Assembly (NCBI GenBank): GCA_018662005.1 | Contig: JABJHA010000016.1 | Location: forward strand, 1-64,000 | Origin: Rhodospirillaceae bacterium | GTDB lineage: Bacteria; Pseudomonadota; Alphaproteobacteria; Rhodospirillales; JABHCV01 | Direction: 5' to 3' | Length of the DNA: 64,000 nt | Made by a program: the position numbers and the translations under genes | The notes under the pieces: model-generated | What the model saw: the letters and a program-made list of their open reading frames with translations, nothing else | What the model was told of the DNA's origin: nothing | Database searches by the model: none | Part shown: one piece after another, positions 1 to 64,000 of the stretch | Layout: every line of letters starts with the position of its first letter | Position numbering within the stretch: position 1 is the stretch's first letter

Positions 1-826
1 CGGCCCTGGCGGTGAAGGCGGCGACGCTTTCACGCATTACCCGACGGTTTTCTACGGGCTTGGCGAAGGAGCGCGAGACGCGGATGGTTTGTTTGTCCGG
101 GCTCTGGCTTTCCAGATCAAGGCAAGCGGTCCCGCGCAGTTCCAGCAAGGTGCGCGCCCCGGTCACCCCCATGCGCTTTCGCACCCAGGCCTCCGGCGTG
201 TCGTGGAAATCGAGCGCCGTTTCTATGGACCGCCCCTGAAGCATTTTCGCCCAACGCCTGCCGATGCCCCAAATCTCGCCAACAGGAATTCTTGCCAGCA
301 CGTCGCGCCGGGTTGTCTCGTTATCGATGACGAAGGCGCCGTTTGCTCCCGGGAATTTCTTGGCCACGTGACCGGCGATCTTGGCCAGGGTCTTGGTCGG
401 GGCGATGCCGACGGACACCGGAATGCCGGTCCAGCGCCTGACGGCGGTGCGGATGTCCTGCCCGTAAGCATCAAGCCCGCGGTGCTCAAACCCGGCCAGA
501 TTGAGAAACGCCTCGTCGATGGAATAAAGCTCGATGTCGGGGGTGAAGGTTTGCAGGGCGCTCATCACCCGCGCTGACATGTCGCCGTACAGCGGGTAGT
601 TGGACGAATAAACTTTAATGTCGTGGCGGCGGATTTCGGCGCGGGCCTTGAACAACGGCTCACCCATGGCGATACCCAGCGCCTTGGCCTCGTTGGAGCG
701 GGCGATGATGCAGCCGTCGTTGTTGGACAGCACAACCACCGGACGGCCTTCGAGGCGGGGGTCAAAGACCCGCTCGCAGGAAACAAAAAAGTTGTTGCAA
801 TCGACCAGCGCGAACACTTGTGTCAT
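1..826 (-). CDS. umuC: DNA polymerase V catalytic subunit UmuC, 3' end cut off
   Basis: Y-family translesion DNA polymerase, expected to act with cleaved UmuD on damaged DNA during the SOS response. Reading back from the ATG at 824-826 gives [20 protein letters not shown], then the SNNDGC nucleotide-binding segment and YSIDEAF, which carries the catalytic Asp-Glu pair of Y-family polymerases. The frame stays open to base 1, so about 275 residues are present of the roughly 420 usual for UmuC; the rest lies outside the window. The start codon overlaps the umuD stop (ATGA), so the two are translationally coupled. Expression should be LexA-controlled from the promoter in front of umuD. The call is firm; only the C-terminus is unseen. 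Confidence 0.93.
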
Positions 827-1242
827 TTCTCGAAACGCCTGACCGAACCTGTGACAACGCCCCAGATAGAGCACTCCGCGTCAGCCCCAAGCGGGGTTGG
901 CGGGTAGTCCGGGTGTTCGGCCTTCAATATCCACCCGGTGCCGGCTTTCAGCAGTCGCTTGACGGTCATTTCGCCAGCCACAACGGCGACGACGATATGA
1001 CCCGAGCGGGTTTCAAGCGAGCGATCGACGATCAAAAGATCGCCCGAAAAAATACCGGCCCCGCTCATCGACGCCCCTTCGACACGAACCATAAAAGTCG
1101 CTGCCGGATGGGCGATCAGGTGCTCATTCAGGTCAAGCACGCCTTCGATAAAATCATCGGCGGGCGAGGGGAACCCCGCGGCCACGGCGCTGGCATAGAG
1201 CGGCGGATGGGGAATTCCATGTTTTTCATCAGGCAAGAACAT
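823..1242 (-). CDS. umuD: UmuD, self-cleaving SOS subunit of DNA polymerase V
   Basis: LexA/UmuD-type S24 peptidase fold, 139 residues, the family's usual length. The cleavage site is visible as AAGFPSP (Ala22-Gly23, matching Cys24-Gly25 in E. coli). The nucleophile is Ser58 in EGASM and the general base is Lys95 in EMTVKRL. RecA-stimulated autocleavage should give UmuD', the partner of UmuC encoded immediately downstream. The ATG at 1240-1242 has no Shine-Dalgarno because the LexA operator and -10 box lie directly before it, so the mRNA may be leaderless. No other in-frame start precedes the cleavage site except a GTG that would leave almost no pro-peptide. Confidence 0.93.
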
Positions 1243-1251
1243 AACAAGAAC
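1237..1251 (-). promoter_or_regulatory. LexA operator overlapping the umuD start codon
   Basis: On the minus strand the sequence reads GTTCTTGTTATGTTC, an exact match to the alphaproteobacterial LexA consensus GTTC-N7-GTTC. The umuD ATG lies inside it, and the -10 hexamer abuts it. LexA bound here would cover the transcription start. Known: alphaproteobacterial LexA binds this direct repeat. Inferred: SOS control of umuDC. Confidence 0.88.
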
Positions 1252-1279
1252 ATTATAATGGTGTTCCTGTCAGGTCAAT
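1252..1279 (-). promoter_or_regulatory. sigma-70-type promoter of umuDC
   Basis: On the minus strand a perfect TATAAT (1252-1257) is preceded, 15-16 bases upstream, by TTGACC or ATTGAC (1273-1279). The expected transcription start, about 7 bases after the -10, falls at about 1243-1246, essentially at the umuD ATG. The -35 lies right beside the carbonic anhydrase stop codon, so umuDC has its own promoter independent of the gene upstream. Confidence 0.7.
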
Positions 1280-1881
1280 ATTTTCCAGCCTTCATCGGTT
1301 TGGTGGGCCAACAGCTCGCCGGCTTCAAGATCGAAGCACCAGCCATGCAGTGTCAGTGATCCGTCTTCAACCCGGCTGTTTACCCAGGGGAATGATAAAA
1401 GGTTATCCAGTGAGACTTTCACGGCCTGTCGTTCGACGTGGCGAAGCTGGGCCTCGCCATCAAGGCTGTTGTCACGGGCATTTTCGACAATAGAGATCCA
1501 GTCATGGATGAATTCCCGGTTTGCCACCTCTTCATGGTCGGCGCAAAGGGCCTGGATGCCACCGCAATGGGAATGGCCAAGCACGATGATATGTTTGACC
1601 CCAAGGTCTCGCACCGCAAACTCGATGGCGGCGCTGGTGCCGTGATAGCGGCTATCGGGTTCATAAGGGGGCACAAGGTTTGCAACGTTGCGGACGATGA
1701 ACAGTTCTCCCGGTTCAGCCTTGGCGATGATCGAAGGATTCACCCGGCTGTCAGAACAGGCAATAACCATGACTTCCGGGCTTTGCCCTTTTTCCACAAG
1801 AGAGCGATAAAAATCGGGCTGTTGGTCGTAATAGGTTTCCCGGAAGGACTTGAAGCCCGCAATGAGTCTGTTGATTGGCAT
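1270..1881 (-). CDS. beta-class carbonic anhydrase
   Basis: Interconverts CO2 and bicarbonate with a zinc ion. The 203-residue protein has the beta-class signature CSDSR (Cys42, Asp44, Arg46) and HSHCGG, giving the HxxC zinc ligands His103 and Cys106. The length fits bacterial beta carbonic anhydrases. It starts 3 bases after the mtnN stop on the same strand, so the two are probably co-transcribed. It ends just before the umuD promoter. Bicarbonate supply would suit the biotin carboxylase encoded further along, but that link is only inference. The family call is certain; the name can or cynT cannot be chosen from sequence alone. Confidence 0.93.
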   Translation of the reverse strand: MPINRLIAGFKSFRETYYDQQPDFYRSLVEKGQSPEVMVIACSDSRVNPSIIAKAEPGELFIVRNVANLVPPYEPDSRYHGTSAAIEFAVRDLGVKHIIVLGHSHCGGIQALCADHEEVANREFIHDWISIVENARDNSLDGEAQLRHVERQAVKVSLDNLLSFPWVNSRVEDGSLTLHGWCFDLEAGELLAHQTDEGWKILT

Positions 1882-1884
1882 TTT

Positions 1885-2589
1885 TTAATCCAAAAGAGGG
1901 ATCAGGTGCTCGAGTAACTGATAGGAATTGCGACAAACGATGTGCAGGTTGGTCTCGAAATCATCCGAGGCGCTTTCACCGGCGGTGTCTGAAAGGCCGC
2001 GCACGACGACAAAAGGAAGATCGTTCAGACGACAGGTGTAGCCAACGGCGGCCCCTTCCATTTCGGTGGCAAGGGCGGCAAATTCACGCTGTAACCAGCG
2101 CAGGGTTTTGGCGTCGGAGATAAATTTATCACCCGAAACGACGGTGCCGAGCATCAAGTTGGGGGCGCCATCCTTGCCGTCGAAAGCGGTATCAAAGGCG
2201 TCGGTGGCTTTTTGCACAAGTTTGGGATCGGATTCGACCATCCGGTCCTGCCCCGGAACCTCGCCATGGCGGCGGCCGAAGGCGGTCAGGTCCATGTCGT
2301 ATTGAATAAGGTGACTGGCGATAACCAGGTCACCGACGGCCATGTTGGGTAGCAGCCCACCAGCGACGCCGCTAAAGACAAGACAGTCCGGTTTATATAG
2401 ATCGACCAGCATTTGCGTGCAAATAGCGGCATTGACCTTGCCGATACCACATTGGGCGAGGGCCATGGGGACATCCTGGAAGGTGCCCCGGTAAACACTG
2501 ATGCCGGCATGAACCGCCTGATCGCTGATCGTCATTTCATCACGAAGAAGCGTCACTTCTTCTTCCATTGCCCCCATCAGCGCCAACAT
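1885..2589 (-). CDS. mtnN: 5'-methylthioadenosine/S-adenosylhomocysteine nucleosidase
   Basis: Hydrolyses the glycosidic bond of MTA and SAH, removing inhibitory by-products of SAM use. The 234-residue protein starts MLALMGAMEEEV like E. coli Pfs. It carries the catalytic Glu at residue 11, SGVAGGL in the phosphate/ribose region, ATEMEGAAVG with the substrate-binding Met-Glu, and VRGLSD with the catalytic Asp. It is the first gene of a minus-strand run with the carbonic anhydrase. It is divergent from liuR, and its start lies about 20 bases from the LiuR-type palindrome, so that regulator could also affect this promoter (inference). Confidence 0.9.
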   Translation of the reverse strand: MLALMGAMEEEVTLLRDEMTISDQAVHAGISVYRGTFQDVPMALAQCGIGKVNAAICTQMLVDLYKPDCLVFSGVAGGLLPNMAVGDLVIASHLIQYDMDLTAFGRRHGEVPGQDRMVESDPKLVQKATDAFDTAFDGKDGAPNLMLGTVVSGDKFISDAKTLRWLQREFAALATEMEGAAVGYTCRLNDLPFVVVRGLSDTAGESASDDFETNLHIVCRNSYQLLEHLIPLLD

Positions 2590-2609
2590 GCTTGTTTTCC
2601 CGTTTCTTC

Positions 2610-2631
2610 TTTACGTTTACGTCAACGTCAA
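2610..2631. promoter_or_regulatory. LiuR-type operator between mtnN and liuR
   Basis: The site is an imperfect dyad of TTTACGTTTACG followed by TCAACGTCAA. It differs from the perfect palindrome before ivd (3933-3956) at only two positions over 22 bases. Proteobacterial LiuR regulators of branched-chain amino acid catabolism are known to bind palindromes of this TTTACGTTTACG type. The position 14 bases before the regulator gene suggests autoregulation. Confidence 0.82.
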
Positions 2632-2644
2632 TTAGCATTTATTG

Positions 2645-3031
2645 ATGATTGATACCTATGGCATAGCCGAACTGGCACGGGAATTCAACGTCACCACCCG
2701 TACCATTCGCTTTTATGAAGACAAAGAACTGCTGAGCCCGGAACGACAGGGCCAAAGGCGGGTTTACAGTTCCCGTGACCGGGTCCGTCTGCGCCTGATC
2801 ATGCGCGGCAAACGGTTGGGTTTTTCCTTAACTGAAATCCGCGAGATGATTGACCTGTATGACGATGACCCCAGTGAAGTCGCCCAGTTGAAGCTGTTTC
2901 TGGCCAAGATTCGCGAACGTCAGGCCGTGCTTAACCAACAACAGGCTGATATTGCGGCCATCGTCAAGGAACTGGACAAGCTGGAGTCTGAAAGTGCTGC
3001 CCTGCTTAAGCAAAAGGAAGCGGCGCAATGA
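2645..3031 (+). CDS. liuR: MerR-family regulator of leucine/isovalerate catabolism
   Basis: The 128-residue protein has an N-terminal MerR winged helix (YGIAELAREFNVTTRTIRFY, about residues 5-24), the following wing (RRVYSSRDRVRL) and a long C-terminal dimerisation coiled coil (about 75-125). There are no effector-binding metal cysteines. Identification as LiuR rests on three things: a palindrome at its own promoter, the same palindrome before isovaleryl-CoA dehydrogenase, and the leucine degradation genes downstream. An upstream in-frame TTG (2642) exists, but the ATG at 2645 is preferred; neither has a clear Shine-Dalgarno. Its stop overlaps the next start by 4 bases. Confidence 0.85.
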   Translation: MIDTYGIAELAREFNVTTRTIRFYEDKELLSPERQGQRRVYSSRDRVRLRLIMRGKRLGFSLTEIREMIDLYDDDPSEVAQLKLFLAKIRERQAVLNQQQADIAAIVKELDKLESESAALLKQKEAAQ

Positions 3032-3477
3032 GCGAACTACCGCTGACCTACCGGGGTGCTGTCTATCCATGGCACTGTGATCATGTCGGCCACATGAATG
3101 TCATGTACTACACCGGCAAATTTGATGAGGCGACCTGGAACTTCTTCGCCCTGCTTGGTGTTACGCCCAAATTCCTGCGCGAAAACGGGCGCGGCATGGC
3201 GGCTGTCGAACAAAAGACAAGATATCTGAGTGAATTGCACGCCGGGGACATTGTCACAATTCGTTCCCGATTGTTGTTGCTGGAGGGCAAAAAAATCCGG
3301 TTTCTCCATGAAATGGTCAATGGCGAGACCGACGAAATGGCGGCGACCAGCGAATTGTTTGGTTTACATCTGGATACGGAAATTCGTAAATCCTGCCCGT
3401 TTCCTGATGATGTCCAGGCCAATGGCCGCAAAATGATCGCTAGGCACCAGGATATGGACACGCCCGGCGATGACTGA
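3028..3477 (+). CDS. acyl-CoA thioesterase, 4-hydroxybenzoyl-CoA thioesterase type
   Basis: Predicted cytoplasmic hotdog-fold thioesterase of 149 residues. The N-terminal WHCDHVGHMNVMYYTGKFD resembles the family's D-x-x-GHxNN-x-x-Y catalytic segment, with Asp and His as likely active-site residues. The central hotdog helix and strands follow. The gene overlaps liuR at its start and the next thioesterase at its end, so the three should be one transcript under LiuR control. The substrate is unknown. A role releasing free CoA from branched-chain or aromatic acyl-CoA overflow is inference from position. Confidence 0.75.
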   Translation: MSELPLTYRGAVYPWHCDHVGHMNVMYYTGKFDEATWNFFALLGVTPKFLRENGRGMAAVEQKTRYLSELHAGDIVTIRSRLLLLEGKKIRFLHEMVNGETDEMAATSELFGLHLDTEIRKSCPFPDDVQANGRKMIARHQDMDTPGDD

Positions 3478-3925
3478 TTTTAAACCCAAAAATCCGGATT
3501 TCGAGAAGATGCTGCGCGACAGTTTCGCCAAACAGGGGATCATGGATCATATCCAGGCGGAAATGGGCGCGGTCAGCCCCGGTCATTGTGAAATCAGGCT
3601 ACCCTACAGCGACGATCTTTCCCAGCAACACGGTTTTTTTCATGGCGGTATTGTCGGCACCATTGCTGATTCCGCCGGTGGTTATGCCGCTTTCAGTCTG
3701 ATGAAGGAAGGTGACGGCATTCTTACCGTCGAATACAAACTCAACCTGATGGCCCCGGCGGACGGCGACATGCTGATTGCCAGAGGCGAGGTGACCCGTC
3801 CTGGACGCACCTTAACCGTCTGCCACGCCGAAGTGGTTGTCGTCATAGACGGCGTCGAAACAGCCTGTGCCGTGATGCAGCAAACCCTGATGCGGATCGT
3901 TGGGCGGGCGGATGTTTCCGGTTAA
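3470..3925 (+). CDS. PaaI-family acyl-CoA thioesterase
   Basis: Hotdog-fold protein of 151 residues with the PaaI-type segment QQHGFFHGGIVGTIADSAGG (about residues 44-63). That segment contains the conserved HGG and the acidic residue following the helix. It probably hydrolyses short or phenylacetyl-type acyl-CoA esters in the cytoplasm. It overlaps the preceding thioesterase by 8 bases, and 87 bases separate it from ivd, a gap that holds the second LiuR palindrome. Two different hotdog thioesterases in a row inside a leucine regulon is notable. The substrate cannot be assigned. Confidence 0.78.
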   Translation: MTDFKPKNPDFEKMLRDSFAKQGIMDHIQAEMGAVSPGHCEIRLPYSDDLSQQHGFFHGGIVGTIADSAGGYAAFSLMKEGDGILTVEYKLNLMAPADGDMLIARGEVTRPGRTLTVCHAEVVVVIDGVETACAVMQQTLMRIVGRADVSG

Positions 3926-3932
3926 GTCTCAA

Positions 3933-3956
3933 GTTGACGTTTACGTAAACGTCAAC
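3933..3956. promoter_or_regulatory. perfect 24-bp LiuR palindrome before ivd
   Basis: The half-site GTTGACGTTTAC is followed by its exact reverse complement, with the centre between 3944 and 3945. It lies 57 bases before the ivd start and matches the site at 2610-2631 in 20 of 22 core positions. Established knowledge links such palindromes to LiuR repression of leucine and isovalerate genes. It probably controls the long run of genes from ivd to liuD. Confidence 0.87.
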
Positions 3957-4012
3957 TATGATTCCTTATCCATTAGTGATGAATCAAAATTTCAGCAAAC
4001 GGTCGTAACACC

Positions 4013-5185
4013 ATGATTCCAAACGAATTACTATCACTCGATTTTGACCTGGGCGAAACTGTCGATATGCTTCGTGCCTCGGTTTTAAGCTTCTCATCTG
4101 ATGAAATTGCGCCCCGCGCCGCCGCTATTGATGAAACCAACAATTTCCCCGCCGACTTGTGGAAAAAGCTTGGTGACCTGGGGGTGCTCGGCATCACTGC
4201 CGATGAAGATTATGGCGGTGCCGGTATGGGCTATCTTGAACATGTGGTGGCGATGGAGGAAATCAGCCGTGCTTCGGCTTCTGTGGGTTTGAGCTACGGG
4301 GCTCATTCCAATCTGTGCGTCAACCAGATCAGCCGCAACGGCAACGCAGAACAAAAACAAAAGTACCTGCCAAAACTTATTTCCGGCGATCACGTCGGCG
4401 CTTTGGCAATGAGCGAACCGGGCGCTGGTTCCGATGTGGTGTCCATGAAGCTGAAGGCCGAAAAGAAGGGTGATCGATACATTCTGAACGGCAATAAAAT
4501 GTGGATCACCAACGGCCCTGACGCTGACACTCTGGTGGTCTACGCCAAAACCGACCCGCAAGCAGAAAGCCGGGGCATTACCGCCTTTATCGTTGAGAAG
4601 GGCTTCAAGGGATTTTCGACGGCTCAAAAGCTCGACAAGCTGGGTATGCGTGGCTCCAACACCTGTGAGCTGGTGTTTGAAGATTGCGAAGTGCCGGAAG
4701 AAAATGTCATGGGCGGCATCGGTAAGGGCGTCAATGTGTTGATGAGCGGTCTTGATTACGAACGCGCCGTCCTCGCCGCCGGCCCCCTTGGCATCATGCA
4801 GTCCTGCATGGATGTGGTTGTCCCCTACATTCACGAACGCGAGCAATTCGGCAAGTCCATTGGCTCATTCCAGCTGATGCAGGGCAAGTTGGCCGATATG
4901 TACACAACCATGAACGCCTCCAAAGCCTACGTCTATGCCGTCGCCCGGGCTTGCGATAGGGGCCAGACAACCCGCAAGGACGCTGCCGGTGCGATTCTTT
5001 ACGCCTCTGAAAAGGCGACCTGGATGGCCCTTGAAGCCATTCAGTGCCTGGGCGGCACCGGTTATATCAACGAAGCCCCGACCGGGCGCCTGCTGCGCGA
5101 CGCCAAACTCTACGAAATCGGGGCCGGAACGTCGGAAATCCGCCGTTGGCTGATCGGCCGCGAGTTGTTTGATGAAACCCGGTAA
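4013..5185 (+). CDS. liuA: isovaleryl-CoA dehydrogenase
   Basis: FAD enzyme oxidising isovaleryl-CoA to 3-methylcrotonyl-CoA, the third step of leucine breakdown. The 390 residues show the acyl-CoA dehydrogenase pattern: [10 protein letters not shown] (133-142), WITNGP (164-169) and, near the C-terminus, [12 protein letters not shown]. The position normally holding the base in medium-chain enzymes is Gly here. The catalytic Glu is instead in LDYERAVLA (Glu250), the arrangement known for isovaleryl-CoA dehydrogenases, which makes the substrate call strong. It is first in the LiuR-controlled run and overlaps the next gene. The start has no obvious Shine-Dalgarno. Confidence 0.93.
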
Positions 5186-6095
5186 GTGGTTGATTGTGAT
5201 CGGTTTTGCCGTGCTTGCGGTCTCACCATATTTTTTGTGGGAACGCACCCGTGATCCCGCGCCTGATTTTTCCTATTACCTTGAGGCTCCGTCTGCCATG
5301 CGACTTGTTGAAGTGATGAGCGGTCGTCCTGACGTTGAGCGCCGTGATGTGGTGAAAGAGGCTCTTAATGCAGCCGGTATCAGCTACCTGGAGGAACAAG
5401 TTTCCAACAGGATATTCAACGGCGCCAATATCGTCGTTGAGCTCGGTGAGGGCTCTGACATGTTGGTCTTCCTCGCTCATATGGACAGGGTTGCCGAAGC
5501 GCCGGGCGCCAATGACAACGCGTCCTGCGTGGCTGCCGGTATCGATGCCCTGAAAGTCTTAACCAAAGAACCGGCAACAAAAGGCGCGCGTTTGCGTTTT
5601 ATCTTCAGTGATGGCGAGGAAAAAGGCCTGCACGGGGCCTTCCATCACGCAAACAACAATGATTTGAGCAGCGTTTTCGGTGTCGCCAGTTTCGAGCTTT
5701 GCGGCATTGGTGATGCCTTTGGTGTCTGGGATGTGGTCGGTCCTGCCCTGAATTCACCGATTGTCGCGGTTCTTCAAAAGGCTGGCCGGAATTTGAAAAT
5801 TTATAACGCTACCCACGGCGCGGTGCCCCGTTTTGGCAGTGATCATCTGGCATTTTCAAAAAAAGGACTGGCCGCCGTGGGGGTGACAGTGCTGCCCCGG
5901 GAAGATGAAGAAAAACTGCGTTCTTACGTCGATGACCCAAATAACCCGAAGTGGTTGCTGAATTTCGTTCGCCCGACCATCTTTCGGACGTATCATACAT
6001 CCGGTGATGGACCCGAGACCGTGCAACCGGCGGCATTGGAAATGATGACACGGCTGATGGTGGAAACGGTCCGCGTGGTCGATCAGCAGAATTAA
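5172..6095 (+). CDS. membrane-anchored M28-family metallopeptidase-like protein
   Basis: A 307-residue protein with an N-terminal hydrophobic segment (about residues 6-24) that should anchor a periplasmic domain. The zinc-aminopeptidase pattern of family M28 is visible: AHMDRV with the first His, PGANDNASC with the bridging Asp, [10 protein letters not shown] with the Glu pair, and YHTSGD with the late His. The substrate is unknown. It overlaps the ivd 3' end, so it sits inside the leucine operon, an unusual place for a peptidase. It might feed amino acids, or it may act on a small amide. An in-frame TTG directly precedes the chosen ATG. Confidence 0.75.
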
Positions 6096-6586
6096 TGAAA
6101 AGACAGGCAAAAATGACAAAATCAGCGCAAATTGCCAGAACCGCAGACAGCGTTCCGTCCCAGGGTGGAACCGGATATCCGGAAATCTTCGCCGTCAATA
6201 TTGTCGATCGCTCCAAAAAGGCTTTAGGAGATGCGTTTGGCTTGACGAATTTCGGCGTCAATCTGGTGACTCTGCCGGTTGGTGAAATTTCCTCGCAACG
6301 ACACTGGCACAGCAAACAGGATGAACTGGTTTATGTTCTGCAAGGCGAGTTGACGCTTATTACCAATGATGGTGAACAGACAATCGGTCCGGGTATGGTC
6401 GCCGGATTCGCCGCCGGTGCTGAAAATGGCCACCAGCTTGTCAATCGCGGTCAGGATGATGCGGTCTATCTGGAAGTCGGTGACCGCAGTGCGGATGACA
6501 CGGTCGAATACCCGGACATTGATATGCGCTGTATCAATCAGGATGGCGAAGATATTTTAATCCACAAAAACGGTGTCCCTTATTAA
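6095..6586 (+). CDS. cupin-domain protein
   Basis: The 163-residue single-domain protein has the two cupin motifs: HWHSKQDELVYVLQGE (about residues 71-86), giving the HxH...E metal ligands, and NGHQLVNRG (about 111-119), giving the last His. It probably binds a divalent metal, but whether it is an enzyme or a small-molecule sensor cannot be told. The ATG at 6095 shares a base with the preceding stop. A second in-frame ATG at 6113 is preceded by AGG and could be the true start. It sits in the LiuR-controlled run. Confidence 0.75.
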   Translation: MKRQAKMTKSAQIARTADSVPSQGGTGYPEIFAVNIVDRSKKALGDAFGLTNFGVNLVTLPVGEISSQRHWHSKQDELVYVLQGELTLITNDGEQTIGPGMVAGFAAGAENGHQLVNRGQDDAVYLEVGDRSADDTVEYPDIDMRCINQDGEDILIHKNGVPY

Positions 6587-6605
6587 GCAAGGAAGGTTTA
6601 AGAGC

Positions 6606-7793
6606 ATGAATGAAGATCCAATTGTCATTGTCGGCGCGGCTCGTACTCCCATGGGGGGATTCCAGGGCGACCTTTCGGAGGTTGAGGCCCCGGCCCTTGG
6701 GGCTGCCGCCATTGCCGCAGCATTAAAAGACTCCGGTGTTTCTCCCGAGGCCGTTGACGAGGTTCTGATGGGCGTGGTTTTGCCTGCCGGAATGCGTCAG
6801 GCACCAGCCCGTCAGGCTTCTTTCGGGGCTGGTATTCCTGCCGACGCAGGATGCACGACGGTCAATAAAATGTGTGGATCGGGAATGAAAGCGACCATGC
6901 AGGGCCATGACGCCCTGCTTGCCGGGTCCAGCAACATTGTCGTGGCCGGTGGCATGGAAAGCATGTCCAATACCCCGTATGTGATGACCAAAGCACGTGG
7001 TGGTTTTCGCATGGGGCATGGCCAGGTCTACGATCACATGTTTATCGACGGTCTTGAAGATGCCTATGACAAGGGCAAGCTGATGGGCAATTATGCCGAA
7101 GATACGGCGACCCATTACCAATTCACCCGCGAACAGCAGGATGCCTTCGCCATTGAGTCCCTGACCCGCGCTAAAAAAGCGATTGAGGATGGCACCTTCG
7201 CAGGTGAAGTCGTGCCGGTGACGTTCTCGACCCGAAAGGGCGAGGTGACGGTCGACAAGGATGAGCAGCCCTTGAAGGCAAATTTAGAAAAAATTCCGTT
7301 GTTGAAACCTGCTTTCGTCAAGGACGGCACGGTCACGCCAGCCAATTCCAGCTCGATTTCCGATGGTGGGGCGGCACTGGTGATGATGCGACGCAGCGAA
7401 GCTGAAAAGCAGGGTCTGAAGCCTTTGGCGCTCATCCATGCCCATTCGACCCATGCCCAGGCCCCGGAATGGTTCACGACAGCACCTATTGACGCGATCA
7501 GGAAAGTCCTGGAGCGGGCCGGTTGGGACAAGGACGACGTCGATTTGTTTGAAATCAATGAAGCCTTCGCCGTCGTTACCATGGCGGCCATGCGTGATCT
7601 GGACATTGCCCACGATAAGGTCAACGTCCACGGTGGTGCTTGTGCGCTTGGCCATCCGGTTGGCGCCTCGGGGGCGCGTATCATTGTCACCCTGATGGCG
7701 GCGCTGGAAAAATACGATATGCAAAAAGGCGTCGCTTCGCTTTGCATCGGCGGTGGCGAGGCCACGGCCATGGCCATTGAACGGGTAGCTTAG
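6606..7793 (+). CDS. acetyl-CoA C-acetyltransferase (thiolase)
   Basis: Type II thiolase of 395 residues. The nucleophile is Cys90 in NKMCGSGMKA, with NEAFA in the C-terminal half, His350 in ALGHPVGASG and the second Cys380 in CIGGGEATA. It should interconvert acetoacetyl-CoA and two acetyl-CoA, or cleave a 2-methyl homologue from isoleucine. The ATG at 6606 has AGGAAGG about 10 bases upstream; a longer reading from a GTG at 6573 lacks support. In this cluster it could complete leucine breakdown after HMG-CoA lyase yields acetoacetate, or serve the neighbouring acyl-CoA dehydrogenase. The exact substrate is uncertain. Confidence 0.88.
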   Translation: MNEDPIVIVGAARTPMGGFQGDLSEVEAPALGAAAIAAALKDSGVSPEAVDEVLMGVVLPAGMRQAPARQASFGAGIPADAGCTTVNKMCGSGMKATMQGHDALLAGSSNIVVAGGMESMSNTPYVMTKARGGFRMGHGQVYDHMFIDGLEDAYDKGKLMGNYAEDTATHYQFTREQQDAFAIESLTRAKKAIEDGTFAGEVVPVTFSTRKGEVTVDKDEQPLKANLEKIPLLKPAFVKDGTVTPANSSSISDGGAALVMMRRSEAEKQGLKPLALIHAHSTHAQAPEWFTTAPIDAIRKVLERAGWDKDDVDLFEINEAFAVVTMAAMRDLDIAHDKVNVHGGACALGHPVGASGARIIVTLMAALEKYDMQKGVASLCIGGGEATAMAIERVA

Positions 7794-7801
7794 GAAAAAT
7801 C

Positions 7802-8485
7802 ATGCCAACAGTATTGATTACAGGGGCCAACAGGGGGATGGGACTGGAATATGCGCGCCAGTACGCCGCTGATGGCTGGCGGGTCCTCGCTACCTGTCGT
7901 GATCCGGGGGCGGCCAAAGAACTGGCGGCGCTTGATGGTGACGTTGAAATTTATGCACTTGATGTCACCGATCATGGGCAAGTCCAGTCCCTGGCCAAGA
8001 CATTGCGCAAGGAAACCATCGACCTGTTGTTGAATAATGCCGGGGTTTATGGTCCGCGCCCTTCCAAGCTGGGCGGGATCGATTATGACGCATGGCAAGA
8101 CATCATGTGGATCAACGTCATGGCGCCGCTCAAGGTATGTGAATGTTTCCGCAGTCACGTTGCCGACAGTGATCTCAAGAAAATCGCCATCATGTCTTCC
8201 AAAATGGGTTCCATGGGTGATAACAATTCGGGCGCCAGCTATGTATACCGATCATCGAAAGCGGCGCTTAATGCGGCTATGAAAAGTCTGGCCGTAGATT
8301 TGGCACCGCGTGGTATTTCAGTGGTGATCCTGCATCCGGGCTGGGTCAGAACTGACATGGGCGGCCCCAGTGGCCTGATCGATGCCCCTGAAAGCGTCAG
8401 CGGTTTACGCCAGGTCATTGATCACCTTTCCCTGGAAACAACGGGTCGCTTTTACAATTACGACGGTTCGGAAATTCCCTGGTGA
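7802..8485 (+). CDS. short-chain dehydrogenase/reductase, C-factor-like
   Basis: NAD(P)-dependent Rossmann oxidoreductase, 227 residues. The cofactor loop is TGANRGMG (7-14), followed by LDVTD, NNAG (78-81), Ser132/133 and the catalytic YRSSK (Tyr149, Lys153). The overall form resembles the C-factor (CsgA-type) subgroup. It starts 8 bases after the thiolase and ends 4 bases before the next acyl-CoA dehydrogenase. It may therefore reduce or oxidise a hydroxyacyl intermediate of a branched-chain pathway; that role is inference. Confidence 0.82.
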   Translation: MPTVLITGANRGMGLEYARQYAADGWRVLATCRDPGAAKELAALDGDVEIYALDVTDHGQVQSLAKTLRKETIDLLLNNAGVYGPRPSKLGGIDYDAWQDIMWINVMAPLKVCECFRSHVADSDLKKIAIMSSKMGSMGDNNSGASYVYRSSKAALNAAMKSLAVDLAPRGISVVILHPGWVRTDMGGPSGLIDAPESVSGLRQVIDHLSLETTGRFYNYDGSEIPW

Positions 8486-8489
8486 GCAG

Positions 8490-9629
8490 ATGATTCTCAA
8501 CGAAGAACAAATCCTCATTCGTGATACGGCGCGTGCCTTTGCAAGGGACCACCTGACCCCCAATGCTGCCGCGTGGGATCGGGAAAAGAAAACCCCGCGG
8601 GCTGTATTTTCTGAAATGGGAGAACTTGGCCTTCTGGGCATGTTGGCCCCTGAACAATGGGGCGGGGTCGATGCTGGTTTTGTCTCCTTTGTGCTGGCCA
8701 TGGAGGAAATCGCCGCCGGTGATGGCGGTGTCTCGACAACCATGAGCGTCCATAACGGTGTCGCCACCATGCCGATTGTTCAGTATGGATCAGACGAACA
8801 GAAGAAACGCTTCCTGCCCGGGTTGACCAGTGGTGAAATAATCGGTGCATTCGCGCTCACCGAGGCCGAGGCCGGATCCGATGCGGCAAACCTTAAATGC
8901 AGCGCCAAACGCGATGGCGATCACTATGTCCTAAACGGCACGAAGTTGTTTATATCTTCCGGGGTGATTGCCGGGATTGTCATTGTTTTTGCGCTCACCG
9001 ACCCCGCTGCCGGAAAGAAAGGCATTTCTGCCTTCATCGTGCCGACGGATACGGAAGGCTACAGCGCCGGGCCTGCCGAACAGAAACTGGGCCAACGCGG
9101 TCATGAAACTGTCGCCCTGATGTTTGATAACATGCGCCTGCCTGCTGACCTGTTGCTTGGTCCGGAAGGGGCCGGGTACAAGATTGCCCTATCCAATCTG
9201 GAAGGTGGCCGTATCGGCATCGCTGCGCAATCCGTGGGCATGGCACGGGCCGCTTATCATGCGGCACGTGATTACGCTCGAGAACGCGTGACCTTTGGCA
9301 AGCCGATTGTCGATCATCAGGCAGTCGCCTTCCGGCTTGCCGATATGGCAACCGGTATTGAAGTCGCCCGACAGATGGCCTTGCACGCGGCGTCTTTGCG
9401 CGACGCGGGCCAGCCGTGTCTGGCCGAGGCCTCCATGGCCAAATTGTTTGCTTCGGAAACAGCGGAAAAAATCTGCACAGACGCCATTCAAATTCATGGC
9501 GGATATGGATATCTGGAAGATTTTCCGGTCGAACGTATTTACCGCGACGTCCGCGTCTGTCAAATCTATGAGGGCACCAGCGACATCCAGCGCATGGTCA
9601 TTGCCCGCTCGATTATGAATGAAGGGTGA
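8490..9629 (+). CDS. acyl-CoA dehydrogenase, short/branched-chain type
   Basis: FAD-dependent alpha,beta-dehydrogenase of 379 residues. It shows ALTEAEAGSDAA, FISSG and, near the C-terminus, QIYEGTSDIQRMVIARSIM, where Glu361 is the base as in short- and medium-chain enzymes. This places it apart from the isovaleryl-CoA type encoded at 4013. It could handle 2-methylbutyryl-CoA, isobutyryl-CoA or butyryl-CoA. The ATG at 8490, 4 bases after the SDR stop, is chosen over a longer reading that begins inside the SDR gene. Electrons should go to ETF, not encoded here. Confidence 0.87.
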   Translation: MILNEEQILIRDTARAFARDHLTPNAAAWDREKKTPRAVFSEMGELGLLGMLAPEQWGGVDAGFVSFVLAMEEIAAGDGGVSTTMSVHNGVATMPIVQYGSDEQKKRFLPGLTSGEIIGAFALTEAEAGSDAANLKCSAKRDGDHYVLNGTKLFISSGVIAGIVIVFALTDPAAGKKGISAFIVPTDTEGYSAGPAEQKLGQRGHETVALMFDNMRLPADLLLGPEGAGYKIALSNLEGGRIGIAAQSVGMARAAYHAARDYARERVTFGKPIVDHQAVAFRLADMATGIEVARQMALHAASLRDAGQPCLAEASMAKLFASETAEKICTDAIQIHGGYGYLEDFPVERIYRDVRVCQIYEGTSDIQRMVIARSIMNEG

Positions 9630-9633
9630 GACC

Positions 9634-10236
9634 ATGAGTGATCCGGTAGAATTCTATTTCGAGTTTTCATCACCTTACGGTTATTTCGCGGCCCAGAAGA
9701 TCGACCAGATCGCCGCCGATAATGGCCGTAACTGTGTCTGGAAGCCGTTTCTGCTGGGCGCGGCCTTCAAGAAAACCGGTATGGCGCCACTGGTCCAGCA
9801 ACCGATGCGTGGAGACTACGCCTTGAAAGACTGGCAGCGATTGTCCCGTTACATGGATGTTGCCTGGAAAATGCCCGCCGTCTTTCCGGTTCACACGGTC
9901 GCCGCGACAAGGGCCTTTTACTGGATCAATGAGCGCGACCCTGATCAGGCGCGCCTGCTGGCTAAGTCCCTGTATCACGCCGTCTTTGGTGAAGGGCAGG
10001 ACATTTCCACGCCCCAGGCCGTCGCCGATATTGCTTCCGCCCTGTTTGTCGACAAGGACGAACTGCTGGCCGCCCTTGAAGACCAGAGCGTCAAGGATAT
10101 GATGCGAACCGAAACCGATAAAGCCCTTGAGAAAGGTGTCTTCGGCTCTCCCTATTTTATCGTCGACGGAGAAGGGTTCTGGGGTTCGGACCGTCTTTGG
10201 ATGGTTAAAAAATGGCTGCAAAGTGGAGGATGGTAG
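9634..10236 (+). CDS. DsbA-fold protein, 2-hydroxychromene-2-carboxylate isomerase family
   Basis: The 200-residue thioredoxin-fold protein begins VEFYFEFSSPYGYFAAQKID, typical of the HCCA isomerase/kappa-class glutathione transferase group, with Ser replacing the DsbA active-site Cys. GVFGSPYFIVDGEGFWGSDR near residues 168-187 carries the cis-Pro loop. It may use glutathione in an isomerase or transferase reaction. The start at 9634 is chosen because AAGGGTGAG lies about 7 bases upstream; an ATG at 9619 overlaps the previous gene. The function within the leucine cluster is unknown. Confidence 0.78.
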   Translation: MSDPVEFYFEFSSPYGYFAAQKIDQIAADNGRNCVWKPFLLGAAFKKTGMAPLVQQPMRGDYALKDWQRLSRYMDVAWKMPAVFPVHTVAATRAFYWINERDPDQARLLAKSLYHAVFGEGQDISTPQAVADIASALFVDKDELLAALEDQSVKDMMRTETDKALEKGVFGSPYFIVDGEGFWGSDRLWMVKKWLQSGGW

Positions 10237-10239
10237 GGG

Positions 10240-10638
10240 ATGATTACCAAGGGTTATAAGAAGCTTCTTGAAGAGGCTTCCGCCGTTGTTGAAGAAATGA
10301 CGATGGAAGAAGTGCAGGCCGATAACGGCGAGCAGCTGATCCTTGTCGACCTTCGCGACGTTCGCGAACTGGACCGGGAAGGGATGATCCCCGGAGCCGT
10401 CCACGCGCCACGCGGCATGTTGGAATTCTGGGTTGATCCTGAAAGCCCGTATCACCGGGATGTCTTCGATAAAGAAGATAAAACCTACCTGCTTTATTGT
10501 CAGTCGGCCTGGCGTTCGGCGCTGGCCGCCAAATCCTTGCAGGAAATGGGCATGACCAACGTCAAACATCTTGCCGGTGGATACAAGGCCTGGAAAGAAG
10601 CTGGCGGTGCGACGTGCGAACGACCGAAAAAGAAATAA
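10240..10638 (+). CDS. rhodanese-domain protein
   Basis: A single rhodanese domain of 132 residues with VDLRDVRELDREGMIPGAVH (36-55) and the active loop CQSAWRS, whose nucleophilic Cys is residue 87. It should carry persulfide sulfur or act as a thiol-binding module in the cytoplasm. It starts 3 bases after the preceding gene and 18 bases before liuB. It sits amid acyl-CoA genes together with a glutathione-type protein, hinting at thiol or CoA-related chemistry, but nothing in the sequence proves it. Confidence 0.82.
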   Translation: MITKGYKKLLEEASAVVEEMTMEEVQADNGEQLILVDLRDVRELDREGMIPGAVHAPRGMLEFWVDPESPYHRDVFDKEDKTYLLYCQSAWRSALAAKSLQEMGMTNVKHLAGGYKAWKEAGGATCERPKKK

Positions 10639-10656
10639 CCAACGGGACTTAATTTC

Positions 10657-12267
10657 ATGAGTGTGATCAATAGCGGGGCCAATCTACGTTCCGAAATTTT
10701 TAAAGCCAACAGCAAGGCCATGCGCGCCCTTGTTGATGATCTGGAGAACAAGGTCGCCCGTGTTCGACTGGGCGGCGGCGAGAAGTCCTGCGCCCGGCAT
10801 CTGGCCCGGGGACGCTTGTTGCCAAGGGAAAGAATTCGCCTGTTGCTTGATGTCGGATCGCCTTTTCTGGAATTCTCGCAGATGGCGGGCTATCAACTCT
10901 ACGGCGATGATATGGTTCCTGCGGCAGGGGTTATTACCGGCATCGGCAGTGTCGCGGGACAGGAATGTGTGATCGTCGCCAATGACCCGACTGTCAAAGG
11001 CGGTACCTATTATCCAATGACCGTGAAGAAGCATCTAAGGGCGCAAGAAATCGCCTTTGAGAACAATCTTCCGTGCATTTATCTGGTTGAAAGCGGTGGT
11101 GCATTTCTGCCTCTGCAGGATGATGTCTTTCCCGACCGTGATCACTTCGGCCGAATTTTTTATAATCAGGCGACCATGTCAGGCAAAGGCATTCCGCAGA
11201 TTTCTATCGTCCATGGTTCGTGTACGGCGGGTGGGGCCTACATACCGGCGATGTCTGACGAAAGCATCATTGTCAAAGGACAGGGCACGATCTTCCTTGG
11301 CGGTCCGCCATTGGTCAAGGCGGCGACCGGCGAAGAGGTCACCTCCGAAGAACTGGGCGGGGCTGATGTCCATACAAGAATTTCCGGTGTCACCGATCAC
11401 ATGGCCGATGATGACGCCCACGCCCTGGCGATCGCCCGGCGCTCCATTGGCAACCTGAACCGGGTCAAAAAAATCGATATGGACATCGTCGAAACCGTTG
11501 AGCCTTTGTACGGGGCTGACGAATTGTACGGCGTCGTCAACGCAGATACCCGCAAGCCCTATGATGTGCGCGAAGTCATCGCCCGGGTTGTTGATGGTTC
11601 CCGGTTTGATGAATTTAAACAGTTGTATGGTCAAACACTGGTTTGTGGCTTTGCCCGTATCTACGGTTATCCTGTTGGCATTATCGCCAACAACGGTATT
11701 TTGTTCTCTGAGTCAGCCGAAAAGGGGGCGCACTTTGTTGAGCTTTGCGCGCAACGAAAAATCCCCCTCGTCTTCCTGCAAAACATCACCGGCTTCATGG
11801 TTGGAAAAAAGTATGAAGCTGGCGGCATCGCCAAGGATGGCGCCAAGATGGTCACCGCCGTCGCTTGTGCCAGGGTACCCAAGTTCACAGTTGTTATCGG
11901 CGGCAGCTTCGGGGCGGGAAATTATTCCATGTGTGGACGCTCATACTCGCCGCGCATGATGTGGATGTGGCCCAATGCCCGCATTTCGGTTATGGGCGGT
12001 GAGCAGGCGGCTTCGGTGCTGGCAACGGTCAAGCGCGACGGTATCGAGAAGGGCGGCAAGAAGTGGAGCAAGGCCGCCGAAGAGCGTTTTCGCAAACCGA
12101 TCCAGCAACAATACGAAGAGCAGGGTCACCCCTACTATGCCAGCGCCCGGCTTTGGGATGACGGTATAATCGACCCCGCCGATACCCGCATGGTGCTGGG
12201 CTTGGGCATTTCAGCATCACTGAATGCTCCTATAGAAAAAACCGACTTCGGCGTCTTCAGGATGTAA
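10657..12267 (+). CDS. liuB: 3-methylcrotonyl-CoA carboxylase, carboxyltransferase (beta) subunit
   Basis: Transfers carboxyl from biotin to 3-methylcrotonyl-CoA. The 536 residues match the two crotonase-fold halves of acyl-CoA carboxyltransferases. They include [10 protein letters not shown] with Asp residues, [45 protein letters not shown] and [14 protein letters not shown]. The [14 protein letters not shown] and [15 protein letters not shown] segments are typical of methylcrotonyl-CoA rather than propionyl-CoA enzymes. The biotin-carrying partner is encoded two genes downstream. Only 3 bases separate it from liuC. Confidence 0.93.
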
Positions 12268-12270
12268 CTT

Positions 12271-13056
12271 ATGGAAAACGTACTTTTAGAAATTGATAAG
12301 CGTGGCGTCGCCCGCCTGACCCTGAACCGGCCTGATGTTCATAATGCCTTTGACGATGCACTGATTGGCAACCTGATCGGCAAGCTTGTCGAGTTGGAAG
12401 GAAACAAACAGGTTCGTGTTGTCGTTGTCGCCGCAAGCGGCAAAAGTTTTTCCGCCGGGGGTGATCTGAACTGGATGGCCAGAACCGCCGATTATTCACA
12501 CGCGGAAAACATGGCCGATGCCCGTGAACTGGCCGACCTGATGCGAAAACTGAATTTCTTGTCCAAGCCGACTGTGGCCCTTGTTCAGGGTGCCGCCTAC
12601 GGGGGCGGCGTTGGCATCAGCGCTTGCTGCGACATTGTCATCGCTTCCGAGCGGGCAAAATTCTGCCTGTCGGAAGTCAAACTGGGACTGATCGCCTCGG
12701 TTATTTCTCCCTACGTGCGCGCCGCCATCGGGGAAAGCCAGGCTCGCCGTTATACCTTGAGCGCGGAAGTCTTTAATGCAGAGGAGGCCAAACGGATCGG
12801 TCTCGTCCATGAAGTCGTTAGTGCTGATGAACTTGAGGACAAGGGTGAGGAACTGGTTTGCCAATTGTTGAAAAATAGTCCCGCCGCCATGGCCGGGGTC
12901 AAGGATTTGCTTTTTTACCAAAACGGTATGGGAATTGATGATGAACTGGTTGAGGAAACAGCTGTGCGCATTGCCAATGTTCGGGCCTCGGCCGAAGGTA
13001 AGGAAGGTGTTTCTGCATTTCTTGAAAAACGCCCGCCCTCATGGATAAAGGACTGA
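12271..13056 (+). CDS. liuC: methylglutaconyl-CoA hydratase (enoyl-CoA hydratase family)
   Basis: Crotonase-fold protein, 261 residues. The oxyanion-hole segment SFSAGGDLNWM (about 60-70) and VQGAAYGGGVGISACCDI (about 105-122) are clear, and CLSEVKLGLIASVISPYV follows. It lies between the two carboxylase subunit genes and close to HMG-CoA lyase, so hydration of 3-methylglutaconyl-CoA to HMG-CoA is the natural assignment. The family is certain and the substrate follows from context. The spacing to both neighbours is under 10 bases. Confidence 0.88.
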   Translation: MENVLLEIDKRGVARLTLNRPDVHNAFDDALIGNLIGKLVELEGNKQVRVVVVAASGKSFSAGGDLNWMARTADYSHAENMADARELADLMRKLNFLSKPTVALVQGAAYGGGVGISACCDIVIASERAKFCLSEVKLGLIASVISPYVRAAIGESQARRYTLSAEVFNAEEAKRIGLVHEVVSADELEDKGEELVCQLLKNSPAAMAGVKDLLFYQNGMGIDDELVEETAVRIANVRASAEGKEGVSAFLEKRPPSWIKD

Positions 13057-13061
13057 CGGAA

Positions 13062-15050
13062 ATGTTTTCATCAATCCTGATCGCCAACCGTGGTGAAATC
13101 GCCGTCCGCATCGCAGGTACCGCCCGCGCAATGGGGGTGCGGACCGTCGCCGTGTTCAGCGAACATGACGTGGACGCCCTGCATGTTGACGTTGCTGATC
13201 AAGCGTATCAGGTCGACGACTATCTGGGTGCGCAGGCTATCATCGAAATTGCCCTGAAAAGCGGGGCCCAGGCTGTTCACCCCGGTTACGGGTTCCTGTC
13301 GGAAAACGCTGCCTTTGCCGCTGCTGTTGAAGATGCCGGGCTGACCTTTATCGGCCCGCCGGTTAGCGCCATCGACGCCATGGGATCAAAAGTCAGGGCG
13401 CGGCGGATTATGGAGGCGGCGGATGTTCCTGTTGTTCCCGGCTATCACGGCGCCAAACAGGATCTTAAAACGTTAACGGCGGCAGCCAAAAAAATCGGCT
13501 ACCCGGTGATGATCAAGGCTTCTGCAGGTGGTGGCGGACGCGGTATGCGGGTTGTCGAAAAAGCCGCTGATCTTGAAGCGTCGATTGCTTCTGCCAGGCG
13601 CGAAGCCAAGGCGGCTTTTGGAGACACCACCTTGTTGCTTGAAAAATGCGTCGTCGGTCCGCGGCACGTGGAAGTTCAGGTCTTCGCCGACAATTTTGGA
13701 AATTCTGTCAGCTTATCAGAGCGCGATTGCTCAATTCAGCGCCGCCATCAGAAAGTCCTGGAAGAAGCACCGGCACCGGGGTTGTCCCAGGCCTTGCGTC
13801 AGGACTTAAGCAATGCCGCACTGGCCGCCGCTGACGCCATTGGTTATGTCGGCGCCGGTACGGTGGAGTTCCTGCTTAGCCCCGACGGGGCGTTTTATTT
13901 CATGGAGATGAATACCCGCCTGCAGGTTGAACACCCGGTCACGGAAATGATTTTTGGCGAGGATCTGGTTGAGTGGCAGTTGCTTGTTGCCGCAGGTTTT
14001 GAACTGCCCCGCGACCAGATGGAACTGATGCCGTCAGGCCATGCGTTGGAAGCCCGCCTTTACGCCGAAGATCCGTCAAATGATTTTCTGCCAACCGGCG
14101 GCGTCATCGAACGCTTTCGCTTGGGCAGCAGTGATGAGTATGGAGGAATGGTCCGGGTTGACAGCGCGGTGCGTGAAGGCGACGCGGTTTCCTCCCATTA
14201 TGACCCGATGATCGCCAAGGTCGTGGTCTGGGGTATTGACCGTGAGGTGGCGCTCAGCCGTATGTCCATGGTGCTCGAGGATATGGAAGTCGCAGGCGTC
14301 GTTACCAATTTGCAATTCCTGCGCCGGGCCTTTGCCCACAGCGCCTTTAGGAAGGCCCGTATCGATACCGGTTTTATCGAGCGCCATCGTCGTCAGTTAT
14401 GTGCGCAAGTTAAAAATCCAGGCTGTGACGCGCTGGCTCTTGCTTCCCTGTCCATCATGCTGCGCCGTGATGCACAAGCGGCGCGCTTGGCCAGCACATC
14501 AAAAGACCCGTATTCCCCCTGGCATTCGACACTTGGATGGCGCATGAACGGTGACAATCATCATGTGCTTAACTTTCATACCAGCGCCAACAAAAAGACG
14601 ACCACGGTTTGTGTGCATTATCGAGCCGATGGTTTTTTTCTGGAAATAGCCGGAACAACCCTGTCGGCAAGTGGTCATTTTGATGATGAGGGTTCCGTCA
14701 TTGCTTCCATTGACGGGCGACGGGTAAAGGCCATGGTATGCCATCTTGATCGGGAAATTGTCGTCGATGTGTTGGGGCAAATTGAGACTCTTGTTCTTGA
14801 TGATCCTGCAGCATCGCTGGAGGGCCATGAACATACCGGTGGAAGCCTTGCCGCACCCATGCCCGGGCGGGTGGTGCAGGTTTCAGTAAAGGCAGGTGAT
14901 CAGGTGAAAACCGGAGATCCTCTTATCGTGCTCGAAGCGATGAAAATGGAACACACGATTTCGGCGCCTGCCAGCGGGACTGTTGGCGAAGTCTTTTTTG
15001 CTGTCGATGACAGGGTAGAAGAAGGTGCGCTATTACTTTCGCTAGACTAA
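13062..15050 (+). CDS. liuD: 3-methylcrotonyl-CoA carboxylase, biotin-containing (alpha) subunit
   Basis: ATP-dependent biotin carboxylase plus biotin carrier, 662 residues. The start MFSSILIANRGEIAVRI and the ATP-grasp loop ASAGGGGRGMR are followed by MNTRLQVEHPVTE and a C-terminal biotinyl domain with EAMKMEHT, where Lys about 628 is biotinylated. The ATG at 13062 is 5 bases after the liuC stop. A longer in-frame start at 13041 inside liuC is possible. It ends the first tight gene run; an A/T-rich hairpin follows before the response regulator. Confidence 0.93.
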   Translation: MFSSILIANRGEIAVRIAGTARAMGVRTVAVFSEHDVDALHVDVADQAYQVDDYLGAQAIIEIALKSGAQAVHPGYGFLSENAAFAAAVEDAGLTFIGPPVSAIDAMGSKVRARRIMEAADVPVVPGYHGAKQDLKTLTAAAKKIGYPVMIKASAGGGGRGMRVVEKAADLEASIASARREAKAAFGDTTLLLEKCVVGPRHVEVQVFADNFGNSVSLSERDCSIQRRHQKVLEEAPAPGLSQALRQDLSNAALAAADAIGYVGAGTVEFLLSPDGAFYFMEMNTRLQVEHPVTEMIFGEDLVEWQLLVAAGFELPRDQMELMPSGHALEARLYAEDPSNDFLPTGGVIERFRLGSSDEYGGMVRVDSAVREGDAVSSHYDPMIAKVVVWGIDREVALSRMSMVLEDMEVAGVVTNLQFLRRAFAHSAFRKARIDTGFIERHRRQLCAQVKNPGCDALALASLSIMLRRDAQAARLASTSKDPYSPWHSTLGWRMNGDNHHVLNFHTSANKKTTTVCVHYRADGFFLEIAGTTLSASGHFDDEGSVIASIDGRRVKAMVCHLDREIVVDVLGQIETLVLDDPAASLEGHEHTGGSLAAPMPGRVVQVSVKAGDQVKTGDPLIVLEAMKMEHTISAPASGTVGEVFFAVDDRVEEGALLLSLD

Positions 15051-15052
15051 TC

Positions 15053-15087
15053 TTAAAAATGTTGAAAGTTAGATTTTAACATTTTTA
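15053..15087 (+). terminator. A/T-rich hairpin after liuD
   Basis: AAAAATGTT (15055-15063) pairs with AACATTTTT (15078-15086) around a 14-base loop, ending in a T-run. The stem is weak and without a G/C core, so it may only partly terminate. It separates the metabolic run from the response regulator gene. Confidence 0.45.
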
Positions 15088-15129
15088 TATGTTTAAATAA
15101 GAAGCATTCTGAATAAACGGGGCCGAGGC

Positions 15130-15663
15130 ATGGCGGACTACGACCTTAGCAATTTGAGCGTTCTGATCGTTGATGACTATCAACCCATGCGGCTCATTCT
15201 AAAAAATGTGCTGCATGCTCTGGGTATCAAGACGATTGCAGAAGCACCCGGTGGCCTAGAGGCCCTGACAATTCTCAAATCGTCCAATACCGATATTGTC
15301 TTTGCCGATAATCTGATGGAACCGATGAACGGTATTGAATTAGTCGAAAGAATCAGGGCCGGCGAAGAAGATATCAACCCCTTTACCCCGATCATCATGG
15401 TTTCGGGTTTATCTGATCTTGCCCAAATCGTCAAAGCCCGCGACGCCGGCATCAATGAATTTTTAGCCAAACCTGTTTCGGCAAAAATGGTCTATTTGAG
15501 GATTTGTTCCGTCATCGAGCATCCGCGCAGTTTTATTAAAGCCGAAACCTTTTCGGGCCCGGACCGTCGCAGACGCCTGGCCCAAATTGATGGTGAAGAG
15601 CGCCGAGATGGCGAGTATGATTATGATGAACAAAAACGGACACAAAAGCGAAGCGAAGAGTGA
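15130..15663 (+). CDS. CheY-like response regulator with GPDRRR tail
   Basis: A single receiver domain of 177 residues. It has the acidic pair Asp15-Asp16, phosphoacceptor Asp60 in VFADNLME, Ser92 and Lys114 in LAKPVS, so it should be phosphorylatable. No output domain follows. Instead a charged tail begins [10 protein letters not shown] (141-150) and continues with GEERRDG. A close relative lies at 17078, with the same Asp60/Lys114 spacing and tail motif. It is wedged between liuD and liuE and overlaps the latter by 4 bases, so a signalling gene is embedded in the leucine operon. The partner is unknown, though the Hpt protein at 17684 is a candidate. Confidence 0.85.
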
Positions 15664-16565
15664 TACCTCTACCCCCAAAAGTCACGATGGTCGAAGTCGG
15701 CCCCCGGGATGGACTTCAAAACGAACCGCAAGCCGCCTCGGTTGAAACCCGCATAGCGCTCATTAACAAGCTCGCTGATGCCGGATTGTCGCGTATAGAG
15801 GCAGGTAGTTTTGTGTCGCCAAAATGGGTGCCGCAAATGGCTGACACCGATCAGGTTCTGGCTGCCCTAAAACCCAAAGCAGGCCTGCGTTATGCGGTTC
15901 TTACCCCCAACATGCAGGGATTTGAAGACGCCGTCGCAGCCGGAGCGGAAGAGGTGGCTATTTTTGGTGCTGCTTCTGAAACCTTCTCGCAAAAAAACAT
16001 CAATTGTTCAATCGAGGAAAGTTTTCAGCGTTTCATGCCCATTGCGTCCGCTGCCAGGCAAAAGGGGATAGCCGTTCGTGGCTATGTTTCCTGTGTTCTG
16101 GGCTGTCCTTATGAAGGGGCGGTGGAGCCTTCAGCCGTTGCAGCGGTTGCCCGTCGGCTTTTTGAAATGGGGGCTGCAGAAATTTCCCTTGGTGATACCA
16201 CAGGGGTCGGGACACCAGCCAAGGCGCAAGCCATGATTGATGCCGTCAGTCAGGACGTTCCTGTTGAAAAACTGGCGGCCCATTTTCATGATACTTACGG
16301 TCAGGCTCTGGCCAATATCCTCAGTGTTATGGAAAAGGGCGTCGCCATTATCGATAGCTCGGTCGCCGGTCTTGGTGGCTGTCCTTATGCCAAAGGTGCG
16401 GCGGGCAACGTGGCTTCCGAGGATGTCCTGTACATGCTCGAGGGTCTGGATATAGAGAGTGGTGTTGATTTATCAAAATTGGTAACCGCTGGTGATTTTA
16501 TTTGTGCTGAACTTGGACGCCAAAGCCAGTCCAAAGTGGCCCTTGCCCGGGGTGGTATGGACTGA
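15660..16565 (+). CDS. liuE: hydroxymethylglutaryl-CoA lyase
   Basis: Cleaves HMG-CoA to acetyl-CoA and acetoacetate, the last specific step of leucine breakdown. The 301-residue TIM-barrel protein has [12 protein letters not shown], with the catalytic Arg and metal-binding Asp. It also has [20 protein letters not shown] with metal His residues, and [16 protein letters not shown] with the catalytic Cys. Translation probably starts at a GTG (15660) overlapping the preceding stop; the first ATG, 27 bases later, would remove the strand leading into the active site. It overlaps the DUF1489 gene by one base. Confidence 0.93.
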
Positions 16566-16993
16566 TGTCACTTCACATTCTCAAATTGTCCGTTGGTGTC
16601 GAAGATGTGGATCACCTGGCTCAAATACAAAAAGAGCGCTTGAAACGTGAAGGTGTGCTTGCCCATATCACTCGTAACACCCCCAGAAAAGCTGAAGAAA
16701 TTCTCGAAGGCGGTTCGATTTACTGGGTGATCAAAAGATTTATCCGTGTTCGTCAACGTCTTGTTGGTATTGAAAGGGGCGTTAATTCCGAAGGGAAGCC
16801 TTCCTGTGCGCTGGTTCTTGACCCGACCCTTGTCGCGACTGAACTTAAGGAATTCAGAGCCTTTCAGGGATGGCGTTACTTCAAGGAAGAGGAAGTCCCG
16901 GCTGATTTAGTCAAGCATGCAGGAGCGCCAGAAATTCAAAAAAGACTGCCAGATGATATGGCTGCGGAACTTAAATCATTAGGCCTGATTTAA
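16565..16993 (+). CDS. DUF1489 family protein
   Basis: The 142-residue protein has no signal peptide or membrane segment. Overall form and motifs such as [31 protein letters not shown] and GWRYFKEEEVPADL match the conserved alphaproteobacterial family DUF1489. The function is unknown; charged stretches and repeated Arg/Lys segments could bind nucleic acid, but that is a guess. Its ATG shares one base with the HMG-CoA lyase stop, so it is cotranslated with the leucine operon. Confidence 0.75.
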   Translation: MSLHILKLSVGVEDVDHLAQIQKERLKREGVLAHITRNTPRKAEEILEGGSIYWVIKRFIRVRQRLVGIERGVNSEGKPSCALVLDPTLVATELKEFRAFQGWRYFKEEEVPADLVKHAGAPEIQKRLPDDMAAELKSLGLI

Positions 16994-17009
16994 TTGCTTT
17001 CTTAAGTGG

Positions 17010-17039
17010 TTGAGGCCCAGGCAATGATCGCATTATAAT
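17010..17039 (+). promoter_or_regulatory. promoter before the second response regulator
   Basis: TTGAGG (17010-17015) and a perfect TATAAT (17034-17039) are separated by 18 bases, 39 bases before the ATG at 17078. It gives the response regulator its own sigma-70-type promoter, separate from the leucine cluster. Confidence 0.6.
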
Positions 17040-17077
17040 CTCACTGATTACTAGGGGGGCGGTCAAAAGGATGCTGA

Positions 17078-17560
17078 ATGTCGGACTTTAATGCTAGCGG
17101 AATCAATGTTCTGATTGTTGAGGACAATCTGCATTTTCGCACTCTTATTCGTACCATTCTTCAAACTGTCGGTTTTGAAAATGTTGAAGAGGCTCGCGAT
17201 GGTGCGGAGGCCTTCGAGGTGCTTTCCAGTTTCGAGGCGGATTTGGCTATTATCGACTGGAAAATGGATGGTCAGGACGGCCTGGAATGTGTTCGTCGTA
17301 TCCGTACCGATGAAGATAGCCCCAATAAATACTTGCCGATTATTATGGTCACTGGATATACCGAGGAAAGCCTGGCCAAGGCGGCCCGCGATGTCGGGGT
17401 TAATGACTTTCTGGGCAAGCCAATTTCGGCTAAATCATTGATGTCACGTATTGTTTCGGTATTTGAAGATAAACGAAACTTTATCGAAAATGCAGATTAT
17501 TTCGGCCCGGATCGGCGTCGTAATCAACAGGAATTCAAGGGCGAGGATCGCCGTAAGTGA
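17078..17560 (+). CDS. CheY-like response regulator with GPDRRR tail
   Basis: A single receiver domain of 160 residues with Glu15-Asp16, phosphoacceptor Asp60 in IIDWKMDG, Thr92 and Lys114 in LGKPIS. The short tail reads YFGPDRRRNQQEFKGEDRRK, repeating the DRR element twice and matching the tail of the 15130 protein. No DNA-binding or enzymatic output domain is present, so it probably acts by protein contact or as a phosphate relay. AAGG lies about 8 bases before the ATG. The Hpt gene follows 123 bases downstream on the same strand. Confidence 0.87.
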   Translation: MSDFNASGINVLIVEDNLHFRTLIRTILQTVGFENVEEARDGAEAFEVLSSFEADLAIIDWKMDGQDGLECVRRIRTDEDSPNKYLPIIMVTGYTEESLAKAARDVGVNDFLGKPISAKSLMSRIVSVFEDKRNFIENADYFGPDRRRNQQEFKGEDRRK

Positions 17561-17683
17561 AGCGCCAGGAAATTATGAAAATGGCTTCAGGTGTTTCATT
17601 AGTTTTTTAATATTTATATTTAACTTCTTTTAACGTGCTCTATGGCACACTAAGTTTATCTGGTTAATAGGTAAGGACAGGCA

Positions 17684-18172
17684 ATGAGCGACGACGATAC
17701 CGTAAATGTAATTAAACCGCCTGACATGTTGTCGAGCAAGGTTAGTAAAGGTGGCCCGGGTGCGGTCGATCTTGCTGCTATCGAACGTGCTGAATCTGTT
17801 ATTGCCAACATGGCCGATGACTATCTTGACTGGGTCGAAGACGACCTTGTCAAAATTGCCAATGCGCAAAAAGAGTTAAAGGCTAACCGGGATCAATCCG
17901 AACATCATCTGGATAAGGTTTTCCAGGTTGCCCATGACATGAAGGGGCAGGGCGGTAGTTTCGGTTATGACCTGATGACCATTCTGGGTAATGACCTGTG
18001 TCGTTTTATTGAAGGCAAAAAGACGGCCAGCGATGTCGATATCGAAGTCATCGACCTTTACATCAGCACCATGCAAATCGTTATTTCCAAACGCATGAGC
18101 GGCGATGGTGGGCCCGCTGGCAATGAAGTGCTGACCGGTTTGGCGGCCGTTGTTGCTAAGATTACGTCTTAG
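17684..18172 (+). CDS. stand-alone histidine phosphotransfer (Hpt) protein
   Basis: The 162-residue protein has an Hpt four-helix signature VAHDMKGQGGSFGYDLMT, with phospho-accepting His84 and the conserved Lys-Gly and small residues around it. About 30 disordered residues precede the domain. It probably shuttles phosphate between a hybrid kinase and receiver proteins. The two GPDRRR-tailed response regulators just upstream are the obvious partners, although no kinase is encoded nearby. It converges on the winged-helix gene 8 bases downstream. Confidence 0.82.
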   Translation: MSDDDTVNVIKPPDMLSSKVSKGGPGAVDLAAIERAESVIANMADDYLDWVEDDLVKIANAQKELKANRDQSEHHLDKVFQVAHDMKGQGGSFGYDLMTILGNDLCRFIEGKKTASDVDIEVIDLYISTMQIVISKRMSGDGGPAGNEVLTGLAAVVAKITS

Positions 18173-18179
18173 CCGCCCA

Positions 18180-18725
18180 TTAGCTGCCCAAGGATTTTTG
18201 AAAATCTTCAAGCCAGCTCAAGCGGGCTTCCAGAAGGTCGATATCGTGATCGAGCCAACCGACCAGATAGCCTTCATCTTGGCTGTGATGCTGGCGCAGG
18301 TCGTCAAGGCGGGCCAGTTCGTTATCGGTAACCTCGATTAACAGTTCTGCCTGTACGGCGCGCTCTGCCTTGTCTAACAGGTGCAGGAAGCGAAATTTCA
18401 AGGCCACAACCAACTTGCTGATTTCCGTCGCAGCCGGACGTACATTCGCCGTCAGCAAGGTTTTTAATTCAGTTCGGCCATCTTCGGTAATGACCAGTTT
18501 GGCATCGTCCTCCATGCCGTTGCCATCGGTCGCCTCGACCAAGCCTTCGTATCTTAGAAGTTCGATGGATACGCCCATAACGTCGATGGAAGGGCCGGTT
18601 ATACGGCTGATGAAGTGGCGGATAGAGTTGGCAAGCGCACCATAACGGGTCGGGCCAAGGGCAAGTGTCCCCAAGGCGCAAAGCCGTACAGCTTCTTTTG
18701 GCGTTAATGTGTTATCGGCGAACAT
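18180..18725 (-). CDS. winged-helix protein, possibly PadR-like
   Basis: I do not recognise this 181-residue protein with certainty. The first 80 residues look like a winged helix: CALGTLALGPTRYGALANSI, then ISRITGPSIDVMGVSIELL, LRYEGLVEATDG and a beta-wing ending LVITEDGRTELKTLL. The C-terminal 90 residues are predicted helices, as in PadR-type regulators with a dimerising helix domain. It could be a transcriptional repressor. It lies upstream of no operon partner and converges with the Hpt gene. Its start at 18725 is about 90 bases from the hemA 3' end. Confidence 0.5.
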   Translation of the reverse strand: MFADNTLTPKEAVRLCALGTLALGPTRYGALANSIRHFISRITGPSIDVMGVSIELLRYEGLVEATDGNGMEDDAKLVITEDGRTELKTLLTANVRPAATEISKLVVALKFRFLHLLDKAERAVQAELLIEVTDNELARLDDLRQHHSQDEGYLVGWLDHDIDLLEARLSWLEDFQKSLGS

Positions 18726-18811
18726 ACCGAGCGACCCGCTTTCATATTTACTGGCAGAATCAATAATACGCCCGTTGGACGTGTGTGTCTATCAAGTGAA
18801 AGAAGGCGATA

Positions 18812-20026
18812 TCAGGCTGCTTGTTTCAATCCCAACCGGTTCCAGACCTCGCGAATTGAATCAACCAGATGATCCATATCGTCATCTGTATGTAGGGGGG
18901 TCGGGGTAAAGCGCAGGCGTTCAGTGCCACGATCAACGGTCGGGTAGTTGATAGGCTGAACATAGATATTGTGCTTGTACAGCAGATCATCACTGGCTTG
19001 CTTGCAAAGGGCTGCATCGCCTACCAACACCGGAACGATGTGACTGATAGAGGGCATCACCGGGATACCGATTTCCGTCAAACGCCTTTTTAACGTTGCG
19101 GCCCGTTCCTGATGACGCTCGCGAAGCTCGTTGTGTTCCTTCAAGTGCTTGATCGAGGCAATGGCCGCGGCAGCGACGGCTGGCGGCATTGATGACGAGA
19201 AGATGAAGCCCGAACCATAGGAGCGGACAAAGTCACACATGGCGTTGGAACCGGCTATATAACCGCCGATGACACCAAATGCCTTGGCCAGCGTCCCCTG
19301 GATGATGGTAATGCGGTCCATCAGGCCTTCGCGTTCGGCGACCCCGCCGCCCCGCGGGCCGTACATGCCCACCGCGTGCACTTCGTCGAGGAAGGTCATG
19401 GCATGGTGTTTTTCAGCAACTTCGCAAATTTCCTTGATCGGTGCGATATCCCCATCCATGGAATAGACGGACTCGAAGGCAATCATTTTTGGTGTCGCAG
19501 GGGCGTACTGGCTAAGGAAACGATCAAGATCTTCGACATCGTTGTGCTTGAAAATTTTCTTTTCGGCCCGGGAATGACGAATGCCTTCGATCATCGAGTT
19601 ATGGTTTTTGGCGTCCGATACAATGACACAACCCGGGATTAGGGCTCCCAGGGTGCTCAAAGCCGTCATGTTGGCCGTCCAACCGGATCCGAACAGCAGG
19701 GCGGACTCTTTTTTGTGCAAGTCAGCCAGTTCCTGTTCAAGAAGGACATGGTAATGATTGGTGCCCGAAATGTTGCGGGTTCCACCGGCGCCGGCGCCGC
19801 ACTTGTCGATGGCTTCGTGCATGGCTGCCAGGGTCGACGGGTTTTGTCCCATTCCCATATAATCATTTGAACACCAGACGGTGATTTCGTGAATGGAACC
19901 ATCGGGGCGATGGTTCATTGCCTTTGGAAAATCACCCGCCTTGCGTTCCAGGTCGGCGAAAATGCGATAGCGACCTTCCGACTTAAGATCGGCAATGTTT
20001 TCCGAAAAAAAACTCTCGTAATCCAT
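18812..20026 (-). CDS. hemA: 5-aminolevulinate synthase
   Basis: PLP enzyme condensing glycine and succinyl-CoA to 5-aminolevulinate, the alphaproteobacterial route into haem. The 404 residues start [15 protein letters not shown]. They show [31 protein letters not shown], the EVHAVGMYG segment and, for the PLP lysine, [12 protein letters not shown]. The ATG at 20024-20026 is chosen because GGGAG lies 8 bases upstream; a longer upstream reading is unlikely. A strong hairpin abuts that Shine-Dalgarno. The long gap beyond holds DnaA-box-like repeats. Confidence 0.95.
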
Positions 20027-20040
20027 CAAAAATACTCCCA

Positions 20041-20071
20041 GGCCTGACCCCTTTCTCAAGGGCTTCAGGCC
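20041..20071 (-). promoter_or_regulatory. leader hairpin abutting the hemA Shine-Dalgarno
   Basis: On the minus strand GGCCTGA pairs with TCAGGCC. Inside, after a small AG/G internal loop, CCCTT pairs with AAGGG around the GNRA-type tetraloop GAGA. The hairpin ends one base before the GGGAG Shine-Dalgarno of hemA. There is no T-run, so it is not a simple terminator. It could shield the 5' end of the mRNA or control ribosome access; that is inference. Confidence 0.6.
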
Positions 20072-20282
20072 ATCATACGTGATCACCATATATTTCCGCA
20101 AGCTGCCCAAAAGGGGGGCATGATACGGATGGCCAAAAAGACACCGAGCTACAGTGCGGTAACGTTCTGTAATTTAAAGAAAAATGCCAACCAAGGTATG
20201 ACTTTGGTCAAGGCGTCAACAATTGCTTTGGGCTAATCTACAGCCAGTAAGAATGGTTCCATACTCGAAACGACGACAGGTC

Positions 20283-20391
20283 TGTGGGTAACTTTAATAA
20301 CATCCATAAACTATTGAATTATTTAAATAAATTATAACTTATCCCATTTTGTAAAAAGTTATCCACAGGGTTATCCAGTGGGTTATACACA
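20283..20391. other. DnaA-box-like cluster with A/T-rich segment
   Basis: Part of the 377-base gap between hemA and the universal stress gene. A perfect DnaA box TTATCCACA (20359-20367) is followed at exactly 12-base steps by TTATCCAGT (20371-20379) and TTATACACA (20383-20391). On the other side of a roughly 65-base A/T-rich stretch lies TGTGGGTAA (20283-20291), one mismatch from the inverted box. The arrangement of an unwinding-type A/T segment plus phased boxes resembles a replication origin or a DnaA-titrating or DnaA-regulated site. No dnaA, parAB or hemE is in the window. Confidence 0.5.
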
Positions 20392-20403
20392 GGAGGACGC
20401 ATC

Positions 20404-21231
20404 ATGCTGAAAAATATCCTGATCCACCTCGATGCATCTAAACAAAACGATTCAAGGCTGCAAACGGCGATTGCCCTTGGCAAGCGTCATGGTGCTCATT
20501 TAACCGGACTTTATGTGGTTACCCATCCAGAAATTCCCACCTATATAGAGGCCCAAATCGGCGGTGACGTTATTAATGCCCAAATTGAAGCGGCAACGCA
20601 GGAGGGGCGAGAAGTTCTGGAGCGTTTCGAGAAGCAGACCGCCGCAGAAGGTCTTGAAACAGAGTCCCGTCTGGTTGAAGGGACGGTTGTTGATTGCCTG
20701 ACGACCCACGGACGTTATTTCGATCTTCTGGTCGTTGGTCAGTACGATCCTGATGATTCTGGCCTACATAGCGTTGAGGATATGCCCGACCGTCTGATTA
20801 TGTCGGCCGGCCGGCCGGTTCTGGTTGTTCCTTACGCCGGGACGTTTCCTGATATCGGCGATAGGGTCATCGTTTCCTGGGATGCCTCAAGGCAAGCGAC
20901 ACGGTCGGTTAACGACGCCATGGCAATTTTGGAAGCATCACAAAAAGTCGATGTACTGTCGATTAATCCGGCTGGAAATGATCATGGCGATAATGCCGGT
21001 GCCGACATCGCCTTGCAGTTGGCCCGTCACGGTGTCAATGCAGAGGCCAAGCAAATCACCAGCCCTGATGTGGATGCGGCCGATATGTTGCTCTCAAGGG
21101 CTGCCGACAGCAGTGCGGATATGATTGTGATGGGTGCTTACGGACATGCCCGCTGGCGCGAAATCGCCCTGGGTGGCTTCACCCGTCACATGCTTGCTCA
21201 CATGACAGTGCCGGTACTGATGTCGAATTAG
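20404..21231 (+). CDS. universal stress protein, tandem UspA domains
   Basis: The 275-residue protein is made of two UspA domains (about 1-140 and 150-275). The first begins MLKNILIHLDASKQND. The second ends with the ATP-binding-type loop VMGAYGHARWREIALGGFTRHML and VPVLMSN. Likely a cytoplasmic stress protein induced by starvation, oxygen limitation or respiratory poisons. AGGAGG lies 8 bases before the ATG, immediately after the DnaA-box-like repeats, so DnaA could influence its expression (inference). It converges with a small minus-strand gene, overlapping by 4 bases. Confidence 0.88.
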   Translation: MLKNILIHLDASKQNDSRLQTAIALGKRHGAHLTGLYVVTHPEIPTYIEAQIGGDVINAQIEAATQEGREVLERFEKQTAAEGLETESRLVEGTVVDCLTTHGRYFDLLVVGQYDPDDSGLHSVEDMPDRLIMSAGRPVLVVPYAGTFPDIGDRVIVSWDASRQATRSVNDAMAILEASQKVDVLSINPAGNDHGDNAGADIALQLARHGVNAEAKQITSPDVDAADMLLSRAADSSADMIVMGAYGHARWREIALGGFTRHMLAHMTVPVLMSN

Positions 21232-21479
21232 TTGCCAACCTTAACGATCAACTCGACAAGCAGCGTGGCAAAGGCGTCGCGGGCCATAAACAGGAATGAA
21301 AACGCGGTCCCCCATAAAACGGGTCGTTTCCACCAACCGGGGGGAAGGGGCCTTAGAAACCGTTGTGCGCGAAGGGCCATACGGCGCTCCCGGCCACGTC
21401 GTTCTTCTTCAAGTTGCCATAGATTATAAGCGAGAATATCCTCGCGTGAGGGCGGGCGTGACGGTACAAACATAGTCAT
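21228..21479 (-). CDS. small protein with one C-terminal membrane segment
   Basis: Unrecognised 83-residue protein. The N-terminal half is charged and Arg-rich (SREDILAYNLWQLEEERRGR, MALRAQRFLRPLPPGWW), followed by a hydrophobic stretch of about 20 residues (PVLWGTAFSFLFMARDAFAT). That suggests a tail-anchored or single-span inner-membrane protein. The ATG at 21477-21479 is preferred over a TTG 27 bases upstream because AGGAC lies just before it. It has its own 5' region facing the PpiC gene. No function can be offered. Confidence 0.5.
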   Translation of the reverse strand: MTMFVPSRPPSREDILAYNLWQLEEERRGRERRMALRAQRFLRPLPPGWWKRPVLWGTAFSFLFMARDAFATLLVELIVKVGN

Positions 21480-21616
21480 AACATTCTGTCCTGTTGTCTT
21501 AATCAAGCCTTCTGGCTAATTTTTAGATTATCAAGCAAACCTTTCTTGTTGGTTAACGCCGGTTAATGGGGTAGAAAACCCGCCAACCAACCCGAAATTC
21601 AATTGGAGATACCCCT

Positions 21617-21937
21617 ATGACCGATCAGGTTACCGCCGCACACATACTTGTCATGCATGAAGATTCCGCCCGTTCGTCCGAAACACGGACCAAGGATGAA
21701 GCCAAGACAATGATTGATGATGTTAAGGCTAAAATTGCCGATGGTGCAGATTTCGCGGAGCTGGCCGGACAGGTGTCCGACTGTCCGTCGGGCAGCAACG
21801 GTGGCAGCCTGGGTCAATTCGGTCGCGGCCAAATGGTCAAGGCTTTTGAGGACACGGCCTTCGCTTTGGAGCCGGGTGAAACCAGCGACATCATCGAAAC
21901 AGAATTCGGATATCACCTGATATTGCGCTCAGCCTAA
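21617..21937 (+). CDS. parvulin-type peptidyl-prolyl cis-trans isomerase
   Basis: The 106-residue protein is a lone PpiC/parvulin domain without signal peptide or extra domains, so it is probably cytoplasmic, like small parvulins. Recognisable elements are AAHILVMHE (7-15), FAELAGQVSDCPSGSNGGSL, GQFGRGQMVKAFEDTAFAL and, near the end, TEFGYHLILR. It should speed cis-trans isomerisation of Xaa-Pro bonds. Monocistronic: a strong terminator follows 14 bases after the stop. Confidence 0.88.
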   Translation: MTDQVTAAHILVMHEDSARSSETRTKDEAKTMIDDVKAKIADGADFAELAGQVSDCPSGSNGGSLGQFGRGQMVKAFEDTAFALEPGETSDIIETEFGYHLILRSA

Positions 21938-21951
21938 ACGGTAATAATTAT

Positions 21952-21984
21952 GGGGATGGAATTTCAAATTCCATCCCCTTTTTT
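21952..21984 (+). terminator. Rho-independent terminator after the parvulin gene
   Basis: GGGGATGGAATTT (21952-21964) pairs with AAATTCCATCCCC (21966-21978), a 13-bp stem with almost no loop, followed by six T residues. This is the clearest intrinsic terminator in the window. Read on the other strand it would lack a T-run of the same quality. Confidence 0.85.
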
Positions 21985-21988
21985 ATGA

Positions 21989-22282
21989 TTATTTTTTAGA
22001 TTTCAGAACGCCTCGCTTGGTGCGAAATTCCTCTTCATCAATTTCGCCCTTGGCGTAGCGGTCGCTTAAAGTCGCCAATGCACTGCCTGTTCCGCCATGG
22101 TTGCAGAGTCCACTGCCGTGGGCGCCGCGCCGAAATAACCAGATCAGCAGAACAACAAAGCCGATAATCAAAAGGATCGAAAAGGGGCCATGCATCAAGC
22201 CCCAGCCATGGTGGCCGACGCCACCCCAGCCATTGTTCATATATCCGGCGTTCATGAAGCCATTTACGGTTTCGTTATACAT
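21989..22282 (-). CDS. small SHOCT-domain membrane protein
   Basis: The 97-residue protein has a Gly/Met/His/Asn-rich N-terminus (GFMNAGYMNNGWGGVGHHGW, about 8-27), one membrane segment (about 34-50, FSILLIIGFVVLLIWLF) and a C-terminal SHOCT motif LSDRYAKGEIDEEEFRTKR. SHOCT proteins are common small envelope proteins of unclear role. AAGGAG lies before the ATG. It follows the Met-rich exported protein on the same strand, with a probable terminator between them. The shared Met/His/Gly composition suggests metal or stress association (inference). Confidence 0.78.
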   Translation of the reverse strand: MYNETVNGFMNAGYMNNGWGGVGHHGWGLMHGPFSILLIIGFVVLLIWLFRRGAHGSGLCNHGGTGSALATLSDRYAKGEIDEEEFRTKRGVLKSKK

Positions 22283-22301
22283 TGTAAAATCTCCTTAAAT
22301 T

Positions 22302-22347
22302 GAAAAAATTAGCGACCGACGTAGAGGGGGAGTAAACGCCGGTCGCT
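22302..22347 (-). terminator. hairpin between Met-rich and SHOCT genes
   Basis: On the minus strand AGCGACCG pairs with CGGTCGCT around a 21-base loop and is followed by a run of six T residues (22303-22308). A second small stem, CGCCGC/GCGGCG, precedes it at 22348-22360. Probably a partial terminator that lets SHOCT transcription differ from that of the upstream gene. Confidence 0.55.
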
Positions 22348-22382
22348 CGCCGCAGCGGCGGGGGAGTCACCGTGTGCGGAAT

Positions 22383-22802
22383 TTATTTGATCGGGCGATG
22401 TGCCCCGGTTCTGGTGTCGAATTGGATTTTGTGGACCAGTGAATCGTCAACGGTGACGATTTCGACAACGATGGCGTCCTCGCCTTGGGCTTCGACTTTG
22501 CCAACCTTCAGGCGGTCGTTGCCGTGCATCTTCAGACGACTTTCGACGATTTCCTTGACGTCATCGACGCCAAGGTCGCGATCAACGCCCGATTGCTGCA
22601 TCTGGCCGCAAGGCGCATTGCCGGAACCCATCATGCCGTATCCATGGCCCTGAGACCCCATCATGCCCTGGTTATAACCGTGGCCCATTTGTCCACCGTA
22701 GCCCTGGGATCCATGGGAAAAGGCTGGGACGGTACTGAAAGCGGCAACGCCGAGTACGAGAGCCGTTGCGGCGATACTGAGTACGAGATTTTTGCGTTTC
22801 AT
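22383..22802 (-). CDS. exported Met/His/Gly-rich protein with PepSY-like C-terminus
   Basis: The 139-residue protein has a signal peptide (positive start, hydrophobic 7-22, likely cleavage after AFS at residue 29). A low-complexity region (30-68) follows, rich in Gly, Met, His and Gln, such as GQMGHGY, GMMGSQGHGYGMMGSG and one Cys. The C-terminal part (73-139) has alternating strands similar to PepSY-type modules. Methionine/histidine clusters in periplasmic proteins are typical of Cu(I)/Ag(I) handling; the metal is inferred. AAGGAG lies 6 bases before the ATG. It is divergent from the adjacent two-component system, which may control it. Confidence 0.7.
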   Translation of the reverse strand: MKRKNLVLSIAATALVLGVAAFSTVPAFSHGSQGYGGQMGHGYNQGMMGSQGHGYGMMGSGNAPCGQMQQSGVDRDLGVDDVKEIVESRLKMHGNDRLKVGKVEAQGEDAIVVEIVTVDDSLVHKIQFDTRTGAHRPIK

Positions 22803-22981
22803 GACAATCTCCTTGTTTGTCGTGTCAATTTCATTCGATGAGGACATTTGAACACGCATTTGTATCGGGGATGTTTCGGCCACACGGGCTTTTTGTAACA
22901 AACTATTGCCTGGAACCCTGCAGCAACGTTCGGTTACCAAGAATTGACCCACCCCGGGCGAGTTTTGGCTATAGTCATCAA

Positions 22982-23710
22982 ATGAACAGTTCTGAACACA
23001 TTTTGATTGTCGACGACGACAAGGAAATTCGCGACCTGCTGGGGCGATTCCTCGATAAGCACGGCCTGCGTGTGACGACGGCGTCAGGCGGGCGCGAGAT
23101 GAAGACGGCGCTTGCCGACTGGAACATCGATCTCGTCGTCCTCGACCTGATGATGCCGGGCGAAGATGGCCTGACCCTGTGTCGCAACTTGCGTTCTGAA
23201 TCAAATATTCCCGTTATCATGCTGACAGCCATGGGCGAGGAAACGGATCGTATTATCGGCCTGGAAATGGGCGCCGATGATTATCTCGCCAAGCCCTTTA
23301 ATCCACGTGAATTACTGGCACGCGTCAAGGCTGTTTTGCGGCGTAGCGCTGATCGCCCAACACGAAAATCCCAAAGTGACGAAGAACAAAAAATGACACG
23401 CTACGTCTTTTCAGGCTGGGCCCTGGAAGTCGAACGACGCGAACTGTTTTCCCCTTCGGGCGCGCTGGTGCCACTCAGCGGCGGTGAATTTGAACTGCTT
23501 CTGGCTTTCATCACCCATCCGGGCCGGGTGATGAACCGCGACCAGTTGCTTGATCTTGCGCGTGGCCGCGAAGCGCAACCCTTTGACCGTTCAATCGATG
23601 TTCAGGTCAGCCGCCTGCGCCGTAAAATAGAGGATGATCCGAAAAATCCGTCTCTGATTAAAACCGTGCGTAGCGGCGGTTATCTTTTCGCCTCCGAGGT
23701 CAGTCAATGA
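22982..23710 (+). CDS. OmpR/PhoB-family response regulator
   Basis: The 242-residue protein has a receiver with Asp pair DDDKE, phosphoacceptor Asp in VVLDLMMPGEDG, Thr in MLTAMG and Lys in LAKPFNP. It is followed by an OmpR-type winged helix with LSGGEFELLLAFITHPGRV, DVQVSRLRRKIEDDP and the terminal GGYLF. It should be a DNA-binding transcription factor activated by the kinase encoded next, with which it overlaps (ATGA). The ATG at 22982 starts the receiver directly; a longer reading from 22817 would cross the divergent promoter region. Confidence 0.92.
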   Translation: MNSSEHILIVDDDKEIRDLLGRFLDKHGLRVTTASGGREMKTALADWNIDLVVLDLMMPGEDGLTLCRNLRSESNIPVIMLTAMGEETDRIIGLEMGADDYLAKPFNPRELLARVKAVLRRSADRPTRKSQSDEEQKMTRYVFSGWALEVERRELFSPSGALVPLSGGEFELLLAFITHPGRVMNRDQLLDLARGREAQPFDRSIDVQVSRLRRKIEDDPKNPSLIKTVRSGGYLFASEVSQ

Positions 23711-25176
23711 AATTCCGGACACCCGGTTTTTGTGATCACCGCACCATTGTCGGGCGGACGGTCCTGTTGCTGCTGGCCGGGCTTGTCATCTCGCATCTGA
23801 TCAGCATTGCCATTTATTCCGACGAACGACGCACGGCCCTTCTTACGGTTGGCGGGCGTCAGGTGTCTGAACGGATCGCCGCAGCTTATCTGAACATCGA
23901 TCGAGCCAACCCGCAGCAACGCAAAAGTTCCATTCAGGCTTTGTGGGAACCGATGTTCAGCATTACATGGACGAAGCAAAGCGTTCTTGCTGATGGTTCG
24001 CATGGCGGCTGGCGCGCCCACATGGTGCGGACCACAATCGCCGATTTCCTGACAGGTATTGATAGCAAAAAAATTCGCATCAACTATGGCCATCTCGGTC
24101 AATTTCGCCCTGGTATGACACCGGGAACGGGTATGGCGCCGGGCGATCCGGTGGTCGCCATGCAGGAACACATGGGGCGAATGATGGGAGAGGGTTCCGG
24201 TCACATGCGTAAGCGCTTCGACAGTTTCTCCCGCAAATGGCACGGCGACAGTGTGCTCAGTGTGTCCATAGAGCTTACCGATGGCAGCTGGTTCAATGTG
24301 GCGACGCCCGGAACCCGCTTGCGTTCAGCCTGGTGGAGCCGGGTTTTCGGGCCCATCATCGTGACCACGATCATCGTTCTTTTCCTGACTTTCTGGGCTG
24401 TCAGGCGTTCAGCCAAACCGTTGGCCCTGTTCGCCCAGGCCGCCGAACGGCTGGGCCGTGATGTCAACGCGCCGCCGATGCCCGAAGACGGCCCAAAGGA
24501 AGTGCTCAGCGCCTCTCGCGCCTTCAATGAAATGCAAAGAAGACTGCAAAGCTTCATCAAGGACCGGACTCATATGCTGGCGGCCATATCTCATGATTTG
24601 AGGACCCCCATCACCCGTTTGCGGCTGCGCGCCGAATTGATTGACGATCCGGAACAGCAAGCAAAGATGCTCGCCGATCTCGATCAAATGGAGCAGATGA
24701 TCGCCGCCACCCTGTCCTTCGCCCGCGACGAGGCGACTGACGAGGTTTCCGTTCGTTTCGATCTTGCGGCGATGTTGCAAAGCCTGACGGGCGATATTTC
24801 CGATACCAACGGCAAAGCGTCATACGATGGGCCCGACAAACTTGAATGGACGGGCCGCCCGGGGGCTCTCAAACGGGCTTTTCAGAATTTGGCTGATAAC
24901 GCCATCAAGTACGGCGGACGTGCCGATATCTCATTACTGGTTAAGGACGCGGGGCTTGTCGTCAGCGTTGCCGATGACGGCCCGGGCATTCCCGAGAGCG
25001 AACAGGAACGGGTATTCGACCCGTTCTACAGGATCGATCCATCGCGCAACCGCGATACCGGCGGGGTGGGGCTCGGTCTTGCGGTGACACGTTCCGTCGT
25101 CCGCGCCCATGGTGGCGAGATTTCGTTCGATTACGATGATCGTTTTGTGGTCGTCGTTAACTTGCCGAAGACTTAA
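23707..25176 (+). CDS. sensor histidine kinase with Met-rich periplasmic loop
   Basis: EnvZ-like kinase, 489 residues. It has TM1 (about 18-37), a periplasmic sensor (38-213), TM2 (214-232), HAMP, the phosphoacceptor His296 in AISHDLRTP, and catalytic NLADNAIKYGG, DDGPGIP and GGVGLGLAVTR. Residues 137-167 of the sensor hold seven Met (137, 143, 152, 156, 159, 160, 167) plus His155 and His166. That resembles Cu(I)/Ag(I)-binding Met motifs and echoes the exported Met-rich protein encoded divergently. The ligand is therefore inferred to be a soft metal, not shown. It converges on pyrE with a 4-base overlap. Confidence 0.9.
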   Translation: MKFRTPGFCDHRTIVGRTVLLLLAGLVISHLISIAIYSDERRTALLTVGGRQVSERIAAAYLNIDRANPQQRKSSIQALWEPMFSITWTKQSVLADGSHGGWRAHMVRTTIADFLTGIDSKKIRINYGHLGQFRPGMTPGTGMAPGDPVVAMQEHMGRMMGEGSGHMRKRFDSFSRKWHGDSVLSVSIELTDGSWFNVATPGTRLRSAWWSRVFGPIIVTTIIVLFLTFWAVRRSAKPLALFAQAAERLGRDVNAPPMPEDGPKEVLSASRAFNEMQRRLQSFIKDRTHMLAAISHDLRTPITRLRLRAELIDDPEQQAKMLADLDQMEQMIAATLSFARDEATDEVSVRFDLAAMLQSLTGDISDTNGKASYDGPDKLEWTGRPGALKRAFQNLADNAIKYGGRADISLLVKDAGLVVSVADDGPGIPESEQERVFDPFYRIDPSRNRDTGGVGLGLAVTRSVVRAHGGEISFDYDDRFVVVVNLPKT

Positions 25177-25862
25177 GCGTCTTTACCGCCGTGGGCCTTT
25201 GACCAGGCGGCCGGATCCTCGAGGAATTCCTTGACACCATTAATGGTTTCTGCGGGGAAGTAATCCCCGGCCTCGGCAGCTTCCAGAACATCATGCCAGG
25301 TGGCCAGATAATGAAGGGTCAAACCTTCTTTTTTCAGGGATTCCAAAGCTCCCGCGAAAATTCCGTAGTAAAACACGCAAAAACAATCGGTGACAACGGC
25401 GCCAGCTTCACGCAGGGCGTTGACGAACAACACCTTCGAGGCCCCGTCTGTGGCCAGGTCCTCGACCAGCAGAACCTGTGAACCCTCGCCAAGATCGCCT
25501 TCGATCTGGGCATTGCGACCAAAACCTTTAGGTTTTTTGCGAACGTAGAGCATCGACTTGTCGGTGGCCTGGGCGATCCATGAAGAATACGGAATCCCCG
25601 CCGTCTCGCCACCAGCGATAACATCAATTTCTTCAAAGCCGATATCATTGTCCAGCTGAGCAACGGCCAGTTTCATCATTCGTTTGCGTTCTTCGGGATA
25701 GGATATCAATTTACGGCAATCAATGTAGACGGGGCTGGCCCAGCCAGATGTCAGGATATAGGGCTCCTCGGGGCGGAAATTAACGGCCTTGATATCAAGC
25801 AGCATTTTAGCCGCTTCAAGGCCTGTTGCCGTGCTGGCGATCGTATCAAGGGGATCAGACAT
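25173..25862 (-). CDS. pyrE: orotate phosphoribosyltransferase
   Basis: Joins orotate and PRPP to give OMP in pyrimidine synthesis. The 229-residue protein has TSGWASPVYIDCRKLISYP, AGGETAGIPYSSWIA and the PRPP-binding VLLVEDLATDGASK. YVRKKPKGFGRNAQIEGDL carries the catalytic Lys on the flexible loop. The length fits the longer bacterial PyrE group. Its 3' end overlaps the kinase gene by 4 bases on the opposite strand, and hspQ lies 62 bases upstream on the same strand. Confidence 0.93.
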   Translation of the reverse strand: MSDPLDTIASTATGLEAAKMLLDIKAVNFRPEEPYILTSGWASPVYIDCRKLISYPEERKRMMKLAVAQLDNDIGFEEIDVIAGGETAGIPYSSWIAQATDKSMLYVRKKPKGFGRNAQIEGDLGEGSQVLLVEDLATDGASKVLFVNALREAGAVVTDCFCVFYYGIFAGALESLKKEGLTLHYLATWHDVLEAAEAGDYFPAETINGVKEFLEDPAAWSKAHGGKDA

Positions 25863-25924
25863 GTCGCACCGTTTTGTTTAAGGAATGATGGGTTGTTTAT
25901 TTCTAGAGGCTATATCACGATTCC

Positions 25925-26242
25925 TCAATGACCTTTGTTCCTGAGTATGTAGCCATCTTCACCCAACCCTTGAAAATAATCATTTATACAGTCGTGACGG
26001 ACCGGACCGCCTTCTTCGTCAGGTTCCAGGTTCCGTTCGGCAACGTATGTCCGCTGGGCGGCCCCGTCGACCAGAACGTGATACCAGGGGCGGTCTTTTG
26101 GCGGCTTGCTTCGGGCGACATTCTGATACCAGTCGTCGCTGCCATGGAATTCGGGATCAATGTCAATAATGACACCGCGATAACCAAATAACCGATTTTG
26201 GATCAGTTGTCCGACACTGAATTTGGCAGTCTGTTCGCCCAA
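25925..26242 (-). CDS. hspQ: heat shock protein HspQ (YccV-like)
   Basis: The 105-residue protein matches HspQ, known in E. coli as a Lon specificity factor and hemimethylated-DNA-binding protein. Features are KFSVGQLIQNRLFGYRGVI, the PEFHGSDDWYQNVA segment and PWYHVLVDGAAQRTYVAERN. No ATG is available; the start is taken as TTG at 26242, with AGGAG about 9 bases upstream. It is divergent from the TPP-enzyme gene, sharing a 138-base gap that must hold both promoters. Confidence 0.85.
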   Translation of the reverse strand: MGEQTAKFSVGQLIQNRLFGYRGVIIDIDPEFHGSDDWYQNVARSKPPKDRPWYHVLVDGAAQRTYVAERNLEPDEEGGPVRHDCINDYFQGLGEDGYILRNKGH

Positions 26243-26380
26243 CGTTTATTGCTCCTGATTTCGTTTGTATTTACCCTGAAGCAGGGCCATGATCGCGCCA
26301 TTCGGGTCACCCGGTCAATCCGCATGACGATGCTTTGTCTATATAGGGCTTTTGTGCCATTTTCCCACCCAGAGGTTTTA

Positions 26381-28045
26381 ATGAATAGCGAAAATATGCG
26401 TACTGGCGGCCAACTGGTATCCGATGCCCTTCAGGCGCAGGGTGCCGACAGTGTCTTTTGTGTTCCAGGCGAAAGTTATCTGGAAGTTCTCGACGCTCTT
26501 TATGATGCGCGCAACGCCATTCGCGTTATTTCCTGCCGTCACGAGCATGGCGCCTCCAATATGGCCGAAGCCTATGGAAAGCTGACAGGCAAACCCGGTA
26601 TCTGCATGGTGACCCGTGGTCCGGGTGCGTGTAACGCTTCAATCGGTGTGCACACGGCTTTTCAGGATTCGACTCCGATGATCCTGTTTATCGGTCAGGT
26701 CGGTCGTCAGCATCTTGGACGCGAGGCTTTTCAGGAAGTCGATTACGTTCAGATGTTTACCCCCCTTGCAAAAGCCGTCGAGCAAATCGAGGCGGCCCAG
26801 GATGTTCCCGCCGCCGTCGCGCGGGCTTACCGGACAGCAATGTCGGGCCGCCCCGGCCCGGTTGTTCTGGCGCTGCCCGAAGACATGTTGCGAGAAGAAT
26901 GCGAGACTCCGGATGTCGAGGCGGTCGTTATAGAAAGTAAACAACCCGGCGTTGGTGAAATGGAACGCCTGCATCATATTCTGGGAGACAGCAAAAGGCC
27001 GCTGATGCTGGTTGGTGGTGGCGGCTGGTCAGAACAGGCACGGGCCGATATCCTCGCATTCGCCGAAGCAAATAACCTGCCGACCTGTTGCTCATTCCGT
27101 CGTCATGATCTGATTGATAACGATCACCCAAATTTCGTTGGTGAAGTTGGAATCGCGCCTAACCCGAAACTGTTAGAGCGTATCAAACAGGCGGATATGT
27201 TGCTTGTCGTCGGTGCCCGTCTGGGTGAAATGACAACACAGGGCTACACGCTGCTTGGTGAGCCTGCACCGATTCAAAATCTTGTTCATGTTCATACGGA
27301 CGCCCAGGAACTTGGCAAAGTCTACAAACCGGATTTGCCTATAAACGCAGGCATGGACGCTTTTGCCGCCGCTGCCCGGAAATTGGCCTCCATTGAGTCT
27401 GATCATCGCAAAGCTAACAGTGAGAAGGGGCGCCAGGAGTATCTTGAAGGGCGTGTTCCCGACCCATACGACGGGGCGCTTAATCTTGGTCAGGTGATGG
27501 CGGTCATTGATGAGATGATTGGGGAAGATGGCATTATCACCGTCGATGCCGGCAACGGCAGCGGTTGGCCGCAACGCTTTATCCCCATTGGTGGGAAAAG
27601 AAGGCTGTTGGGACCGACCAGCGGGGCCATGGGGTACGGCGTTCCGGCGGCGCTGGCGGCGAAAGCCGTCTACCCCGAGCGGACCGTTGTCTGTTGTGTC
27701 GGCGATGGCTGCTTCGGCATGACCGGACAGGAAATTTCGACAGCCGTAAAAGATGGCCTTAAACCGGTCATCCTGATTTTCAATAACGCCATGTACGGCA
27801 CCATCCGCCTGCATCAGGAACGCCGTCATCCGGATAGGGTTATCGCTACTGACCTGAACAATCCTGATTACGCTGCGGTTGCCCTGGCGTCTGGGGCTTT
27901 TGGCGAAACCATCGAAAGCACTGAAGAATTTCGCCCGGCCTTTGAAAGGGCGCTTCGCTCTAACTTGCCGGCAGTGCTAGACTTGCGCATCGACCCGGAC
28001 CTTATTACAACCCGAACCACGTTGAGCGCCATAGCAAAGAGTTAA
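26381..28045 (+). CDS. thiamine pyrophosphate-dependent enzyme, acetolactate synthase-like
   Basis: The 554-residue protein has the three-domain layout of the acetolactate synthase/decarboxylase family. The TPP-activating Glu55 lies in CRHEHGASNMA. MVTRGPGACNASIGVHTAFQ follows, then a middle FAD/nucleotide-type domain. The C-terminal TPP domain has GDGCFGMTGQEISTAV with a following NN. It lacks an obvious regulatory partner gene, and the true substrate (pyruvate or another 2-oxo acid) is unknown. The ATG at 26381 is preferred; an extension to 26198 would run through the divergent promoter region and into hspQ. The PilZ-like gene follows 3 bases downstream. Confidence 0.83.
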   Translation: MNSENMRTGGQLVSDALQAQGADSVFCVPGESYLEVLDALYDARNAIRVISCRHEHGASNMAEAYGKLTGKPGICMVTRGPGACNASIGVHTAFQDSTPMILFIGQVGRQHLGREAFQEVDYVQMFTPLAKAVEQIEAAQDVPAAVARAYRTAMSGRPGPVVLALPEDMLREECETPDVEAVVIESKQPGVGEMERLHHILGDSKRPLMLVGGGGWSEQARADILAFAEANNLPTCCSFRRHDLIDNDHPNFVGEVGIAPNPKLLERIKQADMLLVVGARLGEMTTQGYTLLGEPAPIQNLVHVHTDAQELGKVYKPDLPINAGMDAFAAAARKLASIESDHRKANSEKGRQEYLEGRVPDPYDGALNLGQVMAVIDEMIGEDGIITVDAGNGSGWPQRFIPIGGKRRLLGPTSGAMGYGVPAALAAKAVYPERTVVCCVGDGCFGMTGQEISTAVKDGLKPVILIFNNAMYGTIRLHQERRHPDRVIATDLNNPDYAAVALASGAFGETIESTEEFRPAFERALRSNLPAVLDLRIDPDLITTRTTLSAIAKS

Positions 28046-28048
28046 CAC

Positions 28049-28414
28049 ATGACCGAACTTGTTGTCGGCTATGCTAACGAACAGCAACGCAAGGACCAAC
28101 GTCGAAACGTTGAAGATACCTTCGTTGTTATTGATGGTGCCACCTGCAAAGTCGTCAATATCAGCCTGCGCAGTGTGCTGTGCATTGGTTACAAGGGTGC
28201 GGCCAAAGAGGGCGATGAAATCATCATCGAGGATTTGCTGATGGCTGATGACAGTCGCGTTAACGTCAATTCTGCTGCCAAGGTGATGCGGCTTGATGCC
28301 TCCAAGAAAGAAATGGCGGCCGTGTTTCTGGATATGAATTCAAAGACATTCGATACCCTGGAAAAAATGATGATGTTGCGTCCCCTGGCTGGCGACGGTG
28401 GGCGGCTTAAGTGA
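28049..28414 (+). CDS. PilZ-like protein
   Basis: The 121-residue protein probably has a PilZ fold. The c-di-GMP-type RxxxR motif is seen as RKDQRR (14-19), and the following NxSxxS in VVNISLRSVL stands where D/NxSxxG normally lies. So binding could be weakened. The rest consists of beta strands and a C-terminal helix (about 98-115). It is cotranslated with the TPP-enzyme gene and overlaps the ELM1-like gene by 4 bases. It could link c-di-GMP levels to an envelope activity, which is inference. Confidence 0.6.
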   Translation: MTELVVGYANEQQRKDQRRNVEDTFVVIDGATCKVVNISLRSVLCIGYKGAAKEGDEIIIEDLLMADDSRVNVNSAAKVMRLDASKKEMAAVFLDMNSKTFDTLEKMMMLRPLAGDGGRLK

Positions 28415-29388
28415 GTACGCCATCGGTGTGGCTGCTGGTTGATGACCGGGCCGGTAATCAAAGCCAGTGTCTGGGTGTCGGTGATGCTCTGGATATGCGC
28501 TGTGAAATCCGCGACCTGGAATACACCGCGGCCGCTGCCTTGCCAAATTTCGTTATGGGTAAGACTTTTGGTGGCCTGAACGCCAGCTCGCGGGTCAATC
28601 TGGTGCCGCCGTGGCCGGATCTCATCATCGCCGCTGGCAGGCGCTGCTCGCCGGTCGCTCGCCACATCAAGGATAAGAATAACGGGAATACGTTTCTGGT
28701 TCAGATCATGTATCCGGGCGATACCGGGCTGGATGAATTTGATCTTGTTTGCGTGCCCCGTCATGACGCCATCCCCGACAGGGCGAACATTTTACAGATA
28801 ACCGGCGCTCCCCACCGGGTTACCCGCGAGCGGTTAACGAGCGCCAGGGAAGATTGGCAGGAACGTTTGGGATCTCTGCCGGGACCACGTATTGCCTTGA
28901 TTGTCGGCGGCTCGACCAAGCGCCGCAAGTTCACGGAACAAATGGCCCGTGAACTGGGTTCGGCGGCGTCAAAAATGGCAACCCAGGCCGGTGGGTCATT
29001 GATGGTGACCACCTCAAGGCGATCGGACGACACCGCCGATGCCCTGATTGAAGAAATAGAAGCGCCTGCCCAGGTTTTCAAATGGGGTGCGGAGGGTGAA
29101 AATCCTTATCTGGGATATCTGGCCATGGCCGACGCGGTCATCGTTACCGGGGATTCCGTCTCCATGTGTTCGGAAGCCGCAGCGACAGCGGGACCGATGT
29201 GGATTTACGCGCCAAAAAAACTGACCGTCCACAAGCATGGCATTTTGCACCAGCAGCTTTATGACGCAGGCATTGCCAAGCCCTTTGATGGCAGCGGTGG
29301 CACTGTGTTTGAAAGCTGGCGGCATGATAGTCTCAATGCAGCCTTCGACATTGCCGCTGAAATAAAAAAACGCCTGGGGATGTCTTAA
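28411..29388 (+). CDS. mitochondrial fission ELM1-family protein
   Basis: The 325-residue protein matches the alphaproteobacterial ELM1 (DUF1022) family. It has VDDRAGNQSQCLGVGDAL, PDLIIAAGRRCSPVARHI, IALIVGGSTKRRKFT, VTTSRRS and ADAVIVTGDSVSMCSEAAAT. The layout suggests a glycosyltransferase-like two-Rossmann fold. Plant ELM1 acts in mitochondrial division, but the bacterial role is unknown. It starts at GTG overlapping the preceding stop. A PilZ-like gene upstream and an RNA methyltransferase downstream give no firm context. Confidence 0.8.
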   Translation: MSTPSVWLLVDDRAGNQSQCLGVGDALDMRCEIRDLEYTAAAALPNFVMGKTFGGLNASSRVNLVPPWPDLIIAAGRRCSPVARHIKDKNNGNTFLVQIMYPGDTGLDEFDLVCVPRHDAIPDRANILQITGAPHRVTRERLTSAREDWQERLGSLPGPRIALIVGGSTKRRKFTEQMARELGSAASKMATQAGGSLMVTTSRRSDDTADALIEEIEAPAQVFKWGAEGENPYLGYLAMADAVIVTGDSVSMCSEAAATAGPMWIYAPKKLTVHKHGILHQQLYDAGIAKPFDGSGGTVFESWRHDSLNAAFDIAAEIKKRLGMS

Positions 29389-29391
29389 GTC

Positions 29392-30675
29392 GTGGCAAGA
29401 CAAGCAAGGAAACGCCGCGCCAAAGTAAAGGCAACGGAGCACGTTCTGTCTATTTCGGAGCTGGGTTGGCATGGCGACGGCGTAGCCGAAGTGGATGGCA
29501 AGAAAGTTTATGTTCCCTTCACCTTGGCTGGTGAGAGTGTCCGTGCAGCCGTCAGCGGCAGCCGCGCTGTCCTATTGGAAATCCTTCAGGCAGCGCCCGA
29601 ACGGGTCGAGCCTGCGTGTCCTCATTTCAGTCGTTGCGGTGGTTGCGCCGTTCAGCATCTGGCCACCACTTCGTACACGCACTGGAAGCGTCAGATTATT
29701 GTGACGGCACTGGCCAATCGTCATGTTGAGGCTTCAGTGGCGCCGCTGGTTGATGCCCACGGCGCAGGTCGCAGGCGGGTAACCTTGCATGTTCGTTATG
29801 AGGACGGGCAAATATTGGCTGGGTTCATGCAGGCGGGCAGCCATAAACTCATCGACCTGGACCAATGCCCCATACTGGCTCCGGAATTGTCAGGGGTAAC
29901 AACCATCGCGCGTGATTTGGCGCGAGCTTTGGGCAACAACCTGAAACCGCTGGATATCCAACTGACGGCCACTGAAACCGGTCTCGACTGCGCCATGCGC
30001 GGGGGCATCGAGCTTGATCTGGACGCCCGTATGGATTTGTCAGATTGCGCCAACGATCATGATCTGGCACGCCTCACCCTTGATGGAGAACTGGTGCTGG
30101 AACGCCGAGCGCCCATATTGACTTTCGGGGCAGCCAAATTGGCGCTGCCACCGGGAGGCTTCCTGCAGGCGACGAAGATGGGTGAGGAGATACTGTCAGG
30201 GTTGGTGCTTGAGGCTGTCGGCAAGGCAAACAAGGTGGCTGACCTTTATTGCGGCGTCGGTCCGTTTGCCTTGCGTCTGGCGCAGAACAGTTCCGTCGTC
30301 GCCATCGATAGCGACAGCGCCGCCATTGCCGCCTTGAAAAATGCCGCTGATCACACCCCCGGCCAAAAGCCTGTTGTCACGGAAATCCGTGATCTTGCCA
30401 AGAATCCGCTTTATGAAGGCGAGCTAATAAGTTTTGATGTCGTCGTCTTCGATCCACCACGGGCCGGGGCCGAGGCGCAGGTGTTGGAAATCGTAGAGGC
30501 AAAGGTAAAAACGGTGGTCGCCGTATCGTGCAATCCAGCGACATTCGCCCACGATGCTTCCATATTGACAGAGGGTGGCTACGTGTTGGAAATGGTCATT
30601 CCGGTCGACCAGTTCCGTTACGCCGGTCACGTGGAAATGGTCGGGGTGTTTAAACGAAAGTCATCATCACTTTAA
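29392..30675 (+). CDS. class I SAM-dependent RNA methyltransferase, RlmD/TrmA family
   Basis: A 5-methyluridine-type RNA methyltransferase, 427 residues. It has an N-terminal TRAM domain (about 14-72) and Fe-S cluster cysteines Cys76, Cys82 and Cys85, plus Cys159 in DQCPIL. The SAM motif is LYCGVGPFALRL, FDPPRAG follows, and the catalytic Cys380 is in VAVSCNPATFAHD. It probably modifies 23S rRNA or tRNA; the exact position cannot be told. The start is GTG at 29392, 3 bases after the ELM1 gene. Confidence 0.85.
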   Translation: MARQARKRRAKVKATEHVLSISELGWHGDGVAEVDGKKVYVPFTLAGESVRAAVSGSRAVLLEILQAAPERVEPACPHFSRCGGCAVQHLATTSYTHWKRQIIVTALANRHVEASVAPLVDAHGAGRRRVTLHVRYEDGQILAGFMQAGSHKLIDLDQCPILAPELSGVTTIARDLARALGNNLKPLDIQLTATETGLDCAMRGGIELDLDARMDLSDCANDHDLARLTLDGELVLERRAPILTFGAAKLALPPGGFLQATKMGEEILSGLVLEAVGKANKVADLYCGVGPFALRLAQNSSVVAIDSDSAAIAALKNAADHTPGQKPVVTEIRDLAKNPLYEGELISFDVVVFDPPRAGAEAQVLEIVEAKVKTVVAVSCNPATFAHDASILTEGGYVLEMVIPVDQFRYAGHVEMVGVFKRKSSSL

Positions 30676-30686
30676 GGTCAGGCTGT

Positions 30687-31814
30687 ATGTCATATAACAT
30701 TACCTTCGGTCCGCGGGTCCGCAAATCACCCTTCTTCGACTGTACCGTCGCCGACGGCGTCAGGCATTTTACCATTTATAACCAGATGTACATGCCGACG
30801 GGCTACAGTGATCCGCAAGCCGAATACCGGCGCTTGTTGGAAGGTGTTTCCATGTGGGATGTCGCCGCCGAGCGACAAGTGGAAATCAAGGGCAAGGACG
30901 CCGAACGTCTGGCTCGTTACCTGACACCCCGTGATTTGAAAGACTGCCCCATCGGCAAGGGAAAGTATGTTCCGCTTTGTGATCATCAGGGTCGCCTGAT
31001 TAATGATCCCGTCCTGCTGCGTCTTGCCGATGACCGGTTCTGGTTATCGATTGCCGACAGTGATGTGTTGCTTTGGGTCAGGGCGGTTGCGGCGGAAGGA
31101 GATTTTGATGTCACGGTCAGCGAGCCTGATGTCAGTCCGCTTGCGATCCAGGGTCCAAAAGCGGAAGCGGTGGTCGTGGATCTGCTTGGTGATTGGGTTC
31201 GCGAGCTTAAATACTTCTGGTTTCGTGAAGCCGAACTCGATGGCATTCCGCTGGTTGTTGCCCGCTCGGGCTGGTCCAAGCAGGGCGGTTTCGAGCTTTA
31301 TCTGTGTGACGGCTCCAAAGGGGAAGTGCTGTGGGAGCGGGTTAAGAAGGTTGGCGCTGCGCACGGCATCGGACCCGGCGCGCCAAACTATATTGAACGC
31401 GTCGAAAGCGGCCTGTTGTCCTATGGTTCGGACAATCTGGCTGACAGCACGCCCTTTGAAGTGGGCCTGGATAAAATGATCGACCTGGAAAGAAGTGATG
31501 ATTTTATTGGTAAACAGGCGCTTGTTAAAGTAGCGGAACAAGGCCCGGCTAGGCGACTTGTTGGGATTACTTTCGACGGTGAGCCCGTCCTGTCAAATCA
31601 ACATCCCTGGCCTGTACGTATCGACGGACAAAGTGTTGGGGCAGTACGTGTCGTTTGCCACTCGCCACGACTTGCTCAAAACATCGGCCTGGCATTGCTC
31701 GACACGCCATATACAGAGATCGGAACAACCTTAGAGATAGAAGGCGAGGGGGCGACTTACCAGGGCACTGTCGTGCCTCAACCGCTGGTGCCGCCGGGAA
31801 CGCCGTTGATTTAA
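30687..31814 (+). CDS. DmdA-like GcvT-family protein (DMSP demethylase/aminomethyltransferase)
   Basis: Folate-dependent T-protein family, 375 residues. From memory it closely resembles SAR11 DMSP demethylase DmdA. Shared elements are an N-terminal PRVRKSPF segment, WDVAAERQVEIKG, LTPRDLKDC, INDPVLLRLADD, EPDVSPLAIQGPKA, ARSGWSKQGGFELYL and IERVESGLLSYGSD. DmdA moves a methyl of dimethylsulfoniopropionate to tetrahydrofolate, but many bacterial paralogues of this group are not proven demethylases. It is close to a sulfopyruvate decarboxylase-like pair, which fits organosulfur use. Family certain; substrate uncertain. Confidence 0.75.
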   Translation: MSYNITFGPRVRKSPFFDCTVADGVRHFTIYNQMYMPTGYSDPQAEYRRLLEGVSMWDVAAERQVEIKGKDAERLARYLTPRDLKDCPIGKGKYVPLCDHQGRLINDPVLLRLADDRFWLSIADSDVLLWVRAVAAEGDFDVTVSEPDVSPLAIQGPKAEAVVVDLLGDWVRELKYFWFREAELDGIPLVVARSGWSKQGGFELYLCDGSKGEVLWERVKKVGAAHGIGPGAPNYIERVESGLLSYGSDNLADSTPFEVGLDKMIDLERSDDFIGKQALVKVAEQGPARRLVGITFDGEPVLSNQHPWPVRIDGQSVGAVRVVCHSPRLAQNIGLALLDTPYTEIGTTLEIEGEGATYQGTVVPQPLVPPGTPLI

Positions 31815-31820
31815 GCTTGT

Positions 31821-32270
31821 CTATTCGACCAGGCTGATTTCCAGTTCTGCATTTCCACCTGCGGCGGTTTCCATGTTGTTGAGTTCTTCAATCAACCGGG
31901 CATCAATGACTTTGTCTGCAATGCAGCGGGTGGCCCTGATGCGTTGATTGATCAATTTAATAAAATCGGCGAGTTCTTCACCTTTGAGGATTTGACCACT
32001 GGATTTAATGACAGCGGATTTGCCACGAAACATGACATCCCGCATGTGTTCCTCGTAGCTTTCCCATTTTTTGATATAGGGGTCCCAGTCGCCGTCGTGC
32101 TGACGATCAACGCTGGCGGTCAACTTCTCGGCAGTGTTGTCGGACCACCAGGAGACAGCAGGTATTTCAGGACATCTTTCTGCCTTGGCCTGGTTGGAAA
32201 AAAACACCATGGCGCCAAGAATGATAAAAAGAAACTGTCCCATTTGAATTGTTCTGGTAAAGCTGGGCAT
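31821..32270 (-). CDS. secreted protein of unknown function
   Basis: The 149-residue protein has an N-terminal signal peptide (hydrophobic about 12-24, likely cleaved after AKA). Two Cys residues in the mature part (ERCPEIP, ATRCIADK) may form a disulfide. The remainder is mainly helical with many Lys/Glu. I do not recognise the family. GGAG lies 7 bases before the ATG. The gene converges with the DmdA-like gene (6-base gap) and is divergent from the decarboxylase pair. Its periplasmic location is inferred. Confidence 0.55.
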   Translation of the reverse strand: MPSFTRTIQMGQFLFIILGAMVFFSNQAKAERCPEIPAVSWWSDNTAEKLTASVDRQHDGDWDPYIKKWESYEEHMRDVMFRGKSAVIKSSGQILKGEELADFIKLINQRIRATRCIADKVIDARLIEELNNMETAAGGNAELEISLVE

Positions 32271-32409
32271 GATTTTCTCCGATCCAAATTCACTTGATGA
32301 CGATCTGTATGCGAGAACTATCTCATGGCAATGTTGTGTCCATATTGCTTTGATGTGACTAGGATGTTGCTAAATGTGAATGGCAATTCGGGGGTGTGAG
32401 GATATCGGT

Positions 32410-32919
32410 ATGGATTGGTGGAAGCAGATTTTTGAAGCCTTTAAGGTCGCCGATATCAGGCAGGTCGCCTATGTGCCCGACGCCGGTCATGCCGCCCTTA
32501 TCGATGCCTGTACCGCTGATCAGGGCATACACGCCCTTGCAATGACAACGGAGGAAGAGGGTGTTTCGCTTCTTGCCGGGGCCTGGTTGGGCGGGGTGCG
32601 TGGCGCGCTTTTGATGCAATCCTCCGGCGTTGGCAATTGCATCAACATGTTTTCACTGGCCTCGACCTGTCGATTCCCGCTGCCGGTTTTTGTCACCATG
32701 CGCGGCCAATGGCAGGAGTTTAACCCCTGGCAACAGGCGATGGGTGAAAGTGCAGAACGTCATTTGCGGACGTCAGGTTTTCAATGCCAGACGGCGGCAT
32801 CGGCGGACGATGTAGGCCCGATGACGACAGCGACACTTGATACGGCGTTCACGGATGACGGTATGGCGGCGTTGTTGCTTCATCAAAGCCTGATGCCCGT
32901 CAAAACGTTTGATCAGTGA
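32410..32919 (+). CDS. sulfopyruvate/phosphonopyruvate decarboxylase-like, alpha subunit
   Basis: The 169-residue protein corresponds to the N-terminal TPP pyrimidine-binding domain of the decarboxylase family. It has YVPDAGHAALIDACTADQ, TTEEEGVSLLAGAWLGG with the activating Glu, and MQSSGVGNCINMFSL. The catalytic partner with the TPP diphosphate domain follows 8 bases downstream, so the two form one enzyme as in ComD/ComE. It should decarboxylate a sulfo- or phosphono-substituted pyruvate to the aldehyde. The ATG at 32410 has GAGG 8 bases upstream. The substrate is inferred from the two-subunit form only. Confidence 0.72.
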   Translation: MDWWKQIFEAFKVADIRQVAYVPDAGHAALIDACTADQGIHALAMTTEEEGVSLLAGAWLGGVRGALLMQSSGVGNCINMFSLASTCRFPLPVFVTMRGQWQEFNPWQQAMGESAERHLRTSGFQCQTAASADDVGPMTTATLDTAFTDDGMAALLLHQSLMPVKTFDQ

Positions 32920-32927
32920 GGTCCGCA

Positions 32928-33527
32928 ATGATTGAAGATAAACGTTCTGACGCCTATCCCCTTCGACGCCGGGATGTTGTTAAGCGGTTGATCCATGCAG
33001 ATGATGATCTGCTGGTTATCGCCGGTCTTGGTTCAACGGCCTGGGACATTACGTCGGCCGGTGATCGTGATTTGAATTTCCCGTTGTGGGGGGCGATGGG
33101 CGGGGCCATTTCAATGGGGCTTGGTCTGGCGCTGGCGCAACCCAGGCGACGGGTGCTGGTCATCACCGGCGACGGGGAAACCTTGATGGGACTGGGCAGT
33201 TTGGCCAGCGTTGCTTTGCAGGGGCCGCAGAACCTGTCGATTTGTACCTTTGATAACGAACGTTACGGGGAAACCGGAATGCAGCTGACCCATACATCGG
33301 CAAAGACCGACCTGGCCGGTGTGGCGAAGGCTTGCGGGATAGCAGTAACGGGGGAAGTACGAACGGAAGATGAGCTGGAGGCGGCATTGCCGGCTATTCT
33401 GGAAGCGCCAGGGCCTGTCTATCATGCCATCAAGGTACGGGCCGAAAAACTCGATTTTGTCCTGCCGCCCAATGACGGCGAACATCTGAAAGATCGCTTC
33501 CGTCTTGCCTTGCTAGGCGCTTGCTAG
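32928..33527 (+). CDS. sulfopyruvate/phosphonopyruvate decarboxylase-like, beta subunit
   Basis: The 199-residue C-terminal TPP domain protein has GLGSTAWDITSAGDRD, WGAMGGAISMGLGLALAQP, the diphosphate-binding ITGDGETLMGLGSL and a later NE in FDNERYGETGMQ. It pairs with the alpha subunit encoded just upstream to form a complete active site. The ATG at 32928 follows GAGG by 6 bases. The 3' end overlaps the diheme cytochrome gene on the other strand by 4 bases. Function as for the alpha subunit; a link to the neighbouring DmdA-like gene would make an organosulfur locus (inference). Confidence 0.75.
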   Translation: MIEDKRSDAYPLRRRDVVKRLIHADDDLLVIAGLGSTAWDITSAGDRDLNFPLWGAMGGAISMGLGLALAQPRRRVLVITGDGETLMGLGSLASVALQGPQNLSICTFDNERYGETGMQLTHTSAKTDLAGVAKACGIAVTGEVRTEDELEAALPAILEAPGPVYHAIKVRAEKLDFVLPPNDGEHLKDRFRLALLGAC

Positions 33528-34039
33528 TCCAGGCCGTAAAGACCCGGGAATTCTTCATACATACCGCGCTCTGCGTTCTTGTGACAGATGATGCAGTTTG
33601 AGCCGTTCATATACTTCACGTCCTTGGACATCAGTTTGTATTTCTTCGTGGTGTGATGGCGTGTCCAGTTGGGAGTTTCTGTAATCCGAATAGGATCGAT
33701 GATGCCCTTTTTAGCCCACTGCTTCAGGGTCATCTTGACCGGCACCCGGTCTTTGGCATCCATGGCTTTGGACAACAGGTAGACTTTGATATGTTTGGCG
33801 CCTTTAGGGGGCAGGCTGGCGTCTTCGCCAAAATGGTTGGCGAGGTCGTCCATGATTTTTGTCCAACCGCCAATTGTCAGCCTGTTCGGCGGGAAGACCA
33901 TGTGACAGTCGCCGCATTCCTTGCGGGTGATATCATCCTGAACGGTGAGTGGAAAATCCGAAACCTCTGCGGCCGGTGCTGGCGCAACACCCATAATAAA
34001 CAAACCTGCCACCAGGATAATGGCAATTTTACTGAACAT
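33524..34039 (-). CDS. periplasmic diheme cytochrome c (DHC type)
   Basis: The 171-residue protein has a signal peptide (about 1-23) and two haem c sites: CGDCH (42-46) and CIICH (149-153). Between them IGGWTKIMDDLANHFGEDA fits the diheme cytochrome c (DHC) family known from phototrophs and other proteobacteria. It probably carries electrons in the periplasm. The redox partner is not encoded next to it. It is divergent from no neighbour and lies between the decarboxylase pair and hemN, whose product would supply haem under low oxygen. Confidence 0.82.
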   Translation of the reverse strand: MFSKIAIILVAGLFIMGVAPAPAAEVSDFPLTVQDDITRKECGDCHMVFPPNRLTIGGWTKIMDDLANHFGEDASLPPKGAKHIKVYLLSKAMDAKDRVPVKMTLKQWAKKGIIDPIRITETPNWTRHHTTKKYKLMSKDVKYMNGSNCIICHKNAERGMYEEFPGLYGLD

Positions 34040-34115
34040 TGAACTCTCTCCCGACCCTGTCCGTTAACATTTCACACACTGTAACAGTGAAGAAATGAAT
34101 GGAGCCTGAACGGGT

Positions 34116-35465
34116 TTAAACGGCTCGCGAGTGACGGCCCTTGCCGCTGTCAAGATAAGCATCAAAGACGGCGGCGACCAGCCGGACGAAGGGACGACCG
34201 GTTTCTGTTACGGTGATGGTGTTGCCATTTATGGTGATGATGGCGTCATCGGCCAAGGAGGCCAGCTTTTCCATTTCCGGCACGAAAGTCGCTTTCGAGG
34301 TGGCGAATTTTTCGCAAACCTCATCCAGATCAACCGTAAGATCGCACATGATGCGTTCGATAATATGGCCACGCAGGCGATCATCATCGCTTAAGGCGAT
34401 GCCGCGGGCGATCGGTAAAATACCGGCAGCGATGTTTTCCCGGTACTGCTTCAGCGGTGACAGATTTTGAATGTAACCTTGTGATAATTGGCCAATGGCC
34501 GAAGCGCCGAAGCCGATCATCGCCGGGGCCAGATCGGCGGTATAGCCCTGGAAATTACGTTGCAGGACACCATCATCAAGGGCAACGGACATCTCGTCAT
34601 CGGGAAGCGCGAAGTGATCAAGGCCAACGGCCACGTATCCGGCTTCGATAAACTTTTTAGACGATGCTTCAAACTGCTGCCAGCGTTCATCGGCATCTGG
34701 CAGGTCGTCTTCATTAATAAGTTTTTGGTGGGATTTCATCCACGGCACATGAGCGTAGCCGAACAGGGCGACCCGGGCCGGTTTCAGGCCAATGGTCAAT
34801 TCCGCCTCGCGGATAACCATTTCGGTGGTTTGCATGGGCAGGCCGTACATCAGGTCCATATTGACGTGGTCGATGCCGTACTGGCGCAACCAGCCAATGA
34901 CCTGGGCTGTCATTTCGTAAGGTTGGATGCGGTTGATGGCTTTCTGGATATCGGCATCGAAACTTTGCACACCGATGCTCGCCCGGTTGACCCCGGCATC
35001 CTGCAGGGCGCGAATGTAGTCTTCACTGGCAGTGCGCGGGTCAAGTTCCACAGCGATGGCGGCGTCCGGCGTGACATCGAAACGGACACGTAAATGATCA
35101 ATAATGCGTTTCCAATCCTCGCCCTTAAGCATGGTCGGGCTGCCACCACCCCAATGCAGGTTGCTCGCCTTGAATCGTCCGGGCAGGTTTTTTGCGACCA
35201 GATCAATTTCATCGAGAAGCACGGCGACGTAATCGGCTACCGGATCGTAACGTTTGACGATTTTGGTATAGCAACCGCAGAACGAACACATCTCGTCACA
35301 GAACGGAATATGAAAATACAGCGACAGGGGCGTTGCCGGGTCAAGCGCTGCCAACCACTGGCCGTAGAGCTCGCCTGTGACGCTTTCACTAAAGTGCGGG
35401 GCCGTCGGGTAACTGGTGTAACGGGGCACCATCAGGTCATATTTTTTTGAAAGATCGGTTACCAT
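34116..35465 (-). CDS. hemN: oxygen-independent coproporphyrinogen III oxidase
   Basis: Radical-SAM enzyme converting coproporphyrinogen III to protoporphyrinogen IX without oxygen. The 449 residues start MVTDLSKKYDLMVPRYTSYP, followed by the iron-sulfur motif CDEMCSFCGC (Cys56, Cys60, Cys63), GGGSPTML, and IGVQSFDADIQKAINR. A C-terminal HemN domain is present. The length fits true HemN rather than the shorter HemW. No clear FNR box was seen just upstream, though the gap to the cpdA gene is only 22 bases. ATG at 35465 is the likely start; no strong Shine-Dalgarno. Confidence 0.92.
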   Translation of the reverse strand: MVTDLSKKYDLMVPRYTSYPTAPHFSESVTGELYGQWLAALDPATPLSLYFHIPFCDEMCSFCGCYTKIVKRYDPVADYVAVLLDEIDLVAKNLPGRFKASNLHWGGGSPTMLKGEDWKRIIDHLRVRFDVTPDAAIAVELDPRTASEDYIRALQDAGVNRASIGVQSFDADIQKAINRIQPYEMTAQVIGWLRQYGIDHVNMDLMYGLPMQTTEMVIREAELTIGLKPARVALFGYAHVPWMKSHQKLINEDDLPDADERWQQFEASSKKFIEAGYVAVGLDHFALPDDEMSVALDDGVLQRNFQGYTADLAPAMIGFGASAIGQLSQGYIQNLSPLKQYRENIAAGILPIARGIALSDDDRLRGHIIERIMCDLTVDLDEVCEKFATSKATFVPEMEKLASLADDAIITINGNTITVTETGRPFVRLVAAVFDAYLDSGKGRHSRAV

Positions 35466-35487
35466 GGTAATGATTATAAACTGTTCC

Positions 35488-36297
35488 TTACAAAGGATCG
35501 ACAACGAAGGGGTTGGGATCGCCGTATGGCCCGATCTGGCTGCAATGATAGATCATACCGTGATCTTCATTCCACAACACAATAGGGCAGGCGGCGGGCT
35601 CCAGCATAAAGCTTGATGTGGCCCCCGGGGTTAAATCCATGGTCATCTGGAAAACCAGTGATGGCGCTACACAGGCAATCGTGCCGCCCCAGGCGACAGA
35701 GATCGGTCGGTGCATGTGGCCGCATACAATGCCAGTGATTTGCGGGTGTCGCTTGACGATGTCTTCCAGCTTGTCGGCGCCCACGAAAGGCCGTTTATCC
35801 ATGAAGCCAATGCCACTGACGAAAGGCGGGTGATGCATGAAAATCAGGGTCGGGCGAGCGGGTTCGGCGGACAGCGTCTGATCAAGCCAGCCAAGGCGTT
35901 CAGCGCACATTTCGCCGCCGTCATGATCGTCGCGTTTTGTGTCCAGGCCGACCAGCCGTAACGGATAGTCTTCCAGGGCGTAGTGAAGAAATTTATCGCT
36001 CTGGCCAAGGTAACCCTGATCTGTGAAATGATGGCGCATCATGTCGCGGTCATCGTGGTTTCCGGGAATGATGTAGACCGGCATTTCAAGCCTGTCGAAT
36101 TCGCGGCGCATGACCCGGTAGTCCTGCTCGTGGGCCTTGTTGACCAGATCACCCGTCGCCAGAACCAGATCGGGTCGGGGGGACAGTTTGTTCAGGTGTT
36201 CGATGGCCGCGTTCAGGGCGGCCATGGTGTCGACCTTGCCTTTAAGCAAGCGGCCGTCTGTGCGCAGGTGAAGGTCTGAAATCTGGGCGATAATCAT
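35488..36297 (-). CDS. CpdA-type cyclic nucleotide phosphodiesterase/metallophosphoesterase
   Basis: Calcineurin-like metallophosphoesterase of 269 residues. All metal-site motifs are present: ISDLH (6-10), ATGDLVN, IPGNHDDRD, MHHPPF and CGHMHRP. The overall form with DLHLRTDGRLL matches 3',5'-cAMP phosphodiesterase CpdA. It lies 22 bases before hemN on the same strand, so the two may be cotranscribed. It is divergent from the hydroxypyruvate isomerase-like gene by 88 bases. Substrate (cAMP or other phosphodiester) is not certain. Confidence 0.83.
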   Translation of the reverse strand: MIIAQISDLHLRTDGRLLKGKVDTMAALNAAIEHLNKLSPRPDLVLATGDLVNKAHEQDYRVMRREFDRLEMPVYIIPGNHDDRDMMRHHFTDQGYLGQSDKFLHYALEDYPLRLVGLDTKRDDHDGGEMCAERLGWLDQTLSAEPARPTLIFMHHPPFVSGIGFMDKRPFVGADKLEDIVKRHPQITGIVCGHMHRPISVAWGGTIACVAPSLVFQMTMDLTPGATSSFMLEPAACPIVLWNEDHGMIYHCSQIGPYGDPNPFVVDPL

Positions 36298-36385
36298 GGT
36301 TGGATCAGTCAATATTGATGAGGCATTAATCGTGCAACTTGATATAACCTCTGCCACTATCGAATTGAAGAGGAAACACCCAAAG

Positions 36386-37147
36386 GTGCCAAAATTTGCC
36401 GCCAACTTAAGCTGGTTATTCACGGAAGTTGACTTTCTTGACCGCTTTGCCGCCGCCGCTGAAGCTGGATTCAAAGGTGTCGAATTCTTGTTTCCTTATG
36501 ATTTCAGGGCCTCAGAAATCTCCGCCCGGCTTAAAGAGTATAACCTTGAAGTCGTGCTGATAAATGCCCCGCCCGGTGACTGGACGGCTGGCGAGCGGGG
36601 ACTTGGCTGTGTTTCTGGTCGGCAGAACGATTTTCAGGAATCCATCAGGCTGGCCATTGACTACGCTTCCGCCATCAAGTGTCCGAACATTCATATTATG
36701 GCTGGTATCGGCACTGCTGATGCAAGGGATGTATTCGTTGAGAACTTGCATTTTGCCGCCACCGAATGTGCCTCTGCCGGTAAGCGGGGACTGATTGAAC
36801 CGATCAACGATAAGGATATGCCGGGTTATTTTCTAACCCGCCCGGATCAGGCCATGGACATTCTCGACACCGTTTCCAGTTCTGCCCTGGGCTTGCAACT
36901 CGACCTCTATCACGCGGCCTGCATGGGATTTAATCCTAATAAAGTGATAGAGGATTGCAAAAAATCAATCGCTCATATTCAGATCGCCGGGGTTCCCGAA
37001 CGCTGTGAGCCCGATGGGAGTGATGTTGATTTTCCGGCCTTGTTTGAGCGGATTGACGCCATTGCTTATGATGGTTGGGTTGGCTGTGAATATCGCCCCA
37101 GAAAGACGACCATTGACGGATTGGGCTGGGCTTTTGAATATTTATAA
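36386..37147 (+). CDS. hydroxypyruvate isomerase family protein
   Basis: Xylose-isomerase-like TIM barrel of 253 residues. It begins PKFAANLSWLFTEVDFLDRF (after the initiator), with GFKGVEFLFPYDF, NIHIMAGI, LIEPINDKDMPGYFL with the metal Glu, LQLDLYHAACM with the metal Asp-His and CEYRPRKTTIDGL. This is the Hyi (hydroxypyruvate to tartronate semialdehyde) type. The start is taken as GTG at 36386, with GAGGAA about 11 bases upstream; starting upstream adds residues unlike the family. A small TTCAGT/ACTGAA hairpin follows at 37152-37167. Confidence 0.82.
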   Translation: MPKFAANLSWLFTEVDFLDRFAAAAEAGFKGVEFLFPYDFRASEISARLKEYNLEVVLINAPPGDWTAGERGLGCVSGRQNDFQESIRLAIDYASAIKCPNIHIMAGIGTADARDVFVENLHFAATECASAGKRGLIEPINDKDMPGYFLTRPDQAMDILDTVSSSALGLQLDLYHAACMGFNPNKVIEDCKKSIAHIQIAGVPERCEPDGSDVDFPALFERIDAIAYDGWVGCEYRPRKTTIDGLGWAFEYL

Positions 37148-37193
37148 GTTATTCAGTAATCACTGAAGGTTTAGGAAAGAAAAAGTATTAAGA

Positions 37194-37460
37194 ATGGCTG
37201 AAATCCTGCACCAACAAAGACTGATCCTGGAATTGCTTGTCATGTCAGGCAATATTGCAGTTTCTGATGTAGATGACGGCACTCTTCTATATGCAACCAT
37301 GAAGGAATGCGAGAAATCCGGATGGCTGACCCTGAAGCATTTTGGTGCCGGATTTGACCAGGCCGTGATCACCCAGCAAGGCCGATTGAAAATTCAAAAC
37401 CGGCGCGCCGTCAGGTCCGGAGAACACGCTAACGAAAAACGCCGGCCCATCGACAGCTAA
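37194..37460 (+). CDS. small winged-helix-like protein
   Basis: The 88-residue protein is not recognised with confidence. Residues 1-65 could fold as a winged helix: LHQQRLILELLVMSGNIAVS, TLLYATMKECEKSGWLTLKH and DQAVITQQGRLKIQ as a wing, followed by a basic tail. It might regulate transcription or be a small accessory protein. It lies 46 bases after the hydroxypyruvate isomerase-like gene and overlaps the flavoprotein stop by 4 bases on the opposite strand. Confidence 0.5.
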   Translation: MAEILHQQRLILELLVMSGNIAVSDVDDGTLLYATMKECEKSGWLTLKHFGAGFDQAVITQQGRLKIQNRRAVRSGEHANEKRRPIDS

Positions 37461-39394
37461 TCGTCTTCAAGCAACTCATTGACGGCCCGCAAGCCCTGCA
37501 TGACGCCTACGTCGAGCCAGGAATTTGCTCCGGAATCCGAATTGGCAATGGTTATCAGGCCGAAGGGTTCACGCGCTTTGATGTGTGGTCCATCATCGAA
37601 GGACATGCCTTTATCGAACAAATTAAAGTAGGTGTAGCTGTAACCGTGGGACCAGCGGTTCAGTGTGATGGCTTCAATATCGCGCTTTGACTGGAAGCCA
37701 TATGGACCGAACATACCATCAAGCTGGGCGTTCACCTCTGCCTCGAAATCAGCGAATTCCAGGGAAATAATTTCACTGCGCCCCTCCCTAAACTGGTCGC
37801 GCGGTTCCATGCCCCGCTCTTCAGGCACAGGAACCCTGATCAGGGTGACCGGCATCGGATCATTTGGGTCTTCGGTTGCGCTGTAGCCACCCATGTTGAT
37901 CGGGTATTCGGTTTGCAGCAGGTGATAATAGCTGGTCGGGCAATATGCGGCACCAATGCCGGATTTCTTGATTGCCTGCCAGTTCTTGATCATCACATTG
38001 GCGAAGACATAAGGGATTTTGACGTTTGATGCCAAAGCCTCTTTCTGATCTTCAGGTAATTCCGGAATAAGATGTGGAATAATCATATTCCAGCACGCCA
38101 TCACCACACCCTTGGCCTTGACGCGGTAGGCTTTGCCGTCGCGGATATAGGTTACGCTGACAGTGTCGGCATCATCAACCGGGCCATCGTGCTTTGCCGA
38201 GATGACAGTGCTGTTTAGACGAATGCGGGTTTCATTTTCCGGGTCGTCAAGCGCTTCGTAATCAAATTTTGCCAACACAACAGAATCAGCACCTTCGCCG
38301 GGCGCGACATCGGGGATCATGGCGCGCACAATGGTACGGCAGAAGCCGGCGTTGCCATCGGGAAAATGATGCACGTATCCGGCGTCTTCCGGGTCCGGTT
38401 TTTTCGTCATTCTGTAGAAACGACCAAGTTTGATGGTGCCCGGAAGTTCCGCTTCAATGCCTTCGCTCAAAGACAGGGTTTCTGCGCCAACGCCATTTTC
38501 GTCGGTTGGCAGTTTGCGAATGAAGTCAAATGTCGCCTGTTCCTTGATGTACCAGTATTTTTGCAGGAATTTTTCATAAGGGTAGCGATCAAAATTGAAA
38601 TCGAGTTCATCAATTTTATTAATGATCTTTCTGGCGCCATCTTCTTCGTAAAGTTTGGTTAGTTCTTTCCTGGCTTTTTCCGGCATTGGCGCTTTGGCAA
38701 ACAGGGCCTCGTAGTCTTTGGGACCTTCTTCAAGCCCCGGCATGACCGGGGCCATGCCGCCAAGATCGGCGGGGATCACATGATCCTTTCCCCAGGTTTT
38801 GGCATCCATGAAAACCGCGCCGCCAAGGCCGTGACGCTCAAACCAGTCATAGTCATAATGCTCGTTCTCGAATTTCTCCAGGTCAATGCCCAGATCTTCA
38901 AGAAGATCCCACATTTCATCGGGCCAGTTATCGATGTTGTCAAACCCCTGGGATCCCCCATAGGTCATCCGCATCTGGCCGCCACTTTCAAATTCGTTGC
39001 GTTTGGCATGGCCGCCGAAATCATCATGGTTATCGAGGATCAGGACTTTTTCTTCCCAGTCATGGGCGTCCTGAAAGAAGTAAGCCGCCGCTAGCCCGCT
39101 GGCGCCACCACCGACCACAACAAGATCGTATTCCTCGCCGGTTTCGGTAATCTCTCCCCAATCTTCACGGCCTTCACGGGCGAACTCGTGGGCACGTTCG
39201 TATGAGCCGGGATGACTGCCCCGCATACCGGTCCAGGCAGGTGGGTAATAGGGTGCGTCTGCACCGGGCCAGAGCGCTTCGGCTTCCCTCGCATGGGCTG
39301 TGCCGAACAGATAGCGTTCACCGATAAGAGCCGTCCCTGCGCCAATCAATGTGCCGTTGAGAAAATCACGTCTGGTAATGCGGTTATTGGGCAT
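37457..39394 (-). CDS. Tat-exported FAD oxidoreductase, spermidine dehydrogenase-like
   Basis: The 645-residue protein has a twin-arginine signal (RITRRDFLNGTLIGAGTAL, from residue 5). An FAD dinucleotide fold follows with YDLVVVGGGASGLAAAYFF and, near the end, LGIGV-type AN-S-D-GAN segments. The overall composition and start resemble spermidine dehydrogenase, which oxidises polyamines in the periplasm. The substrate is inferred only from that resemblance. The ATG at 39394 is preferred because AAGGGA lies about 9 bases upstream; another ATG 9 bases earlier sits directly on that Shine-Dalgarno. It follows the FAH-family gene by 25 bases and is likely cotranscribed. Confidence 0.65.
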   Translation of the reverse strand: MPNNRITRRDFLNGTLIGAGTALIGERYLFGTAHAREAEALWPGADAPYYPPAWTGMRGSHPGSYERAHEFAREGREDWGEITETGEEYDLVVVGGGASGLAAAYFFQDAHDWEEKVLILDNHDDFGGHAKRNEFESGGQMRMTYGGSQGFDNIDNWPDEMWDLLEDLGIDLEKFENEHYDYDWFERHGLGGAVFMDAKTWGKDHVIPADLGGMAPVMPGLEEGPKDYEALFAKAPMPEKARKELTKLYEEDGARKIINKIDELDFNFDRYPYEKFLQKYWYIKEQATFDFIRKLPTDENGVGAETLSLSEGIEAELPGTIKLGRFYRMTKKPDPEDAGYVHHFPDGNAGFCRTIVRAMIPDVAPGEGADSVVLAKFDYEALDDPENETRIRLNSTVISAKHDGPVDDADTVSVTYIRDGKAYRVKAKGVVMACWNMIIPHLIPELPEDQKEALASNVKIPYVFANVMIKNWQAIKKSGIGAAYCPTSYYHLLQTEYPINMGGYSATEDPNDPMPVTLIRVPVPEERGMEPRDQFREGRSEIISLEFADFEAEVNAQLDGMFGPYGFQSKRDIEAITLNRWSHGYSYTYFNLFDKGMSFDDGPHIKAREPFGLITIANSDSGANSWLDVGVMQGLRAVNELLEDD

Positions 39395-39419
39395 GGGGGT
39401 CATCCCTTGAAAAGATTGT

Positions 39420-40268
39420 TTATTTTGGCCAATTTTCCAGTTGCTGACGTTGTTGCCCCAGGCCCTCGACGCCCAACTCGACGACATCGCCGGCTTTCAG
39501 GTAGAGTGGCGGTTTATGGCCCATGCCGACGCCGGGCGGGGTGCCTGTCGAAATAACATCTCCCGGCATCAGGGTCATGAACTGGCTTAAGTTTGAGATA
39601 ATTTGGGCAACGCCGAAAACCATATACTGGGTATTTGAATTCTGACGGCGCTCGCCGTTGACATCACACCAGATTTTCAGGTTTTGCGGATTTGGAATTT
39701 CATCTGCAGTAACAAGCCACGGTCCCAACGGGCCGAAGCCATCGAAACTCTTGCCTTTGATCCACTGACCGCCGTGCTCAATTTGGAAATCACGCTCGGA
39801 ATAATCATTCATCACAGCGTAACCGGCAACGTGCTCAAGCGCCTTACTTTCGCTAACATACTGGGCGCGGGTGCCGATAATGGCGGCCAACTCGACTTCG
39901 TAATCCGTGCACTGAGAGTCTTTTGGTAAAGTCAGGGGATCGTTTGGGCCTGCCAGACAGGTAATCGCCTTAGCGAAAACCAACGGTTCGGGCGGCAAAT
40001 CCAGTTTTGTTTCAGCCGCGTGGTCGGCGTAGTTAAGGCCAATGGCGAGAATTTTTCCGACACCGCTGACGGGCGGGCCGAAACGCGATGGAGCGTCGAC
40101 AATGGGCAGGGAACTGGGTTCATGTACCGATAATTGTGCTAATCGCTCGGGACTCAAAGTGTCAGGGTCAATGTCATTGATAAGGCTTGAGAGATCGCGA
40201 ATGCGACCCTGTTCGTCAATCAGGCCCGGTTTCTCCTGGCCGTCAGGCCCATAGCGTAACAATTTCAT
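39420..40268 (-). CDS. fumarylacetoacetate hydrolase-family protein
   Basis: The 282-residue protein has an FAH/MhpD fold: GLNYADHAAE, FAKAITCLAGPNDPL, TDYEVELAAIIG with acidic metal ligands, and MNDYSERDFQ. KSFDGFGPLGPWLV and STGTPPGVGMG complete the active site. It may cleave or hydrolyse acylpyruvates or hydrate an oxo-acid, as members of this group do. GGGAGAG lies about 7 bases before the ATG. It is the first gene of the operon with the flavoprotein. A GTTGACC dyad lies 55 bases upstream of its start. Confidence 0.82.
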   Translation of the reverse strand: MKLLRYGPDGQEKPGLIDEQGRIRDLSSLINDIDPDTLSPERLAQLSVHEPSSLPIVDAPSRFGPPVSGVGKILAIGLNYADHAAETKLDLPPEPLVFAKAITCLAGPNDPLTLPKDSQCTDYEVELAAIIGTRAQYVSESKALEHVAGYAVMNDYSERDFQIEHGGQWIKGKSFDGFGPLGPWLVTADEIPNPQNLKIWCDVNGERRQNSNTQYMVFGVAQIISNLSQFMTLMPGDVISTGTPPGVGMGHKPPLYLKAGDVVELGVEGLGQQRQQLENWPK

Positions 40269-40322
40269 GAAATATCTCTCCCAAGGGCGCCCCATGGCCC
40301 TTTTTTACAGATTAGCGCCCAT

Positions 40323-40337
40323 GTTGACCGGGTCAAC
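40323..40337. promoter_or_regulatory. GTTGACC/GGTCAAC dyad before the FAH-family gene
   Basis: GTTGACC and GGTCAAC are perfect inverted arms around one central G. The position, 55 bases upstream of the FAH-family start and inside an otherwise A/T-rich gap, suggests an operator. No regulator gene adjoins it, so which protein binds is unknown. Confidence 0.5.
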
Positions 40338-40370
40338 ACCTGATCGGATTAATAGGCGTAAATAAGGAGA

Positions 40371-40388
40371 TAGATAAAATTTTATCTA
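40371..40388. promoter_or_regulatory. 18-bp palindrome before the TadE-like gene
   Basis: The site reads TAGATAAAATTTTATCTA, a perfect palindrome. Shorter copies of the same core recur in front of the Flp pilin at 43301-43315 and 43378-43393. It lies in the 270-base A/T-rich gap between the FAH-family gene and the first pseudopilin gene. It may be a common operator for the pilus locus (inference). Confidence 0.55.
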
Positions 40389-40538
40389 AATACACTGCAA
40401 ATAAAAGGAAAAAATGTATTCATTTAATACTTTTGTGATTGTCATCATAACACTTTAAAATAACTGCTACTAAGATAGCTGTAAATATAGCATCAATACA
40501 GAAAACAAATTTATTAACTTTCTTGAATGAAGGCCCCC

Positions 40539-41126
40539 ATGCGTGTGTTGACCAACATAATCCGTACCTTGGCTAAGAAAGACGACGGTTCGACCATAAT
40601 TGAATTTGCCTTTGTTGCGCCGATTCTGGCGACGTTCCTCGTTGCCATTGTTGAATTCGGCATGATCATGTTTAGCTCCATTCTTATGGAAAGCGGTCTT
40701 CGCGATGCTTCGCGTTTCGGAATTACCGGACGAGAAGTCACCGGAGAGACTCGCCTGGAGAGTATTGTTCAGATTATTTCTGATCGCACTATTGGCTTGA
40801 TAGACATGAACACAGCAAACGTTGATGTGCTGGTATACCCAAGTTTTTCAGATGTCGGCGCCGGCGAGGATTACGTCGATGGCAATGCCAATGGCTCTTA
40901 TGACGCCGGGGAAACCTACACGGACAGTAATGGTAATGGCGCCTGGGACAGTGATATTGGCGTTGCAGGGGCAGGGGATACGGGCGATATCGTGCTTTAT
41001 CGGATCAGTTATGACTGGCCGCTGCTGACGCCATTTGCTTCTCAATTTATGGGTGATAGCGGAGCCTTTACGCTTCAGGCCAGTATTGCCGTTAGGAATG
41101 AGCCGTGGACGGCAGGTGGGGCATGA
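40539..41126 (+). CDS. TadE-like pseudopilin with an EF-hand-like loop
   Basis: The 195-residue protein has the TadE form: an N-terminal hydrophobic segment (about 19-40, TIIEFAFVAPILATFLVAIVEF) preceded by Gly-Ser and basic residues. Residues 114-125 form a canonical 12-residue EF-hand loop, DGNANGSYDAGE, with ligands D114, N116, N118, D122 and E125. A second dockerin-like repeat begins at D129 (DSNGNGAWDSD). Calcium binding in a Tad pseudopilin is unusual. The start at 40539 is chosen because GAAGG lies just upstream; the earlier ATG at 40527 has none. Confidence 0.78.
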   Translation: MRVLTNIIRTLAKKDDGSTIIEFAFVAPILATFLVAIVEFGMIMFSSILMESGLRDASRFGITGREVTGETRLESIVQIISDRTIGLIDMNTANVDVLVYPSFSDVGAGEDYVDGNANGSYDAGETYTDSNGNGAWDSDIGVAGAGDTGDIVLYRISYDWPLLTPFASQFMGDSGAFTLQASIAVRNEPWTAGGA

Positions 41127-41677
41127 TTTTCAAATGGGTCCGCCGTTTAATGAAGAATCAGAAAGGTTCTCTCGCCGTCGAGATGGCGATGGCGATGCCG
41201 ATCCTGGCCGGGTTGTTGTTGAGTGGCATCGAGGTCACCCGCTTTGTTCTTCTGAATCAGAAAATCGAGCGAGCATCGGCGACGATGGCTGATCTGGTGT
41301 CGCAGGCCGAAACATTGGCCGAGGGAGATCTGGGTAATTTGTTCACGGCATCGGGCTATGTGGTCGAACCATTCGACCTGGCGGGTGAAGGTCATATTAT
41401 TGTTTCATCTATCGGTATGCTGGGCACCGCCAACCCGGTGGTAAACTGGCAACGTGATTTTGGCAGCGGCAGCGGCTCCAGCGTCTTCGACGCCGAAGGA
41501 GCGAACGCTGTCCTGCCGGCCGGTTTTGTTATTCGTGACGGGGAAAGTGTTATCGTTGCCGAGGCCTTTTACGATTTCGCCCCGGTTTTTGCCGGTGGTG
41601 TGATGAGCGCTTCGACTTTGTCGCGTTATTCCATTCTTCGCCCCCGCTTCGGCGCGCTGGCGACGATCCTGCCTTAA
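41123..41677 (+). CDS. TadE/TadF-like pseudopilin
   Basis: The 184-residue protein has a basic start (MIFKWVRRLMKNQKGS) and one hydrophobic segment (LAVEMAMAMPILAGLLLSGIEV), with the Glu after the cleavage-like Gly typical of Tad pseudopilins. The long extracytoplasmic C-terminus has no recognisable domain. It overlaps the upstream TadE-like gene by 4 bases (ATGA) with AGGTGGGG before the start, so the two are cotranslated. Probably a minor pilin required for Flp pilus assembly. Confidence 0.75.
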   Translation: MIFKWVRRLMKNQKGSLAVEMAMAMPILAGLLLSGIEVTRFVLLNQKIERASATMADLVSQAETLAEGDLGNLFTASGYVVEPFDLAGEGHIIVSSIGMLGTANPVVNWQRDFGSGSGSSVFDAEGANAVLPAGFVIRDGESVIVAEAFYDFAPVFAGGVMSASTLSRYSILRPRFGALATILP

Positions 41678-41709
41678 AAATTCATTTAATCAGCATGGGG
41701 GCGGGTGCC

Positions 41710-43176
41710 CTATTTCGACAGCCGTAATTCGGACAGATGGCTGGCGATCTCATGGAAAACTTGTTGCAGGGCAGCTGCGTCAGGGGCGTAATGGTAAAAG
41801 GGTGATCCCGGCCCGCTGGCGACACCTTGTAACAGAGTCTGCAGGGCGCTGCCGTTGTTGGCGAACTGGATGACGTAGACGATAACGCCATCGGCCTTAA
41901 TGTTGTCCGAAATCAACTGCAAGCGGGCATCCATTTCCAAGCGGGCGGTGCCGCCCAGTCCGAAAGTTCCCTTGTAGCCATCACCAGAACCGCCGTAATT
42001 TTCACCATCGGTCAGCAGGACAATGGCCTGCTGGCGGTTCATGGGAGGATTGGCTTCGGCTTCGGTAAAGGGTGAGTCCGGTTTAAGGACGCGCCAGGCC
42101 CAACCCATGCCCTGGGGAATGTTGGTGGTGCTGGTCGGGTTTTGAAGGTCGCTAATGGCGCTCTCAATACTGGCCTTGCTACTTTGCAGGGGGGTGATGC
42201 CGTGGGACAGACAGCGACGACATTCGCTTCCGCCAACTGCTGAGGTGCAGGTGCCACCGGATACTGGCTCTCCCTCGACACCAATTGGTTGCCAGGCGGG
42301 CCAGTCGGTGATGATCGTCGATACCGGAGGCATCAGAATATCGGCATCACTATCGGGATTTGCGTCATCAATGAAGCGGGAATAGACGCACCCCTTCCAA
42401 TTTGCAGGTGGGGGCGCCAGTAGGGGAACAGGAGAATTGTTGGCGAAGTAGACTTCGCTTTGGTTAATTCCGGTTTCAGGATTGGTAAAGGCGGCAACGG
42501 GCTGGGTTATGGTGCCCCCGGCGTTAAAAATGCTGCCGTCTATGGTGACGTTGACTTTGGCGTTCCATGGCACCAGCCCGATTTTCAGCAGATCCTTGTT
42601 GCCGCTGTTGCCAAAAAGAATGTCGACAAGAAGCAACGCGGCTTCGCGGGCAGCGGAAATCCTGCTCTGGGCACCGGCGGAAGATGACATTGAGCCTGAC
42701 ATGTCAATGGCGAGAACCAGGTCCAGCATTTCAATTTGGCGGGTAATTTCCGTATCGGAGCTTACGACAATGGTTTCATGGCCAATCAGGCGCATAAAAG
42801 TCGTCGGGATGGTGGCGCTGGCGCTTAATGTAATGGTTTCATTTACGGTATCGATGTTGACCACGGGGCCGGAAAGTACAGCATCCATATAACCGGTCGG
42901 AAAATTGGCATTGAAAAACATTTCAATATCCTGATCACGGGTGGTGCTGAAAAAGGCCTTGCCACCTGCCAGACCCGCAGCGTCAAGAGCCGATGACAGG
43001 CGCGACTTGACCATATAAGCGCGGGCAGTGTCGGTGCCGATGCCGACAAAACCAATGACAGGAACGATGGCAAAGGCCAGATAAATGGCGACCGCCCCAC
43101 CGTGATCCTTACGCAGGCGGTGGAGGAATGATGTTGCTGTTTGCCAAATGGAATTAAAGACGGGCGGTATGTTCAT
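41710..43176 (-). CDS. tadG: TadG-like protein with von Willebrand A domain
   Basis: The 488-residue protein has a Tad-type N-terminal hydrophobic segment (AVAIYLAFAIVPVIGFVGIG, about 28-47) followed by a large extracytoplasmic region. Its VWA domain has the MIDAS motif DMSGSMS and a later Thr/Asp pair (LLTDGENYGG). It probably sits in the inner membrane or is secreted as a minor pilus component. Established knowledge: TadG homologues often carry VWA domains. It is transcribed towards the pseudopilin pair and away from the Flp pilin, so the gap before it must hold two divergent promoters. Confidence 0.8.
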   Translation of the reverse strand: MNIPPVFNSIWQTATSFLHRLRKDHGGAVAIYLAFAIVPVIGFVGIGTDTARAYMVKSRLSSALDAAGLAGGKAFFSTTRDQDIEMFFNANFPTGYMDAVLSGPVVNIDTVNETITLSASATIPTTFMRLIGHETIVVSSDTEITRQIEMLDLVLAIDMSGSMSSSAGAQSRISAAREAALLLVDILFGNSGNKDLLKIGLVPWNAKVNVTIDGSIFNAGGTITQPVAAFTNPETGINQSEVYFANNSPVPLLAPPPANWKGCVYSRFIDDANPDSDADILMPPVSTIITDWPAWQPIGVEGEPVSGGTCTSAVGGSECRRCLSHGITPLQSSKASIESAISDLQNPTSTTNIPQGMGWAWRVLKPDSPFTEAEANPPMNRQQAIVLLTDGENYGGSGDGYKGTFGLGGTARLEMDARLQLISDNIKADGVIVYVIQFANNGSALQTLLQGVASGPGSPFYHYAPDAAALQQVFHEIASHLSELRLSK

Positions 43177-43536
43177 GGGACTGATCCAGTTAACATGCTT
43201 TATGTATATGTTAAGTATAGCGACGAAATATGCCCATTCATAAATAATAAAATATAAGTAAAAATTATAAGTACTTATTGTTTATTCAAATAAAAATTCA
43301 ATAAAATTTTATCTACTTTGACCTCCATGTAAAAGTTGGGGGTGTTGAGTCTGCGTAGCAAAATTTTCGAAAATCCCATAAAATTTTAGATAAATTAAAA
43401 TTAAATAAAAACCAAATATATATGAAATAAAGAAGGGTTTTGTTGATGAATTATTATTTTGACTATATTTGATATTGGCGATTATTATTTACTCACGATG
43501 ATTGAAGTCGACCCAAATTACTTAAAGGAGATTGTT
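43177..43536. promoter_or_regulatory. A/T-rich divergent regulatory gap between tadG and flp
   Basis: The 360-base stretch contains no credible gene and is strongly A/T-rich compared with its surroundings. Within it are ATAAAATTTTATCTA (43301-43315), the 12-base palindrome ATTTTCGAAAAT (43363-43374) and ATAAAATTTTAGATAA (43378-43393). The first and third match the palindrome at 40371-40388. They could be operators or bent-DNA sites for both divergent promoters. A possible extension of the pilin reading frame to 43459 is not supported. Confidence 0.55.
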
Positions 43537-43725
43537 ATGAAATTCCAAACCCTCAAAAATCTGTTGAACGACGAATCCGGCGCCACCGCCATTGAATATG
43601 GCCTGATCGCCGCCCTCGTATCGGTCGCCGCAATTACCGCCTTGACGGCCATGGGTGCGTCTTTGAACACCATGTTCACCGCCGTATCGACAGCCCTTAC
43701 CGGTGCCACGGCGACAGCCCCGTAA
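43537..43725 (+). CDS. flp: Flp-type pilin
   Basis: The 62-residue prepilin has a short leader ending NDESG and the conserved mature start ATAIEYGLIAALVSVA. Cleavage by CpaA falls after Gly15, and Glu20 and Tyr21 are the Flp-type +5/+6 residues. The hydrophobic part should pack into the pilus core. AAAGGAG lies 6 bases before the ATG at 43537, so this start is firm. A large hairpin follows the gene, and cpaA begins 183 bases downstream. Confidence 0.92.
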   Translation: MKFQTLKNLLNDESGATAIEYGLIAALVSVAAITALTAMGASLNTMFTAVSTALTGATATAP

Positions 43726-43770
43726 GGCAAGGAAGTTTTCTTCTCTAAAAGTCCCTCCCGGACAAAAAGT

Positions 43771-43817
43771 CCACCCTTCGGATCGCTCCCTCTCCGGTCC
43801 GAAGGGGGGAGGAGACT
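43771..43817 (+). terminator. hairpin between flp and cpaA
   Basis: CCACCCTTCGGATC pairs with GGTCCGAAGGGGGG (about 12 pairs including G-T) around a pyrimidine-rich loop. Outer partial pairing of GTCCCTCCC with GGGGAGGAGAC extends it. There is no T-run directly after. It may attenuate transcription or protect the abundant pilin mRNA from 3' decay; both are common after pilin genes. Confidence 0.5.
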
Positions 43818-43908
43818 AAAAGCCCCGATCAAGGAATTTTTATTTATCCATTTTTAAAACTGACCGACCCAAATTTTTTTCACCCCAAATGACACAGGCC
43901 CCCAAGCC

Positions 43909-44424
43909 ATGCATTTCCAACCAACCATCGATACGTTTGTAATCGCTTTATTCCTCGGGCTTCTCGTGCTCGCAGCGATAAACGATGTCGCAGAGTATCG
44001 CATTCCCAACCGTATTAATTTGGCCATTGCGGCCCTTTATCCTGCTCATGTCCTGGCCAGCCCGGGTTCCGTTGACTGGATGGGTGGTTTGATTGTCGCT
44101 TCTTGCGTCCTTGGTGTCGGCGTTGTTTTGTTTGCGCTTCGTCATATGGGTGGCGGTGACATCAAAATGATTGCAGCGACGGCACTTTGGGCCGGGCCGC
44201 TTGGTATTACGGATTTTCTGATTATTACCGCCCTTGTCGGCGGTGTCCTGGCAATTGCCAAATTAGCCCCTGTACGTGCTGGCCTGGCGATGACCATTGG
44301 TCGCTTCACTGGTGTTGAGGATAAAGAAACCCAATTCGTTGCCCAAATTCCTTACGGCGTCGCCATTGCCTTTGGCGGTTTTAGCGTTGGCGCCCTGATG
44401 CTCGGCGCGGGCCGGATTTTATAG
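43909..44424 (+). CDS. cpaA: Tad prepilin peptidase CpaA (TadV)
   Basis: Aspartic A24-family membrane protease that matures Flp and TadE-like prepilins. The 171-residue polytopic protein has several hydrophobic helices. Its two catalytic aspartates are Asp26 in AINDVAEYRIPN and Asp84 in MGGGDIKM. It lacks the N-methyltransferase domain, as usual for the short Tad type. It begins the run cpaABCDEF-tadBC. Confidence 0.88.
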   Translation: MHFQPTIDTFVIALFLGLLVLAAINDVAEYRIPNRINLAIAALYPAHVLASPGSVDWMGGLIVASCVLGVGVVLFALRHMGGGDIKMIAATALWAGPLGITDFLIITALVGGVLAIAKLAPVRAGLAMTIGRFTGVEDKETQFVAQIPYGVAIAFGGFSVGALMLGAGRIL

Positions 44425-44437
44425 GAAGGATACAGAG

Positions 44438-45316
44438 ATGACTTTGAAAAATATCATTCTGCTTCTGATCGCCCTTGGCACCGCCGGCATGACGGCCATG
44501 TTCGCCAATAACTGGATCAGTTCCGAACGCGCCGCCTTCCTGGCTTCGGCTCCCAAACAGGTGACCGAAACAGCAACCGTCGAGGTTCTGGTGGTTAACG
44601 CAGAGCTCAAGGCGGGCAACTTCGTTCGCAAGGATAACCTTAAATGGCAACCCTGGCCGGAAGAAGGCTCAGCCGAGGTTTATGCCCTAAAGGGCCAGCG
44701 CGACATCAAGGATTTTATCGGTGCTGTCGTCCGCACGTCGATTATGCCCGGACAACCGATCACGGACCGTCAGGTCGTCCACCCGGGAGACCGTGGGTTT
44801 TTGGCCGCTGTCCTTCAGCCGGGCAGTCGCGCCGTTTCGGTTCCTGTTAACGCGACATCAGGGATTTCAGGTTTCATTTTTCCCGGTGACAAGGTTGATC
44901 TGATTTTGACATCCCAGTTCAACAGCAAGAATTCCGAAGGCGATAACCGTTCTCGTCATGTCAGTAAAACCATACTGAGTGGTATCCGGGTCCTGGCTAT
45001 AGATCAAAAAACTGAAAGCAAGGACGGCGAAGTCAGTCCGGCCAAGACCGTGACCATGGAAGTTACGCCCAAGCAGGCCGAAAAAGTTGCCATTGGCATG
45101 GTCATGGGGTCGCTTTCCCTAAGCCTGCAAAGCCTTGCCAGGGATGAAAGCGGCAATGCCGACAGCAATGCCGGAAAGCCAATTCTGAAGACAGGCCGCG
45201 GCTTCACCCTTGATACAGATGTCAACGCCCTGGTTGCGGGTTTGGCTAAACGCAACGGCAAGGGCCAGACAGTCAACGTTTTGCGCGGTAGTGAAGCCGA
45301 GCAGGCCGCATTTTAA
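44438..45316 (+). CDS. cpaB: Tad pilus assembly protein CpaB (RcpC)
   Basis: The 292-residue protein has a single N-terminal membrane segment (about 5-23) and a periplasmic SAF-type domain. That domain is visible as VEVLVVNAELKAGNFVRKDN and RTSIMPGQPITDRQV, followed by the RcpC/CpaB region PVNATSGISGFIFPGDKVDLI. It probably acts in the periplasm with the secretin CpaC during pilus export. GGAAGG lies before the ATG. It is spaced 13 bases from cpaA and 12 from cpaC. Confidence 0.87.
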   Translation: MTLKNIILLLIALGTAGMTAMFANNWISSERAAFLASAPKQVTETATVEVLVVNAELKAGNFVRKDNLKWQPWPEEGSAEVYALKGQRDIKDFIGAVVRTSIMPGQPITDRQVVHPGDRGFLAAVLQPGSRAVSVPVNATSGISGFIFPGDKVDLILTSQFNSKNSEGDNRSRHVSKTILSGIRVLAIDQKTESKDGEVSPAKTVTMEVTPKQAEKVAIGMVMGSLSLSLQSLARDESGNADSNAGKPILKTGRGFTLDTDVNALVAGLAKRNGKGQTVNVLRGSEAEQAAF

Positions 45317-45328
45317 GGAAGCACAGTG

Positions 45329-46810
45329 ATGACAAATAAAAAATCCATGCCCCTTACCACACGTTTATCAGGCTTTGTCCTGATTGCCGCCTTCGCCCTT
45401 GTCATGTCGGCAAGCGCTGCGAAAGCTCAGCAAGTCGCATCGACGACAACAGGCCCCTTGAAGTTGCAAGCCTCCGTTGGTCAACAAATTCAGTTCACGC
45501 GCCCCAGTGGCACTGTTGACGTCGTTTCAAGCTCTGGTCAATCCCTTGAACTGGAAGTCTCCAAGGGTCGCTTGATCCGGCTTGACCGTCCGGCCCAGAC
45601 GGTTTTTGTCGCCGATCCCGAAATTGCCAATATTCAGGTCAAGTCGCCGAGCCTGATTTATCTGCTCGGCAAGAAACCCGGGCAGACGACGCTTTACGCC
45701 GTCGACAGCAAAGAGCGTGTGCTCGCCAATATCGATATAACCGTTACCCATAACCTGGGTCGCCTGCGCGGTATTCTTGATGAATTGCATCCCGGATCCG
45801 GTGTCCGCGTCGCCAGCATTAACGGCACCCTGGTGCTTGATGGCACGGTTCCTTCAGCCAGCGCTGCCGAAGATATGCGTCGCCTCGCCGCCAGCTTTGC
45901 CGGGGATGAGAAGAACATCATTAACCGACTTGGCATTACCGCTCCAAATCAGGTCAATCTGCGGGTTCGCGTCGCCGAGGTTTCGCGTGGTGTCGACAAA
46001 CAACTGGGCTTTAACTGGTCGATCCTTGGCTCCATTGGTGGTTTCTCGCTCGGTCTTGCGACGACCAACCCGTTCGCAGGGGCGGTCACCCAGAATACAT
46101 TGAGCCTTGGCAAGAACATCGCCGGTTGGGATTTCAACACCGTCATCGACGCGTTGGAAGAAGAAGGGCTGGTCAGTGTTCTGGCCGAACCCAACCTGAC
46201 CGCACTTTCCGGTGAGACTGCCAGTTTTCTGGCCGGTGGTGAATTCCCGATCCTGGTGCCCGATTCAGATGGTCGCGTGACCATTGAATTCAAAAAGTTT
46301 GGCGTTTCACTGGCTTTCACCCCGACATTGCTGGGAGAAGACCGGGTCAACATGCATGTCCGCCCCGAAGTCAGCCAGCTTTCATCGACCAATTCGGTAA
46401 CCTTGAACTCCTTCGTGGTGCCCTCGCTGACGACACGGCGGGCCGAAACGACTGTCGAACTGGGCAGCGGTCAAAGCTTTGCCATCGCCGGCTTGCTGCA
46501 AAACAATGTCACCCACGATATTTCCAAGTTCCCCGGCCTTGGCGACGTGCCGGTGCTTGGCGGGCTATTCAAATCAGACCGCTTCCAGCGCGACGAGAGC
46601 GAGCTTGTGATCATCATTACGCCTTACATCGTCAAGCCCGTGTCCAACAACAAACTGGCCGCCCCTACCGATGGTTTCGCGCCCCCACACGATATCGAGC
46701 GGATTTTCACCGGTGGCGTGAACCGCCGTAACCCGAATCCCGGTCAGCCGGTCACCGTCGGACGTGGCGGTAAAACCCTGATCGGTCCGGTTGGTTTTCA
46801 ACTGGATTAA
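45329..46810 (+). CDS. cpaC: Tad secretin CpaC (RcpA)
   Basis: Outer-membrane channel of the Tad system, 493 residues. It has a signal peptide (about 1-34, ending SAAKAQ), an N-terminal pilus-assembly/N0 region with the KSPSLIYLLGKKPGQT segment, and a BON-like part. The secretin domain carries VLAEPNLTALSGETASFLAGGEFPI and VVPSLTTRRAETTVELG, ending with VPVLGGLF. Start taken at the ATG 45329, directly after an in-frame GTG; AAGGAAG lies upstream. Confidence 0.9.
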   Translation: MTNKKSMPLTTRLSGFVLIAAFALVMSASAAKAQQVASTTTGPLKLQASVGQQIQFTRPSGTVDVVSSSGQSLELEVSKGRLIRLDRPAQTVFVADPEIANIQVKSPSLIYLLGKKPGQTTLYAVDSKERVLANIDITVTHNLGRLRGILDELHPGSGVRVASINGTLVLDGTVPSASAAEDMRRLAASFAGDEKNIINRLGITAPNQVNLRVRVAEVSRGVDKQLGFNWSILGSIGGFSLGLATTNPFAGAVTQNTLSLGKNIAGWDFNTVIDALEEEGLVSVLAEPNLTALSGETASFLAGGEFPILVPDSDGRVTIEFKKFGVSLAFTPTLLGEDRVNMHVRPEVSQLSSTNSVTLNSFVVPSLTTRRAETTVELGSGQSFAIAGLLQNNVTHDISKFPGLGDVPVLGGLFKSDRFQRDESELVIIITPYIVKPVSNNKLAAPTDGFAPPHDIERIFTGGVNRRNPNPGQPVTVGRGGKTLIGPVGFQLD

Positions 46811-46826
46811 TACAAGGAGAGTGCCC

Positions 46827-47519
46827 ATGTTTATCGGACCCCAAACGATCAAACAATTCCTGGCAGTTGCTTCCATAGCTGTTGTTGCCGGATGTCAAGG
46901 CATCCCACACATTGAGGACTGGTCAAACGTCCCGGAACCCAAAAAGCCCCAGGCCAATCAGGTACAGTTCAGCCATCAGGTTAGCTTCGTTTCGGCCAGT
47001 GCCGATCTGAGCCGTAAGGAAGGTGAACGCCTGCTTGCATTTCTTAACAATGCACAGGCCGCCCGTACGGATACGTTTTATCTGGTTTCGGGAAATCCCG
47101 AAGTCCCGGCGGCTCTCAGCGATGCCCGCAAGACCATGGTTGCCGACTATCTTTCGACCTTCGGGGTGACCATCAGATCCCTGTCCGGTGATTTTGGTGT
47201 CAAGTCGCCGACCGGAGACGCGGTCAACCTGATTATCAGACGCTACGTCGTCACTTTGCCCGGATGTCCTGACTGGAGCGGTGAGCGCTTTACCTACAAC
47301 AACGTCCCGACCAGTAACTGGGGCTGCGCCAGCGCCACCAATCTTGGATTGATGGTGGCAGAGCCAGGCGATCTGGTTCGTGGTCGCGATGAGGGATACG
47401 CCGATGGTGAATACGCCGCCACATCAATCAGCAATTATCGGAAAGGCGAAACCAAAAGCCTGAGCCCCGAAGATGTTGGCGTCACCCAAAGTCAGCAGAA
47501 ATCAGGGGAGGATCAGTAA
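46827..47519 (+). CDS. cpaD: Tad lipoprotein CpaD
   Basis: The 230-residue protein has a lipoprotein signal ending VVAGC, so it should be lipidated and sent to the outer membrane. The rest matches CpaD-type proteins, a family related to the OmpA/peptidoglycan region. It has LSGDFGVKSPTGDAV, PGCPDWSG and a C-terminal SNWGCASATNLGLMVAEPGDL. It probably assists the secretin. The ATG at 46827 has AAGGAGAG upstream; a longer reading into cpaC is not supported. Confidence 0.87.
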   Translation: MFIGPQTIKQFLAVASIAVVAGCQGIPHIEDWSNVPEPKKPQANQVQFSHQVSFVSASADLSRKEGERLLAFLNNAQAARTDTFYLVSGNPEVPAALSDARKTMVADYLSTFGVTIRSLSGDFGVKSPTGDAVNLIIRRYVVTLPGCPDWSGERFTYNNVPTSNWGCASATNLGLMVAEPGDLVRGRDEGYADGEYAATSISNYRKGETKSLSPEDVGVTQSQQKSGEDQ

Positions 47520-48730
47520 TGTCCATGCCCGCCCTTAATATTTCATCCTCCCGGGCGCCGTTTCTGGCCGTCGTTACTGATGAAGTGACCCGCGCCATGA
47601 TGGTTGGTGTCGCCATCAAAAATGACTGGAGCGAAGATCAGGTGTTGGAAGGCTCAGCCGCCGACGCCGCCGACGCATTGGCGGAAATTTCGACACCTGA
47701 AAAACTGGTGATCGATCTTTCAGGTAGCATCGACCCGGTTGCCGATATCGATGCCCTGGCCCGGGTTTGCATGGCTGACACACGCGTGATCGCCCTTGGT
47801 GACATCAATGATGTTCAGTTGTTCCGGCATCTTATGGACATGGGGGTTCAGGATTACCTCCTCAAACCGGTTTCAGCTGAAGATTTGAATGCTGCACTTA
47901 ACCGCGCCGATGAAGTGGAGACCGCGTCTCCCGACGATGACAACCAGCTAGGACGCCTTATTGCTGTTGTTGGTGCTCGCGGCGGTGTTGGCGCCAGTAC
48001 GGTCAGTGCAAACATTGCCTGGATGATGGCTCATGAGCAGGGCTTGCGCGTTGCCCTGATTGATCTTGATCTGTATTTCGGAACATTGGCCCTGGCCTTG
48101 GACATGGAACCCGGCCTGGGTTTTCGTGAAGCCCTTGAAAACCCCAGCCGTATTGATGGTCTGTTTATCGAGCGGGCGATGGTCCGTGAAAGTGATAATT
48201 TGTACATCCTGGCGGCGGAGGAAGGGCTCGAAAATTCATTCTCGTTCGACCCCAAAGCCCTGGACCGATTGCTTGAAACCCTGCGCGCTGATTTTGATTG
48301 TGTCGTAATCGACCTGCCACGCTTCGCCGCGCGCTCGCAAATTTCAACCCTGATCCCGCCGGCGTCTGTCGTTGTCGTTTCCGACCCGACACTGGCCGGC
48401 ATGCGCGATACTCAACGGCTTGCCAAACTGGTTAAGACCGTCACCCCGGATTCAGAATTATCCATTGTCGTTAACCGTGTCGGCAATTCCAAGAACGGTG
48501 AGTTGACGATCAAGGATTTTGAAAGCGGGGCGGAACTGAGCGTTGATCATCAAATTCCGTGCGACGTTAAATCCGCGATCCTTGCAGAAGGTGCCGGCAA
48601 GACTGTCGCTGAAATTGCAAAAGCGACCAAAATGTCTCAAACCCTTCGCGATCTTAGCCGCAATGTATCGGGCCGTGTCGAAGACGTCGTCCAGGCACCC
48701 ATGTGGAAACGCCTGATGGGGAGAGGATAA
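47519..48730 (+). CDS. cpaE: Tad localisation ATPase CpaE (TadZ)
   Basis: The 403-residue protein has an atypical receiver-like domain (about 12-130) followed by a ParA/MinD ATPase. The deviant Walker A is in VVGARGGVGASTVSANIAW, and LIDLDLYFGTLALALDMEP and VVIDLPR provide Walker A'/B. Known: CpaE/TadZ places the pilus machine at the cell pole. GGGGAGG lies 8 bases before the ATG, whose first base is the last of the cpaD stop. Confidence 0.9.
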   Translation: MSMPALNISSSRAPFLAVVTDEVTRAMMVGVAIKNDWSEDQVLEGSAADAADALAEISTPEKLVIDLSGSIDPVADIDALARVCMADTRVIALGDINDVQLFRHLMDMGVQDYLLKPVSAEDLNAALNRADEVETASPDDDNQLGRLIAVVGARGGVGASTVSANIAWMMAHEQGLRVALIDLDLYFGTLALALDMEPGLGFREALENPSRIDGLFIERAMVRESDNLYILAAEEGLENSFSFDPKALDRLLETLRADFDCVVIDLPRFAARSQISTLIPPASVVVVSDPTLAGMRDTQRLAKLVKTVTPDSELSIVVNRVGNSKNGELTIKDFESGAELSVDHQIPCDVKSAILAEGAGKTVAEIAKATKMSQTLRDLSRNVSGRVEDVVQAPMWKRLMGRG

Positions 48731-50427
48731 TGTCATTTGGTCGCCGCAACACGGGAACCTCCAAAGGCTTCGGTGGCGCAACAACCAGCGCCGAAATCGT
48801 TGCGTTGCCGACCTCGTTGAATGTGGCAAGTAGCGAGGAAAAATCTCGCGACGATGATATGGAAAAGATTTTGTCCGTCTGCAAAAACAAGCTCTACGAG
48901 GATTGTGAATTCAACGACTACTCGACATTGTCGCGTTCTGAACTGGCGGAAAAAATTGCCGATGTCGTCGAGGATGTAGGGCAGGAACTTGATGCTAATG
49001 ATCGGCGAGACGTGGTCACCGCGGCCCTTAACGAATTCCTGATTGATGCCAGGAAAAATAATCCTGACAAGACGATAAAAGCCGACGCGGCGCCAGCCCT
49101 GGCGCCCATGAAAAAACCGTCATCGGCCTCTCAAAGCAGTATCGAGGAAGCCAAGCAAAAGGTGCAGCCAATCCTGATGGACAAGATGGATGTATCGAAA
49201 GCGATTGCCCTGCCGCGGGCCGAGTTAAGCGAACAAATCAGCGCTATCGTCGGGGAAATCCTGGCTGAACAAAAGATGCGCCTGAATTTACTGGAGCAGC
49301 GTGATCTGGTAACCACATTGATCAACGATATGCTTGGCCTTGGGCCGCTTGAAAGCCTGCTCGCCGATGAAGGTGTTACGGATATTATGGTCAATGGCGC
49401 CAAGCAGGTATATGTGGAACGTGGCGGCAAGCTTGAATTATCGGACGTCATCTTCCGCGACAACGCCCATGTCATGAGCATCGCCACCCGTATCGTCACC
49501 CGTATTGGCCGGCGTATCGATGAATCCTCGCCACTGGTCGATGCCCGGCTGGAAGACGGGTCGCGCGTTAATATTATCATTCCGCCGCTGGCCATCGACG
49601 GGGCAACCATCTCCATTCGTAAATTCGCCAAGCAAAAGATCACTTTGGATGTCATGGAGCGTCAGCAAAATCTTTCGCCGGAAATGGCCAAGGTGTTGAA
49701 GATCGCCACTCGCAGCCAGCTTAATATCCTGATTTCCGGCGGCACTGGTTCAGGCAAAACAACTTTGCTTAACGCATTGTCCAGAATGATTGATGATGGC
49801 GAACGTGTCGTTACCATTGAAGACGCCGCCGAATTGCAGTTGCAGCAACCCCATGTGGTGCGTCTGGAAACCCGCCCCGCCAATCTTGAAGGTGACGGCG
49901 AAATTACCCAACGGGATCTGGTCAAGAATGCCCTGCGTATGCGCCCTGACCGTGTGATCCTGGGTGAAATCCGCGCCGGTGAAGCACTCGACATGTTACA
50001 GGCCATGAACACCGGTCATGATGGATCACTGGGAACACTCCATGCCAACCGTCCACGCGAAGCACTGACACGGCTGGAAAACCTTGTCGCCATGTCAGGT
50101 GTCAAACTGCCAGCCGAAGCCGTCCGCACCCAGATTGCCGGTGCGGTAAATATGATCGTACAGATTTCACGTATGCGCGATGGCGTTCGTCGTATTACCC
50201 ACATTACCGAAATTGTCGGCATGGAAGGCGACATCATCACCACCCAGGATTTGTTCAAGTTCCAGTTTGAAGGTGAAACCCCTGACGGAAAACTTTACGG
50301 AAAATTCCGCTCAACAGGTCTGAAACCGCACTTCGCCACGCGGGCGCAGTACTTCGGGCTGGAGCGTGCGTTGATCGAAGCGATGTCTTCCGCACCGCAG
50401 GAAAATGAAGGGGAAACCAAGTCATGA
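48730..50427 (+). CDS. cpaF: Tad pilus assembly/disassembly ATPase CpaF (TadA)
   Basis: Secretion ATPase of 565 residues powering Flp pilus extension. A long N-terminal region (about 1-190) precedes the catalytic core with LLADEGVTDIMVNGAKQVYV, RIDESSPLVDARLEDGSR and Walker A SGGTGSGKTTLLNALS. The core ends with the Asp box TIEDAAELQLQ, the Walker B RPDRVILGEIR and the His box GSLGTLHANRP. The ATG at 48730 overlaps the cpaE stop. It is also cotranslated with tadB (ATGA). Confidence 0.93.
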   Translation: MSFGRRNTGTSKGFGGATTSAEIVALPTSLNVASSEEKSRDDDMEKILSVCKNKLYEDCEFNDYSTLSRSELAEKIADVVEDVGQELDANDRRDVVTAALNEFLIDARKNNPDKTIKADAAPALAPMKKPSSASQSSIEEAKQKVQPILMDKMDVSKAIALPRAELSEQISAIVGEILAEQKMRLNLLEQRDLVTTLINDMLGLGPLESLLADEGVTDIMVNGAKQVYVERGGKLELSDVIFRDNAHVMSIATRIVTRIGRRIDESSPLVDARLEDGSRVNIIIPPLAIDGATISIRKFAKQKITLDVMERQQNLSPEMAKVLKIATRSQLNILISGGTGSGKTTLLNALSRMIDDGERVVTIEDAAELQLQQPHVVRLETRPANLEGDGEITQRDLVKNALRMRPDRVILGEIRAGEALDMLQAMNTGHDGSLGTLHANRPREALTRLENLVAMSGVKLPAEAVRTQIAGAVNMIVQISRMRDGVRRITHITEIVGMEGDIITTQDLFKFQFEGETPDGKLYGKFRSTGLKPHFATRAQYFGLERALIEAMSSAPQENEGETKS

Positions 50428-51413
50428 ACATGACCGTTGTCCTTATTTTTTTCGGTGTCGCCATCAGTTTAGGCAGTCTGATTTTTGCCGTTTCCGGCAT
50501 CGCCTCGAAACCCAGGAAACGGATGCAGGGTCGTATCGAGACGATCCGTTTGCGCGCTGCGGGTCATGTCGTCACGCGGAATGAGGAAAATGCCAATACC
50601 GTTAAAAAACAAATCACTAGTCGTTTTCCCTTGTTTGAAAAACTGGCCAAGCGCTTTCTGCCAAACCAGGAAATGCTTGCGGCTCGTTTGGCTCGCACCG
50701 GTCGTGAAATATCCATTGGCGCCTACATCATGGTAAACATCGCCACGGCGTTGCTGGTAATTCTGTTAACCATTTTAATTCTTGGCCAATCCATTGCACT
50801 GGCGCTGCTTCTAGGACTCATTGTCGGTGTCGGGTTGCCACACATGGTCATTGGCCAGATGGCGACAAGGCGGCTGAAACAGTTCACCGAACAATTCCCG
50901 GATTCCATCGACCTGATTGTTCGCGGCCTGAAGTCAGGATTGCCGGTCACGGAATCAATCGCTTCCGTCGGTCAGGAAATGGCTGATCCTGTGGGTAAGG
51001 AATTTCGCGATATTTCCGACCGGGTCAAATTCGGACAACCCCTTGATGAAGCCTTGTGGGAAACGGCAAGGCGTCTCGATACGGCGGAATTCAAATTCTT
51101 TGTTATCAGTATCTCCGTACAACGTGAGACCGGTGGCAACCTGTCGGAAGCGCTGGGCAATCTGTCAGACATCCTGCGCCGTCGTCGCCAGATGGGCTTG
51201 AAGATCAAGGCCATGTCATCGGAAGCGAAGGCCAGCGCTATTATTCTTGGATCACTGCCGTTCATTATGTTTGGCATCATTTTCGCCCTCAATCCCGAAT
51301 ATGAAATGGCCCTGTTTACCGATCCCCGTGGCCAGATGATGCTGGGTGTGGGCATTGCCATTATGAGCTTTGGTGTCCTGGTTATGAACAAAATGATCAA
51401 GTTCGAGATTTAG
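50424..51413 (+). CDS. tadB: Tad inner-membrane platform protein TadB
   Basis: The 329-residue polytopic protein belongs to the type II/IV secretion GspF family. Hydrophobic helices near residues 5-23, 95-145 and 270-325 flank a cytoplasmic T2SSF domain with FPDSIDLIVRGLKSGLPVTE and VQRETGGNLSEALGNLSDIL. It is expected to form the platform on which CpaF works. It starts inside the cpaF stop (ATGA) and is followed 2 bases later by tadC. Confidence 0.9.
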   Translation: MNMTVVLIFFGVAISLGSLIFAVSGIASKPRKRMQGRIETIRLRAAGHVVTRNEENANTVKKQITSRFPLFEKLAKRFLPNQEMLAARLARTGREISIGAYIMVNIATALLVILLTILILGQSIALALLLGLIVGVGLPHMVIGQMATRRLKQFTEQFPDSIDLIVRGLKSGLPVTESIASVGQEMADPVGKEFRDISDRVKFGQPLDEALWETARRLDTAEFKFFVISISVQRETGGNLSEALGNLSDILRRRRQMGLKIKAMSSEAKASAIILGSLPFIMFGIIFALNPEYEMALFTDPRGQMMLGVGIAIMSFGVLVMNKMIKFEI

Positions 51414-51415
51414 AT

Positions 51416-52390
51416 ATGAACATGTTGGAACAAATGACCGGAATGGGTATGGATGGGCTGATCACCAGCACCGCAGGGCTTGTTGCCTTTTTCAGCGTCT
51501 TTATCGTCTGGCAGGCACTGATCCGCCGTGATCCCCTGTCAACCCGCGCCCACTCCCTTGGTCAGCACCGGGAAAACCTGAAGGCCGGAATGTTGAAAGC
51601 CAACACCAATCGCTTTCAGCGGGTCGAGACGGTGTCGTTCATGCGCTCCGTCACCAATCGTCTGAACATGCTAAAAGGCGCGCATGTGTCAAAGGTGAGC
51701 GAAAAATTGATGCAGGCGGGTTGGCGATCAAAAGACGCCATTGTCATTTTCATGTTCCTGAAACTCAGCTTGCCAATTGTTCTTGGCGGGGTAGCGGTAT
51801 TTCTGGTTTACGGGCTGGCAATTGTTGATGCACAGCCGATGATCAAAATACTGATCTGTATGACGGCGCTGGTTGCAGGGGTCTTCCTGCCCGAAGCAGG
51901 GGTACGCCATGTGGTCAACAAACGCCGGGCGCAGTTGCAAAAGGGATTGCCCGACGCGCTCGACCTGTTGGTTATTTGCGCAGAGTCTGGCTTGGCCCTG
52001 GACGCCGCTTTGACGCGGGTGGCTCGTGAAATGACCCGCTCGGCCCCGGAACTGGCTGACGAGTTGGGAATGACTGCCATCGAACTTGGCTTCCAGCCCG
52101 AACGCCGGACGGCCCTGACCAATTTGATCAAGCGTACCAAATTGGCGTCAATCCGCGGTGTCGTCAACACTTTGATACAGACGGAGAAATACGGAACTCC
52201 ACTGGCGCATTCCTTGCGGGTTCTGGGCAGCGAGTATCGCGACGAAAGAATGTTAAAGGCCGAGGAAAAAGCGGCAAAGTTACCCGCGACACTGACAATT
52301 CCGTTGATTGTATTCATCCTGCCAACGCTTTTTATCGTGCTGCTTGGGCCAGCCATCCTGAGCGCCATTGACGGGCTGGGGGGACTGTAA
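51416..52390 (+). CDS. tadC: Tad inner-membrane platform protein TadC
   Basis: Second GspF-family platform protein, 324 residues. Membrane helices are visible near 15-30, 110-160 and 290-320, with the cytoplasmic domain LPDALDLLVICAESGLALDA and LIQTEKYGTPLAHSLRVLGSEYR in between. It probably forms a hetero-oligomer with TadB. The gene ends the plus-strand Tad run; a pair of hairpins follows. Confidence 0.9.
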   Translation: MNMLEQMTGMGMDGLITSTAGLVAFFSVFIVWQALIRRDPLSTRAHSLGQHRENLKAGMLKANTNRFQRVETVSFMRSVTNRLNMLKGAHVSKVSEKLMQAGWRSKDAIVIFMFLKLSLPIVLGGVAVFLVYGLAIVDAQPMIKILICMTALVAGVFLPEAGVRHVVNKRRAQLQKGLPDALDLLVICAESGLALDAALTRVAREMTRSAPELADELGMTAIELGFQPERRTALTNLIKRTKLASIRGVVNTLIQTEKYGTPLAHSLRVLGSEYRDERMLKAEEKAAKLPATLTIPLIVFILPTLFIVLLGPAILSAIDGLGGL

Positions 52391-52407
52391 GTTAAGAAAT
52401 TTGGGGA

Positions 52408-52485
52408 GCCAGGTCATGGATTGGGGTCCGTTGGCCTGGCGGCATCGGGGGGTGGCGAAAGCTGCCCCCTGAAGTTCTTTTAGGG
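52408..52485 (+). terminator. tandem hairpins between convergent tadC and tadD
   Basis: GCCAGG (52408-52413) pairs with CCTGGC (52435-52440). A stronger stem follows at 52448-52469: GGGGG, two G-T pairs and GC, around the GNRA tetraloop GAAA, to GCTGCCCCC. A short T-run (TTCTTTTA) follows. Together they should end the tadC transcript. Confidence 0.65.
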
Positions 52486-53304
52486 GTTGGTGTTCCCCGT
52501 CGTCCCGAAAATGGCCTGGGCGCGACCCTTGCTGGAAAGATTGCGAAGTTGCGCATAGTAGGCAAGGTTATTGGCGACCCCGGCTTCATCAAGGTCTTTT
52601 GCGGCGATATTTGCGGCCTTTTCTTCCATCCCGGCAAGGCCGTAAATCAATGCCAAATTCTGTCGCAAGCGAACGCCGGACATGGGGTCGTCAGCGAACA
52701 CTTCCAGAATGCCAATAGCTAGGTCGAATTTTCCGGCGAAGGCCAGTGACAGGGCCAGGTTATTGCTCAGTGAAACAGCCTCTGGCGCCACTTCGATCCC
52801 CTTGTGGTACTGGCCTTGGGCTTCTTCGTGTTGCCCCATCATGTCGAGGGCGACACCATATCCGTTAAAGCCCCGATGATCGGCCGGATTGACCCGTGTC
52901 GCTATTTCAAAGTGATTAATGGCCTGATCGGGACGATCGAGGGAGATCAGTGTTTTGCCAAGACCGAGCAGAACCTGCATGTTTTCCCCGTCCATTTCCA
53001 ACGCTTTGACGTAGGCGTTGGCCGCCTGATCGAATTCCCCTAATACAAAGGCGGTTTCACCAATGGCGATCAGGGGTTTGATATCATTTGGCGCTTTCGC
53101 ATGGGCCCGCCGAAACAGCGCCAACGCCGAGGCAAGATCTCCACCCTGCCGAGTGGTTTCGGCAATCCTAAGTAATTGTCCGGCCCGGCTTTCGTTGTTT
53201 TCCTTAGAAATTTCTTTAGGTGTCGGCACCTGCCCTGAACAACTGGCAAGGGCCATGGCCATAACCAAAACGAGCGAAAGGTTCTTCCGCAAAGCGCGGG
53301 CCAT
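52480..53304 (-). CDS. tadD: TadD-like TPR lipoprotein
   Basis: The 274-residue protein has a lipoprotein signal with LASC near residue 22 and then about five tetratricopeptide repeats, for example SALALFRRAHAKAPNDIKPL and QAINHFEIATRVNPADHRGF. TadD is known as a pilotin-like factor for the Tad secretin. The start at 53304 gives a compact signal peptide; an in-frame ATG at 53355 would lengthen it by 17 residues. It is transcribed towards the tadC end. Confidence 0.85.
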   Translation of the reverse strand: MARALRKNLSLVLVMAMALASCSGQVPTPKEISKENNESRAGQLLRIAETTRQGGDLASALALFRRAHAKAPNDIKPLIAIGETAFVLGEFDQAANAYVKALEMDGENMQVLLGLGKTLISLDRPDQAINHFEIATRVNPADHRGFNGYGVALDMMGQHEEAQGQYHKGIEVAPEAVSLSNNLALSLAFAGKFDLAIGILEVFADDPMSGVRLRQNLALIYGLAGMEEKAANIAAKDLDEAGVANNLAYYAQLRNLSSKGRAQAIFGTTGNTNP

Positions 53305-53453
53305 GGTGCTGGAAAAAGCTGAAAGACACGTACTCAATAGAAACCCGATCTGCATTCTTTATTCATTATGCGGTCATCTTTGCCATGTAATGATACCCGG
53401 GAGCCAGAGAAAACGGCTAGACTTTGTCTTAAGCCGGTTGCGAAAGCACTCAC

Positions 53454-53483
53454 TTTACGTGCAGAATTCAACTGTGACGTAAA
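53454..53483. promoter_or_regulatory. TTTACGT/ACGTAAA inverted repeat before the MarR gene
   Basis: TTTACGT (53454-53460) and ACGTAAA (53477-53483) are perfect inverted arms separated by 16 bases, 19 bases before the GTG start of the MarR-family gene. A spaced dyad here fits autoregulation by a dimeric winged-helix protein. Confidence 0.55.
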
Positions 53484-53502
53484 ATTTTTGGAAGATATTT
53501 AA

Positions 53503-53958
53503 GTGACGAAAACATACCTTGAGCTAACCCATCTGATTGAGCGCCTGCATAGACGTTTTCTTGACGTTCTGAGAACCGAACTGAACCGTTTGGGCGTCAG
53601 GGATATTAATGGTGTTCAGGCCTTGTTGCTGGCAAACATCGGCGAGGAAGAAATTGTTATCCGTGATCTTGTGGAGCGCGGATATTATCAAGGCTCCAAT
53701 GTCTCCTACAACATCAAGAAGCTTGTTGATTTTGGTTATCTTGAGCAGAAACGCACAGAGCATGATAAACGCTCCGTCAGTGTCAAGTTGACTGAAAAAG
53801 CGATCCAGATTGTCGTCAAAATTCGCGAACTCGAGGTGCAAAACGCCGAATCCTTCGCCAGCCAGCACAAAATGGAAAATGAAACCGAGCAAGTGCTGGA
53901 ATCCTTGCGGCGCCTGGAGCGTGTGTGGGCCGACTATATTAATTACGGTTCCCAGTAA
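53503..53958 (+). CDS. MarR-family regulator
   Basis: The 151-residue protein has a MarR-type winged helix. The N-terminal helix is ELTHLIERLHRRFLDVLRTE. The recognition region is IVIRDLVERGYYQGSNVSYN and the wing YLEQKRTEHDKRSVSVKLT, followed by a C-terminal dimerisation helix. It resembles the LdtR-like group of alphaproteobacteria, which is linked to cell-wall or stress genes, but this assignment is tentative. The start is GTG at 53503 with GGAAG about 9 bases upstream. A spaced inverted repeat lies before it. Confidence 0.8.
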   Translation: MTKTYLELTHLIERLHRRFLDVLRTELNRLGVRDINGVQALLLANIGEEEIVIRDLVERGYYQGSNVSYNIKKLVDFGYLEQKRTEHDKRSVSVKLTEKAIQIVVKIRELEVQNAESFASQHKMENETEQVLESLRRLERVWADYINYGSQ

Positions 53959-54008
53959 AATCCGGAAATTTCTTTTTTCAAAACCCGTTTAAGTCCTATC
54001 ATCAAAAC

Positions 54009-55649
54009 ATGAACGACGCCTTACAGGATAAACTGGCTTTACTCAGGCAATCATACCGGGATCAACTTCCTGCTAAGATAAATGAGGTTATTGAAGCCGC
54101 TCGCCCACCTGCTTCGGGGGACGAGGCAGGGACTCGACACTATCTTGAAACTCTGGAAGGCCTGGCTCATAAGCTTGCAGGTTCCGGGGCGACATTCGGG
54201 TTTCCCGATATAAGCGTGACGGCCCGTTTACTGGAAAACGGCTGTGAGGAAACCCTGAATCTGCAAGAATTGTCACTTCAAGTGGCAGCGGATGCGGTGG
54301 AGCCGCTCGTCAAAGCATTGCAGAAGGTGGTTGATGACATTCTTGTCGACGCGGTGGCACAGGATGCTGAAACGGAGCCTGTCGAGCATACCAGTGAAAG
54401 GGTGCTGCTGCTTATCAGCGATGATGACGAAGAGGTAGAACGCCTGAGCGGGGGGATTGAAAATTCAGGTTTTGCCATTCACCACGTCAAACATGGTGTA
54501 GATATGGAGAGCACCATCAACAAATTCGAGCCTTCTGCGATTGTCATGGATATCTCTGCGGAAGGAGAAAAATTTTCAAACCTTTTAGTTATTGACCAGT
54601 TGCGACAACGTGAAATTTTAGAAGCCCCATTGATTGTTATTTCCGGGGCGGGAGACATTCATGTGCGCTTGCAGGCAGCCAGAGCCAGCGCCGAATCGTT
54701 CATGTTAAAGCCGGTTGTCGCATCCGAACTTATCGACGTGCTCGATCAGCACCTGTCAAGCGAAGGCGATGATGATTTTAGAATTCTTATCGTCGATGAT
54801 GACGTCAGCACAGCAATGTATACGGAAGTCATTTTGCAAGGGGCTGGCATGATCGCCGAATCTGTTACTGATCCCATGCTGGTTCTGGAAAAGCTTGATG
54901 ATTTTGGCCCGGAATTGATTCTGATGGATCTTTACATGCCTGAATGCAATGGCCAGGAACTGGCTATCGTGGTCAGACAACAGGAAAGTTATGCGACCAT
55001 TCCCATCGTTTTCCTTTCTGGTGAAGACAACATCGACAAGCAATTGCTGGCGATGCGTTCAGGTGGCGATGATTTTCTGACTAAGCCGATTAAGCCACAG
55101 CATTTGATTTCATCCGTACGCAGTCGGGTGAAGCGCTTCCGTCTGCTTCGCTCCCGCATGGTGCGTGACAGCATGACCGGCCTTTTAAATCACACAACGA
55201 CCCATGAATTTCTTGCAAATGAAGTTGCCCGCGCTTCTCGTGACAAAAGTAAGCTGTGCGTGGCATCGCTGGATATTGACCATTTTAAATCGGTCAATGA
55301 CAGTCATGGTCACGGCGTCGGTGATCAGGTTATTAAAAGTCTTTCAAGATTGCTGAGGCAACGCCTGCGTAGCAATGACGTTATTGGCCGCATGGGCGGC
55401 GAAGAATTTGCCGCCGTTCTGTCGGGAACCAGCATTAATGAGGCCGAGAAAATTTTTAATGGTGTTCGTCAGGCTTTTTCCGAAATCGAGCATCCATCTG
55501 GTCAGCAGAAGTTTTCAGTGACACTTAGCTGCGGGATTGCAGAATACCCAACTCATGAAACACCGGTCGAATTGCTGGAGGCAGCCGACAAAGCTCTCTA
55601 CGAGGCAAAAAACAGCGGTCGCAATAGGGTCCGTCTCGATTCGGTTTAA
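54009..55649 (+). CDS. Hpt-REC-REC-GGDEF diguanylate cyclase
   Basis: The 546-residue protein has an N-terminal Hpt-like domain with His54 in AHKLAGSGATFGF. A divergent receiver (about 130-245, Asp in IVMDISAEG) and a canonical receiver (about 258-375) with Asp in LILMDLYMPECNG and Lys in LTKPIKP follow. The C-terminal GGDEF has an active GGEEF (463-467) and an I-site RSND five residues before it. It should make c-di-GMP under phosphorelay control, with product inhibition. A similar PleD layout lacks the Hpt. It follows the MarR gene by 50 bases. Confidence 0.9.
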   Translation: MNDALQDKLALLRQSYRDQLPAKINEVIEAARPPASGDEAGTRHYLETLEGLAHKLAGSGATFGFPDISVTARLLENGCEETLNLQELSLQVAADAVEPLVKALQKVVDDILVDAVAQDAETEPVEHTSERVLLLISDDDEEVERLSGGIENSGFAIHHVKHGVDMESTINKFEPSAIVMDISAEGEKFSNLLVIDQLRQREILEAPLIVISGAGDIHVRLQAARASAESFMLKPVVASELIDVLDQHLSSEGDDDFRILIVDDDVSTAMYTEVILQGAGMIAESVTDPMLVLEKLDDFGPELILMDLYMPECNGQELAIVVRQQESYATIPIVFLSGEDNIDKQLLAMRSGGDDFLTKPIKPQHLISSVRSRVKRFRLLRSRMVRDSMTGLLNHTTTHEFLANEVARASRDKSKLCVASLDIDHFKSVNDSHGHGVGDQVIKSLSRLLRQRLRSNDVIGRMGGEEFAAVLSGTSINEAEKIFNGVRQAFSEIEHPSGQQKFSVTLSCGIAEYPTHETPVELLEAADKALYEAKNSGRNRVRLDSV

Positions 55650-56314
55650 GAAAACAGGCCGATCAATTGGGGCGCTTCGGCTATAGAACTTGCCGCCAGT
55701 GCCTGGAAGTTTTTTGCTTTCAGGTCCAAAGCCGCTTCTCGTTCGCCCTCGCGTGTTCCGTGACCAGTAGCGACGTGAACACCGCCAGCAATTCCGGCGT
55801 TCAAACCGGCTTCCAGATCACCGGCCCGATCCCCGATAATCCAGGAGCGGCCAAGGTCCAGGTTCATTTCCGCGGCTGCCGCCATCAACATACCCGGATT
55901 GGGTTTTCTGGATGGGTGATCAGGATGGTCATAGGGGGGCTTCGCTTTTTCGTGAAAGGGGCAGGCGTAGACGCCATCGACCTTAGCGCCACCTGCTGTC
56001 AATCTTCCAAGAATTTCATTCTGGACCTGAAAAAAATCCTGCCAGCCGAAGTATCCGTAGCCGACGCCAGCCTGATTGGTAACGAAGACGACGGCAATTT
56101 CTAGGGTATTGGCCCGGGCGATCACGTCGGCGGCGCCTGCAATCAAATCAACGTCTTCAGCTTTATGAAGGTAATGAGCCTCGGCAACCACACAGCCGTC
56201 CCGATCAAGAAACAGGGCAGGGCGCGGTTTTGATGTTTCCTCTGGCCGCAGGATTTGATGAAAAACACCATCAGCCAGTTTAGCGCCATCGGGAAGGGAG
56301 ATGCTGTCGATCAT
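55646..56314 (-). CDS. HAD phosphatase, GmhB-like (heptose-1,7-bisphosphatase type)
   Basis: The 222-residue HAD-superfamily protein (class IIIA) has LFLDRDGCVV with Asp37 and Asp39, VFVTNQAGVGYGYF, CPFHEKA near a Cys/His-rich zinc loop and IIGDRAGDLEAGLNAG. This is the pattern of D,D-heptose-1,7-bisphosphate phosphatase of LPS core synthesis or of related histidinol phosphatases. The substrate is not certain. The ATG at 56314 is preferred to a TTG 45 bases upstream. It overlaps the GGDEF gene stop by 4 bases on the opposite strand. Confidence 0.78.
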   Translation of the reverse strand: MIDSISLPDGAKLADGVFHQILRPEETSKPRPALFLDRDGCVVAEAHYLHKAEDVDLIAGAADVIARANTLEIAVVFVTNQAGVGYGYFGWQDFFQVQNEILGRLTAGGAKVDGVYACPFHEKAKPPYDHPDHPSRKPNPGMLMAAAAEMNLDLGRSWIIGDRAGDLEAGLNAGIAGGVHVATGHGTREGEREAALDLKAKNFQALAASSIAEAPQLIGLFS

Positions 56315-56407
56315 GTGATTTTCATATTTTTGAAATTGAAATATAATGATTGCGACCAAATATCATACTATAGTGACTTTCAAGGAAATATTTAGGCCGC
56401 AACCGTC

Positions 56408-56860
56408 ATGACGAAAACACAGAGCTCGGAAATATGCAAACATGCCAGCCCTGAGCAGACAAACTGCTGGGCCCGTTGGTTGTTTTTGGGCTTCGGGTGG
56501 CTGAACGTTGGGCTGGGTTTGATTGGTGTCGTTGTGCCGGGTATGCCGACGACTGTTTTTCTTATTGCTGCACTTTGGGCTTTCTCAAAAAGTTCTGAAC
56601 GGTTCCGCCTGTGGTTGTGGAACCATCCGCGGTTTGGATCGACCATACGAGATTGGCACGAGCACAAGGTTATACCCTATAAAGCTAAAATCATGGCGAC
56701 TTCCATGATGGCAATGAGCTTTGTTTTGGTTTCTGTTATGGCCGATGACATGACAAAACCGCTGATCCTGTTGGCGGTGATGACGCCGGCAGCCTTGTAC
56801 GTCAACACCCGGGCCAGTGTTGTGCCGGTCAGCCGCAATGAGCAAAATTTAAGAAGATAG
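56408..56860 (+). CDS. DUF454 (YbaN-like) membrane protein
   Basis: The 150-residue protein has membrane segments near 24-60 (WLFLGFGWLNVGLGLIGVVV then PGMPTTVFLIAALWAFSKSS) and a last pair near 98-130. PGMPTTVFLIAALWAFSKSSERFRLW is the signature of the DUF454/YbaN family, of unknown function. A cytoplasmic charged loop, HEHKVIPYKAK, lies between. It converges on the SDR gene, overlapping by 12 bases. Confidence 0.85.
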   Translation: MTKTQSSEICKHASPEQTNCWARWLFLGFGWLNVGLGLIGVVVPGMPTTVFLIAALWAFSKSSERFRLWLWNHPRFGSTIRDWHEHKVIPYKAKIMATSMMAMSFVLVSVMADDMTKPLILLAVMTPAALYVNTRASVVPVSRNEQNLRR

Positions 56861-57472
56861 CTTTCCGAAAATTAGTTGGATAAGGGTGGCGGCGTGGTCA
56901 TCGTTACCTATGTCTGTTTCCGGGAAATAGGGCAATACCCGCACACCTTCGCGTTTGGCCTGCTTGTCCAGGTTTTCGCAAAAAGCTTTCAGGGCGGCGT
57001 TGGCGCTCAGAATGCAAAGTCCATCCTCATCATCCTCTCCAACTGCACCGCCGATGTTGATAATGATGCCGGTTCCCAATTCAAGCATTCCTTCATAAAC
57101 TTCGCGGGTCAGGCTGATGGCGCCGAAAACCCTGAGTTCAAAACCGGTTTGCCAGTCTTCCCCTTGCAGGGTTTCGATTGTCCCCCTGGGCACACTGCCA
57201 AAGGCATTGATCAGAATATCCACATCCTCGCAATCAAGGGCCAGGGCGGCGGCATTGACTGGCTCGGATAAATCCGTCGGCAAGGCTTCAACCTCAATTC
57301 CGTAATCCTCGACGATACTTTCGCAAGCTTGATCAAGGGCCTCGTCATCGCGGGCTGCCAGGTGCAACTGGCAGTCATTGGCGGCAAGCAATCTGGCACA
57401 GGCCAGGCCGATGCCTGACGAACCACCGGCTATCAGGGCGCTATGGCCACTGAGGATTCCATCCTTGCTCAT
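56849..57472 (-). CDS. degenerate SDR-family protein
   Basis: The 207-residue Rossmann protein keeps the cofactor loop AGGSSGIG (15-22) but has lost the catalytic residues. Where NNAG is usual it reads INAFG, where the catalytic Ser should be it reads NIGGAV, and the Tyr four residues before Lys162 is Asn158. It could be a non-enzymatic NAD(P)-binding protein or use an unusual substrate. It overlaps the nadB stop by 4 bases (ATGA), so it is cotranslated with aspartate oxidase. Confidence 0.75.
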
Positions 57473-59055
57473 GTTTGGTAATCCAGAATAGTCGGACCTG
57501 TCGTAGTGTCGTCACGGTCGGGATAATCGAGGGTGAAATGCAGGCCACGGCTTTCCTTGCGCGAACGGGCGGAACGGATAATCAGGTCGGCGACAAGGGC
57601 CAGATTGCGCAATTCCAGAAGATCGCTGGTAATGCGAAAATTTCCGTAATAGTCGTCAATTTCACTGAGCAACAAATCAATCCGGTGCTGGGCTCGCTCA
57701 AGGCGTTTGTCTGTCCGCACGATGCCGACGTAATCCCACATAAAGCGGCGCAGTTCCTCCCAGTTATGGGAAATCACAACGTCTTCATCAGAATCCCGTA
57801 CCCAGCTTTCATCCCATGGGGCCAGTTCGGGCGGTTCGGGAAAATCTTTCAGGTGGGTTGTGATATCCCGCCCTGCGGCGGCTGACAGAACAAGACATTC
57901 AAGCAGTGAATTGCTGGCGATGCGGTTGGCACCGTGCAGGCCCGTATAAGCGACTTCGCCTATGGCATACAGGCCATCGATTTTTGTTCGTCCGTTCAAA
58001 TCCGTCATCACCCCACCACAGGTATAATGGGCCGCCGGAACAACCGGAATGGGCTCCCTGGACATATCAAAACCGAACTCAAGGCAGCGTTTGAAAACAT
58101 TTGGAAAGTGATCTTCGATAAAGCTCAGCGGCTTGTGGCTGATGTCCAGGTAGACACATTCGTCACCGGTGCGTTTCATTTCATGGTCGATGGCCCGGGC
58201 GACGATATCGCGGGGGGCCAACTCGCCGCGTTCATCGAAGTTTTTCATAAATCTTGTCCCGTCAGCCAACAGCAGATGCCCACCTTCCCCGCGTACGGCC
58301 TCTGTCACCAGAAAGGATTTTGCCTCCGGGTGATACAGGCAGGTCGGATGAAATTGAGTGAATTCCATATTGGCGACCGGGCATCCGGCGCGCCGGGCCA
58401 TGGCGATACCGTCGCCGGTGGAACCATCCGGATTGGATGTATACAGATAAACCTTGGACGCGCCGCCGCTTGCCAGCGCCACCGAACGAGCCCGGTAGGT
58501 TTTGACGGTGCCTTCGTTGATATCAAGTACGTAAGCCCCAACACAACGCCCATCCTGACAAATCAGATCAACCGCGTTGTGGTGTTCAAGAAGGGTAATG
58601 TTTGATTGGTTCTGTACGCGCCCGACCAGGGTCGTCTCGACGGCCCGGCCGGTGGCGTCGGCGGCGTGGATAACGCGGCGGTGGCTGTGGCCGCCTTCGC
58701 GGGTCAGGTGGTATTCGTGAGCACCGTTTTCAGGATTTGTCTCGCGGCTGAAATCAACACCGTAATCGATTAGTTTTTCAATGGATTGGCGACCGTTCTC
58801 GACGATGAAACGAACGGCCTCGGGGTCGCATAAATCCACCCCTGAATTCAGGGTGTCGTTAATGTGGGATTCCACACTATCAGTTTCATCCAGGACAACG
58901 GCAATACCGCCCTGGGCGTAGTAAGTGGAGCTTTCTTCAAGCGATCCTTTGGAGACGATGGCGATGGATGTTTCAGGCCCCAGTTCCAGGGCCAACCCCA
59001 AACCGGCGGCGCCGCTGCCGATTATCAGTACATCGTAGATTGGTTGTTGTTCCAT
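57469..59055 (-). CDS. nadB: L-aspartate oxidase
   Basis: FAD enzyme oxidising L-aspartate to iminoaspartate, the first step of NAD synthesis. The 528 residues have the FAD loop [49 protein letters not shown] and [19 protein letters not shown] with active-site residues, and [18 protein letters not shown], are all typical. A C-terminal helical domain with Arg-rich turns completes it. Start at ATG 59055. No nadA or nadC lies in the window; the downstream SDR is its only partner. Confidence 0.94.
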
Positions 59056-59102
59056 GAGCGCCTTTATATAAGATGTTGGCCCCAGTGTATAAGGAGAAAC
59101 CG

Positions 59103-60263
59103 ATGCCGGTTATTAATAGAATTGCGGACTTCCATGATGACATGACCGCCTGGCGGCGTGATCTTCACGCCCATCCGGAAACCGCCTTTGAGGAAAAGCG
59201 CACATCGGACATCGTCGCCGCCAAATTGCAGGAGTTCGGAATCACCGTTCATCGCGGCCTTGCCGAGACCGGCGTTGTCGGAACCCTGAGCACGGGGGAG
59301 GGGCCATCCATCGGTCTGCGCGCCGACCTTGACGCCCTTGATGTGGAAGAACTCAACGACTTCGACCACAAATCAACGCACGACGGCAAGATGCACGCCT
59401 GTGGCCATGACGGCCACACCACCATGTTGCTTGGGGCGGCCAAATATCTGGCTGAAACGAAGAACTTCAAAGGCACCGTGCAGTTTATCTTCCAGCCAGC
59501 CGAAGAAAACGAAGGCGGCGGACGGGTGATGGTCGAAGAAGGCCTGTTCGAGAAGTTTCCCGTCGATGCGGTTTACGGTATGCACAACTGGCCGGGCCAG
59601 GACGCAGGACTTTTTGCGGTAACCGAAGGTCCGCTGATGGCCGCCTTCGATATTTTCGAGATGACGATCACCGGTCGCGGCGCCCATGGCGGTATGCCCC
59701 ATACGGGAATCGATCCGATTCCTGTCGCCGCCGAAATCATCAGCGCCTTGCAAACCGTCGTCAGCCGGGCGACCGACCCACAGGATTCAGCGGTCGTGAC
59801 GGTGACCCAAATCCACGCCGGTCATGCCTGGAATGTAATTCCTGATGATGTGATTTTGCGTGGCACCACCCGCTCGTTCCGGCCGCAAGTTCAGGACACC
59901 ATTGAACCGTCGATCCGCCGAATAGCGCAGGGCATTTGCCAGGCCCATAATTGCCAGATGGAAATGATGTACGAGCGCCGCTATCCGCCAACCATCAACG
60001 AAGCGGTGGCGACAAAAGCCGCCGCCCGCGCCGCCGCCGATGTCTCGGGAGCCGATAAAATCGTCACCAACCCGACACCGTCCATGGGGGCAGAGGACTT
60101 CGCCTTCATGCTCAATGAAAAGCCGGGCTGCTATGTCTGGCTCGGCAACGGCCCCGGCGAAGGCGGCTGTATGCTGCACAACCCCAACTACGACTTCAAC
60201 GACGACATCCTGACCGTCGGCGCCAGTTACTGGGCAAGATTGGTGGAGTTAGAACTGGCATAG
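59103..60263 (+). CDS. M20-family amidohydrolase (hippurate hydrolase type)
   Basis: The 386-residue metal-dependent amidohydrolase has [22 protein letters not shown] and [18 protein letters not shown] with metal ligands. [32 protein letters not shown] in the dimerisation domain and [12 protein letters not shown] follow. It resembles IAA-amino acid/hippurate hydrolases that remove N-acyl groups from amino acids. AAGGAG lies 7 bases before the ATG at 59103. It is divergent from nadB by 47 bases. Confidence 0.88.
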
Positions 60264-60275
60264 AGAAGGTTATTT

Positions 60276-60701
60276 ATGACAGACAGCAAAATGGGAAAAC
60301 CCTTTGAAAATATTGATGTCACAGAAGTATTCGCCGGTTACAGCGAACCTGTTCGTGCGGCACTTATGGTGTTAAGGGCGTTGATTTTCGAAACGGCAAG
60401 TAAGGAAGGCGTGGGCCGGATCGAGGAAACCCTTAAATGGGGACAACCAAGTTATCTGACGCCGGAAACGAAAAGCGGCACAACCATCCGCATTCACGGA
60501 GATAACAAATATGACGGTGATTTCGCCCTGTACGTCAATTGCCAATCAAGTCTGGTCGAAGAATGGCGTCAAATATACCCAACCCTGACGTTCGGGGGAA
60601 ATCGAAGCATTCATTTTAGCCTCACAGGTGAATTTCCCATTGATGCTGCAAGACATTGCATCAGTATGGCGCTGAAATACCACAGCCGAAAAAACGGGTA
60701 A
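60276..60701 (+). CDS. DUF1801-domain protein
   Basis: The 141-residue protein resembles the DUF1801/YdhG-like family: YSEPVRAALMVLRALIFETA, ETLKWGQPSYLTPE, GTTIRIH, DFALYVNCQSSLVEEWRQIY and FSLTGEFPIDAARHCISMAL. The function is unknown; the fold may bind small molecules. It starts 12 bases after the amidohydrolase gene with AAGG nearby, so it is probably cotranscribed. Confidence 0.72.
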   Translation: MTDSKMGKPFENIDVTEVFAGYSEPVRAALMVLRALIFETASKEGVGRIEETLKWGQPSYLTPETKSGTTIRIHGDNKYDGDFALYVNCQSSLVEEWRQIYPTLTFGGNRSIHFSLTGEFPIDAARHCISMALKYHSRKNG

Positions 60702-60726
60702 CTTTCCTAAAAAAACTGTCTTACTA

Positions 60727-61911
60727 TCACGCCCCCGAAAACGCCTGTAACCCGGTCATGGCCCGGCCCAGAATAAGGGCGTGGATGTCGTGGGTTCCTT
60801 CGTAGGTGTTGACGGTTTCCAGATTGACCATGTGGCGCATGACGTGGAATTCGTCCGAGATACCGTTGCCGCCGTGCATGTCGCGGGCCATGCGGGCAAT
60901 ATCCAGGGCCTTACCGCAGCAATTACGTTTGATCATCGAGATATTTTCCGGCGCGCAGGTGCCTTCATCGAGCATTCGCCCGACCCGCAGACAGGCTTGC
61001 AGGCCAAGTGTGATTTCTGTTTGCATGTTGGCCAGTTTTAACTGGATTAACTGATTGGCTGCCAGCGGACGCCCGAACTGTTTGCGATCCAGAGTGTACT
61101 GACGGGCTGCGTGCCAGCAAAATTCGGCCGCCCCCATGGTCCCCCAGGCGATCCCGAAACGGGCCTTGTTCAGGCAACCGAATGGCCCTTTAAGGCCGCC
61201 GACTTCGGGGAACATGTTTTCATCTGGCACGAACACCCCGTCCATGACGATCTCGCCGGTGATCGAGGCACGTAAGGAAAGTTTGCCTTCAATCTTGGGT
61301 GTGCTCAGGCCGTCCATGCCGCGTTCAAGAATGAATCCCCTGATCACGCCGTCGAGTTTGGCCCAAACAACCATGACGTCGGCGATCGGTGAATTGCTGA
61401 TCCACATTTTGTTGCCGGTAAGTTTATACCCGCCATCGACCTTTTCGGCCCGCGTTTTCATGCCGCCGGGGTCGGAGCCGTGGTCGGGTTCGGTTAAACC
61501 GAAACAGCCGATTAGTTCCGCGGTTGCCAGCTTCGGTAAGTATTTCAGGCGTTGTTCTTCACTGCCGTATTCATAAATGGGAAACATCACCAGAGATGAC
61601 TGAACGCTCATCGCCGAACGATAACCACTGTCGACCCGTTCAATTTCCCGTGCTGCCAGACCGTAGCTGACATTGCTGACGCCGGCACATCCATATTCTT
61701 CGGGCAGGGTCGGTCCAAGCAATCCCAGTTCGCCCATTTCCTTCATGATGTCGGGATCAAAGGTCTCGTTCCGGTTTGCCTCAAGAATGCGGCCCATCAG
61801 TTTGTCTTGAGCGTAGTCACGGGCGGTGTCGCGAACCAGACGTTCTTCTTCACTTAACTGGTCTTCAAGGGCGAACGGGTCATCCCACTGGAAAGAGGGC
61901 TTGGCACACAT
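60727..61911 (-). CDS. gcdH: glutaryl-CoA dehydrogenase
   Basis: Oxidises and decarboxylates glutaryl-CoA to crotonyl-CoA in lysine and tryptophan breakdown. The 394 residues show [36 protein letters not shown] and [20 protein letters not shown]. The terminal [18 protein letters not shown] holds the catalytic Glu371. These segments match GcdH rather than other acyl-CoA dehydrogenases. It follows the unrecognised membrane gene by 48 bases. The thiolase of the leucine cluster could act further along the same route. Confidence 0.93.
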
Positions 61912-61959
61912 GATGGAGTCTCCGAATAGGGGTAAAGAAGTATGTTTATACCGAAATAA

Positions 61960-62700
61960 TCAGAACGGCAATTTTTCAGAATTATTTTTTTGCCCGGATT
62001 TTGTTGTTGTCTGGCCAGGTTTGCTCAAATTACGCATACGTTTGCCATCAAGATAGGTATCGGTGGCGATCATGGTGACATCCGTGCGTGTTTGTTTTGA
62101 AGCAGATTTGGTTTCGGTTGTTGAAACATTCAGGGCGATGCCTCCCGCAGGCCACCACTGAAAATGACATTTTCGGGCCAGGTCGCCGGCTTTGGCACAT
62201 TCGCTGGTGCCGGGTTTGCCGTGCTTGTCGCCAATGCTGTCGAGTATTTCTTCTTCCGTGCGGGTAGCGAAGCTTTGGTCGTAACGCATCCGGTAAGCCT
62301 TCTCATGCCCATCAATGTTGATGAACCAGACGATATAATGAGCCCCGTCGAATTTGAATGTCGCCGCCGTTTCGCCCCGGCCAAGGCTGGATAAATCAAG
62401 ATTAGGATGATGCTTTCTGACCAAATCCGGAGACATGCCGAGGCTGACACCACCCAGTTTGAAAGTTTGCTGCAGCTTGTTTTTGAGGAAGAACATTTTA
62501 CGCCAGTTGATTTCGGCACCGATGTTTGTCTCAAATACCAGAAAGGCAATGAGCGCCAACAAGGCGGCAAGACAAAAGAAAACCAGGGTTCTGATGCTGC
62601 CCCCATCTTCTTTGCGGCGACCTCGATTACCAACCCGTCGGTCAGTTTTTCTGCGTCGGTCACTGCCTCGTTGCTCTTGCCTGGGTGCCTGTGTGGCCAT
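61960..62700 (-). CDS. membrane protein with DRR-rich N-terminus, unknown function
   Basis: The 246-residue protein has a basic N-terminus with repeated DRR (GSDRRRKTDRRVGNRGRRKE, about 12-31), then one membrane segment (about 38-56). A periplasmic part of about 190 residues is unlike any family I recognise; it has two Cys (ECAK and RKCHFQWW) and regular strands. The DRR repeats echo the tails of the two small response regulators. The ATG at 62700 is preferred over an upstream start at 62775. It is first of a run with gcdH. Confidence 0.55.
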   Translation of the reverse strand: MATQAPRQEQRGSDRRRKTDRRVGNRGRRKEDGGSIRTLVFFCLAALLALIAFLVFETNIGAEINWRKMFFLKNKLQQTFKLGGVSLGMSPDLVRKHHPNLDLSSLGRGETAATFKFDGAHYIVWFINIDGHEKAYRMRYDQSFATRTEEEILDSIGDKHGKPGTSECAKAGDLARKCHFQWWPAGGIALNVSTTETKSASKQTRTDVTMIATDTYLDGKRMRNLSKPGQTTTKSGQKNNSEKLPF

Positions 62701-62856
62701 GGTTTGGACCCGTTTTGTAATGGAAAATCGACTCAGTGTTATTTTCTCACAAAAGATCGCCAAGTTCGAAATCATTCTTTAAAAACAATATTTAATCAAA
62801 ATTACTTATAATTCGTACGAATCTTTGAAACCCATAATTAAGTGTGCGGCGGAACA

Positions 62857-63354
62857 ATGACCCGGGAAGAATTACAGGAACGTCTGAAGACGATTAAATT
62901 GTTGTCCCTTGATGTGGACGGCGTGCTGACTGATGGCGGGTTGTACTATACCGATGATGGACATCAGATGCGCAAGTTCAATGTCAAGGACGGCATGGGC
63001 ATTGTCGCGGCCATGGCTGCCGGGGTCGAGATCTGCATCATTACCGCCAGCAAGGCGGACGTAATCACAAAACGGGCCCAGGACCTTGGCGTGACCCACA
63101 TCTTTCCGGGTGTCGAGGACAAGTTGCAAACCCTTTCAGGGCTCTGTGCCGAACTGGCCATTAATTTAAGTGAGGTCGCCCACATCGGTGATGATGTCAA
63201 CGACCTGCCGGTTCTTGAGGCGGTAGGCTTGCCAATGACCGTTGCTGACGGCGTATCGGAGGTTTTGCAGGTGGCTCAGCATGTTACCGACAAAGAGGGC
63301 GGCAAAGGGGCAGTCAGGGAAATATGTGATTTGCTGGTTTCGACCAGAAACTAA
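62857..63354 (+). CDS. kdsC: 3-deoxy-D-manno-octulosonate 8-phosphate phosphatase
   Basis: The 165-residue HAD class IIIC phosphatase has LSLDVDGVLTDGG with Asp19 and Asp21, RKFNVKDGMGI, IITASKADVITKRA, IGDDVNDLPVLEAVG and the terminal GGKGAVREICDLL. This is the KdsC pattern of Kdo synthesis for LPS. A related phenylphosphate carboxylase delta subunit is less likely with no carboxylase genes near. The ATG at 62857 is preferred over GTG 62842. It overlaps ubiX by 4 bases, convergently. Confidence 0.85.
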   Translation: MTREELQERLKTIKLLSLDVDGVLTDGGLYYTDDGHQMRKFNVKDGMGIVAAMAAGVEICIITASKADVITKRAQDLGVTHIFPGVEDKLQTLSGLCAELAINLSEVAHIGDDVNDLPVLEAVGLPMTVADGVSEVLQVAQHVTDKEGGKGAVREICDLLVSTRN

Positions 63355-63932
63355 TCCCTGCCGCCATTCCAGCGTTCGATCAGGCCATGGTCCAGCCCTA
63401 AATGATCCAGGGCGCGCCCAACCGTTTGCTTAACGATGTCATCGATGGTTTTGGGTTTGTTGTAGAAAGCCGGAACCGGCGGCATGATGGTCGCCCCGTA
63501 ATCAGATGCCCGCGCCATCAGTTCCAGGTGGCCTTTGTGTAGGGGTGTCTCGCGAACCAGCAAAACCAGGGGACGGCGTTCCTTTAAGGTAACATCGGCA
63601 GCGCGTATCAACAGGTTATGATCAAAACTGTTGGCGATGCCGCTGAGTGTCTTGATCGAACAAGGGGCGACAATCATGCCCCCAGTTCTGAATGATCCGC
63701 TGGCGATGGAGGCGCCGATATCCTTGACGTTGTGAACTTCCCGGGCGAGCGGGCGCAGGTCGTCGAGCTTGATGTCGGTTTCAAGTTCTAGGGTGCGCAC
63801 CCCGGCCTCGCTGATAATCAAATGGGCTGGCACTTCCAAAGCGTTAAGGGCGCGCAGGGTTTCCACACCATAAACAATGCCGGTAGCACCGGAAATGCCG
63901 ACTATCACGGGTCTGTTTTCTTGTTTGGGCAT
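63351..63932 (-). CDS. ubiX: flavin prenyltransferase UbiX
   Basis: Makes prenylated FMN for the decarboxylase UbiD in ubiquinone synthesis. The 193 residues include IVGISGATGIVYGVETLRAL with the FMN phosphate loop, ISEAGVRTLELE, SGSFRTGGMIVAPCSIKTLS and LLVRETPLHKGHLELMARAS. MPPVPAFYNKPKTIDDIV follows at the C-terminus. The length is typical. The 67 bases upstream to the window edge hold the end of something unresolved. Confidence 0.93.
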   Translation of the reverse strand: MPKQENRPVIVGISGATGIVYGVETLRALNALEVPAHLIISEAGVRTLELETDIKLDDLRPLAREVHNVKDIGASIASGSFRTGGMIVAPCSIKTLSGIANSFDHNLLIRAADVTLKERRPLVLLVRETPLHKGHLELMARASDYGATIMPPVPAFYNKPKTIDDIVKQTVGRALDHLGLDHGLIERWNGGRD

Positions 63933-64000
63933 CTAAAGCTCCATTTAATGCTTATTTACTACCCGCAGAATGCCGCCGGGAGCAAGAAAATGCCGTCCGT

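Follow-up and report, generated by a model that had tools for sequence, protein, structure and literature searches.

The divergent gene cluster

The window, that is, the whole 64,000-nucleotide stretch of Rhodospirillaceae bacterium DNA that was analyzed, contains genes for a SHOCT-domain membrane protein (SHOCT) and a small exported protein (EXP) on one strand and for a response regulator (RR) and a sensor histidine kinase (HK) on the other (Table 1). The sequence-only reading had placed these four genes and the Met-rich tracts of EXP, of the HK periplasmic loop and (mildly) of the SHOCT N-terminus correctly; our residue counts agree with its own. The divergent cluster that it described recurs as a conserved unit of EXP and the two-component system: EXP and RR are divergent at 51 of the 87 EXP loci that were read, no other orientation is found among these 51 RR loci, and SHOCT lies behind EXP at six of them. 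PADLOC and Rfam gave no match.

Table 1. Positions of genes and predicted features in the window.
Feature	Position	Strand	Basis
SHOCT: SHOCT-domain membrane protein, 97 aa	21989-22282	-	Pfam PF09851
12-pair hairpin then U6, between EXP and SHOCT	22303..22347	-	RNA folding
EXP: exported protein, 139 aa	22383-22802	-	ORF, signal peptide by eye
EXP C-terminal domain, possibly PepSY-like, residues 73-139	22386..22586	-	family alignment and structure model
EXP Met/Gly/His-rich tract, residues 30-68	22599..22715	-	composition count; residues 1-70 at pLDDT <50
Candidate operator site A, EXP-proximal: TTGTATCGGGGATGTTTC	22860..22877	.	read by eye in intergenic sequences
Predicted operator site B: TTTGTAAC AAAC TATTGC	22892..22909	.	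repeat scan; within profile match 22891-22942
Predicted operator site C: GCAAC GTTCG GTTAC, 13 bp after site B	22923..22937	.	repeat scan and profile
TATAGT -10-like box	22970..22975	+	position conserved across loci
RR: OmpR-class response regulator, 242 aa	22982-23710	+	PF00072 and PF00486
HK: sensor histidine kinase, 489 aa, EnvZ/CpxA-like kinase core	23707-25176	+	Pfam HAMP, HisKA, HATPase_c
HK Met-rich periplasmic loop, residues 137-167, in sensor-domain insert	24115..24207	+	composition count; pLDDT 46-63

EXP consists of a signal peptide (by eye), a Met/Gly/His tract and a C-terminal alpha-beta4 domain. The tract contains 6 Met, 3 His and 14 Gly among 39 residues; structure prediction gives residues 1-70 a pLDDT below 50, that is, in the model the tract is a disordered Met/Gly stretch. 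Its Met content is at least 5% in 43 of 48 loci, and its composition varies widely among the loci compared. The C-terminal domain is marked in the alignment by the motifs GNDRLKVGKV and EIVTVDDSLV and is modelled as one helix (H79-92) and four strands, with pLDDT 75-94 by blocks of ten. In a fold comparison, the best match was the C-terminal domain of YpeB (Z 6.8, rmsd 3.0, 63 aligned residues), which we take to be a PepSY protein, tied with unrelated structures from Z 6.0; hhalign against two PepSY sets gave E 0.003 (probability 11%) and E 0.01 (4%), and Foldseek found nothing under E 0.001. The PepSY assignment suggested by the model is therefore weak.

The Pfam search assigned EXP to no family (so neither to LTXXQ, PF07813, nor to DUF305), and the NCBIfam search returned nothing of weight; a SecD match in these searches (E 0.009) was taken as chance. 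Across 36 EXP members, Pfam gave scattered weak matches (DUF5320 the best, E 0.0005 in one member; DUF4148 in four; PepSY_2 in one, E 0.044), and a search of the PDB with the EXP sequence profile gave two matches only, both with E >0.8. Homologues of EXP occur in 51 of 100 genomes, its own counted. A phylum sample of 398 genomes, which is little informative on other classes, contains homologues in six, one of them (G607) new relative to the order and class samples; plasmid records matched neither EXP nor the consensus of its domain.

SHOCT has a Gly/Trp/His/Met-rich N-terminus, one hydrophobic segment and a SHOCT domain at residues 68-90 that scores above the curated cut-off (33.7 bits against 27, E 2.8e-8). 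Residues 1-40 include 4 Met (start counted), 3 His and 9 Gly; the Met enrichment is mild, with at most 3 Met per 31 residues beyond the start. A SHOCT-like ORF adjoins EXP on the same strand at 14 of the 87 EXP loci (BLAST E <1e-3, unmasked), namely the six mentioned above and eight of the 36 loci without the two-component system (five genomes). The hairpin between the two genes has a predicted energy of -21.5 kcal/mol (z -4.1; 0 of 200 shuffles were equally stable); a consensus scan with a loop limit of 8, which its loop exceeds, did not list it. It is terminator- or attenuator-like and would lower the expression of SHOCT relative to EXP.

The two-component system and its intergenic region

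The best NCBIfam models are OmpR for RR (273 bits; equivalog cut-off 331) and EnvZ for HK (179 bits; equivalog cut-off 415), that is, regulator and kinase are most similar to OmpR and EnvZ while both score below the equivalog cut-offs. Among the four Escherichia coli regulators compared, RR is closest to OmpR (49% identity), with CpxR at 44%, CusR at 37% and RstA at 36%; HK matches E. coli EnvZ and CpxA equally (122 bits). The heavy-metal models for CusRS/CopRS/CzcRS systems (TIGR01386, TIGR01387) gave 130.8 bits for HK (cut-off 292.55) and 138.7 bits for RR (cut-off 279.2); by sequence the system belongs to the OmpR/EnvZ class and, with these cut-offs missed, not to the CusRS/CopRS type. The genome encodes a second OmpR-like regulator. 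A regulator tree with E. coli OmpR as its only near reference, 5 of 31 inner branches well supported and one row (L221, its flank cut by the contig start) translated in a wrong frame places RR near OmpR only weakly. The kinase sensor, at about residues 34-205, found no Foldseek match under E 0.001; with VIA-align the best matches were a B. subtilis domain (Z 6.3) and the RisS periplasmic domain (Z 6.0), followed by WalK and Cache domains, fold matches too weak for a ligand to be named from them. Outside the enterics, an input is known for only a minority of OmpR/EnvZ-like kinases.

The sensor-domain loop of HK contains 7 Met and 2 His among 31 residues, a Met density per 31 residues that is joint highest among 70 non-overlapping ORFs in the window; the ORF that equals it, 56408-56860, resembles a membrane protein by eye. 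The sequence-only reading had named a lack of conservation of these Met residues in orthologous kinases as a refutation of its proposal, and half of the orthologues show this lack: of the 48, just 24 have a loop with at least 5% Met, and in others the loop is Asp/Glu- or Arg/Gly-rich. The Met loop is thus not a conserved feature of the kinase. The compositions of the EXP tract and the HK loop are correlated over 48 loci (Spearman 0.51 for Met, 0.57 for Asp/Glu and 0.50 for His). As contrasts, the same pairs gave r 0.38 for Met (p 0.005, signs agreeing in 22 of 44), 0.30 for His (p 0.02, 28 of 41) and 0.18 for Asp/Glu (p 0.12, 27 of 39); since the co-variation becomes weaker and inconsistent, we dropped it as evidence.

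The region between EXP and RR carries an operator-like element, a pair of direct repeats of the GTWAC type set a constant 13 bp apart; this element, the -10-like box and the hairpin described above were absent from the sequence-only reading. All 51 EXP/RR intergenic regions differ in sequence; the element with its 13-bp gap is present in 39 of them and in 0 of 2040 shuffles, and the 12 regions without it at the threshold used include all three of one family (L142-L144). An initial control on random genomic stretches gave 21 matches in 2040; when it was repeated with region-touching stretches set apart, matches were found in 0 of 2,972 stretches away from the intergenic region and in 28 of 88 touching it. 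The operator profile was trained on these same regions, that of the window included, and the match in the window is therefore not independent of the profile. Four genomes without EXP (G008, G023, G053 and G026) have a weak match (E 0.04 to 0.25). The genome of the window has no second site at E up to 1 under the stricter filters of the many-genome search. Elsewhere, the profile matches before an outer-membrane efflux gene in G038 (E 3e-6) and G014 (E 8e-7), before a gene for a sugar-binding protein in G033 and G050 (E about 3e-4), and near other genes in G014 and G040.

The -10-like box ends 6 bp upstream of the RR start codon, so the RR transcript is likely to be leaderless. The box has the same position in 26 of the 51 loci and lies 2-14 bp before the RR start in 31 of 51, compared with 144 of 5100 shuffles.

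Partner exchange and the association with copper ATPases

We read the locus of the RR orthologue in 36 of the 60 genomes searched with the operator profile and recorded the protein in the slot that EXP occupies here. The occupant is EXP at 24 loci, an LTXXQ (CpxP/Spy) protein at six, an EF-hand protein at three and, at one (L189), a protein with a Met/His tract and no folded domain; of the remaining two loci, one has a Gly/Met-rich exported protein of no assigned family and the other has no exported protein. Six relatives therefore have, in the slot, a protein with the LTXXQ match that EXP lacks, and the 12 relatives without a full EXP in the slot still retain the regulator. The relatives that carry the module with EXP include the cultured Magnetovibrio blakemorei MV-1 (locus L092). 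Two further genomes (G030 and G044) have no close regulator orthologue (best 44% and none, respectively). Many relatives keep the layout, and some of them have an unrelated exported protein in place of EXP; by sequence, EXP therefore looks like a replaceable sensor accessory, possibly one for copper, and not like part of a classical copper-resistance system.

The sequence-only reading had proposed a soft-metal sensing module that lacks known copper exporters and multicopper oxidases. For P1B ATPases and one multicopper-oxidase family, the lack is borne out: no P1B ATPase is encoded on this contig (contig 16; the copies of the genome are on contigs 37 and 2), and the multicopper-oxidase family PF07732 (Cu-oxidase_3) is absent from the genome. 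The proposed module fares less evenly. The EXP family is statistically linked to copper export, with a Cu-type P1B ATPase within 6 kb at 12 of the 36 loci without the two-component system (10 of 32 genomes) and at 1 of the 51 loci with it; at four of the 12 the ATPase gene lies on the strand of EXP at a distance of 30-132 bp, downstream of EXP in L037, L062 and L130 and upstream in L068. Against the proposal, HK and RR fall short of the heavy-metal cut-offs and resemble EnvZ/OmpR, and the CopA-like ATPase of this genome is encoded on a different contig, where a MerR-family gene lies about 1.7 kb from it. The copper link of the module is, on these gene neighborhoods, indirect. EXP nonetheless represents an exported, Met-rich family that no Pfam model matches and that is found repeatedly beside copper exporters, at times with SHOCT proteins; this recurrence makes the family a candidate periplasmic copper-handling part.

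Interpretation and comparison with known systems

On balance, we judge it somewhat probable that the locus encodes an envelope-stress system of the OmpR/EnvZ class with a divergent, regulator-controlled periplasmic accessory that acts on its kinase as CpxP does on CpxA and DbfQ does on DbfS; EXP would most likely be this accessory, perhaps tuned to Cu/Ag. The sequences show that the divergent arrangement and the operator-like repeats are conserved, and that LTXXQ/CpxP-Spy, EF-hand or bare Met-tract proteins take the slot of EXP in relatives. Phosphorylated RR would bind the GTWAC-type repeats and drive transcription of EXP as well as of its own gene, the latter as a leaderless transcript; once exported, EXP would bind the kinase sensor via its C-terminal domain and set the kinase/phosphatase balance. 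A soft metal, Cu(I) or Ag(I), may bind to the disordered tract of EXP and also, in this genus, to the Met loop of HK, or these segments may be modified under envelope stress; either event would release or recruit EXP. SHOCT would be a less expressed membrane partner.

The locus might instead serve a dedicated Cu/Ag response, in which the HK Met loop binds Cu(I), RR induces EXP as a periplasmic metal sponge (CopM/SilE-like) and SHOCT helps to pass the metal to the membrane; EXP would then be an effector and not a kinase regulator. The Cu-type ATPases near system-free EXP loci, the recurrence of EXP-SHOCT pairs among those loci and the precedent of Synechocystis, whose CopM, an exported copper protein rich in Met and His, shares an operon with CopRS (PMC4335983, in excerpt), all speak for it. 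We consider it unlikely, given that the kinase Met loop is missing in half of the orthologues, the heavy-metal models score below cut-off, 50 of the 51 RR loci have no P1B ATPase (the exporters covered) within 6 kb, EF-hand and LTXXQ proteins can occupy the slot, and 3 of the 15 ATPases neighboring EXP are not Cu-type by motif.

The similarity of RR to OmpR, the highest of the four compared, the wide variation in tract composition and the second OmpR-like regulator would also suit an ordinary osmotic or envelope system of the EnvZ/OmpR type, with the Met stretches as incidental low complexity and EXP as a housekeeping periplasmic chaperone; two EnvZ-OmpR systems are described as common in alphaproteobacteria (PMC9208753, in excerpt). 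Against this stand a tract that keeps at least 5% Met at 43 of 48 loci, a Met/His tract that is present in L189 without a folded domain, and the association of the EXP family with Cu ATPases, and we regard it as improbable. We consider it very unlikely that the Met residues sense oxidants (e.g., hypochlorous acid) via sulfoxide formation instead of binding metal; the association observed is with Cu ATPases. Spy belongs to the LTXXQ proteins, which also occur in the slot. For this periplasmic chaperone, oxidation of Met and its repair have been reported (PMC12503329, in excerpt), and these would be the precedent for oxidant sensing.

Beyond the CpxP/DbfQ-like accessory that we favor, a broader idea can be offered tentatively, as possible and somewhat doubtful: a fixed chassis of OmpR-class regulator, kinase and operator may accept an exchangeable periplasmic sensor cartridge, with unrelated slot proteins across one order (Met-rich PepSY-like, LTXXQ chaperone, EF-hand calcium binder or bare Met/His tract) each tuning the same kinase to a different envelope signal, Cu/Ag in the genus of the window. 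The interchange of PepSY-like, CpxP-like and EF-hand proteins beside one regulator is a natural experiment in which the small protein is swapped, the kinase is kept and the signal can be compared.

Among known systems, the closest in layout include CpxP-CpxRA: in E. coli, cpxP is transcribed divergently from cpxRA, and its product inhibits CpxA by feedback (PMC4985592, in excerpt). Both have an OmpR-family regulator, a kinase and a divergent periplasmic accessory gene, and LTXXQ proteins fill the same slot in six relatives; however, EXP is not an LTXXQ protein, RR is nearer to OmpR than to CpxR, and the operator geometry is its own. The EnvZ1-OmpR1/EnvZ2-OmpR2 systems of alphaproteobacteria are likewise of the OmpR/EnvZ class, and this genome has two OmpR-like regulators; RR and HK may correspond to either pair or to neither.

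SilE is Met/His-rich. It is described as a disordered periplasmic metal-binding protein (PMC5008109, in excerpt), and the EXP tract is also disordered in the model; unlike SilE, EXP also has a folded C-terminal domain and lies divergent from a two-component system. CopM-CopRS likewise pairs a Met/His-rich exported protein with a two-component system (PMC4335983, in excerpt), but CopM contains a DUF305 domain and the copBAC exporter operon is also under the control of CopRS, whereas EXP lacks DUF305 and no such exporter is seen beside the module.

In the open-licence literature, as far as its available excerpts extend, the DbfQRS line is the exception to the lack of papers on such a PepSY/SHOCT/copper/OmpR module. 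DbfQ of Vibrio cholerae is a small periplasmic PepSY protein that is encoded beside an OmpR-family system and binds its kinase, and neighboring genes on opposite strands occur among PepSY-TCS modules (PMC12714742, in excerpt). The window and the other loci of the divergent set (51 of 87) resemble these modules in having a small exported, possibly PepSY-like protein beside an OmpR-family regulator and kinase; they differ in that EXP has a Met/Gly tract, is missed by the Pfam PepSY models and is divergent at all 51 RR loci, in the SHOCT partner present at some EXP loci, and in the exchange of the slot protein with other families.

The gene cluster and its two-component system

The cluster comprises four genes in a draft genome of 3.5 Mb (see the table): those for a Met-rich exported protein (EXP) and, behind it, a SHOCT-domain (PF09851) membrane protein, and, divergent from these, those for a response regulator (RR) and its histidine kinase (HK). 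The sequence-only reading had observed Met-rich stretches in the cluster, correctly; its Met counts for the proteins are exact on recount. The hairpin between the EXP and SHOCT genes is a probable attenuator that would separate the expression of the two genes. Elsewhere in the window, an ORF (56408-56860) also has seven Met in 31 residues; it is hydrophobic and resembles a small membrane protein.

Features of the cluster in the window
Feature	Position	Strand	Remark
Palindromic terminator-like site	21952-21978		closes the SHOCT side of the cluster
SHOCT	21992-22282	-	cluster gene
Hairpin between EXP and SHOCT	22303-22347		12 pairs, then U6; -21.5 kcal/mol, z -4.1 (window only)
EXP	22386-22802	-	cluster gene
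TATAGT box and RR ATG	22970-22984		6 bp between box end and ATG
OmpR-class response regulator	22982-23710	+	cluster gene
Histidine kinase	23707-25176	+	cluster gene

Judged by sequence, RR and HK are OmpR/EnvZ-class proteins. Their top NCBIfam models are OmpR (273 bits) and EnvZ (179 bits), both below the equivalog cut-offs; the NCBIfam heavy-metal models score 138.7 (RR) and 130.8 (HK) bits, far under theirs. Among E. coli K-12 proteins, RR is closest to OmpR (49% identity), followed by CpxR (44%), CusR (37%), and RstA (36%); the alignment of HK with the K-12 kinases is confined to the core, and EnvZ and CpxA are not told apart. The genome encodes a second OmpR-like regulator (45% identity); PMC9208753 describes two EnvZ-OmpR systems as often present in alphaproteobacteria.

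The EXP family and its divergent regulator

EXP is its own family. Common to its members are a signal peptide, a Met/Gly/His tract of varying length, and a C-terminal domain containing GNDRLKVGKV and EIVTVDDSLV. EXP has homologues in 51 of 100 genomes in the nearest sample (own genome counted), 27 of 289 in the class sample, and 6 of 398 in the phylum sample, one of the six being new; the samples overlap. Twenty of 28 labeled EXP-bearing contigs are from Rhodospirillales/Rhodospirillaceae or Magnetovibrio (including the isolate M. blakemorei MV-1), six are given merely as Alphaproteobacteria or Proteobacteria, and two belong to MAGs labeled Nitrospinota and Marinimicrobia.

AlphaFold gives no confident structure for EXP residues 1-70 and predicts one helix and four strands for residues 73-139 (pLDDT 75-94). 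The top structural match of this domain is the C-terminal domain of YpeB, a PepSY protein (Z 6.8, rmsd 3.0, 63 aligned), but this score is in the chance-fold range, and unrelated rows from Z 6.0 upward tie with it. A profile of the relatives' real PepSY domains aligns with the last strands of EXP at E 0.003 (probability 11%), and a narrower set at E 0.01 (4%). Because of the ties and these probabilities, we regard a PepSY-like identity of the modeled domain as a lead, not membership. True PepSY proteins distinct from EXP (Pfam PF03413; L198-L217) occur in 18 of 40 genomes of relatives.

Sequence comparison indicates that the divergent EXP-RR unit is old within the order. A regulator is on the stretch at 51 of the 87 EXP loci read, with EXP divergent from RR in all 51; the other 36 have no regulator on the stretch. 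The 87 loci, to which some genomes contribute several and some of which are cut by contig ends, give 86 distinct EXP C-termini; the 51 EXP-RR intergenic regions all differ, and RR identity across loci is 50-95%.

Upstream of RR, most loci have a putative operator of 10-bp direct repeats, that is, TTTGTAACnnnnTGTTnC, 13 bp, GTTACnnnnnGTTAC; direct repeats of 10 bp are expected for binding by the OmpR family. At a score of at least 18 of 22 with the gap fixed at 13, the operator is found in 39 of the 51 regions, 0 of 2040 shuffles, and 0 of 2,972 random stretches avoiding the region; at a score of at least 19, 38 regions have the 13-bp gap and any other gap from 6 to 23 gives at most five. It falls below threshold at 12 loci (L042, L044, L048, L058, L061, L066, L070, L132, L137, and L142-L144); at three of these (L048, L061, and L070), the repeats are present but 14 bp apart. 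The operator profile, made from 34 EXP-RR intergenic regions including the window's own, matches no place on either strand of the window's genome (E up to 1) besides the EXP-RR region, itself a training sequence. In 26 of the 51 loci, exactly 6 bp separate the end of a TAT(A/G)NT box from the RR start codon; from this spacing, a conserved leaderless RR mRNA is predicted.

The operator also precedes an outer-membrane efflux (OEP) gene at L181 (G038:C130:73429) and L178 (G014:C10:177324), so RR may control the efflux channel in that family. In another genome (G039), many contig ends have a nearby match (E 0.155) to a 27-bp segment of the profile, which may reflect a repeat at which the assembly is interrupted.

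Copper as a candidate signal

The sequence-only reading had proposed an undescribed soft-metal sensing system, for which support is partial. Its metal component draws support from EXP copies outside the RR-HK system: copper is favored as the signal because a P1B ATPase lies within 6 kb at 15 of these 36 loci, 12 of these ATPases having Cu-type motifs (in 10 of 32 genomes), versus a Cu-type ATPase at 1 of the 51 loci with the system. Copper models outscore Zn/Cd models in nine of 10 neighboring ATPases scanned, the reverse holding for one (L128); the L113 ATPase is likewise Zn/Cd-like, and the Cu type at L121, L124, L126, and L141 is by motif alone. EXP also neighbors a copper-resistance multicopper oxidase and CopB (L068) or SCO1/SenC (L119). 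A SHOCT-like ORF adjoins EXP at 14 of 87 loci, eight of them (from five genomes) without the system; outside the window, Pfam confirms only that of L119. In a single genus outside the order, one genome (G333; L119, L124, and L125) has three full EXP copies and another (G233; L121 and L126) has two, each with a further partial copy, with SHOCT beside EXP at 5/5 loci and Cu-type ATPases close to four; these may be amplified EXP-SHOCT pairs in metal islands.

The kinase speaks against the proposal. On Met conservation in orthologous kinases, which the reading itself named as a possible refutation, the outcome is split: 24 of 48 have the Met loop, the others having acidic or Arg/Gly-rich inserts, which counts against copper, as do the missed heavy-metal models against a soft-metal system. 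The EXP tract is steadier than the kinase loop, with a Met content of 5% or higher in 43 of 48; a correlation in composition between the two did not survive as clear evidence. Also against copper, the CopA-like ATPase of the window's genome, which has the CPC and YN motifs of CopA, is encoded on another contig; a MerR-family gene lies about 1.7 kb from it. A second P1B ATPase adjoins genes that by eye resemble a cco cluster, and no PF07732 oxidase was found in this genome.

A probable exchangeable periplasmic accessory

We read the slot divergent from RR, across the shared intergenic region, at the RR orthologue's locus in 36 of 60 genomes scanned with the operator profile; relatives without full EXP were located by this profile plus RR. 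EXP occupies the slot in 24 of the 36; six have an LTXXQ (CpxP/Spy) protein that exceeds the Pfam cut-off (G027, G029, G047, G048, G008, and G053), and three an EF-hand protein (G035, G051, and G023). The remaining three have, respectively, a signal peptide and Met/His/Lys tract without a folded C-terminal domain, still with a SHOCT-like gene behind it (G004; L189, about 5017-5343), an exported Gly/Met-rich protein without a family (G042), and no exported protein, with an FtsE-like ATPase by eye (G026). Operator E-values in these 12 genomes range from 5e-10 to 0.25; G008, G023, G053, and G026 have weak matches (0.04 to 0.25), their assignment relying on RR (58-67% identical). Several slot proteins have Gly/Met-rich tracts whatever their folded domain (1-10 Met in 60 residues after position 25; n=8 counted).

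We favor a description of the cluster as an OmpR/EnvZ-class system whose periplasmic accessory resembles CpxP/DbfQ and is exchangeable, with possible tuning to Cu/Ag in this case. By analogy, EXP is most likely this accessory, since the layout is the same, the operator is shared, and LTXXQ proteins exchange with EXP. The E. coli cpxP gene diverges from cpxRA, the layout common to EXP-RR, and proteins of the CpxP/Spy type replace EXP in the slot of six relatives; according to PMC4985592, CpxP is the CpxR target most strongly induced by envelope stress and inhibits CpxA. PMC12714742 describes DbfQ, a small PepSY protein of the periplasm encoded next to an OmpR-family system, as binding the kinase sensor and moving the kinase toward phosphatase; EXP would be a periplasmic accessory of the CpxP/DbfQ kind to its own RR-HK pair.
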